Below, one piece after another: positions 1 through 64,000 of a DNA stretch of 64,000 bases. The notes beneath the pieces are model-generated. The model worked only from the letters and a program-made list of their open reading frames with translations, was not told the origin of the DNA and searched no databases. The position numbers and the translations under genes were made by a program. The DNA comes from Candidatus Aminicenantota bacterium. GTDB lineage: Bacteria; Acidobacteriota; Aminicenantia; Aminicenantales; Aminicenantaceae. The DNA is taken from positions 1 through 64,000 of the forward strand of contig JAFGMO010000025.1 of NCBI GenBank assembly GCA_016927475.1, read 5' to 3'. Position 1 is the first letter of the stretch; every line of letters starts with the position of its first letter.

Positions 1-110
1 CTTTGTTGCAGCCTGTTCGCGGTGCCAAGCACAGCTTCACAGGCTGACGCCTCACAGCTACGGCAAGCTTGGCTCGTGAATAATACAAACTTGGTTGTTT
101 TGATCTGAAC
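1..110. repeat. Partial dispersed intergenic repeat (type S)
   Basis: This non-coding stretch shares an imperfect block (positions 30-53, starting CACAGCTTCACAGG) with 19566-19590. Both copies continue into a GGCTCrTGAATAAyAC segment (71-84 here, about 19637-19652 in the other copy). That segment resembles the right arm of the hairpin repeats described elsewhere in this window. The window edge cuts the left side. No gene is visible in 1-167. Confidence 0.5.
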
Positions 111-167
111 CTAAAGCAGGTGTAATCCTGTTGTTTGTTTTTTTAATAATAATGGACCGAGAATAAA

Positions 168-629
168 ATGAAAATATATGATCAAATACCGCCTAACCTT
201 ATTTTTTTGGATCTTTGCCCGAAGGAAAAAGAACAGCTTTTAAAGGATATCGTGGCGAATATGAAGGAGAAGGGTTTTATCTCTAATGAGAGGAAGATCC
301 TTGAAAAGCTCCTGGAAAGAGAACATCTTTGCTGCACGGCTCTGGAAAAAGGAATCGCCGTTCCGCATGCACTCATTGACATTGAAAATCCCCCTTTGGT
401 TGCTTTGGCTCGGATCAAGGAGGGAGTGAATTTTGAATCCGCCGACCGTATGCCGACTTACATCATTATGATGCTTTTAGGCAATAAGAATGACCCGGGA
501 AGCCATCTTCGTTTTTTGGCGCGGATCTGCCGTTTGGTGAAAGAGACACAATTTGTGGAGAAGGCGCGACAGGCGGAAACACCATCGGAGATCCTTGCAA
601 TTCTGAAAGAAGAGGAAAAAAAGATTTGA
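168..629 (+). CDS. PTS EIIA type-2 (fructose/PtsN-like) domain protein
   Basis: This is a stand-alone EIIA domain of the fructose/nitrogen PTS family, which accepts phosphate on a histidine and in PtsN-type proteins regulates partners rather than sugar uptake. The active-site context GIAVPHA places the phospho-acceptor at His67. A second family signature, LLGNKNDPGSHLRFLA, follows at about 103-118. The length of 153 aa is usual for PtsN. No EIIB or EIIC gene is nearby. The next gene, a PII-like protein, overlaps its stop by one base and two cation/proton antiporters follow, so control of ion transport is the likely role (inference). PtsN is known to regulate K+ transport in proteobacteria. 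Confidence 0.88.
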   Translation: MKIYDQIPPNLIFLDLCPKEKEQLLKDIVANMKEKGFISNERKILEKLLEREHLCCTALEKGIAVPHALIDIENPPLVALARIKEGVNFESADRMPTYIIMMLLGNKNDPGSHLRFLARICRLVKETQFVEKARQAETPSEILAILKEEEKKI

Positions 630-964
630 TGAAACTTCTTATCCTTATTCTTAATAAAGTTGAGAAACTGGAGGAAGTCCTGGAGGGTTTTGTCGAGATA
701 GGTATCACCGGAGCCACCGTCATTGACAGCGTGGGAATGGGACATATCCTTTCAGAAGAGGTTCCCATCTTTGCCGGACTCCGGTTTATGTTTTCGGGAG
801 CCAAGCCATATAACAAGATGATTTTCTCTGTTATTGATGAGAAAAAAGAAGAAGCGGCTATCGATATCCTGGGCCGGATTCTGGGAGATTTGAACAGTCC
901 GGGGACGGGAATTATCTTTGTCATTCCTTTAGATAAGGTAATTGGTCTGAAACCGGAATTCTGA
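629..964 (+). CDS. PII-like (GlnB-fold) signalling protein
   Basis: A 111-aa protein with the size and strand order of the PII/GlnB fold. It opens with a hydrophobic beta strand, LLILILNKV, has an IGITGATVIDSVG segment typical of PII-like proteins, and ends with PGTGIIFVIPLDKVIGL, comparable to the last strand of PII. It lacks the classical T-loop tyrosine signature, so it belongs with the diverged PII-like proteins found beside transporters. The ATG at 629 overlaps the upstream stop (TGATG); an in-frame TTG at 626 is less likely. It sits between the EIIA gene and two antiporters and may sense a nucleotide or other small ligand for them (inference). Confidence 0.78.
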   Translation: MKLLILILNKVEKLEEVLEGFVEIGITGATVIDSVGMGHILSEEVPIFAGLRFMFSGAKPYNKMIFSVIDEKKEEAAIDILGRILGDLNSPGTGIIFVIPLDKVIGLKPEF

Positions 965-968
965 TTCC

Positions 969-2177
969 ATGAAAATCCTCTTTGCTTTCGGCGTTCTTAT
1001 TTTGGTTTCATTTTTAGGGGCCCGTTTTTTATTTCGTAAGCGTGCCTCTTTTTCTCCTATCTCCTATTTTTTCTTTTCCGGCATGATTTATATCTTTTTC
1101 GGATTGTTTCTGGGCCGTTTTGGTGTCAAGGTGCTTACGGGGGATGTCTTGAAGAACCTCGATCCCTTGGTTCATCTTTGCCTGGGTTGGGTGGGATTTA
1201 TCTTTGGTTTCCAATTCGAATACAAATATATCCGTCGGTTTCCGCAGAAGTATGTCGGTCTGTCTTTTCTTCAATCCCTTTTTATCATTGTGCTGGTCTC
1301 GGTTAGTTTCTGTATCCTGTTGCCTCTTCTGTATGCGGAACAGGATTATTTTATGCTTTATGGAATGGCCATAGCCATGGGATTGCTTTTGAGCTTGTCA
1401 TCGCCTTCATTGATCAATTTTTTTTCCCGGCGTCTGCCCAGTGGGGGAAACTATTGTTACCTCGCCCGTTTTTTATCCGGAGTTAATGGATTCTGGGGAG
1501 TTTTGGGCATGTCTCTTATCATAAGTTTTTGGCATTATCCATTTTTCTCCACAGGGATAACGACCAGAGGTCTTATTTTTTTGGTGGTTTCGGTGCTTTT
1601 TCCCGTTTTTCTCGGGTACCTTTTTCATTTTTTGACCATGGGCAGGAGTGAATCCGGTGATCTTTTGGTTTTTCTGCTGGGAATGGTTTTTTTTGCCGCC
1701 GGCGCAGCCACATATTTTCACCTTTCTTCATTGTTCGTCTGTATGATTCTGGGAGTGACGTATTCCAATCTGACTTCCCTTCAGGGAAAAATATATCCTC
1801 TTCTTATTTCCACGGAAAAACCGTTTTATATCGTTTTCCTTATCTTTATCGGAGCCATGTGGGAGTTTACTTTTGACCTTAAGATCGGCCTCATTGTTTT
1901 TATCCTTGTCGGGCTGCGTATCGCGGGCTTTCTTCTTCCACTGCGATTTTTCGGCCGTTTGCTGAAATTTCCTTTCCCTGTGCCTGCTCGATTCGGACTT
2001 TGTTTTTTTTCTTCTGGGGGAATCGCTTTGGCCTTTATTGTCAGTTTCAAGTTGCTTTATCCCCTGGAAATGACCAATGTTTTTGTTTCAGCTGCCATTC
2101 TGGCCACTATAGCCGGGGAATTTCTCGGCCCCTGGGGATTGAAAAAATCCATTCTTATTCTTGATGAAAAAAGATGA
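969..2177 (+). CDS. CPA2-type cation/proton antiporter-like membrane protein (first of a pair)
   Basis: A 402-aa, very hydrophobic protein with about 11-12 predicted membrane segments. It starts at a short hydrophobic helix (LFAFGVLILVSFLGARFLF) and contains the long alternating hydrophobic blocks of Kef/NhaA-like exchangers, including an ATIAGEFLGPWGLKK end typical of CPA2 antiporters. It begins 4 bases after the PII-like gene, and its stop overlaps the next antiporter start (ATGA). Its sequence is more diverged than the partner's, and the TSPSTT-type core motif seen in the partner appears here only as SSPSLI (about 144-149). It may be a partner subunit or a regulatory paralogue. Confidence 0.72.
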   Translation: MKILFAFGVLILVSFLGARFLFRKRASFSPISYFFFSGMIYIFFGLFLGRFGVKVLTGDVLKNLDPLVHLCLGWVGFIFGFQFEYKYIRRFPQKYVGLSFLQSLFIIVLVSVSFCILLPLLYAEQDYFMLYGMAIAMGLLLSLSSPSLINFFSRRLPSGGNYCYLARFLSGVNGFWGVLGMSLIISFWHYPFFSTGITTRGLIFLVVSVLFPVFLGYLFHFLTMGRSESGDLLVFLLGMVFFAAGAATYFHLSSLFVCMILGVTYSNLTSLQGKIYPLLISTEKPFYIVFLIFIGAMWEFTFDLKIGLIVFILVGLRIAGFLLPLRFFGRLLKFPFPVPARFGLCFFSSGGIALAFIVSFKLLYPLEMTNVFVSAAILATIAGEFLGPWGLKKSILILDEKR

Positions 2178-3457
2178 ACATTATCGTATTGATTGTCCTT
2201 TTCCTCTTGATGCTGTTTTTGAAAAGTACTCCCTTGGAGCCATTCGCGGAGTTGGGGAAAAGTTCGTCGCTGTCTCTGGGATTCATTTTGGTCTTTGCTT
2301 TTCTGTTGGGGAAAAAAATCAAGCAGCTCAGTCTTCCCAGGATTACCGGTTTTATCCTGGCCGGAATTTTCTGCGGTCCCTATATCATGAAATTTCTGAG
2401 CACCCGCGATGTCCAAAACCTTCAACTTTTAGACGGCCTGGCCTTGAGTCTCATCGCCCTTACAGCCGGCGGGGAGATGAGGATTTCCGAGTTAAAAAAA
2501 TACATGCGGACACTTGTTTCCATCGTTTTTTTTCAGACATCTGTTATCATCGTTGGATTTACGCTTTTCTGTTTTATCGGAGGATCTCTGTTTCCTTTTT
2601 TAGCCGGAAAAACAATGGCCCAGACGGTGGCTTTTTCTCTTCTGCTGGGTACCCTGGCTACAGCCACCTCTCCTTCGACCACGATCGCCGTCATCAATGA
2701 GCTTAAAGCCAAGGGGAAAATAACAGATCTTGTCTTGAGTGCCGCGGTCGTTAAGGATTTTGCCGTAATTGTCCTTTTTGCTTTCAGTCTTTCCTTCTCT
2801 AAAGGTTTGTTGTCTCCGGAAAAAACCTTTGATGCCCAATTTCTTCTTCATATCCTCCGGGATGTCGGCGGTTCGATCTTGATTGGATTGGCGGTGGGGG
2901 GAGGCATTATTCTTTATTTGAGATTTATCAAGGAACAGATGGCAGTTTTTATCCTCGCTGTAGCGTTTTTTACTTACCAAGTTTCCCACAATTTCGGTTT
3001 CCATCCTTTGATGATCTGTCTTTTGGCCGGATTCATCGTGGAAAACTTTTCATCTCAAGGAGAAAAATTCATCCAAGCCATTGAAAAAAGTTCCCTTCCC
3101 ATTTATGTCATCTTTTTTGCCATCTCCGGGGCTTCCCTCAATATGGCGGCTCTTCAGAAGACTTGGTTCTTAGCTTTAATCATTGTTGTTCTGAGGGGAA
3201 TATTGAAATATTCAGGCACCTATATCGGGGCCCGTCTGGCACGGGCCGAGCAGGGAATCCGGAAGAAATCCTGGGCCGGATTCATTTCCCAGGCAGGGGT
3301 GGCCCTGGGAATGGCGGTTATTATTGAGAGAACATTCCCTCAATGGGGGGACGAATTTAAAGCACTTATTCTGGCCGTTATCGCCATCAACCAGATTTTT
3401 GGTCCCATTCTTCTACAGAGGCTTATTAACCGGGCTGAAGAAGCAGGGAAAAAATAA
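2174..3457 (+). CDS. CPA2 family cation/proton antiporter
   Basis: A 427-aa sodium/proton or potassium/proton exchanger domain protein. LPRITGFILAGIFCGPYIM near residue 55 is the typical early motif of KefB/NapA-like antiporters. LATATSPSTTIAVINEL (about 160-176) matches the unwound-helix region, and VVKDFAVIVLFA (about 192-203) carries the conserved Lys-Asp of the ion-binding core. About 12 membrane helices are visible and no C-terminal TrkA domain is present. The start codon overlaps the stop of the preceding antiporter-like gene by four bases, which argues for translational coupling of the two. Confidence 0.85.
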   Translation: MNIIVLIVLFLLMLFLKSTPLEPFAELGKSSSLSLGFILVFAFLLGKKIKQLSLPRITGFILAGIFCGPYIMKFLSTRDVQNLQLLDGLALSLIALTAGGEMRISELKKYMRTLVSIVFFQTSVIIVGFTLFCFIGGSLFPFLAGKTMAQTVAFSLLLGTLATATSPSTTIAVINELKAKGKITDLVLSAAVVKDFAVIVLFAFSLSFSKGLLSPEKTFDAQFLLHILRDVGGSILIGLAVGGGIILYLRFIKEQMAVFILAVAFFTYQVSHNFGFHPLMICLLAGFIVENFSSQGEKFIQAIEKSSLPIYVIFFAISGASLNMAALQKTWFLALIIVVLRGILKYSGTYIGARLARAEQGIRKKSWAGFISQAGVALGMAVIIERTFPQWGDEFKALILAVIAINQIFGPILLQRLINRAEEAGKK

Positions 3458-3476
3458 GCACATAAATAGCGCAGAG

Positions 3477-3600
3477 TAACTGCGTTATTACCCGGAAAAT
3501 AACAAAAGTTATCACCCGGTTCATCCGGGTGATCCAGGATTACAGGCAATAGTTTTCATCGTTTGCGGATGCGTCAGCGTATGAGAAATGAATAAATTTG
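3477..3600. repeat. Dispersed repeat, copy A, with central hairpin
   Basis: About 124 bp nearly matched by 4691-4815 (same order, scattered substitutions). It contains a perfect 9-bp inverted repeat, ATCACCCGG/CCGGGTGAT, at 3511-3519 and 3525-3533 with a 5-base loop. The ends (TAACTGCGTTATTAC and AATGAATAAATTTG) resemble degenerate arms of the TTCATAAATT hairpin family. It lies directly after the antiporter operon. No coding capacity is seen. Confidence 0.85.
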
Positions 3601-3660
3601 AAAAACCGGCTGAACATGTGTATAGCGCAGTTTACTACTCAAAATGATTATGCTAATATG

Positions 3661-3960
3661 ATGTCACCTCTCATGGAATCACGAGTTCATATGCTGGTCA
3701 AAGGGCGGGTCCAAGGAGTCTCTTTCCGTTACTACACCCAAAAATGGGCTCTTTCTTTGGGAATTAATGGTTGGGTGAGGAACCTTGCTGATGGAAGGGT
3801 CGAGATTCTAGTAGAGGGGAAAATGGAGGATTTAGAGGAACTTGTTGCCAGAACAAAAAAAGGGCCTCCAATAGCGTATGTGGAAAAAGTGGAAGTGGAT
3901 TGGCAGCCCTACAGGGGAGAATTCTCAGAATTCCGGGTCCGCAATACGGAATTTATCTAA
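3661..3960 (+). CDS. Acylphosphatase
   Basis: A small enzyme hydrolysing acyl phosphates such as carbamoyl or acetyl phosphate. VKGRVQGVSFRYYTQ carries the conserved phosphate-binding loop and catalytic Arg. GINGWVRNLADGRVEI contains the catalytic Asn region. The match spans the whole roughly 90-aa family length. The start is uncertain: ATG codons lie at 3658, 3661 and 3673 without a clear ribosome-binding site, and the family usually begins near the 3673 position. A longer reading from TTG 3598 would start inside the upstream repeat and is unlikely. Confidence 0.9.
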   Translation: MSPLMESRVHMLVKGRVQGVSFRYYTQKWALSLGINGWVRNLADGRVEILVEGKMEDLEELVARTKKGPPIAYVEKVEVDWQPYRGEFSEFRVRNTEFI

Positions 3961-4013
3961 GGGGACACATTTTTTTATGAAGCCTTCGATATTTCATCGA
4001 TAGGGAGAAACCC

Positions 4014-4337
4014 ATGCTGAAAATAAACAAAAAAGATCAGCCGACAGTAAAGGTTTTCACCGGGGTGACCCGGAAAACTTTAGCCTGTGGAAAGGATATT
4101 CTCTTAGCCAGGTTTGATTACGAAAAAGGGGCAGTCGTTCCTCTCCATAAACATGCTTATGAACAGGTTACGACCATATTGAAGGGGTGCCAGAAGATAA
4201 TCATCAAGGGAAACGAAGTGAACGAGGAAATCGTGGTCGAAGCCGGCGATTCTTATGTCGTTCCGGCGCAGTTTGAGCATGAGCAAGTCAGCCTAGAAGA
4301 GTCGGTCACGATTGATGCCTGGAACCTGGCTCCGTGA
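4014..4337 (+). CDS. Cupin-domain protein
   Basis: A 107-aa single-domain cupin. The first metal-binding motif is visible as PLHKHAYEQ (His45, His47, Glu50) and the second as AGDSYVVPAQFEH (His89), so a metal ion is probably bound. The AGGGAGAAACCC leader gives a clear ribosome-binding site. The substrate cannot be deduced. The gene stands between acylphosphatase and a convergent TRASH-like gene, with no obvious pathway link. Confidence 0.85.
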   Translation: MLKINKKDQPTVKVFTGVTRKTLACGKDILLARFDYEKGAVVPLHKHAYEQVTTILKGCQKIIIKGNEVNEEIVVEAGDSYVVPAQFEHEQVSLEESVTIDAWNLAP

Positions 4338-4381
4338 GCGGAAAGAGATAAAATTACAGCCGGTTTCCCAAAAAAAAAGAA

Positions 4382-4642
4382 TCAGCCGGTTTTTTTCTTT
4401 TCTAAAAATTTATTCCGGCATTCCCTGGAACAGAAGAAATATTCTTTTCCATCGATGATTTCCCGAATTGCTTCCTCACGGGGGATGTATGTGTTGCAGT
4501 ACTCGTCTTTGACCATGACTCCGGAACGGGACGGAATGGTCTTAGAGGGTGGTTTTTTTTTGGATAGAGAGAAAAAGAATCGGACGACAAGGTAGATAAG
4601 GTAAAAAATCAATCCGTAATAAAAAATTTTGATTAGACTCAT
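4382..4642 (-). CDS. Membrane-anchored TRASH/YHS-like zinc-ribbon protein (PP0621-like)
   Basis: An 86-aa protein with one N-terminal membrane helix (about residues 5-26), a basic linker, and a C-terminal metal-binding finger. The finger pattern is EYCNTYIP ... YFFCSRECRNKF, as in the TRASH/YHS-like PP0621 group, where Cys residues are thought to bind metal. The function of this family is not established. It is convergent with the upstream cupin gene, with a 44-base gap. Confidence 0.72.
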   Translation of the reverse strand: MSLIKIFYYGLIFYLIYLVVRFFFSLSKKKPPSKTIPSRSGVMVKDEYCNTYIPREEAIREIIDGKEYFFCSRECRNKFLEKKKTG

Positions 4643-4690
4643 TGATGTTCCAGATATTTAACTTTAAGCATTTAGAATCGGAATGTCAAT

Positions 4691-4815
4691 TAACCTGCAT
4701 TATTACCTAGAAAATAACAACAGTCATCACCCGGTTCATCCGGGTGATCCAGGATTACAGGCAATAATTTTCATCGTTCGCGGGTGCGCCTGCGCATGAA
4801 AAATTCATAAATTTG
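4691..4815. repeat. Dispersed repeat, copy B, with central hairpin
   Basis: Near match to 3477-3600. It starts with AACCTGCATTATTAC, the left-arm sequence of the hairpin family, and carries the same 9-bp inverted repeat (4726-4734/4740-4748). It runs directly into the perfect hairpin at 4803-4861. The whole 4643-4950 gap is filled by these repeats, with no gene seen. Confidence 0.85.
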
Positions 4816-4861
4816 GCCGAGAGTGATAAAGACAAGAAAAGAACCGGCCAAATTTATGAAT
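4803..4861. repeat. Hairpin element: perfect 16-bp inverted repeat
   Basis: Arms ATTCATAAATTTGGCC (4803-4818) and GGCCAAATTTATGAAT (4846-4861) are perfectly complementary around a 27-base purine-rich loop, followed by AATGCAGAT. It is a member of the family also seen at 18747-18895 and 38274-38332. The arm sequence differs between members but pairing is kept. Confidence 0.92.
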
Positions 4862-4950
4862 AATGCAGATTTTTCAGGGAATCCTCACTTGAAAATTGAT
4901 AGTTGACCCAGTAAGATGAGTACATATATTATTTTTTTTGAATAATTTTC

Positions 4951-5883
4951 ATGCGAGATTTAATTGAGGGAATCTTACGAGGGGACCACCGGACTATAGC
5001 CCGGGCTATCACTCTGATTGAAAATGACCGGCGGAAAGCCCAGAAAATAATAAGGGGTATATATACCCATACAGGGAATGCCTTGGTTATAGGTATGACG
5101 GGGGCACCCGGCACAGGAAAAAGCTGTCTTGTTGACGGGCTGGCTGGTATGTACCGGAAAAAAGAGAAAAAAGTAGGGATTATCGCTGTCGATCCCTCCA
5201 GCCCCTTCAGCGGTGGAGCCATCCTGGGAGACAGAATACGCATGATGCGTCATAGTGCGGATCCGGGTATTTTTATTCGCAGTATGGCTACCCGGGGAAA
5301 CCTTGGAGGATTGGCAGCGTCTACCGGAGAAACACTGAGCGTTCTTGACGCGGCTGGAATGGATATCGTTTTTATCGAGACGGTCGGGGTGGGACAGGAT
5401 GAGGTGGATGTAGTCAAATTTGCGGATATCGTTTGCCTTGTTCTTATCCCGGGTGCAGGAGATGACATTCAGGTTTTCAAAGCCGGTATCATGGAGATTG
5501 CTGATGCGTTTGTCTTGAATAAGACCGACCTGGCAGGATCTGAGAAAACGGAGATGCAGTTAAGATCCGTCCTGGAAATGGCTTCGGAAATCGGTTCTCC
5601 TGTTCCATTGGTTAAAACATCGGCTGATAGGGGGGAGGGGATTGAACATTTGGCTGAGATTATTGAAGAAAAAGCCACTGTCATACGCTCTGAAGATGGG
5701 AAATTTCAAAAAAAACGATGGGTATCCTGGATGCTCAGAGAGATAATTAAGGAAAAGTTGTGGCGAAGTGTTTTTGCAAAAATTCCCGAAGCTGAAATTG
5801 AGGCAGGCGCCGAGCGGATCCGCCTCAAAAAGACGGATCCATATTCGGTTGCTGAAGAACTGATCAAAAGGTGGGATAAATAA
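4951..5883 (+). CDS. meaB: MeaB/ArgK-type GTPase, methylmalonyl-CoA mutase chaperone
   Basis: A 310-aa G3E-family GTPase that protects and reloads B12-dependent acyl-CoA mutases. The P-loop GAPGTGKS is at residues 51-58, a DPSSPFSGGAILGDR switch region follows at about 82-96, and FIETVGVGQDEVDV is the family's Walker B/switch II. NKTD is the base-recognition motif. Methylmalonyl-CoA epimerase follows 20 bases downstream, supporting a role in propionate/succinate interconversion. The mutase itself is not in the window. Confidence 0.95.
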   Translation: MRDLIEGILRGDHRTIARAITLIENDRRKAQKIIRGIYTHTGNALVIGMTGAPGTGKSCLVDGLAGMYRKKEKKVGIIAVDPSSPFSGGAILGDRIRMMRHSADPGIFIRSMATRGNLGGLAASTGETLSVLDAAGMDIVFIETVGVGQDEVDVVKFADIVCLVLIPGAGDDIQVFKAGIMEIADAFVLNKTDLAGSEKTEMQLRSVLEMASEIGSPVPLVKTSADRGEGIEHLAEIIEEKATVIRSEDGKFQKKRWVSWMLREIIKEKLWRSVFAKIPEAEIEAGAERIRLKKTDPYSVAEELIKRWDK

Positions 5884-5903
5884 TATAGGATGATGAGGTG
5901 CGC

Positions 5904-6317
5904 ATGAAAATATCAAATATCCACCACATTGGGATCGCGGTCAAAGACATTAAAAAAAGTGTGGAGAGATGGAAAAAGATTTTCGATCTGAACGATCCAT
6001 GTTTCGAAGAGATCTCAGAGAGGGGAGTCAGCGTGGCGGAATTCGAATTCGAGGAAGGCCCCTCCCTGGAACTTATCTCTCCCCTAGGAGAAAATAAAAG
6101 CCTGGCCGGTTTTCTTGAGAAGAAGGGTGAAGGAATCCATCATTTTTGTTTTGAAGTGGACGATATCAATGAAGTTGTGGTTTCGCTTCGAAAAGCTGGA
6201 GCGCAATTCGTGAATGAAAAACCTCAAAAAGGAGCGGGAGGAAGCCTTATTGTTTTTATACATCCCCGGACTGTCAACGGTGTCCTCATTGAGTTGAAAC
6301 AAAAACCGAAGGAATAA
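5904..6317 (+). CDS. mce: Methylmalonyl-CoA epimerase
   Basis: A glyoxalase-fold enzyme interconverting the two stereoisomers of methylmalonyl-CoA. The sequence shows the paired VOC modules, with HHIGIAVKDI near the N-terminus, LELISPLGE in the middle and GIHHFCFEVDDI at about 80-91. The metal-binding His and Glu residues are in the expected places. The ATG at 5904 is preferred over GTG 5898 because GAGG lies 5 bases upstream of it. It forms an operon with meaB. Confidence 0.93.
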   Translation: MKISNIHHIGIAVKDIKKSVERWKKIFDLNDPCFEEISERGVSVAEFEFEEGPSLELISPLGENKSLAGFLEKKGEGIHHFCFEVDDINEVVVSLRKAGAQFVNEKPQKGAGGSLIVFIHPRTVNGVLIELKQKPKE

Positions 6318-6344
6318 GATGTTCTTCTGAAAAGGAAGACGGAC

Positions 6345-6845
6345 TTAAGGCTGGGAAGCGAGAACAACGGTCCATTTAGCAAAAGACTGTGCGTCATGCA
6401 GGTCGTGTTCATCAGGATGTGACCGGGCCGACGGTGCCATTTCAGTCCAAGCTTGATGTTCGGGAGACTTGCTTAAAACGTCCATTCCCTCAAGGGAGAC
6501 TTCACCCCGGCAGGAAAAGGTTGAGAGTACTTTCGTCTTTGTAGCCAGGGAAACAGCATGTTCCATGGCCTCGCGGGAGAGTCGGCTTCCGGTCAGGGAA
6601 CCGTGAGTGGAAAAAAGTGCGATTTTAATGCCGGAGGGAAGGGATCGGATAAATTCTTCCACCTTATAGGGTGTGCTGTGAGAATGGACGGGAAATCCAA
6701 TAAAAATAAGACTGAAATCAACTGCTTCTTTAACTTCTTGGATTTTTTTTATGACTTTAGGTTCATCCAGAGTGTCGTAGATGGCCTCGGCAACTTTCCG
6801 GGTGTTTCCGGTTAAGGAAAAATAGGCAACAAGAGTTCCAGACAT
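6345..6845 (-). CDS. Flavodoxin family protein
   Basis: A 166-aa FMN-binding flavodoxin-like protein. YFSLTGNTRKVAEAI near the N-terminus is the phosphate-binding loop, and FIGFPVHSHSTP and LFSTHGS follow as the next two nucleotide-binding strands. The electron partner is unknown. It is the last gene of a minus-strand run that also contains an outer-membrane protein and a large histidine kinase. The gap to the upstream gene is 14 bases, and it converges with mce. Confidence 0.88.
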   Translation of the reverse strand: MSGTLVAYFSLTGNTRKVAEAIYDTLDEPKVIKKIQEVKEAVDFSLIFIGFPVHSHSTPYKVEEFIRSLPSGIKIALFSTHGSLTGSRLSREAMEHAVSLATKTKVLSTFSCRGEVSLEGMDVLSKSPEHQAWTEMAPSARSHPDEHDLHDAQSFAKWTVVLASQP

Positions 6846-6859
6846 AATGATTTTGTCCT

Positions 6860-7750
6860 TTAAAATTTAAATCGAAGGCCGAACTTCAAAGACAAGCCGC
6901 TGAGGTCAATTTCTCCCCGCCGGATGTTTGTGATATCGGGATTTTCAGGCCGTTCCTTGTGCCCCGTGAGAACGGAATAGGAATTGCCGGTTCCCCACTC
7001 GGTACTCTCATAAAAATAGAGGGATGCTTTTCCTTCTTCGTCCAGGGTGCTGTCATAAAATTCTTTGGTATAATCCCCTTTGAATCCGTCAGTTTTAGAC
7101 CAAATGTTTTCCGCTTCAGCAGTTAAAGAGACAAATTTCAGGACATCAAATTCCAGCCCCAGGGCTGCATAATAACCAAGTCCCTGAGACCGGAAATCGA
7201 AATCATAGGTATACCAGTAAACAAATTCTTTTCCGGATGGATTAAAAATGGCACTGTATTCTTCCCGGCTTTTGTAGGTTACAAATACGATGTGGCGTCC
7301 TGCATTGATATAAACGTAAAGCTTGGGAAGGACAGGATAGGAGAAGCTGAATCCGATTTTAATGGGAATTACTTTCAAATTGTTTTTTATAAAATGGGTT
7401 TCATCCTGGTTGTCGGCTTCGTTGACGTAGTTAACAGTCCCTTCCTTGCGGTAGGAAAATTGGGAGGCCGCCAGGTTCAGGGATAGTCCGCTGAAAATGT
7501 GGAATCTAATCTCCCCTTCATAACTGGTAAAAGAAGGAAGGGGTGAGAATTCACCTTCCAGTGTTCCTCCGTTTAAAGCTTGCCAGTCCGTCCAGATAGT
7601 ATTGTAAGAGTTTATCCATGTGTTAATGTCGCTGCCGTTTATATTCCCGTAATTGTATGTGAATCTTAGGCTTATGGATTCTGCCCGGAGCGACATTCCG
7701 GCCGAGAGAAGAAGGGGAATGAATAGGAGCCAATATTTTCGTTTTCGCAT
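6860..7750 (-). CDS. Secreted outer-membrane beta-barrel-like protein
   Basis: About 296 aa from the preferred ATG at 7750. The N-terminus MRKRKYWLL...SLRA is a typical signal peptide. The mature part is rich in alternating aromatic/hydrophobic strands (ISLRFTYNYG, LSLNLAASQFSY, YYAALGLEF) and ends in LSLKFGLRFKF with a terminal Phe, the classic insertion signal of outer-membrane barrels. No specific family is recognised. It lies between a membrane histidine kinase and a flavodoxin in one probable operon. Confidence 0.75.
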   Translation of the reverse strand: MRKRKYWLLFIPLLLSAGMSLRAESISLRFTYNYGNINGSDINTWINSYNTIWTDWQALNGGTLEGEFSPLPSFTSYEGEIRFHIFSGLSLNLAASQFSYRKEGTVNYVNEADNQDETHFIKNNLKVIPIKIGFSFSYPVLPKLYVYINAGRHIVFVTYKSREEYSAIFNPSGKEFVYWYTYDFDFRSQGLGYYAALGLEFDVLKFVSLTAEAENIWSKTDGFKGDYTKEFYDSTLDEEGKASLYFYESTEWGTGNSYSVLTGHKERPENPDITNIRRGEIDLSGLSLKFGLRFKF

Positions 7751-7797
7751 CGGAATAGTAATTTTTCCATAAATGGGCATAAAAAACAAGCCCGGGA

Positions 7798-10700
7798 TTA
7801 TTCCTTATTTTTTGCGATGGGCAACACGACCGTTATTGTTGTTCCTTCGTTTTTTTGGCTCATTGCTTCGATAGACCCACCGTGATCTTCGATGATCTTT
7901 CGGGCGATGGACAGCCCGATTCCCGTACCGGTATCCTTGGTCGAGAAATCCGGTTTGAATATTTTATCCAGTATATTTTTGTCTATTCCGATGCCGCTGT
8001 CCATGATGCGGATGGCGGCGTTTTTGTTTTCTAAAACCGCTGTGATTCTGACGGTTCCTTTGCCAGGGATAGCCTCGATGGCGTTGGTAATGATGTTGCG
8101 TAAGGAGATTTGAATTTTATGGCGGTCCCCCGTGATAAGAAGGTTTTCTTTAGTGTGTTCCTCAACAAAATGGATCTTTTCTGAAAAAATTGTTTTATAA
8201 GAGTTCAGAGTTTCCGTGATGAGATCTAAAAGATTGAAGGTTTCTTTTTCGAGTGTGGTCTCCCGGGACAGCTCAAGAAATTCCTGAGCTGTCTTTTTCA
8301 GTTTGTCCACTTCTTTTATGATATAAGAAGTGGATTCTTTGAGGGTTTTTTTGAATTCCTCTTTATCGTCTTCATAGACCTTGAGAAGGTGCTCCGCTGA
8401 AAGCTGAATAGGAGTCAGGGGGTTTTTGATATCATGAGCTACTTTGCGGGCCATCTGAGCCCAGGCAACTTTTTTACTCATGTCAGTGATTTCCTGTTGG
8501 TGCCGTTTTAAGTTCTTAACCATGGCGTTGAAACCGTCGATCAAAGTTTTTATCTCGTCCTGCGAAGGATGATCCAGTGTAATCTCAAGGTTTCCGTTCC
8601 CTACTTCTTTTGTGCCGTAAAGCAATTTTTTGATAGGGGTCATAATCATATTTCCAATACCGCGTGCCAGTATGAGAACGACGGCGATGAAGAATACTGA
8701 AATGAAAATCAGAAATTCAACCAGGTTTGTGCTCAACTGGGAGATTTCTTCCTGTTCCAACGGGAAGGGCAGAGAAATAAGGATGACGGCATCCGAAATG
8801 CTATAGGGAATAGTCAAGGTGTGGAAGGTGTACTCACCGATTTTCTGAAGCTGGGTGAAATGGGGAGAATTCCTGTATATGATATCGAAATAAATCTCTC
8901 CGTCGATGAGTTCGGGAAGCAGGCCGGAATCAAAAAATTCCCTTCTGCTTGATGAAATAAGTCTTCCATCCTGGTAAAGATTGACGTCATTTGAAATGGT
9001 TGAGCTGATCCAGAGGACGATGTCTTCCGCCGGAAGAGTCAGTGAAACCTTTTCTTCTTCCTGAAGGAAAAGGAAATCCTCCATGACCTCTTGGGCGACA
9101 GATGCTTGGGCTTGGGCTTCGTTGGTCAACTGTTCGGTAAAGATCTTAGCGAAGAAATTTTGTGTAAGGAAGGTAAATAGAAGCAGGGGAATAATGGCCA
9201 CAGCGACAAAAGAAATATAGACTCTATTGGAGAAGGACCAAAGAGGATTCCGGATTTTTCTGTGTATGACGACGATGTAATAAAGGAAATAAGAAATAAT
9301 GGACAGCATCAGGTAAAAGATAAACAGTTTCAAGAATTCGACAAAGAAAGTGAAAACTCCTTTTTGAGCAATAAAAAGAGAGTATATTTTCCTTTCTTTT
9401 CGAAAATAGAAGGAATTGAATTTTTGCCCTTTTTCCTTGAATTTTGCCCAAAGGCCGGTTGGTTCCTGATTGAGTTTTTCCAGAAGAAGCGGATCGATTC
9501 CGGTAGAGATGCGGTTGGGATTAAAAAGTATGTTTCCTTGATTATCCATAACGGTAAAACCAAAGTCGAATTGTTCCAGGGAAGGAAGAGATGAAACCCG
9601 GGTCAATTCAAAATAGGGATTAGCCGAGTAAAGGAAAGGGAGGGTATCATAGTCGACGGAAAGATAAATGATAATCCTTCCCAGGCTTTTTTCTTCCGTG
9701 GAGTAATCTTTATAAGCAACGATGAAATCTTTTTCTTTTCCCAAGTAAGGGATATTCCAACGGGAGATGGACCAATCCGGAGATGGATCCAAGTCATGGA
9801 CCAAATGGAACAGCGCCGGGACGTTGAGGGCGAAACGGGAAAGAAGTTTTCCTTCATGATCAAGGATTTCCAAACTTGAATACCAGTTGAATTTGGATAT
9901 CAGGGTATCTTCCCAAAGAATTCGCGCCTGGTCATAAGGTTCATAAAGCCTGAAAAAATTCATCAATGATTCCTCTTCTTTATCCAATTCTTGAAGGGAT
10001 TCCCGGATAAGATAAGTCCCCCATTCTTCTTGGGAACGGATAATGTGCTGCAGGGTGTTCTGGATTAGAGATTGAAGTTTCGATGTCGAATAAATATGGA
10101 GGGAAACATATACGGGTAGCGTACCGGCAAGAAGAAGCAGAAAAGCCATGCTTTTTATTCGAATGGCTTCATGATGATTAACAGAAAGAAGGATCAAAAA
10201 AAGAAACAACCAATGCAGAAGAAGAAGCTGAATGGGGATTTTTTTGTAAAGAAAAACGACATATAAAACAAAACCTGTCAGGAAATAAATATAAATATGT
10301 TTTCTTTTCCGGAAGGCAAAGGAAAAAAATCTGAAACATATATGAATAAGAAGAACAGACGAGATAAGGAAAAGAAGTATGGAGAGATGAAGAACAAAAA
10401 ATAAGGGCCGGAAAGAGAAGCGGAAAAGATTGACATTCGAGTTAAATACAAGCCGCTTAATGGTAACCTGAAAAAATAAAAGAATGAATAGAGCCACGGT
10501 CAGGGCTGTGATTCCTGTCAAGGAAGTCCAAAAGGACCGGAAAGGTAAGGTTGGACCGGGAATTTTAAAGCGGAAGTAAAAAGTTATCAAACAGATGATA
10601 AGAAGAAGAAAAAGCGCGCTGAGAAATATATCCGCAGGGGATTTGGTCAGGTTTCCGAAGGATAGCATACTGGCCGATGAAGGAGAAAAAACAGATAGAT

Positions 10701-11673
10701 TTTCAATCTTTTCCAGTCGACTTAAAGGAAAAAAAAGCAGTCTCAGTGCTGCCAGAGTCAGAAGAACAAAGATGCCCGGAAGGATTTTTTTCTCTTTGAT
10801 AAAGGAAGGGGAGCGTACCTGATAAAGAAGGAAAAAAAGCAGAGATGTACAGAGGACGATATAAAATATCAGAAGTAGGTTTTCCCTGACAGCTGATCTT
10901 TGGTAGGATGGGGACGGCCGGCTGAGTGTGACGGTAGCTAAAATTTTACCTTTTTTATTCCTTATGGGGAAAAAAAGTGTTTGGACCTCGTCTCTGAGAC
11001 CGGTCTGGCTAATATATTCGTCTTTATGCCTCGTGAATAAATTTTCGAAGGATGTATCGTCATCCCGGAAATCAAGGTAATACATATCCGCTTCCATCAA
11101 AAAATGTGGGGGGATTATGTTGTATTCTTTGAGGTATGGCGTTTCAATCTCGGGCAAAAAAGCAAGAAGCCTGTAGAAGACCACATATTCGTTTTGTCTT
11201 ATTTTTTTGAAGGAGAGAAGATAAACGGATGCTTTATAAGGAAGGATTTGAGAAGATTCTTTCTGGGAATAAAAGAATTGTTTGTCCTCTTCGCTGAGGA
11301 CGGCATTCAGGTCGATGATTTTTCCCAGCCATATTGCCAAATGGCCGTCCCGGTTGTAATAACCTATGCCCTCTTTTTCGCGATCCAGATTTAGCTGTTT
11401 TATGGCTTGAAAAATTTCTTTGGGTTGGTTGGGAAAAGGAACCTTAAAAAGAGCCTTTTTTTTTTCTTCCGTATATTGTAAGAGTTTATGAAACTCCTGT
11501 TTTACGGCTTCTGCCTGTTTTTTCAAGCTTTTAAGGCTTTTTTGTGAATCCTCCACAATAAAAGTAGAGGGAAGAACAAAGGACAGCAAAAGGAGAAGCA
11601 ATGATAAAAATATTCCCGTAAAAAAGGTGAGAAAAAAACTATTTTTCAGTGCCGGGAACTTTTTAATGATCAA
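7798..11673 (-). CDS. Giant NtrY-like membrane sensor histidine kinase
   Basis: A 1291-aa sensor kinase, far longer than the usual 700-750 aa of NtrY. It has one N-terminal helix (about 14-36), an extracytoplasmic region to about 265, roughly eight membrane helices (about 266-535), a second extracytoplasmic region (about 540-785), more helices, a third sensory stretch and a last helix before HAMP (about 1005-1056). The kinase core is complete: H-box KVAHDIKNPLTPIQLS with His1080, N-box NIITNAIEAI, DSGIGI and GTGIGLS motifs. The start overlaps the upstream secreted-protein gene by four bases. No response regulator is adjacent. Confidence 0.92.
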   Translation of the reverse strand: MIIKKFPALKNSFFLTFFTGIFLSLLLLLLSFVLPSTFIVEDSQKSLKSLKKQAEAVKQEFHKLLQYTEEKKKALFKVPFPNQPKEIFQAIKQLNLDREKEGIGYYNRDGHLAIWLGKIIDLNAVLSEEDKQFFYSQKESSQILPYKASVYLLSFKKIRQNEYVVFYRLLAFLPEIETPYLKEYNIIPPHFLMEADMYYLDFRDDDTSFENLFTRHKDEYISQTGLRDEVQTLFFPIRNKKGKILATVTLSRPSPSYQRSAVRENLLLIFYIVLCTSLLFFLLYQVRSPSFIKEKKILPGIFVLLTLAALRLLFFPLSRLEKIENLSVFSPSSASMLSFGNLTKSPADIFLSALFLLLIICLITFYFRFKIPGPTLPFRSFWTSLTGITALTVALFILLFFQVTIKRLVFNSNVNLFRFSFRPLFFVLHLSILLFLISSVLLIHICFRFFSFAFRKRKHIYIYFLTGFVLYVVFLYKKIPIQLLLLHWLFLFLILLSVNHHEAIRIKSMAFLLLLAGTLPVYVSLHIYSTSKLQSLIQNTLQHIIRSQEEWGTYLIRESLQELDKEEESLMNFFRLYEPYDQARILWEDTLISKFNWYSSLEILDHEGKLLSRFALNVPALFHLVHDLDPSPDWSISRWNIPYLGKEKDFIVAYKDYSTEEKSLGRIIIYLSVDYDTLPFLYSANPYFELTRVSSLPSLEQFDFGFTVMDNQGNILFNPNRISTGIDPLLLEKLNQEPTGLWAKFKEKGQKFNSFYFRKERKIYSLFIAQKGVFTFFVEFLKLFIFYLMLSIISYFLYYIVVIHRKIRNPLWSFSNRVYISFVAVAIIPLLLFTFLTQNFFAKIFTEQLTNEAQAQASVAQEVMEDFLFLQEEEKVSLTLPAEDIVLWISSTISNDVNLYQDGRLISSSRREFFDSGLLPELIDGEIYFDIIYRNSPHFTQLQKIGEYTFHTLTIPYSISDAVILISLPFPLEQEEISQLSTNLVEFLIFISVFFIAVVLILARGIGNMIMTPIKKLLYGTKEVGNGNLEITLDHPSQDEIKTLIDGFNAMVKNLKRHQQEITDMSKKVAWAQMARKVAHDIKNPLTPIQLSAEHLLKVYEDDKEEFKKTLKESTSYIIKEVDKLKKTAQEFLELSRETTLEKETFNLLDLITETLNSYKTIFSEKIHFVEEHTKENLLITGDRHKIQISLRNIITNAIEAIPGKGTVRITAVLENKNAAIRIMDSGIGIDKNILDKIFKPDFSTKDTGTGIGLSIARKIIEDHGGSIEAMSQKNEGTTITVVLPIAKNKE

Positions 11674-12107
11674 ATTTTATCCGCCTTTATTTCCAAAATT
11701 TTCCAGTGCGTAACTGTGGATCGTTTTCCGGTTTTTTCCTGGGCGATATAAAAATAGAGATGATAGACATATAGGTTTTTATTTGTTTTATTCCTAAAAG
11801 ACCACCGGCCTTTAAAAAAATACTCCTCTTGGTCAGGATTGGCCGGGACCTCGTTGATCGAATAAAACTCGAGCGTGGTATAAGAATGAAAAATTTTTTT
11901 AAACAAGAAATGTGCCTGTTGGTGTGACATTTGATCGGAAAAAGCGATGGGATCGGGAAAGGAGATGATTATAGATCCCGTTGATTTAAAATGTTGAGAA
12001 AGGGCTGCGGCGTCATTTTGGAGAAAGGCTTTTTCGATTTCTTGGGTGGTTTTATGGACAGGGGCCTGCGCTGGTGCGAGGACAAGAGTGATAAGGAGAA
12101 AAATCAC
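11670..12107 (-). CDS. Secreted DUF4783/NTF2-like protein
   Basis: A 145-aa protein with a short signal peptide (IFLLITLVLAPAQA) and a mature part of the DUF4783 type. An EIEKAFLQNDAAALSQHF helix pair is followed by a strand rich in Ile/Ser, then MSHQQAHFLFKKIF and strands with aromatic residues. The assignment rests on sequence style, not a search. It starts with GTG, 6 bases after a TATAAT box, so the message may be leaderless. Its stop overlaps the kinase start, so the product may be a periplasmic partner of that kinase (inference). Confidence 0.6.
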   Translation of the reverse strand: MIFLLITLVLAPAQAPVHKTTQEIEKAFLQNDAAALSQHFKSTGSIIISFPDPIAFSDQMSHQQAHFLFKKIFHSYTTLEFYSINEVPANPDQEEYFFKGRWSFRNKTNKNLYVYHLYFYIAQEKTGKRSTVTHWKILEIKADKI

Positions 12108-12113
12108 TCTTGT

Positions 12114-12141
12114 ATTATATCATGGACGGTTTAGTTAACAA
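12114..12141 (-). promoter_or_regulatory. Putative promoter of the DUF4783-like/histidine kinase operon
   Basis: On the minus strand TTGTTA is followed after 16 bases by a consensus TATAAT (12114-12119). The GTG start at 12107 follows only 6 bases after the -10 box. This leaves almost no 5' leader. Confidence 0.55.
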
Positions 12142-12151
12142 GTAATAAGAG

Positions 12152-12574
12152 TTATTCACTTTTATTTGAAGCAGTTTTTTTCTGTTTCACTTTGGGAGGG
12201 CTTATTTCTTTATCGACAATAGATTTTAGTTCTTCCTTAATTTTTTCCATTTTATCCAGACGGCTTTTTATTTTAAAAAAAAGGGGTTCTTGAACGATAA
12301 TTCCTTCCTGAATGAGAAAAGCTGCGCTTTCCGAGCGGCTTTTGAAAAGGCCGGCATCTACAAGCATATTGAGTTTTTTATTACATTCGTCATTGACCCT
12401 TATGGTGAGAACGGTGTTTCTGGTGGAGAGAGCGTGGTCAATCGCTTTTTTTATGGATTCCGCCGTCCTGGAGGCGAACTTTTCCACTTGGATGCCGAAT
12501 TCTTCAAACGCGTTGCCTTTTTTCTTTTCTGATGTATCCTCTTTTTTTTTCTCAGATGTTGTTTTTGTTGTCAT
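12152..12574 (-). CDS. Ribbon-helix-helix-like DNA-binding protein
   Basis: About 140 aa from the ATG at 12574, which has AGGAG 10 bases upstream. After a Lys/Glu/Thr-rich N-terminal tail, residues about 53-91 read TVLTIRVNDECNKKL...LFKSRSESAAFLIQEGI. This is a strand followed by two helices in the CopG/Arc/MetJ style, in which the strand would contact DNA. The C-terminal third is a charged helix that may form a coiled coil. A perfect 17-bp palindrome overlaps its promoter -10 box, which suggests autoregulation. It is divergent in function from the adjacent kinase operon but on the same strand. Confidence 0.68.
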   Translation of the reverse strand: MTTKTTSEKKKEDTSEKKKGNAFEEFGIQVEKFASRTAESIKKAIDHALSTRNTVLTIRVNDECNKKLNMLVDAGLFKSRSESAAFLIQEGIIVQEPLFFKIKSRLDKMEKIKEELKSIVDKEISPPKVKQKKTASNKSE

Positions 12575-12593
12575 GATTTTTGTCTCCTGTAAT

Positions 12594-12610
12594 TTGTAAT
12601 TCAATTACAA
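12594..12610. promoter_or_regulatory. Perfect palindrome, candidate RHH operator
   Basis: TTGTAATT-C-AATTACAA is a perfect 8+1+8 palindrome. It begins inside the -10 element and covers the expected transcription start of the ribbon-helix-helix gene. A further AATTACA half-site lies between it and the ribosome-binding site. Confidence 0.7.
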
Positions 12611-12637
12611 TATACAAAAAGACAGACTGAATGTCAA
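12609..12637 (-). promoter_or_regulatory. Sigma-70 promoter of the RHH gene
   Basis: The minus strand reads TTGACA (12632-12637), 17 bases, TATATT (12609-12614). It is overlapped by the palindrome at 12594-12610. Confidence 0.75.
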
Positions 12638-12740
12638 CCTAAAAAAAGAATTATGTTTTATATAGAAAAAATAAAGATGAAGAAAAAATTAGGAGAAAAA
12701 ACCCTCAAAAAATAACAATATGGTGAAATAAAAGTTCGCT

Positions 12741-12977
12741 TTATTCTTTTTCTTCTTCTACTTCTTCTTCAGTTTCCTGCTCGATCTTTTTTGTCCGGGC
12801 GGCATCTTTGATGCTGCTGATGCCAGCGATAAAGGCAATAATACCCCCGAGAAAAAGTACAGGAGGAATGAATCCGAAAACCAGATCGATAAACTCCTGT
12901 CTCCAAACAAAAATGGCCAGATAAACCCCTCCGGCCATGGCAATTAATCCCAGTAGGATAGCAAGTGCTTTGCCCAT
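12741..12977 (-). CDS. Small membrane protein with acidic tail
   Basis: 78 aa with two membrane helices (about 4-24 and 33-53), a short basic stretch after the second, and a Glu-rich end (EEEVEEEKE). A clear AGGAGG lies 7 bases upstream of the ATG. No family is recognised. It is followed downstream by the promoter of the RHH gene. The 350-base stretch upstream (12978-13329) shows no gene, only a 7-bp hairpin (ACAAATC/GATTTGT, 13215-13233). Confidence 0.65.
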   Translation of the reverse strand: MGKALAILLGLIAMAGGVYLAIFVWRQEFIDLVFGFIPPVLFLGGIIAFIAGISSIKDAARTKKIEQETEEEVEEEKE

Positions 12978-13329
12978 GAAGCCTCCTCCACTTAGAATTA
13001 AATTTTAAGTAGATGCGATTATATCAAATGATTTTTAAAGAAGCAACAAAATGATTCCTTGATTCCTTGAAGTTTCTCAAATGTTTTAAGTTTTCTTGGA
13101 AACATCAGGGGCATCACATATTGAGGGAATCCATCAATGATTCCATTGGAAAATGTTATGGAATAATACAGCGTTTACCTATTTCTCCCGATGAAGTAGA
13201 ATATATAACGATTTACAAATCCGCATGATTTGTGAGGCGATGGGTTGGGAGGGGAAAGTACTTAGGCGAGAGGACGTATAGGTGTGAAGTTCCACTTTTG
13301 AATAGAGCATATGTAAGGAGGCGTGCAGG

Positions 13330-13455
13330 ATGAAAAATAGGTGTAATAAATATTTATCTTGGACGGTGATTGTCCTGGCAGCTTTATCCATGCAGGGATT
13401 ATTCGGGATGCATGAAGAATTGTCCAGGAATTCCGTGCACCTTTCACCGGTATGA
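13330..13455 (+). CDS. Small secreted peptide, 41 aa
   Basis: The ATG follows a strong AGGAGG at 13315-13320 with 9 bases of spacing. The reading MKNRCNKYLSWTVIVL...LFG forms a basic N-terminus and a hydrophobic core like a signal peptide or single membrane helix. A short polar tail (MHEELSRNSVHLSPV) follows before a TGA. No homologue is recognised. The ribosome-binding site and signal-like composition are the only support. Confidence 0.45.
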   Translation: MKNRCNKYLSWTVIVLAALSMQGLFGMHEELSRNSVHLSPV

Positions 13456-13503
13456 TCCTGTATATTGTCCATACTCCACCTGCAAACAAGAGGGAGCCGC
13501 TCT

Positions 13504-14142
13504 ATGAGATTGGTCATATTAGGTCAAAGTCGCAAAAAGGAGGGATCCCTGTCAACCATTAAAGCGATACTTTTTGACATGGACGGGACAGTATTCGATG
13601 TCCCCTATAACTGGTCGCATATCAAAACCCGGTTGAACACAGGAGGAGAACCTGTGCTTTCTTTCTTGAACCGCTTGAAAGAGCCGGAACGATCGCAAAA
13701 ATGGCGTATTCTGATAGAAATCGAAAAAAAGGCCACTCAAAAAGCCGTGCTCAAGGAAGGCATTAAATCCCTTATGGCTTTTCTTAAGAAGAAGAAGGTA
13801 CGTACTGCTTTAGTAACTAACAATTCCATGGACAATGTCCGTTATCTTATCAATAAATTCGGCTTGTCCTTTGACCGCTTTTTGAGTCGCGAAAGCGGTC
13901 TTTGGAAGCCGTCCGGTGCTCCCTTGCTTGCGGTAATCAAAGACTTTCAGCTTAATCCTGAAGACTGCTGCGCGGTGGGAGATTCATTATTTGATGTCCG
14001 GGCGGCAAAGGAAGCCGGAATTCCTCATGTCTTTATTTTGGGAAAAGATGGGGATGCTTTTTCGGCCTTGGATGTGAAGGTATTCTCCAGCGTTTCCACG
14101 CTTCAGCATCACTTAGCCCGGCTTTTTTCCACTCCTGATTGA
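13504..14142 (+). CDS. HAD-superfamily phosphatase
   Basis: A HAD hydrolase of the phosphoglycolate phosphatase/beta-phosphoglucomutase group. Motif I is ILFDMDGTVFDV with the nucleophile Asp and acid Asp, motif II is ALVTNNS, and motif IV is CAVGDSLFDVRAA. The natural substrate cannot be told. The start is open. The ATG at 13504 has GAGGGAG 9 bases upstream. The family normally starts close to IKAILFDMDGT, and a CTG codon at 13549 lies 5 bases after a stronger AAGGAGG. Confidence 0.85.
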   Translation: MRLVILGQSRKKEGSLSTIKAILFDMDGTVFDVPYNWSHIKTRLNTGGEPVLSFLNRLKEPERSQKWRILIEIEKKATQKAVLKEGIKSLMAFLKKKKVRTALVTNNSMDNVRYLINKFGLSFDRFLSRESGLWKPSGAPLLAVIKDFQLNPEDCCAVGDSLFDVRAAKEAGIPHVFILGKDGDAFSALDVKVFSSVSTLQHHLARLFSTPD

Positions 14143-14256
14143 CCATGTGGAATAGACAGGTTAAAAAACCTGCGTCGAAACTATTTCAGATTGGTCATGG
14201 TTTTATGTAATAGATGGGTTTTTTTGACCTGAATGATTCAGGTGAAGGAGGCTGGA

Positions 14257-16359
14257 TTGCGAAAGTGTGTATTTGCGAAGATTTTTATCTTGACCGCCTT
14301 ATTTTTTGCTGTAATGGCCGTGGTATCTCCGCTTTGGGCTGACGGATTCATTATTCCCCGGCCCAAACCGGGAGAAAAAATTCCTATGCTGACGGTCAAG
14401 TATCATAGGGTTCATGTCAACATTTCCGGGCAAACGGCCGAAACTTCCATAGACCAGGTATTCATCAACAATCATCACAGGGAAATTGAAGGGATTTTTA
14501 TCTTTCCCCTTCCCGAAAAGGCCGCAATTTCCGATTTTTCCATGTATGTCGGTGGGAAAGAAGTGAAGGGAGAGATCCTCGACAGGGATCGTGCCCGTAA
14601 GATTTATGAAGACATTGTGCGCAGGATGAAGGATCCTGCGTTGTTGGAATATGCTGGCCGGAATATGTTCAGGGCCCGTATCTATCCCATCCCCGCCAGA
14701 GGAGAAAAGAGGGTCAAACTAAGTTACAGCGAGGTGTTGACAGAGGAAAACCGCGTCGTGCGTTATATCTACCCTTTGAATACGGAACGTTTTTCGTTCC
14801 AGCCCATTGAGGAGGTTATCGTCTCTGTTAATATAGACGCCCGGATGGATCTGACGAACATTTATTCCCCCTCACACAAAATTTCCGTCAGGAAACTGAG
14901 TCGTCAAAAGGCACGGGTAAGCTTCGAAGAAAAGCAGGTCAAACCGGATAAGGATTTTGTGCTCTATTACGCCCAATCCAAGGAAGAAATGGGTCTGTCG
15001 TTCATCAACTGGCAAGATAATGATAGCGGATATTATATGTTTCTAGCATCTCCAGCTTATGCGGAACAAAAGGAAAAAGTAATAGCTAAGAACCTAGTCT
15101 TTGTTTTGGACAGCTCCGGAAGTATGAGCGGTCAAAAAATTACCCAGGCCAAGGCCGCTGTCCGGTTTATTGTTCAGCATCTCAATACTGAAGACAGGTT
15201 TTCCTTGATCGATTTTGATGATGGGGTAGATCTCTTTTCTTCCGTTCTGTTGCCGGCAGAGGAGAAAAATCTGGAAGCGGCTCTGCGTTTTGTTGAAGAA
15301 GTCGAAGATGCCGGAGGAACGAATATCGATGAGGCCCTACAGAAAGCGGTGGAGCTGATCGGGGAAGGAGAAAGGCCCCATTACATCCTGTTCCTGACGG
15401 ACGGATTGCCGACTGTAGGCGTGACGGATACGGCACAAATTTTAAAGAATATCAGCCAGCGAAACCGGTTCCATGCGAGGCTTTTTGTCTTCGGGGTAGG
15501 GTATGATGTGAACACTGAGCTTTTGGACAGGATGTCTGCGGAGAACAGGGGAACTTCCCTTTATGTCAAACCCGGCGAAAACCTGGAAGTTGCCGTCTCC
15601 CGTTATTATGAGAAAATATCCTCTCCTCTTCTTTCCGATTTGGAAGTGGATTTCAAGGGTATTGAGGTCAAACATTCCTATCCGCGCACTCTTCCCGATC
15701 TTTTCAAAGGATCTCAGCTTATCCTGATAGGAAAGTACTCAGGTTCCGGTCCGGTTTCCATTACTTTATCAGGAAAGGTCGGACAAGATAAGCGAAGTTA
15801 TGTTCTTGAAAACCAGACGCTGGAAAAGAGCGACAGGTACCGCTTTTTGCCCCGGATTTGGGCAGCACGCAGGGTGGGTTATCTTTTGGAAGAAATCCGT
15901 TTAAACGGAGAACGGACCGAATTGGTTGAAGAAATAAAAAAGTTGGGCTTAAAGTATGGGATCGTTACTCCTTACACCTCTTTTTTGGTGACAGACGAAG
16001 AGGTGCATGCCGTGGATATCGCGGCTCCTGAGGCGGCGAAAGCGTTTGCTGCAGGTAAAAAAACAGGTGAAGGAGCAGTCCGCATGGCTCAGGCAACCCA
16101 GCGTTTAAAGGATGAGGAACAAACCATCAGGGTTGAATCTCAAAGAATCAGGTACAAAGAGGATAAAACCTTCTATCTAAGGGAAGATGTTTGGGTCGAC
16201 AGCATATTCCAGGAAGGGAGCCCGGTTGAAGAAATTTATTTCGGGACCGAGGAATATTTTGAATTGATCAAAAGAAAACCCGGCATCGAAAAATATCTCT
16301 CTTTGGCGAAGAATATCATCATCTGTTTTGAGGGACGTTGTTATCGCATTAAGAGTTAA
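14257..16359 (+). CDS. Secreted VIT-domain and von Willebrand A-domain protein
   Basis: A 700-aa exported protein. The TTG at 14257 lies 6 bases after AAGGAGG and gives a clean signal peptide (RKCVFAKIFIL...SPLWA), so it is preferred to the ATG at 14233. The N-terminal VIT domain is marked by IEGIFIFPLPEKAAISDF and the LDRDRARKIYEDIVRR motif. The VWA domain has a complete MIDAS: FVLDSSGSMSG, then a Thr in AGGTNID and an Asp in FLTDGLP. LGLKYGIVTPYTSFLVT is the usual junction after VWA in this family. These proteins (inter-alpha-trypsin inhibitor heavy-chain like) are exported, but the bacterial role is unknown. No sortase signal is seen. Confidence 0.9.
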   Translation: MRKCVFAKIFILTALFFAVMAVVSPLWADGFIIPRPKPGEKIPMLTVKYHRVHVNISGQTAETSIDQVFINNHHREIEGIFIFPLPEKAAISDFSMYVGGKEVKGEILDRDRARKIYEDIVRRMKDPALLEYAGRNMFRARIYPIPARGEKRVKLSYSEVLTEENRVVRYIYPLNTERFSFQPIEEVIVSVNIDARMDLTNIYSPSHKISVRKLSRQKARVSFEEKQVKPDKDFVLYYAQSKEEMGLSFINWQDNDSGYYMFLASPAYAEQKEKVIAKNLVFVLDSSGSMSGQKITQAKAAVRFIVQHLNTEDRFSLIDFDDGVDLFSSVLLPAEEKNLEAALRFVEEVEDAGGTNIDEALQKAVELIGEGERPHYILFLTDGLPTVGVTDTAQILKNISQRNRFHARLFVFGVGYDVNTELLDRMSAENRGTSLYVKPGENLEVAVSRYYEKISSPLLSDLEVDFKGIEVKHSYPRTLPDLFKGSQLILIGKYSGSGPVSITLSGKVGQDKRSYVLENQTLEKSDRYRFLPRIWAARRVGYLLEEIRLNGERTELVEEIKKLGLKYGIVTPYTSFLVTDEEVHAVDIAAPEAAKAFAAGKKTGEGAVRMAQATQRLKDEEQTIRVESQRIRYKEDKTFYLREDVWVDSIFQEGSPVEEIYFGTEEYFELIKRKPGIEKYLSLAKNIIICFEGRCYRIKS

Positions 16360-16522
16360 CCTCCCCTTCACTATTCATCAACGGCTTAGATGTTTTACAT
16401 AAAACTCAAAAAATTGGGGGTAATTCACTTGATTTATCCGCTGATATTGTCAAAAATGAATGGAAACGAGTCCTGAGCCTAAAGACTTTGGTGTATGAGT
16501 TCAGGAAGCTCAAGGAGCGAAC

Positions 16523-17668
16523 ATGCAAACAGAGAAACTACTTTTGATACCCGGCCCCAGTCCGGTGCACCCCCGTATCATCAACAGCCTGTCATTACCG
16601 ACTGTCTCTCACGTCAGCCCCGAATTCACAACCGAGTTTAAGAAAGCTTTACGCAACTTGAAAAAAACCGTTTTTACGGAAAAAGGTGAACCATTCATCG
16701 TTTCAGGAGCGGGAACGTTGGCCATGGAGATGGCCCTTGTCAATACCCTCTCCTCCGGGGAAAAACTGCTGGTCGTTTCCCAAGGATATTTTGGTGCCAG
16801 AATGAATGCCATTGCCGGATGTTTCGGGGTAAATTGTGATTTTTTGGAGAGTCCATGGGGAGAGGCTGTTCGGCCTGAAAAAGTAGCCGTGAAGCTGGAT
16901 AGCGGGAACTACCAAGCCGCGGTCTTCACCCATGTCGATACATGCACCGGGGCTTGTGCTCCCATAAAGGGTTATGCCGATGTACTCAAAGGCCGGGAAA
17001 TCCTGTTCATTCTGGACGGTGTATGTGCCACGGGAGGTATAGAAGAGCGAATGGATCGATGGGGCATTGATGTTCTATTGACTGCTGCTCAAAAATGTTA
17101 TGGAGCACCTCCTGGTCTATCCATTTTGGTTGTATCGGAACGGGCCATGGAAAAAAGGCGGAGTATGAAATCCATTCCGGCCTATTATGCCGACCTGCTT
17201 CGTTGGCTTCTGGTCATGCGGGATCCTTCTAAATATTTTTCGACTCCCTGCGTTAATGAAATCAGGGCTTTTTATGAGGCAACGGAGATTATGATCGAAG
17301 AGGGAATGGAGAACCGGTTTGCCCGGCATGAGCAGTTTGCCCGGGCTTTTCGAGCGGCTCTGCGGGAACTGGGATTTTCGTTTTTCACGGAAGAAGCGTA
17401 CCTGGCTGATACGCTCACCGTAGTAAATTATATGTCTGGAATCATGGATACTGAGTTTCGAAGGATCCTTGGCGATAACGGCGTGATTGTTGCAGGGGGA
17501 TTGGCGGAAACGGCTGGAAAAGTTTTTCGTATGGGCCACATGGGAAATCTTTCACAAGCCCAAGTCCTTTTTGCCGTCGATGCTCTTGAAAAAACATTGC
17601 AGACTCTGGGATATTCTTTTTCTTCAGGTGCGGGAAGAGATGCCGCTGATAAAATATTGAAAGAGTGA
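16523..17668 (+). CDS. Class V aminotransferase (alanine/serine-glyoxylate type)
   Basis: A 381-aa PLP enzyme of the alanine-glyoxylate/serine-glyoxylate aminotransferase family. LLIPGPSPVHPRI at the N-terminus, SGAGTLAME at 61-69, FILDGVCATGG at about 162-172, and the PLP lysine in TAAQKCYGAPPG (Lys191) all fit. An AAGGAG ribosome-binding site precedes the ATG. The DUF362 ferredoxin gene starts 10 bases after the stop, so the two are probably co-transcribed. Substrate preference is not determined. Confidence 0.92.
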   Translation: MQTEKLLLIPGPSPVHPRIINSLSLPTVSHVSPEFTTEFKKALRNLKKTVFTEKGEPFIVSGAGTLAMEMALVNTLSSGEKLLVVSQGYFGARMNAIAGCFGVNCDFLESPWGEAVRPEKVAVKLDSGNYQAAVFTHVDTCTGACAPIKGYADVLKGREILFILDGVCATGGIEERMDRWGIDVLLTAAQKCYGAPPGLSILVVSERAMEKRRSMKSIPAYYADLLRWLLVMRDPSKYFSTPCVNEIRAFYEATEIMIEEGMENRFARHEQFARAFRAALRELGFSFFTEEAYLADTLTVVNYMSGIMDTEFRRILGDNGVIVAGGLAETAGKVFRMGHMGNLSQAQVLFAVDALEKTLQTLGYSFSSGAGRDAADKILKE

Positions 17669-17677
17669 TATTGTATT

Positions 17678-18748
17678 ATGAGTGAAGAAGTCTATTTTTT
17701 TCCTTCAGACAGAAATGAATCGTCTGATATTATTGCTGAAAAAACACATAAGGTTTTTTCCAAGCTGGGATTGTTCAGAGACATAACCACTGGGGATTTT
17801 GTAGCGTTAAAAATTCATTTTGGAGAACAAGAAAACACGGGCTTTATCAAGCCGGTCTGGTTGGCCGAGGTCGTAAAGGACCTTTTAAAAAGGAAGTCCC
17901 GTCCCTTTTACACGGACAGCAATACTCTGTATGTCGGTTCCAGGTCCAATGCCGTAGATCACCTGCGTTTGGCCGGGCAGCATGGATTCTCCCTGAAAGA
18001 AACCCGTATTCCGGTCGTCATCGCCGATGGGCTCATCGGGAGGGATGATTTTGAGGTTTCCGTGAACCTGCCCCATGTCAAATCAGCCAAGATTGCAGGT
18101 GCTTTTAAGGATTCGGATTATCTTCTCTGCCTAAATCATTTCACAGGGCATCTTTCGACCGGCTTCGGTTCTGCCATAAAAAATTTGGGGATGGGATGTG
18201 CTTCCCGGGCAGGTAAGCTGGAACAACATTCTCATGTTCATCCCTGGATCAATCCCAAGGTATGTACCAATTGTGGGACCTGTTTGGAATACTGTCCGGC
18301 CGATGCGATTGTTCAAGAAGAAGATAATGCGGTTATCCTTGAGGATAAATGCATAGGCTGTGGTGAGTGCGTCGTGGTTTGCAGCTATAATGCGGCCAAG
18401 TTCCGGTGGGATTCGGATTTCAAGCGAGTACAGGAAAAAATGAGCGAATATGCATTCAGTACGTGGAGTTTGTACAAGAAGAAAGCAGGATTCATGAGCT
18501 TTTTGATGAAGGTGACCAAGGACTGTGACTGTATGGCGAAAGACCAGCCGGTAATTGTTGAAGATATCGGAATATTGGGTTCAAATGACCTGGTTGCTCT
18601 GGATAAAGCTTCCGTCGACATGATCATTAAAAAAGCCGGCCGGGATGTTCTTCGTGATGGGTATGACGTGGATTGGAACATCCAGTTAGAACATGCTGAA
18701 AAGATAGGTCTCGGCCGAAGGGAGTATAAACTGGTTGAATTATCATAA
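17678..18748 (+). CDS. DUF362 protein with two 4Fe-4S ferredoxin motifs
   Basis: A 356-aa protein with an N-terminal DUF362 domain (FVALKIHFGE, FYTDSNTLYVGSR, SDYLLCLNHFTGHLSTGFGSAIKNLGMG). A bacterial ferredoxin insert binds two clusters: Cys196/199/202/206 and Cys225/228/231/235. The function of DUF362 is not established; it is common in anaerobes. The TAA stop forms the first bases of a hairpin element (18747-18895). Confidence 0.93.
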   Translation: MSEEVYFFPSDRNESSDIIAEKTHKVFSKLGLFRDITTGDFVALKIHFGEQENTGFIKPVWLAEVVKDLLKRKSRPFYTDSNTLYVGSRSNAVDHLRLAGQHGFSLKETRIPVVIADGLIGRDDFEVSVNLPHVKSAKIAGAFKDSDYLLCLNHFTGHLSTGFGSAIKNLGMGCASRAGKLEQHSHVHPWINPKVCTNCGTCLEYCPADAIVQEEDNAVILEDKCIGCGECVVVCSYNAAKFRWDSDFKRVQEKMSEYAFSTWSLYKKKAGFMSFLMKVTKDCDCMAKDQPVIVEDIGILGSNDLVALDKASVDMIIKKAGRDVLRDGYDVDWNIQLEHAEKIGLGRREYKLVELS

Positions 18749-18895
18749 CCTGCATTATTCATAGATTCGGCCGAGCCCAACAGATAATTTAAGCAGCACA
18801 TGCCATTTAATAATGTTTTCAAACAACGTAAATAGTGAAGCATTTTCCATGGCCTATAAAAAAAATTCCGGCTAAATCTATGAACAATGCAGATT
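18747..18895. repeat. Hairpin element with long imperfect inverted arms
   Basis: The left arm AACCTGCATTATTCATAGAT(TCGGCCG) at 18747-18773 and the right arm at 18869-18895 are near-complementary over 27 bases, with about 95 bases between them. It starts on the stop codon of the DUF362 gene (TAACCTG) and ends shortly before the next gene. No coding capacity is seen. It has a MITE-like or large REP-like form. Confidence 0.88.
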
Positions 18896-18929
18896 AAAAT
18901 GCATAGTTGAAACAGATGGGGAGGGATGA

Positions 18930-19310
18930 ATGGAGTTTTCGATACCTCTAAATATTACAGGGATCAAGTCAACCCGTGTGGATGAATCGCTGACGGCGGA
19001 TATCATCGGATCTGGAAATGTAAAGGTTTTTGCAACGCCCATGATGATTGCTTTGATGGAAGCAGCTGCTTTGGAAGCCGTTGAACATTTTCTACCGAAA
19101 GGCTGGACCACAGTCGGGATAAAAGTTGATGTGGAACATATGCGGCCGACTCCCATGGGAGGTATGGTGGAAGCATCAGCCACCCTGGTGAAAACCGAAG
19201 GAAGGAAACTGGAATTTTCAGTTCAGGCTTCAGATGATTCCGGACTCATCGGTCAGGGAAGACACACGCGTTTTATCATCAACCGTAAAAAATTCGCGGA
19301 ACGTTTATGA
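18930..19310 (+). CDS. FlK-like hotdog-fold thioesterase
   Basis: A 126-aa thioesterase of the fluoroacetyl-CoA thioesterase group. The catalytic triad of FlK (Thr42, Glu50, His76) is reproduced here with identical spacing as Thr36, Glu44 and His70 (FATPMMIALMEAA and VDVEHMRPTPMG). FlK paralogues in ordinary bacteria act on unknown acyl-CoAs. A GGGAGG-like site precedes the start. It is convergent with tRNA-Pro. Confidence 0.88.
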   Translation: MEFSIPLNITGIKSTRVDESLTADIIGSGNVKVFATPMMIALMEAAALEAVEHFLPKGWTTVGIKVDVEHMRPTPMGGMVEASATLVKTEGRKLEFSVQASDDSGLIGQGRHTRFIINRKKFAERL

Positions 19311-19331
19311 ACATAAAAACCGGCAGGAGAA

Positions 19332-19406
19332 TCGGGGCGATGGGATTCGAACCCATGACCCCAGCGTCCCGAACGCTGTGCGCTGACCAGGCTGCGCTAC
19401 GCCCCG
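19332..19406 (-). tRNA. tRNA-Pro (CGG anticodon)
   Basis: The reverse strand folds into a full cloverleaf. The acceptor is CGGGGCG/CGCCCCG, the D arm GTAGCGCAGCCTGG, the anticodon loop TTCGGGA with CGG at 19369-19371, and the T loop GGTTCGAATCCC. The CCA end is not encoded. Confidence 0.96.
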
Positions 19407-19416
19407 ATAGGCCCCT

Positions 19417-19422
19417 ATTATA
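19417..19422 (-). promoter_or_regulatory. -10 box of the tRNA-Pro promoter
   Basis: A consensus TATAAT on the minus strand, 11 bases before the mature tRNA 5' end. The -35 region (CTTTTC or TTCTAA) is weak. Confidence 0.5.
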
Positions 19423-19459
19423 ACCGTTCTTCAGTGCTTAGAAAAGCCTTTCGTGAGAG

Positions 19460-19680
19460 GCGATCCGATCTCATCGCATCTTGTTTGGCCGAAGGCCGAA
19501 GCAATCCTATGAATACACTGGATTCAGGAGATTGCCACAGGTCCTTCGGAACTTCGCAATGACAGCACAGCTTCACAGGCCGGCGCCTCGCCCTGTCCCA
19601 ACCTACCCATGCGGCAACCGACCCGGCCTAACCCCTTGGCTCATGAATAACACAGGAACCTGCACTGCTCACGAAAACAT
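19460..19680. repeat. Dispersed intergenic repeat (type S) with GATTGCC...CGCAATGAC core
   Basis: The stretch contains GGAGATTGCCACAGGTCC...GGAACTTCGCAATGACAG, an imperfect inverted pair, then the block shared with positions 30-53. It ends in a TCATGAATAACACAGG / AACCTGCACTGCTCACGAA stretch resembling diverged arms of the hairpin family. The gap between tRNA-Pro and the lipoprotein gene holds nothing else recognisable. Confidence 0.6.
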
Positions 19681-19787
19681 ATGACATAAAATGACAATAT
19701 AGGACATCTTTATTAAAGGTATTGCCCTTCAATTTATTAACGAATAAAATTTTACACAGGAAACGGGATAAAGGTGAGTTTACTGTC

Positions 19788-20297
19788 ATGAGGGTGAAAG
19801 GGGGGGTTTTTATGTTATCGGATCCCTTTCACTGTTGTACAAGAAGGAGGGTTATCCTTTTTTACATCGCTTTTTCCGGAATATGTATCTTGGGTATGTT
19901 TTTCTTAACGGCCTGTGGAGTTGAAGAGAGAGATTCTCTCCTGTTAGATGATAAACGTTTCTCTCTTGCGGAGCTGGCCAAAACAATTGACTACAGCATT
20001 AAGTCACGTGAATCTTATGATAAGCGTGATATTCATCGCGTTTATTTAAGGGTGGAAGTCCATCAAGAACTCTCCCGAAGAGAATTTTTGGCTTTGGCTG
20101 AATGGATCGTAAAAAAAACGGTCATGAAGGAGAGGTGTCATAGTATAACGCTTGACTTTGGATTCCTGGGAAATGTGGACTTTGCTCCCTATGGAAACTT
20201 GATTATGGCGGGTGCAGTACCCATTGACAGCTATAACAATTATGCCTTCAAGTACTATTTTAATAGGGAGACGGAAAAATACAGAACAGAAAAATGA
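19788..20297 (+). CDS. Predicted lipoprotein of unknown function
   Basis: About 169 aa from the ATG at 19788. A basic stretch (CTRRRVILFYIA) and a hydrophobic segment end in the lipobox FFLTAC, so a lipid-modified Cys is likely. The mature part has no recognised domain but contains a strand-helix-strand stretch (IHRVYLRVEVHQELSRREFLALAEWIVKK). ATG codons at 19722 and 19812 are alternatives. It is convergent with the TGS-GTPase gene. Confidence 0.65.
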   Translation: MRVKGGVFMLSDPFHCCTRRRVILFYIAFSGICILGMFFLTACGVEERDSLLLDDKRFSLAELAKTIDYSIKSRESYDKRDIHRVYLRVEVHQELSRREFLALAEWIVKKTVMKERCHSITLDFGFLGNVDFAPYGNLIMAGAVPIDSYNNYAFKYYFNRETEKYRTEK

Positions 20298-20332
20298 CGG
20301 CGGCATAGGCTCCGACGTTTTCTGGTGTGGAT

Positions 20333-21322
20333 TTATAGATGGAGTTCGATGATATCCCCATCATCGAGGATGGAATCCCGGTTTACTTTCTGTCCCTGGT
20401 ATTTTTTTTCACTCCAGATACGAGCGTATTTAAGCTTCTGACCGAAATCCCTATGGACTGCGCTGGCCATATCCAGAACCGTGCTTCCTTTTCTCAGGGT
20501 GAAGGGCTCGGAGAAATCCGGTTTCTTCCCGGGGATTTTGCTGTAAACACGGATGATGTTAAGAAGCTCGAAAATTCTTTTTTTCAGATCTTCCAGGCTG
20601 TGGTCATTCACTGCGGAAAGCGGAATGGGTTCAAAATCCGTCGATAGATATTCCTTTAGCGTTTGAAGGTTGTCCGTTCCTCCCTTGGCATCGGCTTTGT
20701 TGGCGGTGATAATTGCCCGTTTGACATGTTGCTTCTTTTCCTCAGGAATGTTCTGCCTGGAATTTACCATGTCGATATGTTTTTCCCCTAATTTTTCCTG
20801 AATCATGAACATCATCTCTTCAGGATTTGGCTTGGAAAGGTCCAGGACAACAAGAATACCGTCGGCCCTTTTAATTATTTCGGGATACCAGGATTCCATA
20901 TAGTCGGCGGTAAGGGGAGGGGTATCGATAAGTTGAATCTGGATGTTTTCAAACTTCATCATAGCCGGAGACGTAGCATGGGTTGTGAAGGGGTAGTCGG
21001 CTACCTGAAGCGCTGCATTGGTTAGAGCATTAACCAGGCTTGTTTTGCCGGCATTCGGCGGGCCTACAAGAACAACTTGGCCGGCGCCTGTTTTTTCGAT
21101 AAGATGGGGCATTCCCTGTTTGGCGGGGCCTGTCTTTTTTTGTGCGGAAGACCTTAATTTAGCGATCTTTGTTTTCAGCAAAGCCTGAAGTTTTTCAGTC
21201 CCTTTATGCTTAGGAACGATGGATAGCAGTTCTTCGAGGATGAGAATTTTTTCTTGTGGATTTTTTGCTGTTTTGAGCTTTTTTTCCGTTTCAAAATATT
21301 GGGGCGGCAAGTTGGCGGGCAT
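20333..21322 (-). CDS. Obg/DRG-type GTPase with C-terminal TGS domain
   Basis: 329 aa. After a helical N-terminal region there is a full G domain: P-loop GPPNAGKTSLVN, switch region TTHATSPAMM, DTPP as Walker B and NKAD for guanine recognition. The last roughly 65 residues are a TGS domain (LRKGSTVLDMASAVHRDFG ... GDIIELHL), as in DRG and YchF-like GTPases, usually linked to ribosomes. The start is ATG 21322. The reading frame stays open upstream into gyrB antisense, but that part is not protein-like. Confidence 0.9.
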   Translation of the reverse strand: MPANLPPQYFETEKKLKTAKNPQEKILILEELLSIVPKHKGTEKLQALLKTKIAKLRSSAQKKTGPAKQGMPHLIEKTGAGQVVLVGPPNAGKTSLVNALTNAALQVADYPFTTHATSPAMMKFENIQIQLIDTPPLTADYMESWYPEIIKRADGILVVLDLSKPNPEEMMFMIQEKLGEKHIDMVNSRQNIPEEKKQHVKRAIITANKADAKGGTDNLQTLKEYLSTDFEPIPLSAVNDHSLEDLKKRIFELLNIIRVYSKIPGKKPDFSEPFTLRKGSTVLDMASAVHRDFGQKLKYARIWSEKKYQGQKVNRDSILDDGDIIELHL

Positions 21323-21413
21323 GATAAAGTAGACCTCTTTTTTATTATATTCAAAGTCCGTTTTTTTTTCAAAAAAACACCTTGTTTTCCCCTGTAAAAT
21401 GGCTTTTTTTTGC

Positions 21414-21442
21414 TTTACTAAAATGGTTGTTTGGGATATAAT
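21414..21442 (+). promoter_or_regulatory. Sigma-70 promoter of gyrB
   Basis: TTTACT (21414-21419), 17-base spacer, consensus TATAAT (21437-21442), about 60 bases before the gyrB start. Confidence 0.7.
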
Positions 21443-21496
21443 CATTAGCGGAATTTCTACCAATGAAGCTGTGCCAAAATCCTTCCTGCACAGTGA

Positions 21497-23905
<2,409 letters not shown>

Positions 23906-23955
23906 CCGGTTTTAGGCCAAAAGCGGGTTCCCTCATTTTTTGAAAGGAATTTCCA

Positions 23956-26373
23956 ATGAGCAAACCGTCAGTCGTTAGTCTTGAAGAAGAAATGAAACGG
24001 TCCTACCTGGATTATGCCATGAGCGTCATAATCGGAAGGGCTATTCCCGATATCAAAGACGGACTCAAACCTGTTCATCGCCGAACCTTATTCGCCATGC
24101 ATGACCTCGGCAATACGCACAACAGGCCTTATAAAAAGTCGGCCAGGATCGTCGGCGATGTCATTGGTAAGTACCATCCCCACGGAGATATGGCCGTCTA
24201 CGACACGATCGTCAGGCTTGTACAGGATTTCAGCATGCGTTATCCGCTCATAGACGGGCAGGGGAATTTCGGCTCCATCGATGGGGATCCTCCTGCGGCC
24301 ATGAGATATACCGAAGTTCGCATGAAAAAGATCACCCATGAGATTATGGCTGATTTAGAGAAGGATACGGTCAACTTTGTGCCCAATTATGATGGAAGCC
24401 TGACTATGCCTGAAGTTTTTCCTGCAAAGTTCCCTAACCTCCTGGTAAACGGAAGTTCGGGTATTGCCGTAGGTATGGCCACCAATATCCCCCCTCATAA
24501 TCTTACCGAAGTCATCGATGGAATCATATATCTTGTCCATCATCCCAAGGCTGAGCTGGAAAAGATTATGGAGTTTGTTCCCGGCCCGGATTTCCCAACC
24601 GGAGGAATGATTTTCGGTCTTGATGGAATAAAAGAAGCTTACCGTACGGGCCGGGGAATCATCTATCTTCGGGCTCGGGCTATGGTGGAACGGGGGCGCA
24701 AAAATGAACGGGACCGGATTGTCGTCACGGAAATTCCTTACATGGTAAACAAGTCCAGGCTTCTGGAAAATGCCGCTGCGCTTGTCAACAGCAAAAAGAT
24801 TGAAGGTGTCGCTGATATAAGGGATGAATCGGACCGGGATGGAATGCGGGTCGTTTTTGAAATAAAAAAAGGGGAATTTCCTGAAGTCATTCTGAACAAT
24901 CTTTACAAGCATACCGCTCTACAGACGTCTTTCGGGATTATTATGCTGGCTATTGTCGAGAAACAGCCGAAAATTCTCGGTCTGGTTGATGTTATGAGAT
25001 ATTTTATCTCCCATCGGGAGGACGTTATTCGGCGCCGCACCCGGTTTGAACTGAAAAAAGCGGAACACCGTGCCCATATCCTGGAAGGATTGAATATTGC
25101 CCTGAACCATTTGGATGCCGTCATCAAACTCATCCGTTCTTCCCGGACCGTCAACCAGGCACGGACAGGTCTTATCACCCAGTTTCACCTGACAAAAATT
25201 CAGGCCCAGGCCATATTGGATATGCAGCTTCAGCGGTTGACACAGCTCGAACGGGACAAAATCAAGAAAGAGTATGACGAACTGCAGAAGCTTATTGTGA
25301 AACTAAAAAAAATCCTTGGCAGCGAAAAGCTGATCTTCGATATCATCTGTGATGAACTGAAAGGAATAAAGGCCGCGTTCCAAGATGCCCGAAGGACGGA
25401 AATTGTCGAAGAATCCATTACGGAGATTCAGCCCGAAGACTTGATCAAAGAGGAAGACGTTGTTGTAACCTATACTTCTTCTGGATATGTAAAACGTACG
25501 TCCCTGAGCCTCTACCATTTCCAGTCCCGTGGAGGGAAGGGAAAACGCGGAATAAGCATGAAGGCCGAGGATATTGTCCAGGACTTGTTTGTTTGCTCCA
25601 CCCACCATTATCTTCTGGTTCTGACCAACACGGGCCGCCTCTACTGGCTTAAGGCTTTATATATTCCTGATGTAGGAGTCGCAAGCCGGGGAAAATCCAT
25701 CAACAACCTCATCGATTTTGCCGCCGGGGAGAAGGTCAGTGCGGTTGTTGCGGTGAAGGAATTTTCCGATGACAAAAATCTCATTATGTTGACTTCGAAC
25801 GGAACAATCAAAAAGACCAAATTGAGTGAATTCAGCAATATAAGAAGAGGCGGTATTCTGGCTATTGTTCTGGATGAGAAATCCGAGCTTCTGGAAGCCA
25901 AAATTACGGAGGGAAACGAAGATATTATTATTGGAACAGAGAGCGGGAAAGCCATCCGTTTCAATGAAAAAGATGTCCGCCCGATGGGGCGTCAAGCCTC
26001 CGGAGTGAAGTCCATCAAGCTGAAAAAAGGCGACAAGATCATCGGAATGGTGGTAGTGGGAAAAGAGGATAAATACATCTTTACCGCCAGCGAAAAAGGA
26101 TATGGGAAAAAAACCGAGATTGACCTTTATCCCTGCCATCGAAGGGGAGGGATGGGCGTTGTGAATCTTAAAGTTAACGATAAAATCGGAAAACCCATCG
26201 GTATAACGGGAATTAAAGATGAAGACCTTGTGCTTATCACAGAGATAGGAAAGGTTATCCGTGTCAGGACCGCTCAATTCCGCTCCTGCGGAAGGGCAAC
26301 CCAGGGAGTACGTATCATCAACCTGGAGGATGAAGACCGGATCGTCTCTATGGCCAAAGCCCTTGAGAGCTAA
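23956..26373 (+). CDS. gyrA: DNA gyrase subunit A
   Basis: The DNA-cleaving subunit, 805 aa. The catalytic tyrosine is Tyr118 in [10 protein letters not shown]. The C-terminal pinwheel begins with a GyrA box (QSRGGKG), which identifies gyrase rather than topoisomerase IV. In the quinolone-determining region the sequence is [11 protein letters not shown]: Met79 stands where E. coli has Ser83, while the acidic Asp83 (E. coli Asp87) is kept. GAAAGGAATTTCC provides a ribosome-binding site. It is an operon with gyrB. Confidence 0.98.
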
Positions 26374-26470
26374 TTCCTCATAACAAACTAAAGAAAACCT
26401 TGAAGTATGAGTCTTGACAGCTCCATATGGCTAAACTACAATTGTGCCAACTCTTAACAAGGAGGCGGGT

Positions 26471-28282
26471 ATGGTCGAGACCTTGAGCGATCTTTTTTTG
26501 AACACAGTCAAGTCTTTTCCCAAAGATAATATCATGATGGTTAAGAAGGAGGGAAAATATGTTTCGATTTCCACGGATGAATTCAAAGAAAGAGTCATCC
26601 ATTTTTCCTGCGGTTTAAGTGCGTTGGGCTTGCATAAAGGGGACAAGCTTGTCATTCTATCTGAAAACCGGCCCGAATGGGTCATGACGGATATCGCCAC
26701 TATTTGCCAAGGGGGTATCACGGTTCCCATTTACACGTCGCTGGTTCCTGAACAAATAAGATACATTATCGAGGATTCAGATGCTAAAATAGTCGTCTAT
26801 TCAAACGGTGATCAATGGCCCAAACTGAATAAGATCAAGGATTCCCTGAAGAAAGTCCAGCATTTCATCAGCCTCAGTGCTGATGTACCGGAAGAAGTTA
26901 TCAGTTACAACCGGGTCCTGGAAAAAGGAAAGGAAGTGCTGGTCAAGGATCCGCAGTTTTTTGAGAAAACGGCAAAGGGGCTGCAGCCTGAAGACACGGC
27001 TTCCATCATCTATACTTCAGGAACAACGGGTATTCCTAAAGGAGTTATTCTCAGCCATAAAAATTTCGTGAGTAACGTTAAAACAACCGCAGAGATCATT
27101 GAGTTCACAGTAGAGGATACAACGCTGTCTTTCCTTCCGTTGTCCCATGTCCTTGAACGAATGGTCACATTTGCCTATCTCTACAAGGGCTGCTCCATTG
27201 CTTACGCGGAGAGTGTTGAAAAGGTAGCCGACAACTTGGTTGAAGTTCGTCCTCAAATCATGGTTTCCGTTCCAAGGGTGTTTGAAAAAATTTATTCCCG
27301 TGTGATGGATATGGTTTTATCAGGATCATCGCTGAAAAAGAAAATTTTCTTTTGGGCGGTAAAAGTAGGGAAGGAATACGGAAGGCGTCAACGGGAAAAA
27401 TACAAAATTTCCGGCTTCCTTCGGTTCAAAAGAAATATAGCCCACAAGCTGGTGTTCTCAAAGATCATCGAGAAGACAGGAGGCCGGGTCAGATTTTTCA
27501 TTTCGGGAGGGGCTCCTTTATCGAAGGATATTGCGGAGTTTTTCTATGCTATGGGTCTTCTGGTATTGGAAGGTTACGGGTTGACCGAAACATCTCCCGT
27601 TATTGCCGTCAACACCATAGAAGAGGTCAAGTTCGGCTCAGTAGGGCGGCCTATTCCTGGAGTTGATGTGAAGATCGCCGATGACGGCGAGATACTTGCC
27701 AAGGGGCCCAACGTTATGAAAGGATATTACAAGAAGGAAGCTGAAACACGGGAAGTTTTTGAAAACGAATGGTTTAAGACGGGGGATATTGGTTATCTGG
27801 ACGAAGACGGATTTCTTTTCATCACCGACCGGAAGAAAGATCTGATAGTGACAACCGGAGGTAAGAACGTTGCTCCCCAGCCCATTGAAAATAAGCTGAA
27901 AACAAATCCCTATATCTCCAATATTGTGGTCATCGGGGATAAAAGAAAATATATTGCGGCCCTGGTTGTTCCAGATTTTGAGAAGATCGGGGAGTATGCA
28001 CGCGCCAACAATATTGCCTATAGCCAACCAGAGGATCTTGTCCAAAACGATCAGGTCCGTCATTTTTTAGAAGCGGAGATCAAACGAATGACCCCTGATC
28101 TGGCCACTTACGAGGAGGTAAAACGGATTGTTATTCTGCCGAGAGATTTTGAGATTGAACAAGATGAAATAACACCTACGTTGAAGATAAAGCGGAATAT
28201 TATCGAAAACAAATACAAAAAGGAAATCGATGCTCTTTATGCGGAAGTAATGGGGGGAGAAGAGGGGTTTGACAACGATTAA
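26471..28282 (+). CDS. Long-chain acyl-CoA synthetase (AMP-forming)
   Basis: A 603-aa adenylate-forming enzyme of the FadD15/long-chain acyl-CoA ligase type. Motif A3 is IIYTSGTTGIPKG, A5 is GYGLTETSP, A7/A8 are FKTGDIGYLDEDGFL and TDRKKDLIVTTGGKNVAPQPIE. The start is ATG 26471, 5 bases after AAGGAGG. Its TAA stop is the first part of an intergenic repeat (TAACCTG). The megasynthase starts 165 bases downstream on the same strand, so this ligase may supply its acyl starter (inference). Confidence 0.93.
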   Translation: MVETLSDLFLNTVKSFPKDNIMMVKKEGKYVSISTDEFKERVIHFSCGLSALGLHKGDKLVILSENRPEWVMTDIATICQGGITVPIYTSLVPEQIRYIIEDSDAKIVVYSNGDQWPKLNKIKDSLKKVQHFISLSADVPEEVISYNRVLEKGKEVLVKDPQFFEKTAKGLQPEDTASIIYTSGTTGIPKGVILSHKNFVSNVKTTAEIIEFTVEDTTLSFLPLSHVLERMVTFAYLYKGCSIAYAESVEKVADNLVEVRPQIMVSVPRVFEKIYSRVMDMVLSGSSLKKKIFFWAVKVGKEYGRRQREKYKISGFLRFKRNIAHKLVFSKIIEKTGGRVRFFISGGAPLSKDIAEFFYAMGLLVLEGYGLTETSPVIAVNTIEEVKFGSVGRPIPGVDVKIADDGEILAKGPNVMKGYYKKEAETREVFENEWFKTGDIGYLDEDGFLFITDRKKDLIVTTGGKNVAPQPIENKLKTNPYISNIVVIGDKRKYIAALVVPDFEKIGEYARANNIAYSQPEDLVQNDQVRHFLEAEIKRMTPDLATYEEVKRIVILPRDFEIEQDEITPTLKIKRNIIENKYKKEIDALYAEVMGGEEGFDND

Positions 28283-28440
28283 CCTGAATTATTCAGAAAT
28301 TTAATATAAGGTGATATGTTCCTTCAGGTTTTGAATGATGATTCCCAGATATGTGGTCAGGCATATGATCTGGAAATAGAAAAAAACTTCTTTGAGTTTC
28401 CCATCATAATTTTTTATATTAACCTGCATTATTCAGGTTA
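28281..28440. repeat. Pair of AACCTG-type repeat arms in the intergenic gap
   Basis: AACCTGAATTATTCAG starts on the stop codon of the acyl-CoA ligase (28281-28296). AACCTGCATTATTCAGGTT (about 28421-28439), itself a small hairpin AACCTG/CAGGTT, ends 8 bases before the megasynthase start. No clear sigma-70 promoter is seen between them. Confidence 0.6.
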
Positions 28441-28447
28441 AGATAAA

Positions 28448-31400
28448 ATGCCTAGTAATCTAAGAGTGGGGAGCAAAGAACCTGTTGCCATTATCGGAAT
28501 GGCCGGGATTTTTCCCGGATCCCAGACTGTTCAAGAATTTTTCCACAACACCCTTCGGAAACGATGTTTTGTCAGAGAGCTTCCTGATTGGGTATGGGAA
28601 CAGGATGTTTTTTTCTCTAGCGACCGCTCGGCTTCGATGAGGTCTTATTCTCGTATCGGCGCTATGTTGGGTGAATTTGATGTCGACCTGTCGTCTTTCA
28701 GGATTCCTCCCGCAGTAGCTGAAGGGATGAGTCTGGATCAAAAGCTGGCCCTGGTCTGTGCCAGAGAAACTCTACGGGATGCGGGTTATCTCAATCGGGA
28801 ATTCAACCGCGAACGTACCGGGGTGATTGTTGCTGCCGCCGGCGGACATACCGCCTCTTTAGATGGAATTGCGGAGAAGCGTTTCCGTAAAAGGATAGAG
28901 AAACTTGCCAAAGACGAGAACCGGAAGCGCTGGTTGGCGGAACTGTGGGAAGCTTATGACAAAGCCTATCCACGGGCTCCGATAACCGAAGATTCGCTGC
29001 CGGGAGAATTGGGGAGTCTTGTCTCAGGACGGATCGCCTCGGTCTTTGACCTTCATGGACCGAACTTTATCCTTGACTCGGCATGTGCTTCCTCTCTGGC
29101 TGCCGCGGCGACTTCGGTCACAGTACTCCGGGCGGGGCTTTGCGATATGGTTCTAACGGGGGGCGTAGATACGGATATGGGTGCGGGCACCTATGTCGCC
29201 CTCTCTAAGGTTAAAGCACTTTCAGCCAAGGGATCGTTTCCTTTTGACCAACGGGCAGATGGGTTTGTTCTGGGTGAAGGGTGCGGATTTTTCCTTCTAA
29301 AACGTTATCAAGATGCTGTTCGCGACGGCGACCGCATTTATGCCCTCATTTTAGGGGCCGGAAGTTCATCGGATGGAGCAGGGAAAGACATCATGGCGCC
29401 GAGCAGCGAAGGACAGTCAAAGGCTTTTCACAGGGCTTACGCAGAAGCGGGCGTCGGACCCGAAGTTCTTCACTATCTCGAATGCCATGGCACCGGTACC
29501 GCAGTAGGAGATGAGGTCGAACTTACTTCCTTGAACCGCCTGATTCTTTCTCCTCCTTTGGGAAAACCGCGCAGATGTTCCCTGCCCATCGGTTCGGGCA
29601 AAGCCATGGTAGGCCACCTTAAATTAGCCGCCGGGTCCATAGGATTGTTTCGAGCTATCCTGGCCGTGAACAGCCGCATTGTTCCGCCTCAATGTCATTT
29701 TGAAATCCCAAATCCCGCTTTTGACTGGGAAAAAAGCAGACTCCATATTCCCAAGCTTCCGGAACCTATAAATGAAAACAAGGTTTATACCGGTGTTTCA
29801 GGATTCGGTTTCGGGGGGACTAATGTCCATTTGGTTCTGTCATCACCAGCTTCCAACTCCCGCCAGCCGGTCGTTTCAACCGAAGATTATATTTTTCCGA
29901 AGCTGCCCGAGATCGACAATGATATTGCTTTCATGTTTCCGGGACAAGGTTCTCAGTATGTAGGCATGCTAGAAGAGCTTCGAGAGGAGCCGGAGACGGA
30001 GCGGTTTCTCAGCCTAGCCGATAAGATTGTCATGGAAATCACGGGCCGGACCATCAGCGATAAGATGTATCCTCCTTTAAGCCTGCGTCAAAAAGATAAA
30101 AATTTGGAAAAACTGGAAGCAGAATTGAGAAGAACATCAACGGCCCAGCCCGCTTTATTTGTTGCTTCTGCCATACTTCTCGAAAAATTACGCCGGCTGG
30201 GCATAAATTGTGCTATGACTTTCGGTCTTTCCTTGGGAGAATCGACGGCCATTTATGCGGCGGGCATGCTGGGATTTGAAGATGCCCTTAGGGCTGTCGC
30301 CAAAAGAGGCCAATTGATGGAGACCATTCCCCTTGAAGATGCCGGGGCCATGGCCTTTGTTAATGCCGGGTATTTTCAGGTCGAAAAGTGGATAAGAGAA
30401 ATCGATGGATATATAATCTGCGCCAACCTGAATTCATACAGCCAGACTGTTGTCTCAGGAGAAAAGAGTTCCGTGGATGCTCTTATCAGCATGGCAACAG
30501 AGAAGGGGTTCCAAGCCGGACACCTTAATGTCGACCGGGCCTTTCATTCCGTGCTTACCAGTCCGTGTTCGTCTCCCCTGCGGAAATTCCTTGAAAAGCT
30601 TCCCTTTAAAGCAACAAAAATTCCGGTACCGGCTAATATAAGCCGCCAAATTCATCCTTATGTGACGGATGATTTTGCATCAGGAAAGGTCATGGAAACC
30701 GAGAATCTTCAGCGTGTTCTGGACCTGCAGTGCCGGATCATCGACCACCCTACGGATTTCATCTCTCAAGTTGAGTTGGCATATGAGGCGGGAATCCGCC
30801 GTTTTGTTGAGGTCGGCCCGCGTAATGTTTTGGCCGGGCTCGTTTCAGATATCCTTCAGGGAAAAGCTTTCCAGACTATTTATCTGGATCACAGGGGAAA
30901 AATCCGGAAGCAACTGGACAAACTTCAAGAGAACCTCAGGGCTCCCTTAAAGATGCGTCGCCGGCCGCTTTCCTCCAGGCTGAGAGCAAGCAGCGCAAAA
31001 CCCTTGGAGGCTGCGGATTCAGTTGAGATAAAAACTCCCTATGAACGGGTACGTTTTGCCGTTTCCCGCGTAACGGGATACAAACCGGAGCAAATTGAGG
31101 ATGATGCCGAATTCGAGCGTGACCTTGGCATCAACACCCTGAAGATTTTTGAAATTATTACCCGGCTTCGCGGAAATGTACTGCCCAGGGATTTTTCCAG
31201 GTTCAGGGAAGCAACTTCCATTCGAAAAATTTTAGATATCGCTGCTGTTGATAACCTGGGGAATGTCTCCGGTTCGACAGAACGATACTCAGGCATAAAA
31301 GAAGGAGAAGTGGTTTGTTACCAACGCCGAAGTTGTTTTTCGGATATTAAAATTTCTCCGGAGGACCTTCGAAACATGGGCCTATACCGAATTTTTGAAG

Positions 31401-34400
31401 GTCCCGGGCCGGCGATTCGCGAAACGACACTTTCTTATTTTCGCTTTATCAGAAATGAGAATAGCCGTAAAGCGCTTGTTATCTTAAGGCTTCCCGCGGA
31501 ACCGGAGGAACTTTGTTTTGAAATCATCCCTCGTTTGGTCCGTCTTGTCATAAATATCACCGATAGTTTTGGACATAGCGGAAAAAATCCGGTCGTTCAC
31601 CTTGTTACCCTGTCAAAACCGGAGCATTTTCGTTCGGCTTTTTTCCAATCCCTGAATGCATTGGTTAAGTCATTTCAGAAAGACCTGCGTTCCATCCTGT
31701 TCTATTACTCACACCTTGATTCCCTTCATCCGGACCGTGCCATGCTGTCAAAAGCCCTCGTTAAACCGGTACTGGGACGGCATGTGCATCAAGACGGGAG
31801 GATTGATGACGGCCGGCTTGTTCGGGTTTTAATACCTCAAGAAAATTTCGAAGATATTTCTCCTTTTTTCAGTGACGAAGATGTGGTTCTCGTTACGGGA
31901 GGAGCTCGGGGTATTGCTTCGAGTATCGTTCGTGCCCTTCTTCCTTATGTTAAGGCCCGGTTTCTGTTGATCGGTCGAAAGACAAAGGAAGAAAGATGGA
32001 TTTCGGAGGAAGGCAAAGGGAGGGTATGGTATATCGCTGCGGATCTATGCGATAAAGATGCTATTCGAAAAATCGATCTGCCTCGTCAGAAAATTACATT
32101 CATATTCCATGCCGCGGGTTTAAGCGCCGCCCGGCCCATCCGGGAGATTCAGGAAGAAGAGCTTATTCGGATACTTAGTGTTAAAATCCTTGGCTTGCAC
32201 AGAATTTTAGACGGTTGCGACCTTTCCCGTTTACGGGGAATTGTGAACTTTTCTTCCATAGCAGGATTTTTCGGAGGTGACGGTCACCCCGATTATGCGG
32301 CGGCCAATGGCTATTTGAACGGGTTTTCTATTAAATCCGTTCCTGTTCTTTCTATCGGATGGTCTGCCTGGGATGAAGTGGGAATGGCTACGGGAGATAC
32401 AACCAAAGAATTCCTGAAGTATGCAGGTATAAAGCCCATCCCTCTATCCAGGGGGATTGAAGTTTTTATGGGACTGCTGACGAATTTTCTGAAATCAACT
32501 GAATCTGTTACCCAAAATGTCATGGTAAGTGCGGGAATGGGTGAAGGATTTTTTCTGCATTCCGATCCTTTTTCCCCGGGAAAAACATCCGGACCTCATG
32601 GGAAAGAGTTACGGAATAAAGAAGGCTTCCAGATATTGGAATCCGGTGAATTGTCAGGATTTTTGGATAGAGGACGACAGATCGATTTTTCTCAATTTTT
32701 GACTCCTGTTGATTCTATAATGGTTCCGGAAAACACAGGGATTCTTGTGCTGAACCTTCAAAGTGCTGCCGCATTGGGAAAGAGTGATCTGTCTATATAT
32801 ACACCGGCGGAACAAAAGGAGATGTTGAAAACAAATCTGGACAAACGCCGGGATGAAAAACTTGCCGGGAAGCTTGCTGTTAAACTGCTCGTCCGTGAAG
32901 CGATGAAACGCTGGTTTGACGAAACATTTTCTCTTAACAATATTGAGGTTCTTACCGAAAATTTTCCTCTTAAAATCAGGATTTCCCCGGAAGATTATGG
33001 ACACCCTCCAGAGTCTGCGCTTTATTTTTCGATCAGCCACAGCGAAAAACGTGTTTGTGCCGCCATCAGCTTGTCTCCTATCGGTATCGATGTGGAAGAT
33101 ATAAGGCCTTTGTCCAGTAAAGTTGTAAAAGCGATTTGCGGTCCCCGGCTTGATGATTGGATGAGCGAATACCGGAAGCTTCACGAAAGCCGTGAACGCC
33201 TGAGCGTCCATGAAGTGAAGCAGGTCGTACCGCTCATTATGTTTGCTCAGAAAGAGTCCGTTCTTAAAGCGGCCGGAATTGGTTTGGCCCGGGGTTTGTC
33301 AGATGTGGTTATTTCAGATTTGGCCCTTAAACATCCGGTCACAGCATCCTACCATAATTTTCATTACCGTGTTTTCAGTACCGTCGATAACGGCAGTGTG
33401 TTTTCAATGGCTCAGCCTGATGAGGAACCATGTAAACCTCTGAAGCCTTCCACAGCGGAAAGAAAGACCGTCGAACCATCCATCGGCCAGGAAGCCCTTT
33501 GGTTTCTAGATCAAATGGAGGACGTCGGTTCGACATATCATGTCGTCTGGAGCCAGCATCTCAAGGGTCAACTTGATGTTCCGGCTATAGAGCGGTCCCT
33601 GAATACCATGGTGGAACGTCATGAAGCACTGAGGACTGTTTTTTTTGCAAAAAACGGCCGGTGCTCGGCGGAAGTTCTTTCCATAGAACAGGTTCCTTTC
33701 TTTCAAATCGATCTTACGTCAATGGGAATCCGGGAAAAGACGGAAAGGTTGGAAGAATTGACCCGGATGGAAATAGAACGGCCTTTTATTCTTTCCAAAG
33801 GACCATTGTTTCGGGTTGTGCTCTTTTGTCTTCAAGATCGGGATCATCTGCTTCTTTTTGTTTTTCACCATATCATCATGGATTCTTTTTCCGCCCTGGC
33901 CTTCCGTCAGGAATTAGCCCGATGTTATAAGGCTTATTCGACGGGGGAAAAACCCAGGCTGCAGCCTTTGCCTTTTCAATATGCGGATAGAGCGAAAGAA
34001 CAACGGAGGTGCCTGACATCAAAGGGTACGGAAAAGCTCATCGAATTCTGGAAGAGAAAGTTAGCGGATATTCCCCCTCTCTCAACGCTTCCGACAGACC
34101 GAAGACGGCCCCATGTCCAAACATTTCGGGCACAAAATGTCTCTTTTTTCATACCGCCCGGATTACTAAAGGCTCTGAGGGAATTGAGCAAAAAAGAAGG
34201 CGTCACTCTTTTTGTTACATTCCTGGCTGCCTTCCAGTTCCTTCTAAGCCGGTTGTCTGGCTTGGATGATATTGTTGTCGGGTCTCCTTTCCTGGGAAGG
34301 TCCGACCTGAAGAGCTATCCTGTTTTTGGGTATTTCGTCAATATCCTTCCCATAAGGACGGTTTTTAGTGGAAATCCCGGATTTCGGGATATTCTTCCTA

Positions 34401-37390
34401 AATTAAGGATGGAGGTCCTCGAAGCACTGGAGCATCAGGGCCTCCCTTTTTCCAAGATCGTAGAGGCGATCTCACCTGAACGTTTTACCGGTTATCCTCC
34501 GATTTTCCAGATTGTTTTTCGTCTTCTCCAAGAGAACACGAAGGGAGTAAATCTGCCGGGGCTTGGGCAGGAAATCCGTGAAATACCCGCAGGGGGCATA
34601 GCTTATGACCTTTGCCTCATGATGAACCTCAATGAAAAAGACGGAAACGGCAGGTTTGAATATAACAGCGACCTTTTTGATGAAGCAACGGTACAGAGAA
34701 TATCCGAACGTTTTCTAAGATTTCTTGAAGCTGTTGCCGCCGATCCTGAGAAACCTTTGGCTGACATTTCTCTGATGTCGACTCTGGAAAAAAATCTTGT
34801 CCTTAAAGAATGGAATAAAACACAGGTTCCCATTCCCGATATGCCTGTCCATGTGCTTTTTTCCAGGCAGGCGGATCGAACACCCGATGCCACAGCGATC
34901 GTCACCGGAAAAAAGCGTCTCAGTTACAGGGAACTGAATGAAAAGGCCAACAAACTGGCTGCTTATCTGAAAAAGAAACAGTGTGGAGAGAACGTTCTAA
35001 CAGGTGTTTTTTTGGAGAGGTCTGTCGAGATGGTGATCGCATTTATCGCGATTCTCAAGGCGGGAGGGGCTTACGTACCTCTCGATCCCAATGATCCTAT
35101 GGAGAGACTGGCCTTCATGATCGAAGATACGGGCATGAATCTATTACTCACCCGGAAGTCACTTCTTGGCCGGATTCCGGTGTCTGAGGTTACGAAAATT
35201 TGTCTTGACCGGGAATGGCCCGCTTTCGAAAAGGAAAACAAAAATAATCCTGTAAACCTTACTGAAGGGAAAGATCCCGTTTATGTCATGTACACATCCG
35301 GTTCGACCGGAACACCAAAAGGAGTCCTGGTTCCTCACCGGGCCGTTGTTCGCCTGTTTTTCGGAGCAAATTATGCCCGGCTTGATCCATCCAAAACGAT
35401 TCTACATATGGCCCCGGCTTCTTTTGACGCTTCCACTTTTGAACTCTGGGGAGCTTTGCTGCACGGAAGCAGGTGCATCCTATACCCGGATAGAATCCCA
35501 ACCATCACCGAATTGGAAGGTATTCTAAAAAAGTATAAAGTCACCACTCTCTGGCTGACCGCTTCTTTATTTAACATCCTGGTGGACGAAAAACCGGACA
35601 TCCTAAACGGAGTGGAACAAGTACTTACAGGCGGAGAAATCCTCTCTATCCCTCATGTCCGCCGGGCTCTTGAATTTTTACCGGGGACTCAAGTTATTAA
35701 CTGCTATGGCCCGACGGAAACCGCAACCTTTGCGACTTTTTATCCCGTCCCCCGCACCATCGATAAAAACATCCAATCCATACCTATCGGTCGTCCTGTC
35801 GGAAACACAAAAATATATCTGCTGGATGGACTTGGAAATCCGGTGCCCATCGGATGTCCAGGAGAAATTCATATCGGGGGACTGGCCCCGGCTCTCGGTT
35901 ATCTGAACCGCCGGCGACAAACAGAAGAATGTTTTATCCCTGACCGGTTCCATCAGAAACCGGGTGCGTCCATGTACAAAACAGGGGATATCGCCCGTTT
36001 TCTACCGGACGGCAATATCGAGTTTCACGGCCGGAATGACAGCCAAGTCAAAATAAGAGGTTTCCGTGTCGAGCCGGGAGAGATCGAAGCCGAACTTCGC
36101 CGCTTTCCTGCTGTGAAGGATGCCGCGGTCCTGGCGAAAAAGAGTCTCCCTTACGGACAAACTCTTGTCGCTTTTGTGATACCGGAAAGAGATACATCAA
36201 TCCATGCGACTGACCTTAAGACTTTTCTCGGGCGTCGTTTACCGGATTATATGATCCCTGAAAAATTTTTTTGGATTGAAAAATTTCCCATGACAAAAAG
36301 CGGAAAAATGGATAGACAAACCCTTCTTTCCGTCAAAGGATTTGTTCCGGACAGAAAAATTCCCGATGGAAAACCGATCAATAATCTGGAAAATAAGCTG
36401 CTGAGAATATGGGAAGATATTTTCAGGAAAAAAAATATAGGACCTGATGAGAACTTTTTTGACCTGGGGGGACATTCGCTCCTAGCCGTAACCCTTGTCG
36501 AAAAAATAAGGCGGGAGTTCGGAAAAGACATCCCTCTTTCAGCGGTATTTGAAGCGCCTACTGTTATGAAGCTGGCTCAGTTTCTGCACTCGAGAAGGAG
36601 AAGGATTATTTCTTCCCCTCTGATTCCCGTGAAAACCAGGGGTTCGAAAAAACCTTTCTTTGGGATCCATATGCCTTATCAAATCAAGAATTATCTGCAT
36701 CCGGAACAGCCCTATTTCATTCTAAGGTATAATGATCTGTCCCTAAACCGAAATGAAGATATTGCCGCCCGTTATCTTGAAGAAATGCTAAGGATTCAGC
36801 CTGAAGGGCCCTATTATTTTGGTGGATTTTCCTTTGGAGGTCTTGTAGCCCTTGAAGTGGCTCATCAACTGCAGGCCCGTGGACTTCCCATCGGGTATCT
36901 TGTCCTTGCGGCTCCGACACCTCTAAAAGCTCTTTCTCTTTCCAAGACAGGGAGAAACAATCCCTTTGCCTTCATGAAGAAAAGTTTGGTATTCACCACC
37001 CTCCGTTTTCCGGGATTTAGTATGAAGAGAAAACTCCGCCTTATGGTGTCCATAGGAAAGGAAAAAACCACACGGTCTTTTTTATGGGCTATGTATAAAA
37101 CAAAAATTATCGGAGAGACTGGATTATCGATCAGAATGAAAAAAATGATAACTCCCAAAATTTTGGGGAAATATGCGGTTGAATACGTTCCAAGAACTTA
37201 TGAAGGGCCGGTAACTTTCATTAGTGAAAATGGATTAGAATCTTTGGAGGATTGGAGCAAGGTGTTGGTCGGCCCGGTTGATGAATACCGGTTGTCTGTT
37301 CATCACTCGGCTCTCCATCAAGAGCCTTTTTTGGGATGCTGGGCTGAATTCATGTGCCGCGGATTGTCTCAGGCTTTAGAAAAAGGATAA
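28448..37390 (+). CDS. Hybrid PKS-NRPS megasynthase: KS-AT-ACP-KR-PPTase-C-A-PCP-TE
   Basis: A 2980-aa single-chain assembly line. KS: about 11-468 with Cys213 (DSACASS), His347 (ECHGTGT), His390 (VGHLKLA). AT: about 490-815 with Ser595 in FGLSLGES (the usual His before Ser is Leu594) and His700. ACP-like domain: about 865-933, DLGINTLKIFEI with Thr897 at the phosphopantetheine site. KR: about 1135-1345, TGGARGIA with Ser1270/Tyr1283/Asn1287. Sfp-type PPTase: about 1480-1640, GIDVED (Asp1548, Glu1550) and QKESVLKAAG. C domain: about 1677-2108, HHIIMDS. A domain: about 2131-2622, MYTSGSTGTPKG. PCP: GGHSLL, Ser2677. TE: GFSFGG, Ser2795, His2952/2957. No DH or ER is seen. The KS/AT/ACP/KR part resembles PUFA-synthase (PfaA)-like enzymes. 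Confidence 0.93.
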   Translation: MPSNLRVGSKEPVAIIGMAGIFPGSQTVQEFFHNTLRKRCFVRELPDWVWEQDVFFSSDRSASMRSYSRIGAMLGEFDVDLSSFRIPPAVAEGMSLDQKLALVCARETLRDAGYLNREFNRERTGVIVAAAGGHTASLDGIAEKRFRKRIEKLAKDENRKRWLAELWEAYDKAYPRAPITEDSLPGELGSLVSGRIASVFDLHGPNFILDSACASSLAAAATSVTVLRAGLCDMVLTGGVDTDMGAGTYVALSKVKALSAKGSFPFDQRADGFVLGEGCGFFLLKRYQDAVRDGDRIYALILGAGSSSDGAGKDIMAPSSEGQSKAFHRAYAEAGVGPEVLHYLECHGTGTAVGDEVELTSLNRLILSPPLGKPRRCSLPIGSGKAMVGHLKLAAGSIGLFRAILAVNSRIVPPQCHFEIPNPAFDWEKSRLHIPKLPEPINENKVYTGVSGFGFGGTNVHLVLSSPASNSRQPVVSTEDYIFPKLPEIDNDIAFMFPGQGSQYVGMLEELREEPETERFLSLADKIVMEITGRTISDKMYPPLSLRQKDKNLEKLEAELRRTSTAQPALFVASAILLEKLRRLGINCAMTFGLSLGESTAIYAAGMLGFEDALRAVAKRGQLMETIPLEDAGAMAFVNAGYFQVEKWIREIDGYIICANLNSYSQTVVSGEKSSVDALISMATEKGFQAGHLNVDRAFHSVLTSPCSSPLRKFLEKLPFKATKIPVPANISRQIHPYVTDDFASGKVMETENLQRVLDLQCRIIDHPTDFISQVELAYEAGIRRFVEVGPRNVLAGLVSDILQGKAFQTIYLDHRGKIRKQLDKLQENLRAPLKMRRRPLSSRLRASSAKPLEAADSVEIKTPYERVRFAVSRVTGYKPEQIEDDAEFERDLGINTLKIFEIITRLRGNVLPRDFSRFREATSIRKILDIAAVDNLGNVSGSTERYSGIKEGEVVCYQRRSCFSDIKISPEDLRNMGLYRIFEGPGPAIRETTLSYFRFIRNENSRKALVILRLPAEPEELCFEIIPRLVRLVINITDSFGHSGKNPVVHLVTLSKPEHFRSAFFQSLNALVKSFQKDLRSILFYYSHLDSLHPDRAMLSKALVKPVLGRHVHQDGRIDDGRLVRVLIPQENFEDISPFFSDEDVVLVTGGARGIASSIVRALLPYVKARFLLIGRKTKEERWISEEGKGRVWYIAADLCDKDAIRKIDLPRQKITFIFHAAGLSAARPIREIQEEELIRILSVKILGLHRILDGCDLSRLRGIVNFSSIAGFFGGDGHPDYAAANGYLNGFSIKSVPVLSIGWSAWDEVGMATGDTTKEFLKYAGIKPIPLSRGIEVFMGLLTNFLKSTESVTQNVMVSAGMGEGFFLHSDPFSPGKTSGPHGKELRNKEGFQILESGELSGFLDRGRQIDFSQFLTPVDSIMVPENTGILVLNLQSAAALGKSDLSIYTPAEQKEMLKTNLDKRRDEKLAGKLAVKLLVREAMKRWFDETFSLNNIEVLTENFPLKIRISPEDYGHPPESALYFSISHSEKRVCAAISLSPIGIDVEDIRPLSSKVVKAICGPRLDDWMSEYRKLHESRERLSVHEVKQVVPLIMFAQKESVLKAAGIGLARGLSDVVISDLALKHPVTASYHNFHYRVFSTVDNGSVFSMAQPDEEPCKPLKPSTAERKTVEPSIGQEALWFLDQMEDVGSTYHVVWSQHLKGQLDVPAIERSLNTMVERHEALRTVFFAKNGRCSAEVLSIEQVPFFQIDLTSMGIREKTERLEELTRMEIERPFILSKGPLFRVVLFCLQDRDHLLLFVFHHIIMDSFSALAFRQELARCYKAYSTGEKPRLQPLPFQYADRAKEQRRCLTSKGTEKLIEFWKRKLADIPPLSTLPTDRRRPHVQTFRAQNVSFFIPPGLLKALRELSKKEGVTLFVTFLAAFQFLLSRLSGLDDIVVGSPFLGRSDLKSYPVFGYFVNILPIRTVFSGNPGFRDILPKLRMEVLEALEHQGLPFSKIVEAISPERFTGYPPIFQIVFRLLQENTKGVNLPGLGQEIREIPAGGIAYDLCLMMNLNEKDGNGRFEYNSDLFDEATVQRISERFLRFLEAVAADPEKPLADISLMSTLEKNLVLKEWNKTQVPIPDMPVHVLFSRQADRTPDATAIVTGKKRLSYRELNEKANKLAAYLKKKQCGENVLTGVFLERSVEMVIAFIAILKAGGAYVPLDPNDPMERLAFMIEDTGMNLLLTRKSLLGRIPVSEVTKICLDREWPAFEKENKNNPVNLTEGKDPVYVMYTSGSTGTPKGVLVPHRAVVRLFFGANYARLDPSKTILHMAPASFDASTFELWGALLHGSRCILYPDRIPTITELEGILKKYKVTTLWLTASLFNILVDEKPDILNGVEQVLTGGEILSIPHVRRALEFLPGTQVINCYGPTETATFATFYPVPRTIDKNIQSIPIGRPVGNTKIYLLDGLGNPVPIGCPGEIHIGGLAPALGYLNRRRQTEECFIPDRFHQKPGASMYKTGDIARFLPDGNIEFHGRNDSQVKIRGFRVEPGEIEAELRRFPAVKDAAVLAKKSLPYGQTLVAFVIPERDTSIHATDLKTFLGRRLPDYMIPEKFFWIEKFPMTKSGKMDRQTLLSVKGFVPDRKIPDGKPINNLENKLLRIWEDIFRKKNIGPDENFFDLGGHSLLAVTLVEKIRREFGKDIPLSAVFEAPTVMKLAQFLHSRRRRIISSPLIPVKTRGSKKPFFGIHMPYQIKNYLHPEQPYFILRYNDLSLNRNEDIAARYLEEMLRIQPEGPYYFGGFSFGGLVALEVAHQLQARGLPIGYLVLAAPTPLKALSLSKTGRNNPFAFMKKSLVFTTLRFPGFSMKRKLRLMVSIGKEKTTRSFLWAMYKTKIIGETGLSIRMKKMITPKILGKYAVEYVPRTYEGPVTFISENGLESLEDWSKVLVGPVDEYRLSVHHSALHQEPFLGCWAEFMCRGLSQALEKG

Positions 37391-37417
37391 ACAGAAATAC
37401 CTGAGTTCGTCTTGTTG

Positions 37418-38131
37418 TTAGGCGGGCTTTTCATTCCAGTAAAGAATCCGGCCGCAATTTTCACAAAGAATAATTGATTTTTTTTCGATCAGTTCGTTGA
37501 TAACCTGGGGCCGGATACGCATATGGCACATAGAGCAGAATTCATCATAGATAGGTGATAGGGCGATGCCGATGCGGTTTTTGGATAAATTTAGATAAAG
37601 TTGCATTTGTTCTTCAGGTATTTGCGGTTCAATCTCTTTTCGTTTCTGCTGCAGTTCTTCCAGTTCTTTTTCTTTAGCGATTTTCTGTTCTTCCAGGTTT
37701 TTTATCTCATCGATATATGTTGTTTCCACATCCTGTCTTTTTTTCTCAGCTTCCTTGATTTCGACCTCGATATCATCGGCAGCAAGCATTTCGTTGAGAA
37801 TATTTTCTTCCAGTTGGTCAATTTTAGCTTGAGCCATTTCGATTTCCCGCGTTAGTGATTGGTACTCCCGGTTTGATTTTAATGAATTCTGCTGCAGTTT
37901 GTACTTTTTTACCAATTCTTTAACGTCTTTTACCTCTCCTTCCATATCTCTTCTGTTTTTCTGATTTTGAGCCATTTTTTCTTTGGCTTGGGAAACGATC
38001 TGATGGGTTTCGTCGATTTTTTTTCGGATATATTCGATTTTGGAAGGAATGTCAGTAATGAAAAGAGTGGTCTGCTTGATATTTATATCAATGTCTTGTA
38101 ATTGAATCAATCGCTCAAAATTAATAGCCAC
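37418..38131 (-). CDS. Coiled-coil protein with C4 zinc ribbon
   Basis: A 237-aa protein of the widespread C4-type zinc ribbon family (CdsZ-like). A long coiled coil (about 10-175) rich in Lys/Glu/Gln is followed by a C-terminal ribbon, FCSMCHMRI ... ILCENCGRI, with four Cys. The GTG start at 38131 has AGAGGAAAAG upstream. A longer reading would translate the adjacent tRNA and is wrong. The role is uncertain. It is convergent with the megasynthase gene. Confidence 0.88.
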   Translation of the reverse strand: MAINFERLIQLQDIDINIKQTTLFITDIPSKIEYIRKKIDETHQIVSQAKEKMAQNQKNRRDMEGEVKDVKELVKKYKLQQNSLKSNREYQSLTREIEMAQAKIDQLEENILNEMLAADDIEVEIKEAEKKRQDVETTYIDEIKNLEEQKIAKEKELEELQQKRKEIEPQIPEEQMQLYLNLSKNRIGIALSPIYDEFCSMCHMRIRPQVINELIEKKSIILCENCGRILYWNEKPA

Positions 38132-38151
38132 ATCTTTTCCTCTTGCAGGAA

Positions 38152-38223
38152 TGGGCCTACCAGGATTCGAACCTGGGACCTGCCGGTTATGAGCCGGTGG
38201 CTCTACCGCTGAGCTATAGGCCC
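38152..38223 (-). tRNA. tRNA with CAT anticodon (Ile2 or elongator Met)
   Basis: The reverse strand folds as a cloverleaf with acceptor GGGCCTA/TAGGCCC, D arm AGCTCAGCGGTAGAGC, anticodon loop CTCATAA with CAT at 38189-38191, and T arm CCAGGTTCGAATCCTGG. It is not initiator Met, since the acceptor first pair is G-C. The GGGCCTATAGCTCAG start resembles tRNA-Ile2, but Met cannot be excluded. No CCA is encoded. Confidence 0.94.
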
Positions 38224-38232
38224 TTCTCAAGT

Positions 38233-38261
38233 CTTATAGCAGATATTGGGGGGCAAGTCAA
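38233..38261 (-). promoter_or_regulatory. Sigma-70 promoter of the tRNA(CAT)
   Basis: The minus strand reads TTGACT (38256-38261), 17 bases, TATAAG (38233-38238), 9 bases before the tRNA 5' end. Confidence 0.78.
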
Positions 38262-38262
38262 T

Positions 38263-38332
38263 GAACCTGAGGTATTCATAAAAATGCCGGAGGTGAGAAG
38301 AGGAGAAAAAAAGAACCGGCATTTTTATGAAT
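38263..38332. repeat. Hairpin element: perfect 17-bp inverted repeat
   Basis: Arms ATTCATAAAAATGCCGG (38274-38290) and CCGGCATTTTTATGAAT (38316-38332) pair perfectly around a 25-base purine-rich loop. AACCTGAGGT precedes the left arm. It starts one base after the rpoD stop and could act as terminator for the dnaG-rpoD transcript. It belongs to the same family as 4803-4861, with a different but still complementary arm centre. Confidence 0.92.
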
Positions 38333-38333
38333 G

Positions 38334-39965
38334 TTAGTTGATGGGGTTGCCTTCGGTGAATGATTTTAATTTCCGGCTGCGGCTGGGATGCTTGAGTTTT
38401 CGCAGAGCTTTGGCTTCTATCTGACGAATCCTTTCACGAGTGACTTTAAACTGCTGTCCCACTTCTTCCAGTGTGTGTTCATTTCCGTCCCCCAGGCCGA
38501 AACGCATTTTCAGTACTTTCGCTTCTCTTTCCGTTAGTGATTTTAATGCCTCGTCGATTTGTTCCCGCAAGTTGATGTGTATCACTGTTTCAGGCGGTGA
38601 AGGGAGAACCTTGTCTTCGATAAAATCGCCGAGATGGCTGTCTTCTTCTTCTCCGATAGGCGTTTCCAGAGAGATCGGTTCCTGAGCGATTTTTATGATC
38701 TTACGGACTTTATTGATAGGCATATCCATTTTTTTGGCGATTTCTTCACAGGTTGGTTCGCGGCCGATCTCTTGAACCAGGCTTCGTGATACGCGAATAA
38801 GCTTGTTGATGGTCTCGATCATATGGACGGGGATACGGATCGTACGGGCCTGGTCGGCTATGGCGCGGGTGATCGCCTGTCGGATCCACCAAGTGGCGTA
38901 TGTCGAAAACTTATATCCGCGCCGGTACTCGAATTTGTCGACCGCTTTCATCAATCCCATGTTGCCTTCCTGGATAAGGTCCAGGAACTGGAGGCCTCGG
39001 TTGCTGTATTTTTTGGCGATGGAGACGACCAGTCTGAGATTTGCGGCGACGAGTTCCTTTTTTGCCTGGTCGCTTATTTTTTTGCCTGTCGTGATGGCCC
39101 TGAGAATTTTTCTCAGGTTCTGAGAATCGAGGCCGACCTCTGTATGATAGGAACGAAGGAGCTTGTTGATCTCCTTGTTTTTTTGTTTTATGGCGTCTTT
39201 CTTCTTTTTTGACTTTGTCTGTTCTCGGGAAAGAGAAAGTTCCTCCGCGGTCTCTTCGAGTTCGTTTATTACCGTAAGTTTTTCACGAAGGTCTTCGATG
39301 ATATTTTCGCGATGGGAAGGACGGATGTTGAGTTTCCTGATTTCTCTGCTCATCTCAACAATGATACGCCCTCTTTTCAGCGTATTCTTTTTGATGTCTG
39401 AGATTTTGTCCAGCTTGTTACTCAAAGAATGGATGTATTTGATTTTCTCCTGGATTTGCTTTTTCTTTTCCTCAATTTTACCTTCTGCGAGGTCATCTTC
39501 GGAAAAGTCGAACATCTCCTGAAGAATTTCTTCATCAAACTTGAGTTTTTCCTCCAGTGATAAAACTTCATTCAGGACGAGCCGGGTTTTTGATAAAGCT
39601 TTGATAATGGTTTTTTCCCCGCGCTCAATCTCCTTGGCGATGGCGATCTCTCCTTCACGAGTGAGGAGGGATATATTTCCCATTTCTCTGAGGTAAAGTT
39701 TGACCGGGTCTGTCGTCCTTTCCAAGCTCTCGAAAGAAACGAGATCACTTTTTCTTCTTTTGGGGACGACGTTTTTCTGCTTTGTGTCCAGAATTTTAAT
39801 ACCGTATTCATCCATGGAGCTCAAAAATTCTTTAAAATTTTCATTCGAGTCCGCTTCGTCCTGAAAAGTTTTGTCGATTTCATCAAACAAAAGGTAACCC
39901 TGTTTTCTCCCTTTGGAAATTAGCTGATGAATTTCGTCATTTTCAATTTTGCTGTCAGAATCCAA
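38334..39965 (-). CDS. rpoD: RNA polymerase primary sigma factor (sigma-70)
   Basis: The housekeeping sigma factor, 543 aa. Region 1.1 is short ([20 protein letters not shown]). Region 1.2 ([11 protein letters not shown]), region 2 ([56 protein letters not shown]), region 3 and region 4 (RFGL ... [24 protein letters not shown]) are complete. A charged, helical non-conserved region of about 120 aa separates 1.2 and 2.1. It starts with TTG at 39965, 7 bases after AGAGGAG. It lies downstream of dnaG, as in the classical macromolecular synthesis operon, without rpsU. Confidence 0.97.
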
Positions 39966-40058
39966 TCTTGTCTCCTCTTTTTATCTTGCCCCGGGCTTTT
40001 TCTTTTTCCCTGCGAAAAAAAAGCCCTGGATTATTAGTTTCCCATTATAATGTACGCT

Positions 40059-41798
40059 TTAAACTTCCATATTGTTTCCCCAGCCGTATAGCCTGCTGGC
40101 AATGTTTTGCCTCTGGCTGAGAAGAGCGGTAATTTTTTCTTTCGTTCCATTTTTTTCCAGTCGGGATATTTCGGAATTAATTCGTTTAAACTCGGTTTCC
40201 AGCGCATATTTTTCCAACGCTTCCAAGCAGTCTTTGGTTTCTTCCAGGGTGGGTTCCAGAACATTCTCCAACACTAATTGGGATAAAACTCCCATCAAAT
40301 CAGCGGGGATTTTTTCTTTAAATTCCGTAAAGCTGGGTTCCTTGCCTTGTTGATGGATCTCTTGAATCGTTCGGAAAATAGGAGCGCTCTTCATGATTGG
40401 AAAATATTCCTCTTTCAGATGGGAAAAAACGTATTCGAAGAGATCTTTGTCGTAAAAAATGATCTGGAGCAGCCTTTTTTCCGCCTCAAATAAGGCGACG
40501 GTTCTTTTTTCTTCGCGCTCCGGTTTTTTCTTTTTTAAATAAGTTCGAAGAAGGGATTCGTCCAAGCCGAGATATTCGGATGCTTGTTTGAGGTACTCGC
40601 TTCGCACGATGGCGTCGGGTATGCTTGAAATGAGCTCCATAACCGTTTTTGCAATGCGGCTTTTTTCTTCCGGCGAATCCGGTTTTTTCCCCTTTATCTG
40701 GGTTTCGATGAAGAAGGTGAGGCCCGGTTGAGAGTTTTCCACCCGGTGAAGAAAAGATTCGGCGCCTTCTTCCCTGACAAGGGTGTCCGGATCACCGCCC
40801 TGGGGAAGGATCAGAACCTTGCTTTGGGCTCCTTTCTCGAAACAGAGAGAGACAGCCCGGGAAGCCGCTTTTTCACCTGCCGCGTCGCCGTCGTAGCTGA
40901 CGATGATCTTGGAAGAGAATCGAAGGGCCAGGGAAACCTGATCCGATGTAAGGCTGGTTCCCAGGGAAGCGGCGACATGGGTGATTCCGGCTTGATAAAG
41001 AGAAATTATGTCAGTATAGCCTTCGCAGAATAAAACTTCTCCTTTTTTCCGGATCGACTCCTTGCTCAGGTTGAGTCCATAGAGGAGTTTTCCCTTGGAA
41101 AAGATGGGTGTATCGGGTGAATTGAGGTATTTGGGTTCGGTTTCAAAAATGGTGCGTCCTCCGAAGGCTACAACCTTTCCCGTTAGGCTGAATATGGGGA
41201 AAATAATTCTTCCTCTGAAGCGGTCATAGTAGGAATTGTTTTTGGCGTTAAAGATAACCAGGCCCGCTTTTTCCAACAGGTTTGATGGGATATTTTTATT
41301 CTTAAAATAATTCAGAAGAGAGTCCCATTTATTCAGGGCGTACCCGAGTTTAAATGTTTGGATGGTATCGCTGGTGAGGCCCCGTTTTTTCAGGTAAGCC
41401 AGAGCTTCTTTTCCTTCATTGGTGTTGTACAAATTTTTTTTGAAAAAGGCGAGCGCATCCTCGCAGGCTTTGTATATTTTTTCTTCGAGCTTGAGAAGCC
41501 GGCGGGAAACGGAGCGTTTCTGGGGAAGGGGGATATTGTATTTTTGCGCCAGATATTTCACGGCTTCCGGAAAGCTGAGGCTTTCTTTTTCCATGACCAA
41601 GGTAAAAATATCTCCTCCTGTGCCGCAGCCGAAACAGTGAAAAAGTTGCTTTTCCTCGTCCACAGTGAAAGAGGGGGTTTTTTCCGTATGGAAAGGACAG
41701 AGACCGACATGTTTGTTCCCTCTTCTTTTCAGCGTAGTATACTGGCTCGCGATGTCGATTATATTGGCAGATTGCCTTATTCGTTCAACGATTTCCAT
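40059..41798 (-). CDS. dnaG: DNA primase
   Basis: 579 aa. The N-terminal zinc finger has Cys34, His37, Cys55, Cys58 (CPFHTEKTPSF ... CFGCGTGG). The TOPRIM domain is seen in EVLFCEGYTD and VSYDGDAAGEKAA, with the RNA polymerase core between. The C-terminal helicase-binding region is present but diverged. It begins at ATG 41798, with a strong promoter upstream, and is probably co-transcribed with rpoD 93 bases downstream. Confidence 0.97.
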   Translation of the reverse strand: MEIVERIRQSANIIDIASQYTTLKRRGNKHVGLCPFHTEKTPSFTVDEEKQLFHCFGCGTGGDIFTLVMEKESLSFPEAVKYLAQKYNIPLPQKRSVSRRLLKLEEKIYKACEDALAFFKKNLYNTNEGKEALAYLKKRGLTSDTIQTFKLGYALNKWDSLLNYFKNKNIPSNLLEKAGLVIFNAKNNSYYDRFRGRIIFPIFSLTGKVVAFGGRTIFETEPKYLNSPDTPIFSKGKLLYGLNLSKESIRKKGEVLFCEGYTDIISLYQAGITHVAASLGTSLTSDQVSLALRFSSKIIVSYDGDAAGEKAASRAVSLCFEKGAQSKVLILPQGGDPDTLVREEGAESFLHRVENSQPGLTFFIETQIKGKKPDSPEEKSRIAKTVMELISSIPDAIVRSEYLKQASEYLGLDESLLRTYLKKKKPEREEKRTVALFEAEKRLLQIIFYDKDLFEYVFSHLKEEYFPIMKSAPIFRTIQEIHQQGKEPSFTEFKEKIPADLMGVLSQLVLENVLEPTLEETKDCLEALEKYALETEFKRINSEISRLEKNGTKEKITALLSQRQNIASRLYGWGNNMEV

Positions 41799-41834
41799 GG
41801 TGTATATTGCCGTGACGGAAAAAACGTACTAGTA

Positions 41835-41863
41835 AATATAGGGCGGCATTTCCTATTTGTCAA
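41835..41863 (-). promoter_or_regulatory. Sigma-70 promoter of dnaG-rpoD
   Basis: The minus strand shows consensus TTGACA (41858-41863), a 17-base spacer and TATATT (41835-41840), 36 bases before the dnaG start. Confidence 0.78.
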
Positions 41864-42003
41864 GAATCTAAATGATTTATTATTAAAATTTTAGCATAAA
41901 TTTGGACAATTTTTTTTAAAAATGGTGATGGAAAATGTTTCATGATAAAAGTTGCCTGAAAATATTCCTTGAAACTAGATTTTTAATAGAATTATATGTT
42001 GTC

Positions 42004-42028
42004 GTCGTCCGAATTTATGAATAAATCA
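42004..42028. repeat. Solo repeat arm at the larB stop codon
   Basis: Read on the minus strand, CCTGATTTATTCATAAATTCGG matches the left arm of the hairpin family. The TGA within it is the larB stop codon. No partner arm is seen nearby. The rest of the gap 41864-42003 shows nothing further. Confidence 0.55.
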
Positions 42029-42772
42029 GGAAAGGTGGTTGATCATACTGGCCATATACCCCGCTCCAAAGCCGTTATCGATATTGACCACCGCCACCCC
42101 TCCGGGACAGGAGTTAAGCATCGCCAACAGGGCGGCGAGGCCTTTGAAACTGGCTCCGTATCCAACACTTGTCGGGACAGCGATGAGGGGACTTCTAACG
42201 AGACCCGCAACTACGCTGGGAAGAGCGCCTTCCATCCCGGCCACGGTAATGATAATCCTGGCTTCCTTGATCCGGTCAAACTCTCCGAACAGCCTGTGGA
42301 TTCCCGCTACCCCCACATCATAGATCTTTTCAGTCATGTTCCCGAGAAAATCACATGTTACATAAGCTTCTTCAGCAACGGGAATGTCCGAGGTCCCAGC
42401 GGTGATGATAGCTATTTTACCTTTCCCTGGGGGAGGTTCGTTTTTTTTGAACCAGCCGGCCCGTGCCTTTTCGTTGTACTGAAGGGCTGGAATATGCTTT
42501 TTTACGTAGCGGAAAGTTTCCGTATCAATTTTCGTGATGAGGAGATTGCTGTCATTTTTGAGAATTTCCTCAGCGATCGTCGCGATCTGTTCACTGGTTT
42601 TTCCCAGTCCGTATATGATCTCGGGGTGTCCTTTTCGAATCATGCGGTGGTGATCGATCTTAGCGAATTCCAGATCCTGGTAAGGAAAATATTTTAACGA
42701 CTGTAAGGCTTCATCAATAGAAAGACTTCCTGTTTGTACGTCCTCCAGGATCTTTTTTATCTTATCTTCCAT
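42026..42772 (-). CDS. larB: LarB-type nickel-pincer cofactor biosynthesis protein
   Basis: 248 aa. The C-terminal half is the AIR-carboxylase (PurE)-like domain with TAGTSDIPVAEEA, VAGMEGALPSVVAGL and VPTSVGYGASFKGLAALLAMLNSC, the LarB signature that carboxylates and hydrolyses nicotinate adenine dinucleotide. The N-terminal helix region (LEDVQTGSLSIDEALQSLK) is also typical. larC, larE and a nickel enzyme such as lactate racemase are not in the window. The final residues and stop lie in a repeat arm. Confidence 0.9.
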   Translation of the reverse strand: MEDKIKKILEDVQTGSLSIDEALQSLKYFPYQDLEFAKIDHHRMIRKGHPEIIYGLGKTSEQIATIAEEILKNDSNLLITKIDTETFRYVKKHIPALQYNEKARAGWFKKNEPPPGKGKIAIITAGTSDIPVAEEAYVTCDFLGNMTEKIYDVGVAGIHRLFGEFDRIKEARIIITVAGMEGALPSVVAGLVRSPLIAVPTSVGYGASFKGLAALLAMLNSCPGGVAVVNIDNGFGAGYMASMINHLS

Positions 42773-42846
42773 GGTGTCAATTTTAACACAGAAAATAATA
42801 AAGATACAGATTGGTCCAGGTAACCGTGAAAGACAAAGGATCCTGT

Positions 42847-42876
42847 TTGAACGAAGAAGAGGAATTAAGATATACT
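42847..42876 (+). promoter_or_regulatory. Putative promoter of lpxC
   Basis: TTGAAC (42847-42852), 18 bases, TATACT (42871-42876), 27 bases before the lpxC ATG. Confidence 0.55.
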
Positions 42877-42902
42877 ATTAATCATAAAGGTCTTTTTTTG
42901 TG

Positions 42903-43745
42903 ATGATACAAAAAACTCTCAAACAAGCCGTTCGACTTTCAGGAATCGGTATCCATTCCGGAAACAATATAGAACTTAGGCTTATCCCTTCCGCTTTGGG
43001 GGAACTTGTTTTCCGCCGGACGGATAAGGATGATCTTGAGTTGAGAGTAAACCTGGATACGGTCGAAGCCCGGAATGCGACGGTTTTGACCGGTAATGGA
43101 ACAAAAATCCGGACTGTTGAGCATCTTTTGGCTTCTCTATATATTTTCGGCATCAACAGTCTGGTGATCGAAATCAATGGTGATGAAATTCCTATTTTGG
43201 ACGGTAGCGCTCTTCCCTTTGTCACCGCCTTCAAGAAGGTGGGGACCCAGAATTTAACGGAAAAGATACGACCGATCAAGATCATCAAGCCTTTTTTTAT
43301 CGAAGAAAAAGGAACTTCCTTGTATTTCCGTCCCGACCCGGATTTTCGCCTGACTTACGTCATTCATTACAATCATCCCCTGATACAGAGACAGGAATAC
43401 AGTCTTATGGTCAATAAGCATAGTTTCAGCCGGGAGATCGCTCCTGCCCGGACATTCGGCTTTCTAAAAGATGTCCTTTATCTTCAGTCACAGGGGTTGG
43501 CCAAAGGAGGTTCTCTCAATAATGCCGTTGTACTAGACGATGAAGGAGTTATAAACGGTCCTCTTCGCTTTCCCGATGAATTTGTCCGGCATAAGATCTT
43601 AGATTTGATCGGTGATATTTCCCTTTTGGGAAACCCGCTTATTGGTTACTGCCGGGCCATTAAAGCCGGGCATGAGCTCCATCTGAATGCGGTTCGTTTT
43701 TTATATAGCCATTCGGAATTTTGGGAATTTGCGGATGAAAAATAG
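42903..43745 (+). CDS. lpxC: UDP-3-O-acyl-N-acetylglucosamine deacetylase
   Basis: The zinc enzyme of the first committed step of lipid A synthesis, 280 aa. LSGIGIHSGN opens domain I. TVEHLLASLY gives zinc ligand His74. EIPILDGSALPFV, ARTFGF and VRHKILDLIGDISLLG (zinc His and Asp) follow. HELHLNAVRFL holds the catalytic His region. The ATG at 42903 follows a GTG at 42900. The gene implies a lipid A-containing outer membrane. It is monocistronic by spacing. Confidence 0.96.
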   Translation: MIQKTLKQAVRLSGIGIHSGNNIELRLIPSALGELVFRRTDKDDLELRVNLDTVEARNATVLTGNGTKIRTVEHLLASLYIFGINSLVIEINGDEIPILDGSALPFVTAFKKVGTQNLTEKIRPIKIIKPFFIEEKGTSLYFRPDPDFRLTYVIHYNHPLIQRQEYSLMVNKHSFSREIAPARTFGFLKDVLYLQSQGLAKGGSLNNAVVLDDEGVINGPLRFPDEFVRHKILDLIGDISLLGNPLIGYCRAIKAGHELHLNAVRFLYSHSEFWEFADEK

Positions 43746-44018
43746 TGAATTTTTCGTATTTTGAAATAAAACGGCTTATGTTCACAGACCGAGGTTTCTT
43801 GGGAACGGCTTAGATAAAAACGGGATAAAAACGGGTTGCCTGTTCCATGTTTTTCTGTTATAAACGTACTGAAATTCGAGTGTCCTGTATTGTTCATTAA
43901 CTTGATATTTCACTCTCGAAGTGGGGTGAAGACACAGTTTATATCCAAATTTCATGGGAAATAGTTACCGTACGGATTAAGTTTTTGAATATTACAGGAT
44001 ATTTATGGGAGAAATAAT

Positions 44019-44534
44019 GTGACTGCAGAGAAAGAAACAACGAAAAAAAACAATGATTTGGAAAAAGTTCTGGCTGATTACACAAAAGCCATGAAGGTTT
44101 TTCAAAAGAAAGATTATGAAAAAGCTGTCGAGCTTCTTAAGGAATTTATCGAGAAATATCCGACTGAGCGGGAATTCGTGGATAGAGCTCGAACCTATCT
44201 TACCATCTGTCAGGACCGTATGGAAAAAGCGCCCCTGTCATTAAAATCTTTCGAAGATTATTATCAATATGGACTCTATAAAACAAACCAGGGTCATTAT
44301 AAGGAGGCTCTGGAGGCTTTAAATAAGGCTAATGAGATGAAGCCAAAGGAAGGGAAGATCCTTTATTTTATAGCCGATGTTTATGCCCTGATGAAAGACG
44401 AAGATAATTGCCTGGAATATTTGAAAAAAGCCATTCAGATTGACAAATTTTACGGAACATTGGCCCAAAACGAAGTGGATTTCGAAGATTTCAAGCAAAG
44501 CAAAAAATTCAAGTTGATTACCCGTCTCAAATGA
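44019..44534 (+). CDS. TPR-repeat protein
   Basis: 171 aa with about three tetratricopeptide-like helix pairs: AMKVFQKKDYEKAVELL, YQYGLYKTNQGHYKEALEALNKANEM and IADVYALMKDEDNCLEYLKKAI. The GTG start at 44019 has GGGAGA 7 bases upstream; the ATG at 44005 is out of frame and closes at once. The stop overlaps the glmU start (ATGA), so the protein is translated together with the UDP-GlcNAc enzymes. Its role is unknown. The 273-base gap upstream (43746-44018) shows no gene. Confidence 0.85.
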   Translation: MTAEKETTKKNNDLEKVLADYTKAMKVFQKKDYEKAVELLKEFIEKYPTEREFVDRARTYLTICQDRMEKAPLSLKSFEDYYQYGLYKTNQGHYKEALEALNKANEMKPKEGKILYFIADVYALMKDEDNCLEYLKKAIQIDKFYGTLAQNEVDFEDFKQSKKFKLITRLK

Positions 44535-45916
44535 AAAGAGAATTCATCGGTCTTATCCTTGCCGCCGGCAAAGGAACGCGTTTCAAATCAGACCGGATCA
44601 AACTTCTCCATCCACTTTTAGGGAGAACCATGCTGGGAATGGTCCTGGATTGTATCAAAAAACTGGGACCTCAAAAAATGCTTGTCGTTGTCGGCCATCA
44701 GCAGGAAGATGTCGTTCAGGAGGCGGCCCTGTACGGAGCGAAACCCGTCGTCCAGGCGAAACAATTGGGAACAGGACATGCGGTTTTGTCCGCCAAAAAA
44801 GCCCTCGCTTCCGACGGGGAGAAAGATGTCCTGGTTGTAAACGGAGATCTTCCCTTGCTTCGCCCTGAGACATTAAGGCCTTTTTTGAACGTTCATCGAA
44901 AGCAGGGGAATTCCTTGACATTTTTCAGTGCGGAGCTTCCCGATCCCACGGGTTTTGGACGGTTGATCCAGCCGGAATCGGGCCCTATGCGTATTGTCGA
45001 AGAGAAGGATGCCACTCCCCGGCAGCGCAAAATCCGCGAGGTTAATGCCGGCATCTATTTAGCCAAAGTTAAAGACCTTTTTCAGGCTCTTCCACGATTA
45101 TCCAACAAAAATAAAAAGGGAGAATATTACCTGACGGATATCATCGAGGTTATGGGAGAGCTGGGGAAAAAAGTTGGTGTTTATAAATCCTCTCAAACAG
45201 ATGAGCTTATCGGTGTCAATGACCGTTTTGAGATGGCTCAGGCCTTATCCGAGCTTAGAATGCGCAAAATCAAGGAACTCTGCCTTCAGGGTGTTACCAT
45301 TCAGGATCCCGCTACTACCTGGATCGATTGGGATGTCAGGATTGCCCGTGAATCTACCATTCATCCCTATGTGGTGATTGAAGGTGATACCAAAATAGGC
45401 GCAAATTGTTCCATATTGCCTTTTGTTCACATCATAAGCTGCACTATCGGACGGGAATGCCGCATTTTGACCTCAACGATGATCGAAGAGAGCATTTTAG
45501 AAAACCGTGTCCAGGTGGGTCCTTTTACGCATTTTCGGCCCGGTACAGTGATCCGGTCCGGGGCGAAAGTAGGGAATTTTGTTGAAATGAAAAAAACGGT
45601 TTTCGGCCGGGGATCCAAGGCCGGCCATCTTTCCTATATAGGCGATGCGGAAGTGGCCGATGATGTCAACATCGGCGCCGGCACCATAACCTGTAATTAT
45701 GACGGTGTACAAAAGTACAAAACAATCATAGAGCGGGGCGTTTTTATTGGATCGGGCACGGAGTTGGTGGCTCCCGTTCGCATCGGGCGGGAAGCCTATG
45801 TCGGGGCCGGTTCGACCATCACCAAAGATGTTTCTCCAAACGCCTTGGCCATTTCCCGGGTTCGCCAGTCGGAAAAACCCGGCTGGGCAAAAAAGCGAGC
45901 CAGGAAAAAGAAATAA
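44531..45916 (+). CDS. glmU: Bifunctional GlmU: GlcN-1-P acetyltransferase / GlcNAc-1-P uridylyltransferase
   Basis: 461 aa making UDP-GlcNAc. The pyrophosphorylase domain has LILAAGKGTRF, GTGHAVL and VNGDLPLL. The C-terminal left-handed beta helix shows hexapeptides (FRPGTVIRSGAKVGNFVEMKK, GHLSYIGDAEVADDVNIGAG, TCNYDG) with the acetyltransferase His. It overlaps the TPR gene and glmS by four and one bases. Confidence 0.96.
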   Translation: MKREFIGLILAAGKGTRFKSDRIKLLHPLLGRTMLGMVLDCIKKLGPQKMLVVVGHQQEDVVQEAALYGAKPVVQAKQLGTGHAVLSAKKALASDGEKDVLVVNGDLPLLRPETLRPFLNVHRKQGNSLTFFSAELPDPTGFGRLIQPESGPMRIVEEKDATPRQRKIREVNAGIYLAKVKDLFQALPRLSNKNKKGEYYLTDIIEVMGELGKKVGVYKSSQTDELIGVNDRFEMAQALSELRMRKIKELCLQGVTIQDPATTWIDWDVRIARESTIHPYVVIEGDTKIGANCSILPFVHIISCTIGRECRILTSTMIEESILENRVQVGPFTHFRPGTVIRSGAKVGNFVEMKKTVFGRGSKAGHLSYIGDAEVADDVNIGAGTITCNYDGVQKYKTIIERGVFIGSGTELVAPVRIGREAYVGAGSTITKDVSPNALAISRVRQSEKPGWAKKRARKKK

Positions 45917-47745
45917 TGTGCGGAATTATAGGTTATGTCGGGAAAAAGAAGCCCATCCCCGTACTTATCGAGGGATTGAAGCAGTTGGAATACCGCGGTT
46001 ACGATTCCGCCGGTATCGCCGTTGTTTTGAATGAGGAAGTGCGCATTCGGCGAGTTAAGGGGAAAATTGCTTTGCTTGAAAAAAGCCTCGAGGATTCTCC
46101 CCTTGACGGATTATACGGGCTCGGGCACACCCGCTGGGCCACCCATGGCCGTCCTTCTGAAGAAAACGCCCATCCGCACCGTGACTGTACGGGCACTATC
46201 GTCGTTGTTCACAACGGGATTATCGAGAATTATTTGGATATTAAGGAGAGTTTGAAGAAAAAAGGACATCAGTTTAAGACGGAAACGGATTCCGAAGTTA
46301 TCGCCCATCTTGTTGAGGAATATTTCGAGGGGACACTCGAAAATGCCGTCCTCAAGGCGGTTAAAGAGTTGGAAGGCGCTTACGCCGTAGCTGTTATTTC
46401 CACCAAAGATCCTCAGAAGATTGTTGCGGCTAAGATTGGTCCTCCGGCTGTCGTCGGTTTGGGCGAGGAGGAATTTCTTGTTTCTTCAGATATCAATCCT
46501 TTGCTCAAATACACTCAGAATATCGTTTTCCTCGAAGACCGGGATATCGCCGTCATCACTCCAGCCGGTGTTCAATTTTTGGATTTCGGGGGCCGGAAGC
46601 TTCAAAAAAAGATCGATCACATTACTTGGAATCCGATGATGATCGAAAAACGCGGTTACAAACATTTTATGCTCAAAGAAATTTTCGAGCAGCCGCAGGT
46701 TGTTCGTGATACTTTGCAGGGACGGCTTTCCCTTGATTCGGCTAATGTTTGTTTGAGTGAAATAGGGATTCCGGATGAAATATTGAGCGATACGGGGCGA
46801 GTGGTCATCATTGCCTGCGGTACATCCTATCATGCCGGTCTTGTTGGAAAATATTTCATTGAGGCCATGGCCGGAGTTCCCGTTGACCTGGAATTTGCCT
46901 CTGAATATCGTTACCGGGACTTCATTTTAGACGAAAAAGCGCTGGTTGTTGTCATCTCCCAATCAGGAGAGACGGCGGACACTTTGGCCGCTCTAAGGGC
47001 GGTCAAAGAAAAGGGACCGCAGACCTTGGCTGTATGTAATGTGGTAAGCTCCTCCATCGCCCGTGAGGCGGCCGGTGTTCTTTATACCCATGCCGGGCCG
47101 GAGATCGGAGTAGCTGCCACCAAGACTTTCATTGCTCAATTGACGGCCATGGCCCTGCTGGGACTGCATTTGGCCCAGGTTAAAGGAACCGCCGGTAACA
47201 AAGAAAGGCTGCGCTTGATCGAGGAACTCCTGCGCATCCCGCACCGGATGGAGCACATTCTCCACGACGTCCAAAAGATCGAAAAACTGGCCGCCCGGTT
47301 TGTCTCTTTTAATCATTTTCTCTATCTGGGCCGATGGGTCAGTTATCCGGCTGCTCTTGAAGGCGCCTTAAAATTGAAAGAAATTTCCTATATTCATGCC
47401 GAAGGATATCCCGGCGGGGAGATGAAACACGGGCCGATCGCCCTGATCGACGACAAGATGCCGACAATGGTCATCATTCCCAAAGACAGGGTTTATGACA
47501 AGATGTTGAGCAATATTTCCGAGATCAAAACGCGCATCGGTTATATTGTCGCCGTTGCTTTTGATAATGATGAAACGATCGCTTCCCGGGTCGATGAAGT
47601 GCTGCCTGTTCCGCCTGTCGATCCTCTCTTTTCTCCTTTTGTGACGATTCTTCCCCTTCAGCTTTTCGCTTATTATATCGCCGCTATAAGGGGCGCGGAT
47701 GTAGACCAGCCACGCAATTTAGCCAAAAGCGTGACGGTCGAATAA
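45916..47745 (+). CDS. glmS: Glutamine-fructose-6-phosphate aminotransferase
   Basis: 609 aa making glucosamine-6-phosphate. The processed N-terminal Cys2 (MCGIIGYVG) is the glutaminase nucleophile, followed by LEYRGYDSAG and HTRWATHG. Two SIS domains bind the sugar: IIACGTSYHAGLVGK, ISQSGETADTLAAL and EGYPGGEMKHGPIALID, with the C-terminal KSVTVE. It shares one base with glmU (TAATG). No glmS ribozyme is expected or seen because the gene is translationally coupled. Confidence 0.97.
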   Translation: MCGIIGYVGKKKPIPVLIEGLKQLEYRGYDSAGIAVVLNEEVRIRRVKGKIALLEKSLEDSPLDGLYGLGHTRWATHGRPSEENAHPHRDCTGTIVVVHNGIIENYLDIKESLKKKGHQFKTETDSEVIAHLVEEYFEGTLENAVLKAVKELEGAYAVAVISTKDPQKIVAAKIGPPAVVGLGEEEFLVSSDINPLLKYTQNIVFLEDRDIAVITPAGVQFLDFGGRKLQKKIDHITWNPMMIEKRGYKHFMLKEIFEQPQVVRDTLQGRLSLDSANVCLSEIGIPDEILSDTGRVVIIACGTSYHAGLVGKYFIEAMAGVPVDLEFASEYRYRDFILDEKALVVVISQSGETADTLAALRAVKEKGPQTLAVCNVVSSSIAREAAGVLYTHAGPEIGVAATKTFIAQLTAMALLGLHLAQVKGTAGNKERLRLIEELLRIPHRMEHILHDVQKIEKLAARFVSFNHFLYLGRWVSYPAALEGALKLKEISYIHAEGYPGGEMKHGPIALIDDKMPTMVIIPKDRVYDKMLSNISEIKTRIGYIVAVAFDNDETIASRVDEVLPVPPVDPLFSPFVTILPLQLFAYYIAAIRGADVDQPRNLAKSVTVE

Positions 47746-47755
47746 CCCGCCATCT

Positions 47756-50512
47756 TTATTCAGATAAAGACGTTTTTTTGGGGGAAGATTTTTTTTGTCT
47801 CGCGGAAGCTGAATTCTTCAACAGTTTGGAAACCCTGACCAGTGATGAAGAAGGATCGAATTCCAGTTTAAATCCGCGTTTCTGGAAAATGGCCAGCATC
47901 CTTTTGTTGTCGGAGGTGGTGATGGCCGCCATTTCCTTGAGTCCCCAATCGCGTGATATCTCTATGCAGTAGTCGGTTAGGATACCGCCCAAACCCTGGT
48001 TCTGCCATTCATCGCCGATGAGCACAGCGTATTCCACTGTTTCATGATCCGGGTCGGCTACCAGACGGCCGACACCTAGAAGGCGTCGTTTGTTGCCCTC
48101 TTCTATTTCGGGCACGATGGCGATTTCCCGGTCGTAGTCGATGAAACAATAGCGGGAAGCGACTTCATGAGAATCCCAATGGAAAAAATACCGGAATCTG
48201 TAATAAATCGATTCCCGGGAACAGCTTCTCAGCAGATCGAACCACAGTGGCTCGTCTTCCGGTTTGATGGGTCTGAGAAAAATTTGTCGTCCATCCCGCA
48301 GCTTGGCTTCGCGCACGTATTCCTCGGGATAAGGGTGAAGGGCCAGGTGGGAATAGGGCTTGATTGTTTTGCCGATTTTTTCTTCATCGATGACCACCCT
48401 GGCATCGAGGGCAACGATATCTTTGGGACCGACAAGTAGGGGATTGATGTCCAACTCGCTTATCTCCGGATAATCCGCTGCAAGATAGGACAACCGGATG
48501 AGGATCTCGATCAAACGTTCCATATGTACCGGGGGCCTTCCCCGGTAGCCGTGGAGGAGGGGCCATATTTTGAGGGATTCAAGCATGCGCAGGGCCAATT
48601 TTTCATTCAGGGGCGGGAAACCGAGGGAAGTATCATGGAAGAGTTCGGTCGTGATTCCTCCCGAACCGGCCAGGATAATGGTGCCGAAGATAGGGTCTTT
48701 TTTGGTGCCAAGGATCATTTCCACGGCATGCTCCGGTTTAAGCATCGGCTGGACGGTAACACCCTTGATCTCAGCATCGGGATTTTTTTTGCGGGCGCTT
48801 TCCGTGATGCGTAAAAAAGCTTTTTTCACCTGAGAGGCGTTTTTCAGACTGAGGACGACTCCTCCCACATCCGTTTTGTGAATGATCTGGGGAGATAAGA
48901 TTTTTAAGACCACGGGATAACCCATTTTGTCCGCCAGTTCCGCGGCTTGATCCGCAGTTGCCGCGGCTTCGGTAGGAACGATGGGAATACCGTATGTTTC
49001 CAGTAGGTTTTTTGAGGCATCTTCGGTAAAAACGGGTCCCTTTTCAGCGATGATTTTGTCAAACTGGGCCCGTAATTTTTCTCTGTCCAGAGAAAAAGTG
49101 ACCGGAATGTCTTTGGGAGTTTCATATAAACTCTGCAGGTTTTTGGAATAATCGACAAGGGTCATGAAGGCCCGGACGGCCTGTTCCGGTGTTTTATAAG
49201 TCGGAACCCCCTCCTTATTCAGGAGCTGGATTCCTTCTTTCATTGTTTTTCCGCCAAGCCAAGCCGTCAGAACCGGTTTTCTTGTTTTTTGGACCTGTTC
49301 GCCCAGAAGTTCGGCCGTTCGCGTAGGATTGGTCATGGCCTGGGGCGTAAGGATGACCAGAAGGGCGTCAACCCCCTTGTCTTTTAAAACCGTCTGGCAG
49401 GCCTTAAGGATCCTTTTCGACCGGGCATCCCCCAGGACATCGACAGGGTTGCCGCGGGACCACATGGGAGGAAGATCTTTGTCCAGCGTATCGAGAGTTT
49501 CTCCGGAAAGCTCGGCCAGAATTCCATCGGATGCAATAAGGGCGTCCGTAGCCATGACTCCCGGTCCGCCGGCATTGGTGATGATGCCCAACCGGGGGCC
49601 TTTGGGAATCTTGTTCCGGCCGATGAGCTCGGCCACATCGAAGATCTCTCCGATATCATAAACGCGGGCCAGTCCGACGCGCTGAAAGGCTGCGCCGTAA
49701 ACGGCGTCTTCAGAAGCCATGGCTCCCGTATGAGAGGCGGCCACGGCAGCCGATTCGGGAAAACGGCCGGCCTTATATGCGACAATGGGCTTGGTCCGGG
49801 CAAAAGCCCGGGCGGCGGCCATAAATTTCCGGGCGTTTTCGATAGATTCTATATAGAGAATAATCGAATCCGTCCCTTCATCTTCGCCGAAATAGTCGAT
49901 CAGGTCGCCGTAGCTGACATCGAGCGTATTTCCTATGGAAACAAAATATGAAAAACCGATTTCTTCTTCTTCGGCCCAGTCGAGAACGGAGGTACAGAGA
50001 GCGCCCGACTGGGAAATAAAAGCGATCCTGCCTTTTTTAGGCATGCCGGCGGCGAAGCTGGCATTGAGATTTTTATCCGGGGCGATAACGCCCAAACAGT
50101 TGGGCCCGATGATCCTCATTCCGTCGAATTTTTTTAACTTTTTTTTGATCCGGTCTTCAAGGGCTTTTCCTTCCGGACCGGTTTCCCGGAATCCGGCCGA
50201 AAGAATGATGATGCCGTTGATACCGGCCCGGCCGCATTCTTCGATAAGGTCCGGAACTTCCGGAGCCGGGGCGCAGATAATACCCAGGTCCGGCACTTTG
50301 GGAAGGTTTTTAACATTCGGAAAGCAGGGAATGCCCATAACCGCTTCCGCCGAAGGATTGACAGGGTATACAACGCCGCGGAATCCTCCCCCGACCAGGT
50401 TGCTGAGTACCTTTCCTCCAACACTGTTCGGGTTCGTTGAAACGCCGATAAGGGCGATTCTCTGGGGTTCGAAGATCTGGTCCAGTCTATGGACGTCTAT
50501 CTTTTTGTCCAA
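47756..50512 (-). CDS. ADP-forming acyl-CoA synthetase (alpha-beta fused) with C-terminal GNAT domain
   Basis: 918 aa. A CoA-binding domain (about 10-130, LIGVSTNPNSVGG), a succinyl-CoA-synthetase-like domain with the phospho-His261 in ASHTGAMAS, an ATP-grasp domain (about 480-700, MGYPVVLKILSPQIIHKTDVGGV), and a GNAT acetyltransferase (about 735-890, LRPIKPEDEPLWFDLL, VLIGDEWQNQGLGG). This is the Pat/YfiQ layout. Because the active-site His is kept, real acyl-CoA synthetase activity making ATP from acetyl-CoA is possible, unlike Pat-type proteins that lost it (inference). It may combine acetate formation and lysine acetylation. Confidence 0.92.
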   Translation of the reverse strand: MDKKIDVHRLDQIFEPQRIALIGVSTNPNSVGGKVLSNLVGGGFRGVVYPVNPSAEAVMGIPCFPNVKNLPKVPDLGIICAPAPEVPDLIEECGRAGINGIIILSAGFRETGPEGKALEDRIKKKLKKFDGMRIIGPNCLGVIAPDKNLNASFAAGMPKKGRIAFISQSGALCTSVLDWAEEEEIGFSYFVSIGNTLDVSYGDLIDYFGEDEGTDSIILYIESIENARKFMAAARAFARTKPIVAYKAGRFPESAAVAASHTGAMASEDAVYGAAFQRVGLARVYDIGEIFDVAELIGRNKIPKGPRLGIITNAGGPGVMATDALIASDGILAELSGETLDTLDKDLPPMWSRGNPVDVLGDARSKRILKACQTVLKDKGVDALLVILTPQAMTNPTRTAELLGEQVQKTRKPVLTAWLGGKTMKEGIQLLNKEGVPTYKTPEQAVRAFMTLVDYSKNLQSLYETPKDIPVTFSLDREKLRAQFDKIIAEKGPVFTEDASKNLLETYGIPIVPTEAAATADQAAELADKMGYPVVLKILSPQIIHKTDVGGVVLSLKNASQVKKAFLRITESARKKNPDAEIKGVTVQPMLKPEHAVEMILGTKKDPIFGTIILAGSGGITTELFHDTSLGFPPLNEKLALRMLESLKIWPLLHGYRGRPPVHMERLIEILIRLSYLAADYPEISELDINPLLVGPKDIVALDARVVIDEEKIGKTIKPYSHLALHPYPEEYVREAKLRDGRQIFLRPIKPEDEPLWFDLLRSCSRESIYYRFRYFFHWDSHEVASRYCFIDYDREIAIVPEIEEGNKRRLLGVGRLVADPDHETVEYAVLIGDEWQNQGLGGILTDYCIEISRDWGLKEMAAITTSDNKRMLAIFQKRGFKLEFDPSSSLVRVSKLLKNSASARQKKSSPKKTSLSE

Positions 50513-50661
50513 TTTTTGCTTCTTTTTTGTGTTTGTTTCATCCGGTCAGAATAACAAGGGCGGAATTATCTTGCGATTCCGGACCATATGGCCGCCGGAA
50601 CAGTTTGATCCCCGTAGCGTTTCCGGCTGATTTTTATCGCAAGTGCGGTCCTTACGCCCGC

Positions 50662-51975
50662 TCAATCATAATATTCCAATCCCAGGTGGGTGATCAGTTC
50701 TTCTCCCATCAGGTATCGCAGCGTATTTTTAAGTTTCATGAGCTGGATAAAAAGATCATGTTCGGGATAAAGTTCGGGAGCGCACATGGGGCTTTTGAAG
50801 TAAAAAGAAAGCCATTCCTGGATGCCCTTCATACCGCAGCGCTGGGCCAGATCCATAAAGAGAACCAAGTCGAGAACGATGGGGGCGGCCAGGATGCTGT
50901 CTCGGCAGAGAAAATCAATCTTGATCTGCATCGGATAGCCCAACCAGCCGAAAATGTCGATATTGTCCCAGCCTTCCTTGTTATCGCCCCGAGGCGGGTA
51001 ATAATTGATCCGGACTTTATGAAAAAAGTTTTTATAGAGATCAGGATAAACATGAGGTTGGAGGATGTGCTCCAGGACGGAAAGCTTGCTTTCCTCTTTG
51101 GTTTTGAAGGATTCCGGGTCGTCTAGAACCTCTCCGTCACGGTTGCCGAGGATGTTTGTGGAAAACCAGCCGTTCAGACCGATCAGGCGGGCTTTTAATC
51201 CTGGAGCGATAATCGTTTTCATGAGAGTTTGGCCCGTTTTGAAGTCTTTTCCGGCGATAGGGACATTTTTTTCCTGGGCGAGTTCATTGAGAGCCGGTAT
51301 GTCGACGGTCAGGTTGGGAGCACCATTGGCGAAAGGAACGCCTGATGAGAGGGAAGCATAAGCGTAGATCATGCTGGGAGCGATGGCGGGATGATTTTCC
51401 TTCATGGCTTTTTCAAAGGACTCCAGTTTGTCGTGGACGGGATCTCGCTTCATGAAGATCTCGGTGCTGGCGCACCAGACCGTAACCATTCTGTCAAGCT
51501 TGTTGTCTTCTTTAAATTTTAGGATGTCATCTTGAAGCATTTGGGCGTATTCATGTTTATTGCCGGCTTTTTTTACGTTTTCACCCGAGAGTTTTTTGAC
51601 GTACTGCTGGCTGAAAACGGCTTTCCATGGTTTGATCCGTTCGATTTCAGGTTTTACTTTTGCCAAAAGTTCCGAGTGAAGGACTCCGGCATTCAAGGCG
51701 GCCTGGTAGACATTATCGGTAAAAATGTCCCAGCCTCCGAATACGATATCATTCAGTTCAGACAGTTCGATGAAATCTTTGATTTTTTCCACTCTTTTGT
51801 CCGTTCGTTTGCCCAGGCGGATGGTGCCCATCTGAGTCAGGGAGCCGAAAGGCTTGGAAAGGCCTTTTTTCACGGCTTCCACCCCGGCGATAAAAGTTGT
51901 GGCGACCGCGCCCAGTCCGGGGAGGAGCACACCCAGCTTACCGGAGGGGCTTTTGATCTTTATCTTTTCACTCAC
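50662..51975 (-). CDS. ino1: Myo-inositol-1-phosphate synthase
   Basis: 437 aa converting glucose-6-phosphate to inositol-1-phosphate with NAD. The NAD-binding region is GVLLPGLGAVATTFIAGV. DIVFGGWDIFTDNVYQAA, KDFKTGQTLMKT and GLNGWFSTNILGNRDGEVL are the conserved active-site stretches. It is the bacterial/archaeal type with a compact length. It starts with GTG at 51975 after AAGGAGG. The product would feed inositol lipids or solutes; a CDP-alcohol phosphatidyltransferase is encoded 8 kb away. Confidence 0.95.
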   Translation of the reverse strand: MSEKIKIKSPSGKLGVLLPGLGAVATTFIAGVEAVKKGLSKPFGSLTQMGTIRLGKRTDKRVEKIKDFIELSELNDIVFGGWDIFTDNVYQAALNAGVLHSELLAKVKPEIERIKPWKAVFSQQYVKKLSGENVKKAGNKHEYAQMLQDDILKFKEDNKLDRMVTVWCASTEIFMKRDPVHDKLESFEKAMKENHPAIAPSMIYAYASLSSGVPFANGAPNLTVDIPALNELAQEKNVPIAGKDFKTGQTLMKTIIAPGLKARLIGLNGWFSTNILGNRDGEVLDDPESFKTKEESKLSVLEHILQPHVYPDLYKNFFHKVRINYYPPRGDNKEGWDNIDIFGWLGYPMQIKIDFLCRDSILAAPIVLDLVLFMDLAQRCGMKGIQEWLSFYFKSPMCAPELYPEHDLFIQLMKLKNTLRYLMGEELITHLGLEYYD

Positions 51976-52185
51976 TCTTTTCCTCCTTGGATACCTGGAA
52001 AAATTTAGGATCCGTTAAAACATATATATGAGATGTTGTTATATATTTCCATCCTGAATCAATCTAAATTGATAAAAAAGTATTCTATAGGAAAATATTA
52101 GTAAATTCCATAGGGAATTCGCGAAAACCGGCGGAGTTGTTTTTCGTATGTCTACCTGTAGTCTTTACAAGTCGAGGAGGTTTCC

Positions 52186-53199
52186 GTGAAAACAAAGATA
52201 TCAGCGGTTTTCATTGTTTTTTTTGTATTGTTTTTTATAGCCGGCGGATTTCTCTTTTCCCAGGAACCGAAAATCAAACCCGTGCAGTTGAAGGAAAACC
52301 TGTATTGTATCTACGGATTAGGCGGAAATGTCCTGTTTATGGTAACCGAAGAAGGTGTCTTAGTCGTTGATTCCGGTTCCATGTCGGCGCACGGCAGACT
52401 GATAACAGAGGCCGTCCAAAAGTTGACAACACAGCCTGTCAAATATTTGGTGTTAACGCATTATCATTACGACCATACCGGCGGAGTCAGCGGATTTTCA
52501 TCTGAGATCCAGATGATCGGCCATGCGAATTTGGCAAAAAACCTTAGGGATAACGTGGGGCCTTTGATCAACAGATTAGCCCTGCCAAGATACGAGGAAT
52601 ACCTTCAAGACCTGGAAAAACAGGTCAAAAAATTGGAAGAGGAGAACAGCCCGAATTTGAAGGTGATGGAAGGAAGATTAAATTTCTATAAGAACCTCTA
52701 TCACGAATTGAAAAGTTTCAAACCCTTCGAGCCGGAAATATCCTTTGAGAAAAGGATGACCATTTCTCTGGGGGGCGAGACCGTTGAATTGATTTATCTC
52801 GGTCCCAACCATACGGATGACGGATGTCTGGTCTATTTTCCGGAAAAAAAAGTGCTCCATACAGGCGATTTTTTTATCAACGGCGCCTGTCCTTTCCTCG
52901 ATGAGCTGTCCGGGTCGGATATTGATAACTGGATAAACAAGCTTCATGAAGTTCATGATTCTTGGGATGCCGAGACTGTCGTTCCCGGTCACGGGATTAT
53001 CTGCGGTAAAGAAAGAATGAAATACATGATCAGCCTGCTTCAAGAGCTGCGGTCCGGAGTGACTGAGGCCATTCAAAAAGGATGGACTCTCGAACAGACG
53101 ATAGAGCAAATCGAGCTCCCTTCCTTTGAAAAACTTCCGGGCAATGATCTGCTGAAGTATGATATCGAGGCGGTTTATAAAGAGCTGAAAGGAAAATAA
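52186..53199 (+). CDS. Secreted metallo-beta-lactamase-fold hydrolase
   Basis: 337 aa with an N-terminal signal peptide (KTKISAVFIVFFVLFFIAGG). The metal site THYHYDHTGG supplies His92, His94, Asp96, His97. HTGDFFINGACPF and VPGHG supply the later ligands. It has the form of a periplasmic class B3/quinoprotein-relay-like enzyme, but the substrate is unknown. The GTG at 52186 lies 5 bases after GAGGAGG. Confidence 0.9.
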   Translation: MKTKISAVFIVFFVLFFIAGGFLFSQEPKIKPVQLKENLYCIYGLGGNVLFMVTEEGVLVVDSGSMSAHGRLITEAVQKLTTQPVKYLVLTHYHYDHTGGVSGFSSEIQMIGHANLAKNLRDNVGPLINRLALPRYEEYLQDLEKQVKKLEEENSPNLKVMEGRLNFYKNLYHELKSFKPFEPEISFEKRMTISLGGETVELIYLGPNHTDDGCLVYFPEKKVLHTGDFFINGACPFLDELSGSDIDNWINKLHEVHDSWDAETVVPGHGIICGKERMKYMISLLQELRSGVTEAIQKGWTLEQTIEQIELPSFEKLPGNDLLKYDIEAVYKELKGK

Positions 53200-53258
53200 T
53201 CTTCCGGGCTTTCACCCCCATCTTTTTCCGTTGCCTGATTTTTTCCCAAAAGCAAAAA

Positions 53259-53287
53259 TTGACAGGTTTTTATCCTGTGTGTATGAT
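53259..53287 (+). promoter_or_regulatory. Consensus sigma-70 promoter of the AraC-type regulator
   Basis: TTGACA (53259-53264), 17 bases, TATGAT (53282-53287). The regulator's ATG is at 53308, so the leader would be only about 14 bases. Confidence 0.78.
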
Positions 53288-53307
53288 GCTTGCCGGCTGG
53301 GTATAAA

Positions 53308-54306
53308 ATGCATAGGGAAAAAGAAGAACAGGCGAAAAAACAGGTTCGGGAAGAATATGTATCCCGTATCAACCGGGTCATTGATTATATCGAAGCTCAT
53401 ATCGAAAAAAACCTTCATTTGGCGGACATCGCCCGAGTCGCTCATTTTTCCCCGTATCACTTTCACCGTATTTTTAAAGCCATGGTGGGAGAAACTTTGA
53501 ATCAATTTATTCAAAGGATCCGTATCGAAAAAGCCGCTTCGAGATTGATCATCAATCCCAAAACGTCCATCACCGAGGTTGCTCTGGAATGCGGCTTTTC
53601 CGGCTCGGCGGCCTTTGCCCGCGTCTTCAAGGAAACCTTCCGGATGAGCGCCAGTGAGTGGCGTTTCGGCGGATACCGCCGGTTTAGCAAGATTCGCAAA
53701 TCAAAGAGCAAAGAAAGTGAAAGACAAAGCAATATAGGAAAAGACTTCGATGTTTCCTCCTTTTATATTGATAATGAGACTTCAAATCTAAAATGGAGGA
53801 TTAAGATGAAAAACAAAAATCATGTCAATGTCGAAGTCAAGGATATGCCGGAAATGGTCGTAGCCTATGTCCGTCATATCGGGCCCTATAAGGGCGACAC
53901 AAAACTCTTCGAGGGTCTTTTTAAAAAAATATTTGGTTGGGCTGGCCCCCGGGGCCTTCTTCGTTTTCCCGAAACCAAGGTGATGGCCGTCTATCATGAT
54001 GACCCTGAAATCACGGATGAAAGCAAATTGAGGACCGATGTCTGTATTTCCGTCCCGAAAGACACGCCCGTTGAGGGTGAAATAGGAAAAGCAACAATCC
54101 CGGGAGGCAAATACGCGGTAGGTCATTTCGAGCTTAAGGATGACGGATACCAGGAAGCCTGGAATGCCATTTTCGGCGGATGGCTTCCCGAAAGCGGTTT
54201 TCAGCCGGATGAGCGTCCCTGTTTTGAGCTTTATTTGAATGACCCCAAGGAACATCCCCAAGGATTGTGTATTGTCGATATCTGTGTGCCGGTCAAACCG
54301 CTGTAA
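53308..54306 (+). CDS. AraC-family regulator with GyrI-like effector-binding domain
   Basis: 332 aa. The N-terminal AraC DNA-binding domain has two helix-turn-helix motifs (HLADIARVAHFSPYHFHRIFK and SITEVALECGFSGSAAFARVFKE). The C-terminal half (from about residue 170) is a GyrI/SOUL-like ligand-binding domain: MPEMVVAYVRHIGPYKG ... IPGGKYAVGHFEL ... FELYLNDP. This is the Rob/SbmC arrangement, which senses small hydrophobic or cationic compounds. The ATG at 53308 is chosen over TTG 53290. Confidence 0.93.
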   Translation: MHREKEEQAKKQVREEYVSRINRVIDYIEAHIEKNLHLADIARVAHFSPYHFHRIFKAMVGETLNQFIQRIRIEKAASRLIINPKTSITEVALECGFSGSAAFARVFKETFRMSASEWRFGGYRRFSKIRKSKSKESERQSNIGKDFDVSSFYIDNETSNLKWRIKMKNKNHVNVEVKDMPEMVVAYVRHIGPYKGDTKLFEGLFKKIFGWAGPRGLLRFPETKVMAVYHDDPEITDESKLRTDVCISVPKDTPVEGEIGKATIPGGKYAVGHFELKDDGYQEAWNAIFGGWLPESGFQPDERPCFELYLNDPKEHPQGLCIVDICVPVKPL

Positions 54307-54375
54307 ATAAAGCGGGAAAGGTCCCCTTTTTCCAACGGATTCGCGGAACGGAAAAAAGATTTGAGGTGAATGGCG

Positions 54376-55101
54376 ATGAAGGATATTCATAAAAAAATCT
54401 CGATTCTTTTGATGCAGATGAACATGAGACTTCCTTTGTTCGGCTTCTATGATGCACCCGATCCGGAACCGTTCATGCCGCTGGTCGAACCGGAAAAAGG
54501 GGACTGTGCTTTTCTTTTTTATGAACAGTGGTTAAAGGGGAATACGCTTCATCTTACGAAAGAACGTTACGGCTGCGGGGGAGCCGGAAACTGGATGTTC
54601 GGCATACAGGGAAGGTCAAAAGAAGAATTCATCTCCTTCCTTGTCGATGAAGAAGGGCTCAAGGCCAGTCACGAGCTTATGGAAAAATGGATCGATACGA
54701 GAAAACCATACAAAGCTCTTTTTCCCCACCTTTTCATCGGGCCCTTAAAAGAGAACCTCCTCGAATATGCCAGAACGGTCACGTTTTTTGTCGATCCGGA
54801 CCAGTTGAGCATTCTGATGCTGGGCGCCCAGTATTTCAGCTCTCCCGATGATCCCCCTCCGGTGATCGCTCCCTTCGGATCAGGCTGCTCCCTCCTTCAA
54901 CCGTTCAGGGATCTCAGCCTTCCGCAGGCGGCTCTCGGAGCGACCGACATTGCCATGCGCCGGCATATCCCGCCTGCACTTCTCGCTTTTACGGTGACGA
55001 TGCCGATGTTTTTTCAGCTTCTTTCTCTCGACAAGAGGAGTTTTTTGTATAAGCGTTTTTTTGCCGAGTTAAAAAAAGCGAGAGATAGCTCCCGCAGCTA
55101 A
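54376..55101 (+). CDS. DUF169 protein
   Basis: 241 aa. FYEQWLKGNTLHLTKERYGC, GCGGAGNWMFGI and IMLGAQYFSS resemble the DUF169 (COG2043) family, which is of unknown function and common in anaerobes and archaea. The Cys-rich YGCGGAG motif may bind a cofactor. GAGGTGA sits 8 bases before ATG 54376; the in-frame ATG at 54370 is too close to it. It follows the AraC-GyrI gene on the same strand. Confidence 0.72.
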   Translation: MKDIHKKISILLMQMNMRLPLFGFYDAPDPEPFMPLVEPEKGDCAFLFYEQWLKGNTLHLTKERYGCGGAGNWMFGIQGRSKEEFISFLVDEEGLKASHELMEKWIDTRKPYKALFPHLFIGPLKENLLEYARTVTFFVDPDQLSILMLGAQYFSSPDDPPPVIAPFGSGCSLLQPFRDLSLPQAALGATDIAMRRHIPPALLAFTVTMPMFFQLLSLDKRSFLYKRFFAELKKARDSSRS

Positions 55102-55165
55102 ACGGCAGAAGAATGTACTTTTTTATCTGTCCGCATGGCAAAGACTAAAGCGAAAAGGATTTACT

Positions 55166-55438
55166 TTATCTTATTTTTTTCATCACAACGGTTTGCCCCT
55201 GAATGTGAAGGCGGGCTTCGTTCACCTTTCCTTCTTTGGCCATAAGGATAGAGCCGCTGAAGCCTTTTGTCTCCCCGTGGGCGTTTATGAATGTATCGAC
55301 CTTTTCCTCGAAATTTTTGTCCGTGACCTCAGCATTACCCGTAAAAACAAAAAGCAAGAGCAAGAAGATGATAAGATATAATATGAGATACAAACATTTT
55401 TTTTTGCGCCACTCCAGAATAATCCACAGCAGCCACAA
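55166..55438 (-). pseudogene. Remnant of a serine hydrolase (class C beta-lactamase-like), N-terminal part
   Basis: A frame of about 90 codons with a hydrophobic leader (CLYLILYLIIFLLLLFVFTG) and then VDTFINAHGETKGFSGSILMAKEGKV. This is the standard opening of secreted serine hydrolases of the beta-lactamase/esterase family. The frame then loses similarity and stops; the SxxK and YxN motifs are absent. It is probably a deletion remnant. It has no clear start codon context. Confidence 0.5.
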
Positions 55439-55482
55439 ATTTGGCCACCGGATATTATCATTGTTATTAAGGGCTCGAAGGT

Positions 55483-56586
55483 TTAAATCTTGATGAATAT
55501 TCTTTTTTTATAAAGAGGCAGAAGGATAAAAAACCAGATAAGAAGGAGGAGCAGGGGGAAGAGCAAAGAGCCGACGTAATCTCCCGCCCATGGAGCCAGA
55601 AGTTTACCGTAGATAAAAGATTTCAGGGAAATCGTTTCTCTTCCAGAAGAGATGTGTATGAATCCGAGAGCTTTGGCCAAAAGACTGGAGCCCACATAAA
55701 CGGTAATGGCGTTGGTGCCGAAAACCAAAAACGGGTAGCTCCATTTTTTGATCTTCCAAATATCAACGATCATATAACAAATACCCAAAACAATCAAAGC
55801 GGCCCCCGCCGTAAAAATGACGTAGGTGCTCGTCCAGAGCTGCTTGTTGATGGGAAGAAAACGGTCAAGCCAGAGTCCCGATAAGGTAAAAACAAAACCG
55901 GCGGCGAACAAAGTGGAGACCTTAACGGTCTTTGACCGGGAAGTGCGCAGCCAGTCCCCGGTGAAAGTTCCCAGCAGGGTGGTGACCAGAGCGGGAAAAG
56001 TGCTCAGGATTCCCTCGGGGTCAAAGGCCGGGGTATAGAGATGTCCGGAAAGAAATTTGGTGTCGATATAGCCGCACAGATTTCCCTCGGGTGCCAGGAC
56101 ACCCGCTCCGTAACCGGGTACGGGGATAAGCTTCAGGACGAGCCAGTAGGCCGCCAGCAATCCTAAAGACATAGGAAGGCGCATTCCGGGTTTGACTTTG
56201 AGGAATATAAGCGACGCCAGGAGATAGCAGACAGCGATCCGCTGAAGAACGCCAGGAATCCTAAGGGTGGAAAAATCGAACCGGGGAACAAGATAAAGAC
56301 AAAGGCCCAGGCCGAAGAGGATGATGGTCCTTCTGAAAATTTTCGCATAAAGTGGGAAATTTTCTCTGCTTTCGGCTTTTCTTTTTGATAAAGAAAAAGA
56401 AAGGGAAACACCGACGATGAACAAAAAGAAAGGAAAAACAAGGTCGGTGGGCGTCCATCCGTGCCACTTCGCGTGGCGCAAAGGAGCGTAAACATATTTC
56501 CAGCTTCCCGGATTGTTGACCACAATCATCAGAGCTATGGTCAAACCCCGGAAAACATCCAGGGATAACAGCCGTTTGTTATTTAT
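55483..56586 (-). CDS. NagX/DUF5009-like membrane acetyltransferase (heparan-glucosaminide N-acetyltransferase family)
   Basis: About 367 aa with around 10 membrane helices. The family's N-terminal LLSLDVFRGLTIALMI and the WHGWTPTDLVFPFFLFIVGVS block with its catalytic-site His are present, and FLVFGTNAITVYVGSSL lies near the end. Without an upstream start the first ATG/GTG/TTG (TTG at 56544) would cut through LDVFRG. Extending upstream, the frame is open to an ATA at 56586, 7 bases after GGAG, so a rare AUA start (or CTG) is likely. Members transfer acetyl groups to amino sugars across the membrane. Confidence 0.85.
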   Translation of the reverse strand: MNNKRLLSLDVFRGLTIALMIVVNNPGSWKYVYAPLRHAKWHGWTPTDLVFPFFLFIVGVSLSFSLSKRKAESRENFPLYAKIFRRTIILFGLGLCLYLVPRFDFSTLRIPGVLQRIAVCYLLASLIFLKVKPGMRLPMSLGLLAAYWLVLKLIPVPGYGAGVLAPEGNLCGYIDTKFLSGHLYTPAFDPEGILSTFPALVTTLLGTFTGDWLRTSRSKTVKVSTLFAAGFVFTLSGLWLDRFLPINKQLWTSTYVIFTAGAALIVLGICYMIVDIWKIKKWSYPFLVFGTNAITVYVGSSLLAKALGFIHISSGRETISLKSFIYGKLLAPWAGDYVGSLLFPLLLLLIWFFILLPLYKKRIFIKI

Positions 56587-56726
56587 TGTTTATCTCCAAT
56601 CTTTTATGTTGGCGAATATGGCGGATATTTCAACCAAAAGATATCCCTTTCTAAAATATCCTCCTTTTGGGAACCCGTTCAGAACACAAAAAACGCCCGC
56701 CCAAAATGCTCACAAAGTGAAAAAAA

Positions 56727-59543
56727 TCACCACTTCAGCTTGAAGGACAATCTTGCCTGGCGGGGTTGCTGCCTGCCCCATACCTGGCCGAAGATGGGAA
56801 TATCCTCCTTAACGTAAGATATGGGCTGCTGGCTGTCAAATAAATTAAAAAAATCGAGCCTGAGGGTTAAAACCGTCTTGCGGCCGCGAAATAAGCCGGG
56901 CAGGTTGATGTCCCTTTCGATGGCCACATCCAGATAGGTATGACCTGGGGTTTCCCTCGTGCCCCGTCCTTCGGGAAAGGAGTAATACCCGCCGAAAAAG
57001 GGTACATAACCCAGCTTTTCCCAGTGGTAGCCGGAGATCCATTCGAAAGCGGCCGATAAAGTGAAGCAGCAGGGAGCGGAAAAAAGGACATTGACCTTGA
57101 CATCATGGTCGACGGAGTAGGGAAGTTTTCCATACCATCCTTCATCACCGATGCCCCTTCCGCCCAATCCGCCGAGGGCCCAGTCATAATAAGCTTTGAT
57201 ATCACTCAATTCGGGCAGGTCCGGAATGTAGAGATGGTTGCCGAACAACCCCAAATAATTGGTGCTTCCTTCTTCCTGCGACCAGGACCCGGTCTCCGTC
57301 TGACCGGGATTGGTCCCTTCAGCGGAGGAGGTGCAGTAGGAAGCGTTGAGGTAAAAGTTGGGGCCGATCCTCCCCATCAATTCAAATTCCAGTCCATGAT
57401 ATTTTCTGCGCTTGTATTCGAAATTGTCATAGAGGAATTTGTATCCCGTTACCGGGTCGAAAACGGCCAGGACTTCGAGCAGGTCATCCGCCTGAGTGCC
57501 CACATACCTGGCTTTGATGACCCAGTCTCTTCCAAGTTTCCGGTTGAGTTCAACGAGAAAGCGGGTCAGGAAATTGGGGGTGATGTTCTCGGCGATCTCA
57601 AAAGGCTGATCTTTTTGCTCAGTTTCAAAGGCCCAGAAAGAAGGATCGCCGATCTCTTCGGCTGATGGGTTTTCGGAACCCTGCCATCGGTAAGTGCGGA
57701 AAACAAGTCCCGCTCCCGAATTGAGAAGCCCGAGGGGCATGGTTGTGATGAGGTCGCTGAAGCGGCCCCAGCCCAGCCTGATGATGTTAGCGCCGTCTCC
57801 GAGGATGTCGACGGTCAATGTCAGGCGGGGTGAGATGAAATCCGCCAGGCCCCAGGACCAGAGTTTTTCCCCGTTGTTGTCCAGGCAAAGCTGGGTTTGG
57901 GTCCGCAGGCCGGCCATGATGGTGAATCTTTCCCAGGTCATCTTGTCTTTGATGTAGAGGCCGATTCCCCTGGTGGAATTGATGAAGTCGAAATTTCCGT
58001 ACTCGTAAAAAAATGTTGGTGTCCGCTTTCCTTCAGCCCAGCTTTCGAAGTAGTATTTTGTTCCGTTATCGAAGGAGTTGCCCGGGAAAAGGTCTTCTTC
58101 CGTTCCCGTAAAGTCCACGGCAAACTCCGATGAAAGGCTGTAGAACTCGAAACCCAGTCCGATCTCGTGATGACCGAAGGTTTTGGTGTCGAAATGCTGG
58201 GTGTATTTTAAGCTCAGGTCGAGGCGCTGCTGGTCGTCAGTAACGTTCCCGTAGGAATTGTGGACATTTCTTGCCAGGTCCTCGATGTAGTACATGGCCG
58301 GGCCCAGGTTTTTGTCGTCCGGCTGGGTGAATTTGCCCCTTTTGACCCATCCCAAACCGGCTTCAATAAAGGCTGAAGGGCTGAGGATACCCTTATAATT
58401 GGCCTGAAATGCCAGGTCGGTGTACGTTTTTTTCTCGAAAAGTTCGGGAATACCAATGCCTCCCTTTTGGCTCAGCGAGGTGTTGAAAATGGATGTGAGC
58501 GAAAGGTTGTGGCCCACGGCCGGCGCGTAAGTGAGTTTTGAAAAGAGCTGGTTGTCCCGCAGAGATTTTTCCCCTCCGGGTATGAAGAGATAATCAATGG
58601 TATTGTCTTGGGTTTGTACGGTATCCGAATATAGATTGTCCGATAAAAAAAACCAGAGTTTGTCTTTGATCACAGGACCGCCCAGGTTGAAATACCAGTT
58701 GTAATCCGAAAAATATTCGGGCTCACTAACCACCGAGAGCTGTTCTTGACGCGGCGCCTGGAGCCGTTTATCCATAAAGATAAGCGAAAATGTGCCTTCA
58801 TAGTCGTTGCTTCCGCTTTTGGTGACCATATTGATGATCCCCCCGTAGGCCGAGCCGAACTCCGGGCTGAAGGGATCGGAGATGATCTGGATCTCATCGA
58901 TGGAGTCAAGGTTAAGCCGAAAACCTGAATTTTTCAGCCTGACGCCGCTTATGGAAAGACCGTCCACGATCCAGTTGTTGCCCTCTTCTCCTTCTCCCCT
59001 GAAACTCGGCTGCCCTTCGCTGGCAGTTCCATGGCGTGAGTCGGCCCTCACCCCGGTGACGCCCGGTGCGAATTTGACGACGTCGACCACGGTCCTGTTT
59101 TGGGAGGGGACATTTTCCAGGTCCGTCGTCGTCAGGTGGAAGCTCGTGTCTGTAGCGGTTTTGTCCAGCAAAGGAGATTCGGCCGTGACCACGATCTCTC
59201 TTGTGATCTCGGACATAATCATCGTTACTTCGATGTGGGTCGACGTTCCGAGACGGATAATAACATTTTTTTCAAGCACCGGCCTGAATCCCGAAAGTTT
59301 GAAACTCAAGGTATAGCTTCCGACGGGAAGCAGGGGAAGATGGAAATCTCCGTTTTGTGTGGAAATCGTGGTTCGCGAACCTTGAAGGTTAGGCCCTTCA
59401 GCCGATATCTCCACACCGGGAAGCCCGGTCCCGTCCTTTTCCAGCACCTTCCCGCGAATTTCTCCGGTTTCTTTAGCCGTCAGGAAAAGGGGAAAAAAAA
59501 GGAATAAAATGAGGAAGGGAAGGTATGGGTGTCGATGCCTCAT
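56727..59543 (-). CDS. TonB-dependent receptor, Oar-like, with carboxypeptidase-regulatory domain
   Basis: 938 aa. Signal peptide (YLPFLILFLFFPLFLTA), then a CarboxypepD_reg-like domain (GEIRGKVLEKDGTGLPGVEI ... LPVGSYTLSFKLSGF), a plug domain (VPSQNRTVVDVVKFAPGV, VDGLSISG, FGSAYGGIINMVTKSGSNDY) and a long barrel ending LSFKLKW. This is the Oar-type receptor expanded in Acidobacteriota and relatives. The substrate is unknown, and no ExbBD or TonB gene is in the window. GGGAG precedes the ATG. Confidence 0.93.
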   Translation of the reverse strand: MRHRHPYLPFLILFLFFPLFLTAKETGEIRGKVLEKDGTGLPGVEISAEGPNLQGSRTTISTQNGDFHLPLLPVGSYTLSFKLSGFRPVLEKNVIIRLGTSTHIEVTMIMSEITREIVVTAESPLLDKTATDTSFHLTTTDLENVPSQNRTVVDVVKFAPGVTGVRADSRHGTASEGQPSFRGEGEEGNNWIVDGLSISGVRLKNSGFRLNLDSIDEIQIISDPFSPEFGSAYGGIINMVTKSGSNDYEGTFSLIFMDKRLQAPRQEQLSVVSEPEYFSDYNWYFNLGGPVIKDKLWFFLSDNLYSDTVQTQDNTIDYLFIPGGEKSLRDNQLFSKLTYAPAVGHNLSLTSIFNTSLSQKGGIGIPELFEKKTYTDLAFQANYKGILSPSAFIEAGLGWVKRGKFTQPDDKNLGPAMYYIEDLARNVHNSYGNVTDDQQRLDLSLKYTQHFDTKTFGHHEIGLGFEFYSLSSEFAVDFTGTEEDLFPGNSFDNGTKYYFESWAEGKRTPTFFYEYGNFDFINSTRGIGLYIKDKMTWERFTIMAGLRTQTQLCLDNNGEKLWSWGLADFISPRLTLTVDILGDGANIIRLGWGRFSDLITTMPLGLLNSGAGLVFRTYRWQGSENPSAEEIGDPSFWAFETEQKDQPFEIAENITPNFLTRFLVELNRKLGRDWVIKARYVGTQADDLLEVLAVFDPVTGYKFLYDNFEYKRRKYHGLEFELMGRIGPNFYLNASYCTSSAEGTNPGQTETGSWSQEEGSTNYLGLFGNHLYIPDLPELSDIKAYYDWALGGLGGRGIGDEGWYGKLPYSVDHDVKVNVLFSAPCCFTLSAAFEWISGYHWEKLGYVPFFGGYYSFPEGRGTRETPGHTYLDVAIERDINLPGLFRGRKTVLTLRLDFFNLFDSQQPISYVKEDIPIFGQVWGRQQPRQARLSFKLKW

Positions 59544-59648
59544 AGCTCGTCTCCCTTGAATAAAAGAAATGCCGTCGTCTGGCAGAAAAATTGTCCCGGA
59601 TTGTCTTCTATTCCCAGCAAGCAGTACGGATAAATTTTCCTTTTTCCT

Positions 59649-60311
59649 TTATGCCCGGTTTTCCTTGGATTTTTGAAGCAGTTCGCATTTTCGAACATAT
59701 AAGGTACGCTGAATGGCGGTGATGTTGGATATGACGGCGATAATTCCCAAAACAGCGATGATCACCGGGTCGTAAATGTTAAAAATGATACCGATGAAAG
59801 AACCGAGGGCCAGGAACGTCATCCGTTCCGCCCGCTGCATGATGCCCACGTTGCAATCAAAACCCAGGCCTTCAGCCCTGGCTCTCGTGTAGCTGACCAT
59901 CGTTGATCCGAGAAAAGTCCAAAAAGTGATCCAAAGTGCCCAGTGTCCCCTGAAGTAAACAGCCAAACCCAGGTAAATGAAAAATTCGGAATACCTGTCC
60001 AGGGCCGAATCGAAGATGGCGCCGAAAAGGCTCTGCTTATTGGTGCTGACCGCCACTTTACCATCCATGACGTCGAAAAATCCGCAAACGATGATCGACA
60101 CAGCGGCCCAAAGGGGATACCCCAGTGCGAAGAATGTCCCCGCGATCAAACCCGTGATCAATGCCAGGATGGTGATGGTGTTGGGTTGGATCTTCAGCCG
60201 AATGAAAAGTACGGCCGCCCGGTCGAGTACGCTTTTTATGGCCATGAGCATTTTTTGCGGAAGGATTCTTTCCGGGTTTTTCTTTATTGTATTTGTCTGT
60301 TGTTCATTCAT
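59649..60311 (-). CDS. CDP-alcohol phosphatidyltransferase
   Basis: 220 aa with about six membrane helices. The CDP-alcohol motif is DVMDGKVAVSTNKQSLFGAI(FDSALD). The four catalytic Asp are present, but the usual Arg of DGxxAR is Val. Family members join a CDP-diacylglycerol to glycerol phosphate, inositol phosphate, serine or similar. The inositol-1-phosphate synthase gene in the same window makes a phosphatidylinositol-phosphate-type product plausible (inference). It is downstream of the rdh cluster in the same direction, with a 160-base gap. Confidence 0.85.
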   Translation of the reverse strand: MNEQQTNTIKKNPERILPQKMLMAIKSVLDRAAVLFIRLKIQPNTITILALITGLIAGTFFALGYPLWAAVSIIVCGFFDVMDGKVAVSTNKQSLFGAIFDSALDRYSEFFIYLGLAVYFRGHWALWITFWTFLGSTMVSYTRARAEGLGFDCNVGIMQRAERMTFLALGSFIGIIFNIYDPVIIAVLGIIAVISNITAIQRTLYVRKCELLQKSKENRA

Positions 60312-60344
60312 GCTTTTATGGTTCCTTAAAAGATTGGCGCTTTT

Positions 60345-60455
60345 TTATGATTTGTGAAACACCTCTGATATTTTTTTCGCCTTTATTTTATCATGGAAAA
60401 CGATGATTGCGAAACTTCCGTCTACCTTTAATGTTTTATTCACCTGCATAAAAAA
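60345..60455 (-). pseudogene. Possible methyltransferase C-terminal remnant
   Basis: A short frame reads VNKTLKVDGSFAIIVFHD, close to the common VNRVLKPGGxFAIIDF of SAM methyltransferases, then ends. It has no start and lies directly after the rdhC-like stop. It is very short, so chance similarity is possible. Confidence 0.2.
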
Positions 60456-60471
60456 AGAAAAAAATCCCGTA

Positions 60472-61689
60472 TTATTCGCGGTTCGAGGGATGTGGCCTGG
60501 CCGGTCTGATCTTTGTATAAATATCACCAGCCCAGTTATGCATCATCCGGAGAAAATCCGTCACCGGCCTCATGGGGCAGAGATACCCACACCAGGGCCT
60601 TCGAATAAAAAGTGCAGCCACCAGAACGATTCCTAGAAGGCCGAATTGAAAGTTGGAACCGATGAGCTGGAAAAAAGCACCGAAAACCTCATAGCTGGAC
60701 ATGCCTGGATTTCGATAAAGCAGGGCGATAACGATGGCCGCTAGTGCAGCGAAACGTTGGAACCAACGGCCGATCACCCGGATGTGATTTGACGGACGAA
60801 CGCGGGTTCCACCGATTAGGCTCAAGCACTCCTGTGCGGCGCCAAAGGGGCAGAACCATCCACAGTAGGGATTCTGTTTTCCGGCGGTGATGAAAAGCAA
60901 AATTCCCGCCAGCAGAACGTACCAGTAAATATGTTCCCGCCAAGGCAGCCAGAGGCCCAAAAGAAATCTGTTGATGATAACCAGGTTGAGGGGTTTACTG
61001 AAAATAAAACCGAGGAAAACAAGTCCTGTTAGCATCGATATCCAACGGGCTGCCTTTTTGAATGCGCATCTTTTACATCGGCCTATTATCCCGAAGGAAA
61101 AAAGAAACAGCAGTACGATCTCCGGCAAGCCGAATACGATTTTTCCTGCGGGTTGTGCCGGGAATTCCATTCCCAGATTTTTCGAGGCGGTCTTCCGGGC
61201 AGCCTGACATACGGCCTCGGCCAGGGCATTAGAGGTATATGTGGCTCCCGTTACGGCGTCGATTCCTTGTCCCGCCTGAAAGTTGTCCGCGCATGATTTT
61301 CCTAAGAGCGAATCGATGAAACCTTTTTTCAGGACTCTCTGGAGGAAGGCTCCTGTTTCTTTATGTTCGATAAGGGATATTCCCGTGATTTTTCCGGTTG
61401 CATCGATGGAAACAACGACCCTGATTTCTCCTCCATAGCCCTGTGCTCTTCCCGTCGCTAGGGTTCCGATGGTATACGGATGGGGAGTATCTTTCCAGGC
61501 GGCGTAGGTTCCCTCGGAGATCGGACTGAAACGGTCCGCTTCCGGCAGGGCCTGTTTGAGGTGAGGAGTAAGGTCTTCGCGGTTTCGTGATGACCCGATA
61601 ATCCAGGCCGCGGCGAGCACAAATAGAGCCGTAATTCCTAAAAGCCGCTCAATATATTTGCCTCCCCTTACTGTTTCTTTCTCCGCCAT
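60472..61689 (-). CDS. RdhC/NosR-like FMN-binding Fe-S membrane protein
   Basis: 405 aa. One N-terminal helix, then a periplasmic FMN-binding domain with the covalent flavin motif DAVTGATYTS (Thr150). Five to six membrane helices follow, with two cytoplasmic CxxxCP motifs, CGWFCPFG and CGYLCPMR. This is the NosR/NqrC-related layout known as RdhC beside reductive dehalogenases, where it may pass electrons from the quinone pool. It starts 15 bases after the dehalogenase gene. Confidence 0.9.
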   Translation of the reverse strand: MAEKETVRGGKYIERLLGITALFVLAAAWIIGSSRNREDLTPHLKQALPEADRFSPISEGTYAAWKDTPHPYTIGTLATGRAQGYGGEIRVVVSIDATGKITGISLIEHKETGAFLQRVLKKGFIDSLLGKSCADNFQAGQGIDAVTGATYTSNALAEAVCQAARKTASKNLGMEFPAQPAGKIVFGLPEIVLLFLFSFGIIGRCKRCAFKKAARWISMLTGLVFLGFIFSKPLNLVIINRFLLGLWLPWREHIYWYVLLAGILLFITAGKQNPYCGWFCPFGAAQECLSLIGGTRVRPSNHIRVIGRWFQRFAALAAIVIALLYRNPGMSSYEVFGAFFQLIGSNFQFGLLGIVLVAALFIRRPWCGYLCPMRPVTDFLRMMHNWAGDIYTKIRPARPHPSNRE

Positions 61690-61704
61690 GTTTTGTTGCC
61701 TCGC

Positions 61705-63105
61705 TCACATCGATTCACGTCCCGTAATCGTTTTGTCCCCGGTTCTTTTCCAAAAATCCCGGTCAGGGACATGCCTCCCGTATCCACCGGCCTGATCCAG
61801 GGTAACCATAAGTTTGTTGGCCGGTGTTATTCGTCCCTGGATAATTTTTCTCAGCAAGCGGTGGAGCCAGGAATTGTTGGGTTTGGTGAAAGGGCAGACC
61901 CTTTTACAGTTGGAACAGCTGAATCCATTGTAATCGTAGCAAGTCTCGGGAAGAACGTACCATTTTAAGGTTCCTGGATTGTTGGATATGGAACGGCCCT
62001 TCCAGGTTTGAGGGCCCTCGGAAATAGAACCGCTGGGACAATCTTTGGCGCAGAGCATGCAGGATTTGCAGAATTCGGTGACGCCGAAATCGATGGGTTT
62101 GTCCGGCATGAGCGGCATGTCCGTGATAACTTTGGCCAGCCGGACACGGGGGCCGTATTTGGGTGTGATAAGGAGTCCCATCCGGCCAAGTTGTCCCAGT
62201 CCGGCGTCGATGGCCATGGGGATGCTTAGTCCGACACCGTTTCCCGCCGGAAGAGCCCGGTAACCCAAACCGCGGATAAATTCGGCCAGGGTTGCAGCCG
62301 TAAAGGCCATCCGGGAATATCCGTTACCCGTCGCCGCTGAAGCTAGGCGTCCCGGTGAATTGGCAATGGCATAAAAATCTTCCTCAAAAGCCAGAGCGAT
62401 TACCCTGTTCATGGATGCGGGTATATACCAGGAATCTTTTGTCCTTTCGAATCGTTCTCCGCCGTAGTGCACAGGTAAGGCACGGTCGCGTTGCGTTTGA
62501 ATGGGACTGTGGTGATCGGAATAAAGCCAGAGAGGATTAAGCTTGGCGATTCCTGCCAGCGATGCTCCGTAAAACCGGGCGGCGTGCTTGACGGCCCGGG
62601 AGGCGTCCAGCCATGTCATGTTTATATCTGCTGGATTCCAGGGTTCCAAGGTGTCAAGCCCCATTTCACGGACCATACCCCGATGGGTGTTCCAATCATA
62701 AGAGGAATAACTGTGAACGTCGTACATGTGCCAGGATGCGGCCATAAAGGCGTAATCCAGCCGGGTCTGGTCGGGGTTTTCCCCTTTTCCTTCGATGAGG
62801 TTTTTCCATGTGATGTCTTCAGTTTGATCCATAGCTTCTATTCGGACGGGTTCCCATAAATTACGGCTGAAAACATTGTTTTTCTCACTCATGCGCTGCA
62901 ATGTCTGTGTGTCGTAGCGGTAAGGTAAGCTTTTTCCATTGATTTTTTCAACAACAAAGGGGCCATATTCGTTAGGGGATTCAATCATCTCGCCTCTATC
63001 TGTTAGGCCAAGTAACCGGGAGGCGGTCAATCCTGTGCCCAAAGAGGCGGCACCAAAGCCTGTTATTTTCAGAAAATCGCGGCGGCGGATTTTTCCTTTT
63101 TTCAT
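61705..63105 (-). CDS. rdhA: Reductive dehalogenase catalytic subunit (RdhA family)
   Basis: 466 aa. The Tat signal RRRDFLKITGFG at the N-terminus marks export in folded form. The central part is the corrinoid-binding nitroreductase-like domain. Two Fe-S motifs sit near the C-terminus: CKSCMLCAKDCPSGS and CSNCKRVCPFTKPNN, the standard RdhA pair. The size fits respiratory RdhA. An anchor-like gene is 33 bases upstream and rdhC is 15 bases downstream, so a respiratory enzyme is likely. The organohalide substrate cannot be deduced. Confidence 0.92.
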   Translation of the reverse strand: MKKGKIRRRDFLKITGFGAASLGTGLTASRLLGLTDRGEMIESPNEYGPFVVEKINGKSLPYRYDTQTLQRMSEKNNVFSRNLWEPVRIEAMDQTEDITWKNLIEGKGENPDQTRLDYAFMAASWHMYDVHSYSSYDWNTHRGMVREMGLDTLEPWNPADINMTWLDASRAVKHAARFYGASLAGIAKLNPLWLYSDHHSPIQTQRDRALPVHYGGERFERTKDSWYIPASMNRVIALAFEEDFYAIANSPGRLASAATGNGYSRMAFTAATLAEFIRGLGYRALPAGNGVGLSIPMAIDAGLGQLGRMGLLITPKYGPRVRLAKVITDMPLMPDKPIDFGVTEFCKSCMLCAKDCPSGSISEGPQTWKGRSISNNPGTLKWYVLPETCYDYNGFSCSNCKRVCPFTKPNNSWLHRLLRKIIQGRITPANKLMVTLDQAGGYGRHVPDRDFWKRTGDKTITGRESM

Positions 63106-63138
63106 GGTTTTTTCCTTATCTTATCTGAGCTTTTTTAG

Positions 63139-63417
63139 TCATTGGTTTCGTTTTTTTTGGAAAAAAACAAAACGGGCTAAAAGAACTCCCCAAACAATGG
63201 ATGAAAAGAGAAGGGGAATCCCAATGACGAAAGCGGCACGAACCGCTCCTTCCTCTAGAAAAGCGATGATAACTTCCAGGATGAACAGGTTATAGGCAAA
63301 GGCAAGGATGGTCAGCAGCCAATGCCCCCATTTGATCTTTAATCTTTTCCTGCCAGCGAATACAAGAAGGAGGTAGAATCCCGTGGAGAGACAGATGCCG
63401 ATCATAAGATGCGCCAT
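63139..63417 (-). CDS. RdhB-like dehalogenase membrane anchor
   Basis: 92 aa with three membrane helices (about 3-20, 34-54 and 64-86). EEGAVRAAFVIG between helices 2 and 3 resembles the periplasmic loop of RdhB anchors that hold RdhA on the membrane. It is the first gene of the rdhB-rdhA-rdhC run; the order with B first is less usual than rdhAB. AAGGAAGGAG precedes the ATG. Small anchors diverge strongly, so the call leans on context. Confidence 0.72.
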   Translation of the reverse strand: MAHLMIGICLSTGFYLLLVFAGRKRLKIKWGHWLLTILAFAYNLFILEVIIAFLEEGAVRAAFVIGIPLLFSSIVWGVLLARFVFFQKKRNQ

Positions 63418-63459
63418 TATCCACTCCTTCCTTTGAAGATTGTTTTTTCATGTGCAACT

Positions 63460-63478
63460 GGATAAAAGGTTTTTATCC
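63460..63478. promoter_or_regulatory. Perfect 19-bp palindrome upstream of the rdh genes
   Basis: GGATAAAA-GGT-TTTTATCC (8+3+8) lies 43 bases upstream of the anchor gene. It has no T-run on either side, so an operator fits better than a terminator. Confidence 0.65.
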
Positions 63479-63628
63479 GGAGAAGTGGAAAAATAAGAAG
63501 GTATACATAACACAACCGGGCCTCAGTGGCAAATGTCAAATAATCAGGGGATAAATGGAGAATAACTTAAGACTAACCTGCTGGAGGCCCTGTTTATCTG
63601 ACTTTATCGTGTCTGATTCTGAGAACTG

Positions 63629-64000
63629 TTATTTCCTTCCGGTCTGACCGCAACCGTTTCTTTTGACGATGCGCTCCGTTTCCATGGCGATCTTCTTTTC
63701 TTCATTCGTAGGGATGACCAAGACCTTTATCTGTGAATTCGGGGGACTGATCTCGCGGATGTCTTTCCTCGGTTCCTTGTTTTTACAGGCATCCACAGAG
63801 ATGCCCAAACTGTCCAGTCCTTCACAGCACATACCGCGTATAAGGGGCGAGTTTTCTCCGATGCCGGCCGTGAAGATGATGGCGTCAAGATGGCCCAGAG
63901 AAGCGTAGTAGGCCCCGATATACTTTTTTATCCGGTAGGAATAAATTTCGAGGGCTAAAGCGGAAAGCTCATCTCCGGAAACCGCCTTCTCTTCAACGTT
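63629..64000 (-). CDS. ackA: Acetate kinase, C-terminal part (cut by the window edge)
   Basis: The last 123 codons of acetate kinase, which makes ATP from acetyl phosphate. DAIIFTAGIGENSPLIRG is the conserved ATP/acetate-binding signature, and EISPPNSQIKVLVIPTNEEKKIA is the typical C-terminal stretch. The frame runs open to position 64000, so the N-terminal two thirds lie outside. Together with the ADP-forming acyl-CoA synthetase it points to acetate as a fermentation product. Confidence 0.95.
   Translation of the reverse strand, partial: NVEEKAVSGDELSALALEIYSYRIKKYIGAYYASLGHLDAIIFTAGIGENSPLIRGMCCEGLDSLGISVDACKNKEPRKDIREISPPNSQIKVLVIPTNEEKKIAMETERIVKRNGCGQTGRK

Follow-up and report, generated by a model that had tools for sequence, protein, structure and literature searches.

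A one-gene PKS-NRPS megasynthase with an internal Sfp-type phosphopantetheinyl transferase domain and threonine at its ACP attachment site

The window analyzed here (64,000 nucleotides of a Candidatus Aminicenantota draft genome) contains an open reading frame at 28448-37390 on the forward strand which encodes 2980 amino acids without an internal stop and whose domains, according to Pfam and, for the ACP, separate scans, follow the order KS-AT-ACP-KR-PPTase-C-A-PCP-TE. PKS/NRPS megasynthases normally rely on a phosphopantetheinyl transferase (PPTase) that is encoded elsewhere. In the present case we hold, with moderate confidence, that the single gene encodes a PKS-NRPS which would prime itself and release an N-(3-hydroxyacyl) amino acid; cis priming, the use of Thr and the product are what we infer from the chain. 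What is new is the internal PPTase in a one-chain PKS-NRPS, encoded by a gene that stands alone and with Thr at a carrier site, while each of the parts and integrated PPTases as such were already known.

Architecture and proposed working of the chain

The domain order had been proposed in a first-pass annotation made from the sequence alone, and it was confirmed by Pfam on the whole protein and by a fragment scan and profiles for the ACP. Catalytic motifs are in place in KS, AT, KR, PPTase, C, A, PCP and TE. The KS (28478-29899, forward strand as for all domains below; residues 11-484, Pfam match 11-419) shows the Cys-His-His motifs DSACASS, ECHGTGT and KAMVGH. The AT identified by Pfam (29930-30847; residues 495-800) carries the motifs GLSLGE and AFHS, the latter of which indicates that the domain is probably malonyl-specific. 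Downstream of the ACP, the KR (31886-32377; residues 1147-1310; Pfam) retains its S-Y-N motif and is followed by a linker of about 100 amino acids (32483-32794), in which Pfam found no DH. In one of the Thr-ACP relatives (L138) a DH follows the KR (Pfam domains). The description of the PKS half as PfaA-like is supported by similarity and by the KS tree (see below).

The NRPS half, for which completeness had been claimed, was indeed recovered by Pfam with all four domains, the TE as a partial match. The condensation domain (33482-34795; residues 1679-2116; HHIIMD; Pfam and PDB relatives) is the sole C domain in the host genome. It is followed by an adenylation domain (34859-36307; residues 2138-2620; Pfam; PDB relatives LgrA and SrfA-C), whose specificity code we take, as an anchor-based guess, to be the valine-like DAFWLGCTFK. 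The PCP (36395-36586; residues 2650-2713; Pfam) shows LGGHSL with the canonical Ser2677, and the thioesterase (36743-37327; partial Pfam match from residue 2766) carries GGFSFGG and a C-terminal HHSALHQEP. A PKS module and a C-A-PCP-TE module are thus united in one chain, as in a type I PKS-NRPS hybrid (Pfam), except that Ser is not found at every carrier site: the ACP has Thr897 where the PCP has Ser2677.

In the working we propose, the internal PPTase would load 4'-phosphopantetheine on the chain's own PCP (Ser2677) and ACP (Thr897), the AT would put malonyl on the ACP, the KS would extend an acyl starter and the KR would yield a 3-hydroxyacyl group, which should stay at this stage because the chain is without DH or ER. 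The C domain would then couple the 3-hydroxyacyl group to one amino acid, activated by the A domain and held on the PCP, before the TE would free an N-(3-hydroxyacyl) amino acid or its lactone. A one-gene machine with its own activator could function wherever the host supplies CoA, also in lineages which, like the host's taxonomic family, are mostly without an Sfp-type PPTase. Self-priming, if true, would explain transfer as a lone gene and would be handy for heterologous expression.

The internal PPTase domain

The Sfp-type PPTase domain is located at 32795-33433 (residues about 1450-1662) and was delimited by Pfam, alignment, the Sfp match, and AlphaFold2 with Foldseek. Its presence in the middle of the chain had been claimed correctly, while the span of 1480-1640 given at the time was too short. 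An HMM search, the check proposed in the first-pass annotation, passes: the Pfam ACPS/PPTase match covers residues 1544-1630 with an E-value of 5.8e-6 and 26.7 bits, just above the cut-off of 25. In sequence the domain matches B. subtilis Sfp (1qr0, 4mrt; E 2e-5), and its AlphaFold2 model (pLDDT 82.7) has Sfp-PCP-CoA (4mrt) as best PDB match in Foldseek (E 7.6e-11, TM 0.65), which is consistent with the predicted Sfp pseudo-dimer fold of about 220 amino acids. The domain hence resembles the group II enzyme Sfp in modeled fold and in catalytic motifs, but Sfp is a free protein. The motifs reported as intact, GIDVE and KES..K, are present as IGIDVE and FAQKESVLK. In alignment A1 the Mg/CoA motif GIDVE (33083-33097) holds the invariant G-D-E and FAQKESVLK (33242-33268) the invariant E and K; these five residues are common to twelve fused or adjacent PUFA-type PPTases. 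The Sfp signature (V/I)G(I/V)D ... (F/W)(S/C/T)xKE(S/A)xxK is matched with two small deviations, namely Ala at the S/C/T position and a spacing of about 50 instead of 40-45 residues. Motifs of the secondary-lipid P1a/P1b' type are also kept, as YGHP and FSISH.

Could the domain nevertheless be a leftover of gene fusion, retained as a structural linker, with a free Sfp-type PPTase doing the priming? The host genome does encode AcpS and a free Sfp-type PPTase (contig C75), the internal domain is diverged (18-26% identity to relatives in the alignment), and the W..KE motif has Phe where Trp is usual. A useless enzyme domain of 210 residues would be expected to lose its catalytic residues, however, and here every invariant catalytic column and both the YGHP and FSISH motifs are retained, in a model that folds like Sfp. 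We therefore regard the leftover scenario as unlikely. Self-activation by the internal PPTase is plausible. Cis priming need not be essential in the present host, since AcpS and the free enzyme are available. An extended Sfp-type match to PPTase profile A1 was seen in only 3 of 38 genomes of the host's taxonomic family (host included), and because most relatives show no such match a newly arrived gene would profit from having its PPTase built in. Against our main reading we count the Thr in place of Ser in the ACP, the free Sfp-type PPTase that could prime, the long KS branch, and the fact that no second copy of the architecture is there to show selection. The free Sfp-type PPTase gene adjoins a second PKS of the host genome (L063:7945-12531, G000:C75), a KS-AT-KR-ACP protein of 1529 amino acids.

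The survey with profile A1 covered the phylum together with the class and two other classes within it (883 genomes in all), and any statement of uniqueness refers to this sample. The megasynthase PPTase is the best match of the survey and the only fused PPTase in its own class. All other fused PPTases examined in the phylum stand at the C-terminus of their proteins, which are PfaC-like, PUFA-like or A-PCP, and none of those examined in the 883-genome survey has an NRPS module behind the PPTase; in the relatives' genome contigs the PPTase is followed by no more than about 200 residues, compared with about 1,320 here. The first-pass annotation knew of no family with this order, and among the 883 genomes we likewise found no relative sharing it. 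Other large-frame PPTases of the phylum were considered as candidates for the same architecture and rejected, as those examined are C-terminal, one set with no more than about 60 residues after the PPTase. A search of the phylum for KR plus PPTase returned KR matches only, a plasmid tblastn matched nowhere over the greater part of its query, and in a Pfam PF01648 survey of the phylum AcpS took up the matches listed.

Insertion of a PPTase into a finished PKS-NRPS appears unlikely. By comparison with related proteins the simpler account is that the NRPS module was joined behind the PPTase, because in these proteins the PPTase stands at or just after the PKS C-terminus. The PKS half is related to a PUFA-synthase-like (secondary lipid) Thr-ACP family with a dedicated PPTase, and the C-A-PCP-TE module is attached behind the PPTase.

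Two other arrangements were seen in the survey. Proteins of about 1,560-1,680 amino acids (L150, L151; G076, G252) read A-PCP-(hexapeptide-like region)-PPTase and are NRPS-like with a C-terminal PPTase. In another genome of the host's taxonomic family (L064, G406:C48), a PKS-NRPS cluster with KS-AT-DH-ER-KR-ACP, then C, PCP, C, A, PCP and TE, shares its contig with two separate PPTase genes.

The ACP threonine and its family

The ACP (31043-31240; residues 866-931) bears Thr at the position of the phosphopantetheine-bearing Ser, a feature beyond those listed in the first-pass annotation. The attachment site Thr897 (codon ACC, 31136-31138) lies in DLGINTLK. The whole-protein Pfam scan missed the domain; the fragment alone passes PF00550 by a small step (21.0 vs 20.8 bits), and the domain is also picked up by profiles made from ACPs of the PUFA type. 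Its AlphaFold2 model is a three-helix structure (pLDDT 87.5) in which Thr897 takes the normal place at the start of helix II.

For comparison, 67 loci were drawn from a collection of 84,980 species via the ACP-KR-PPTase region, together with loci from the phylum. Two kinds of ACP occur in these loci, DLGIDS[VI]K and DLG[IV]DTVKQAE. The Thr kind, of which a protein may have as many as four in tandem, characterizes a set of PUFA-like loci with mostly tandem ACPs (L065, L070, L072, L084, L100, L112, L127, L132, L133, L137-L141, L143, L147 and L201). Of 17 Thr-ACP ORFs, 6 carry the PPTase as a C-terminal fusion and another 8 have one that starts 63-146 nt away; the remaining three are cut by a contig end, have a broken frame or lie 5.7 kb from the PPTase. 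The idea that Thr-ACPs occur only with fused PPTases was rejected, given the eight adjacent cases; a PPTase next door is likewise seen with Ser-ACP relatives in Bacillota.

In the KS tree the megasynthase groups as sister to the Thr-ACP PUFA-synthase-like proteins (support 92/89), on a long branch of 1.78 changes per column that makes its placement less sure. By architecture these proteins look like Type R secondary lipid synthases, a class for which the KS tree held no reference sequence. Since the KS groups with a family whose tandem ACPs carry the same Thr, Thr897 is probably an inherited family trait rather than damage. The literature searched yielded no biochemical precedent for naturally occurring Thr carriers, and the word "threonine" is absent from the text of Shulse & Allen (PMC3098273).

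A Thr at the attachment site, a weak Pfam score and a long KS branch are also what one would see if the ACP were dead and the PKS half no longer elongated, leaving a chain that works as an NRPS module only or is in early decay. To us this is improbable, even more so than the leftover scenario above: 17 related ORFs keep the same Thr in their tandem ACPs, as many as four to a protein, which would be hard to maintain in non-functional carriers, the KS, AT and KR motifs are intact, and the frame runs for 8.9 kb without a stop. The self-priming reading can be extended to a horizontally portable one-gene PKS-NRPS that belongs to a family of carriers phosphopantetheinylated on Thr by a dedicated fused or adjacent PPTase. 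This larger claim we put forward only tentatively. Thr carriers common to a whole PUFA-like family raise the question whether phosphopantetheine can sit on threonine in nature, and a second one, whether such carriers are the reason why these synthases keep their own PPTase. The Thr-ACP family may prove more interesting than the PPTase fusion.

Known systems and genomic setting

Enediyne PKSEs (SgcE, CalE8) consist of KS-AT-ACP-KR, a DH and a C-terminal PPTase, and fungal FAS also has an integrated PPTase. The megasynthase shares with the PKSEs the KS-AT-ACP-KR order and the integrated PPTase, but differs from them in having no DH between KR and PPTase (Pfam), in the about 1,320 residues that follow its PPTase, and in its NRPS module. 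An enediyne PKS with a C-terminal PPTase is cited in PMC4103896. The first-pass annotation held that PPTases are usually separate or sit at the C-terminus of enediyne-type PKS; this needs qualifying, as PfaC of Pseudoalteromonas DS-12 has an integrated PPTase too (PMC3098273), and so do pfaBC and RerB. According to PMC13291983, pfaBC of Aquimarina and Flavobacterium has a PPTase domain within PKS-NRPS-PUFA triple hybrids. Like the megasynthase, these hybrids unite PUFA-like, PKS and NRPS parts; they are multi-gene clusters, however, and not one chain, and the text read describes no internal PPTase with an NRPS module behind it.

Type R secondary lipid synthases comprise KS-MAT-CLF-ACP(3-6)-KR with the PPTase downstream (Shulse & Allen 2011, PMC3098273). 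The megasynthase resembles them in the grouping of its KS with Type R-like proteins, in a PPTase tied to the PKS, and in the PPTase motifs P1a x(G/D)xP and P1b' hShxH; it also shares the ACP Thr with the Type R-like proteins found here. In contrast to Type R, it has one KS only with no CLF after the AT, no DH, a single ACP instead of 3-6 tandem copies, an internal fused PPTase instead of a separate downstream gene, and an added NRPS module with TE. Among systems with data, the one that comes closest in logic is RerA/RerB of Rhodococcus erythropolis PR4 (KS-AT-ACP-ACP-KR-DH and PPTase-Y-TE), in which inactivation of the RerB PPTase abolished the product (PMC11563203). Common to both is a KS-AT-ACP-KR core followed by a PPTase leading into a TE-bearing chain, but RerA/RerB are two proteins with two ACPs and a DH and have no C-A-PCP module.

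The megasynthase gene stands in the block gyrB-gyrA-ligase-[megasynthase]-Zn ribbon-rpoD-dnaG, and the neighbours scanned around it are housekeeping genes. In ten relatives of the host's taxonomic family the acyl-CoA/AMP ligase gene (26444-28282, forward strand) is directly followed by the zinc-ribbon coiled-coil gene (37418-38230, reverse strand, convergent), without the megasynthase. The megasynthase is therefore an insertion of one gene, about 9 kb long, and the ligase belongs to the core genes, with its place after gyrA kept in the family. No megasynthase was found in other genomes of this family. The ligase was considered as a dedicated partner and rejected, as it is kept after gyrA in relatives without the megasynthase. 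That two genes were wrongly joined in this 104-contig draft, in a gene without a second copy in the genomes surveyed, is very improbable, since the gene order of the family is kept on both flanks within one contig, the frame runs on through the PPTase-C junction with similar GC and GC3 on either side, and relatives show the same PKS-then-PPTase order.

Between the ligase stop and the megasynthase start lies a 163-bp stretch (28279-28441) with inverted 18-bp repeats at its ends, which may point to how the gene arrived; no matching repeat was found on the 3' side of the megasynthase. The repeats belong to a MITE-like family, seen at 28279-28441 and in L190-L194, in which terminal inverted repeats of 17-18 bp (TTAACCTGCATTATTCA) enclose a conserved element of about 262 bp. 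This family shows 182 terminal repeat matches in the 5.0-Mb genome, as compared to 0 for a control pattern, and the element had no Rfam match. Upstream in the window, a long GTPase/TGS-domain ORF on the reverse strand (20333-22360) overlaps the likewise long gyrB ORF on the forward strand (21506-23905); the start of the former is probably listed too far upstream.
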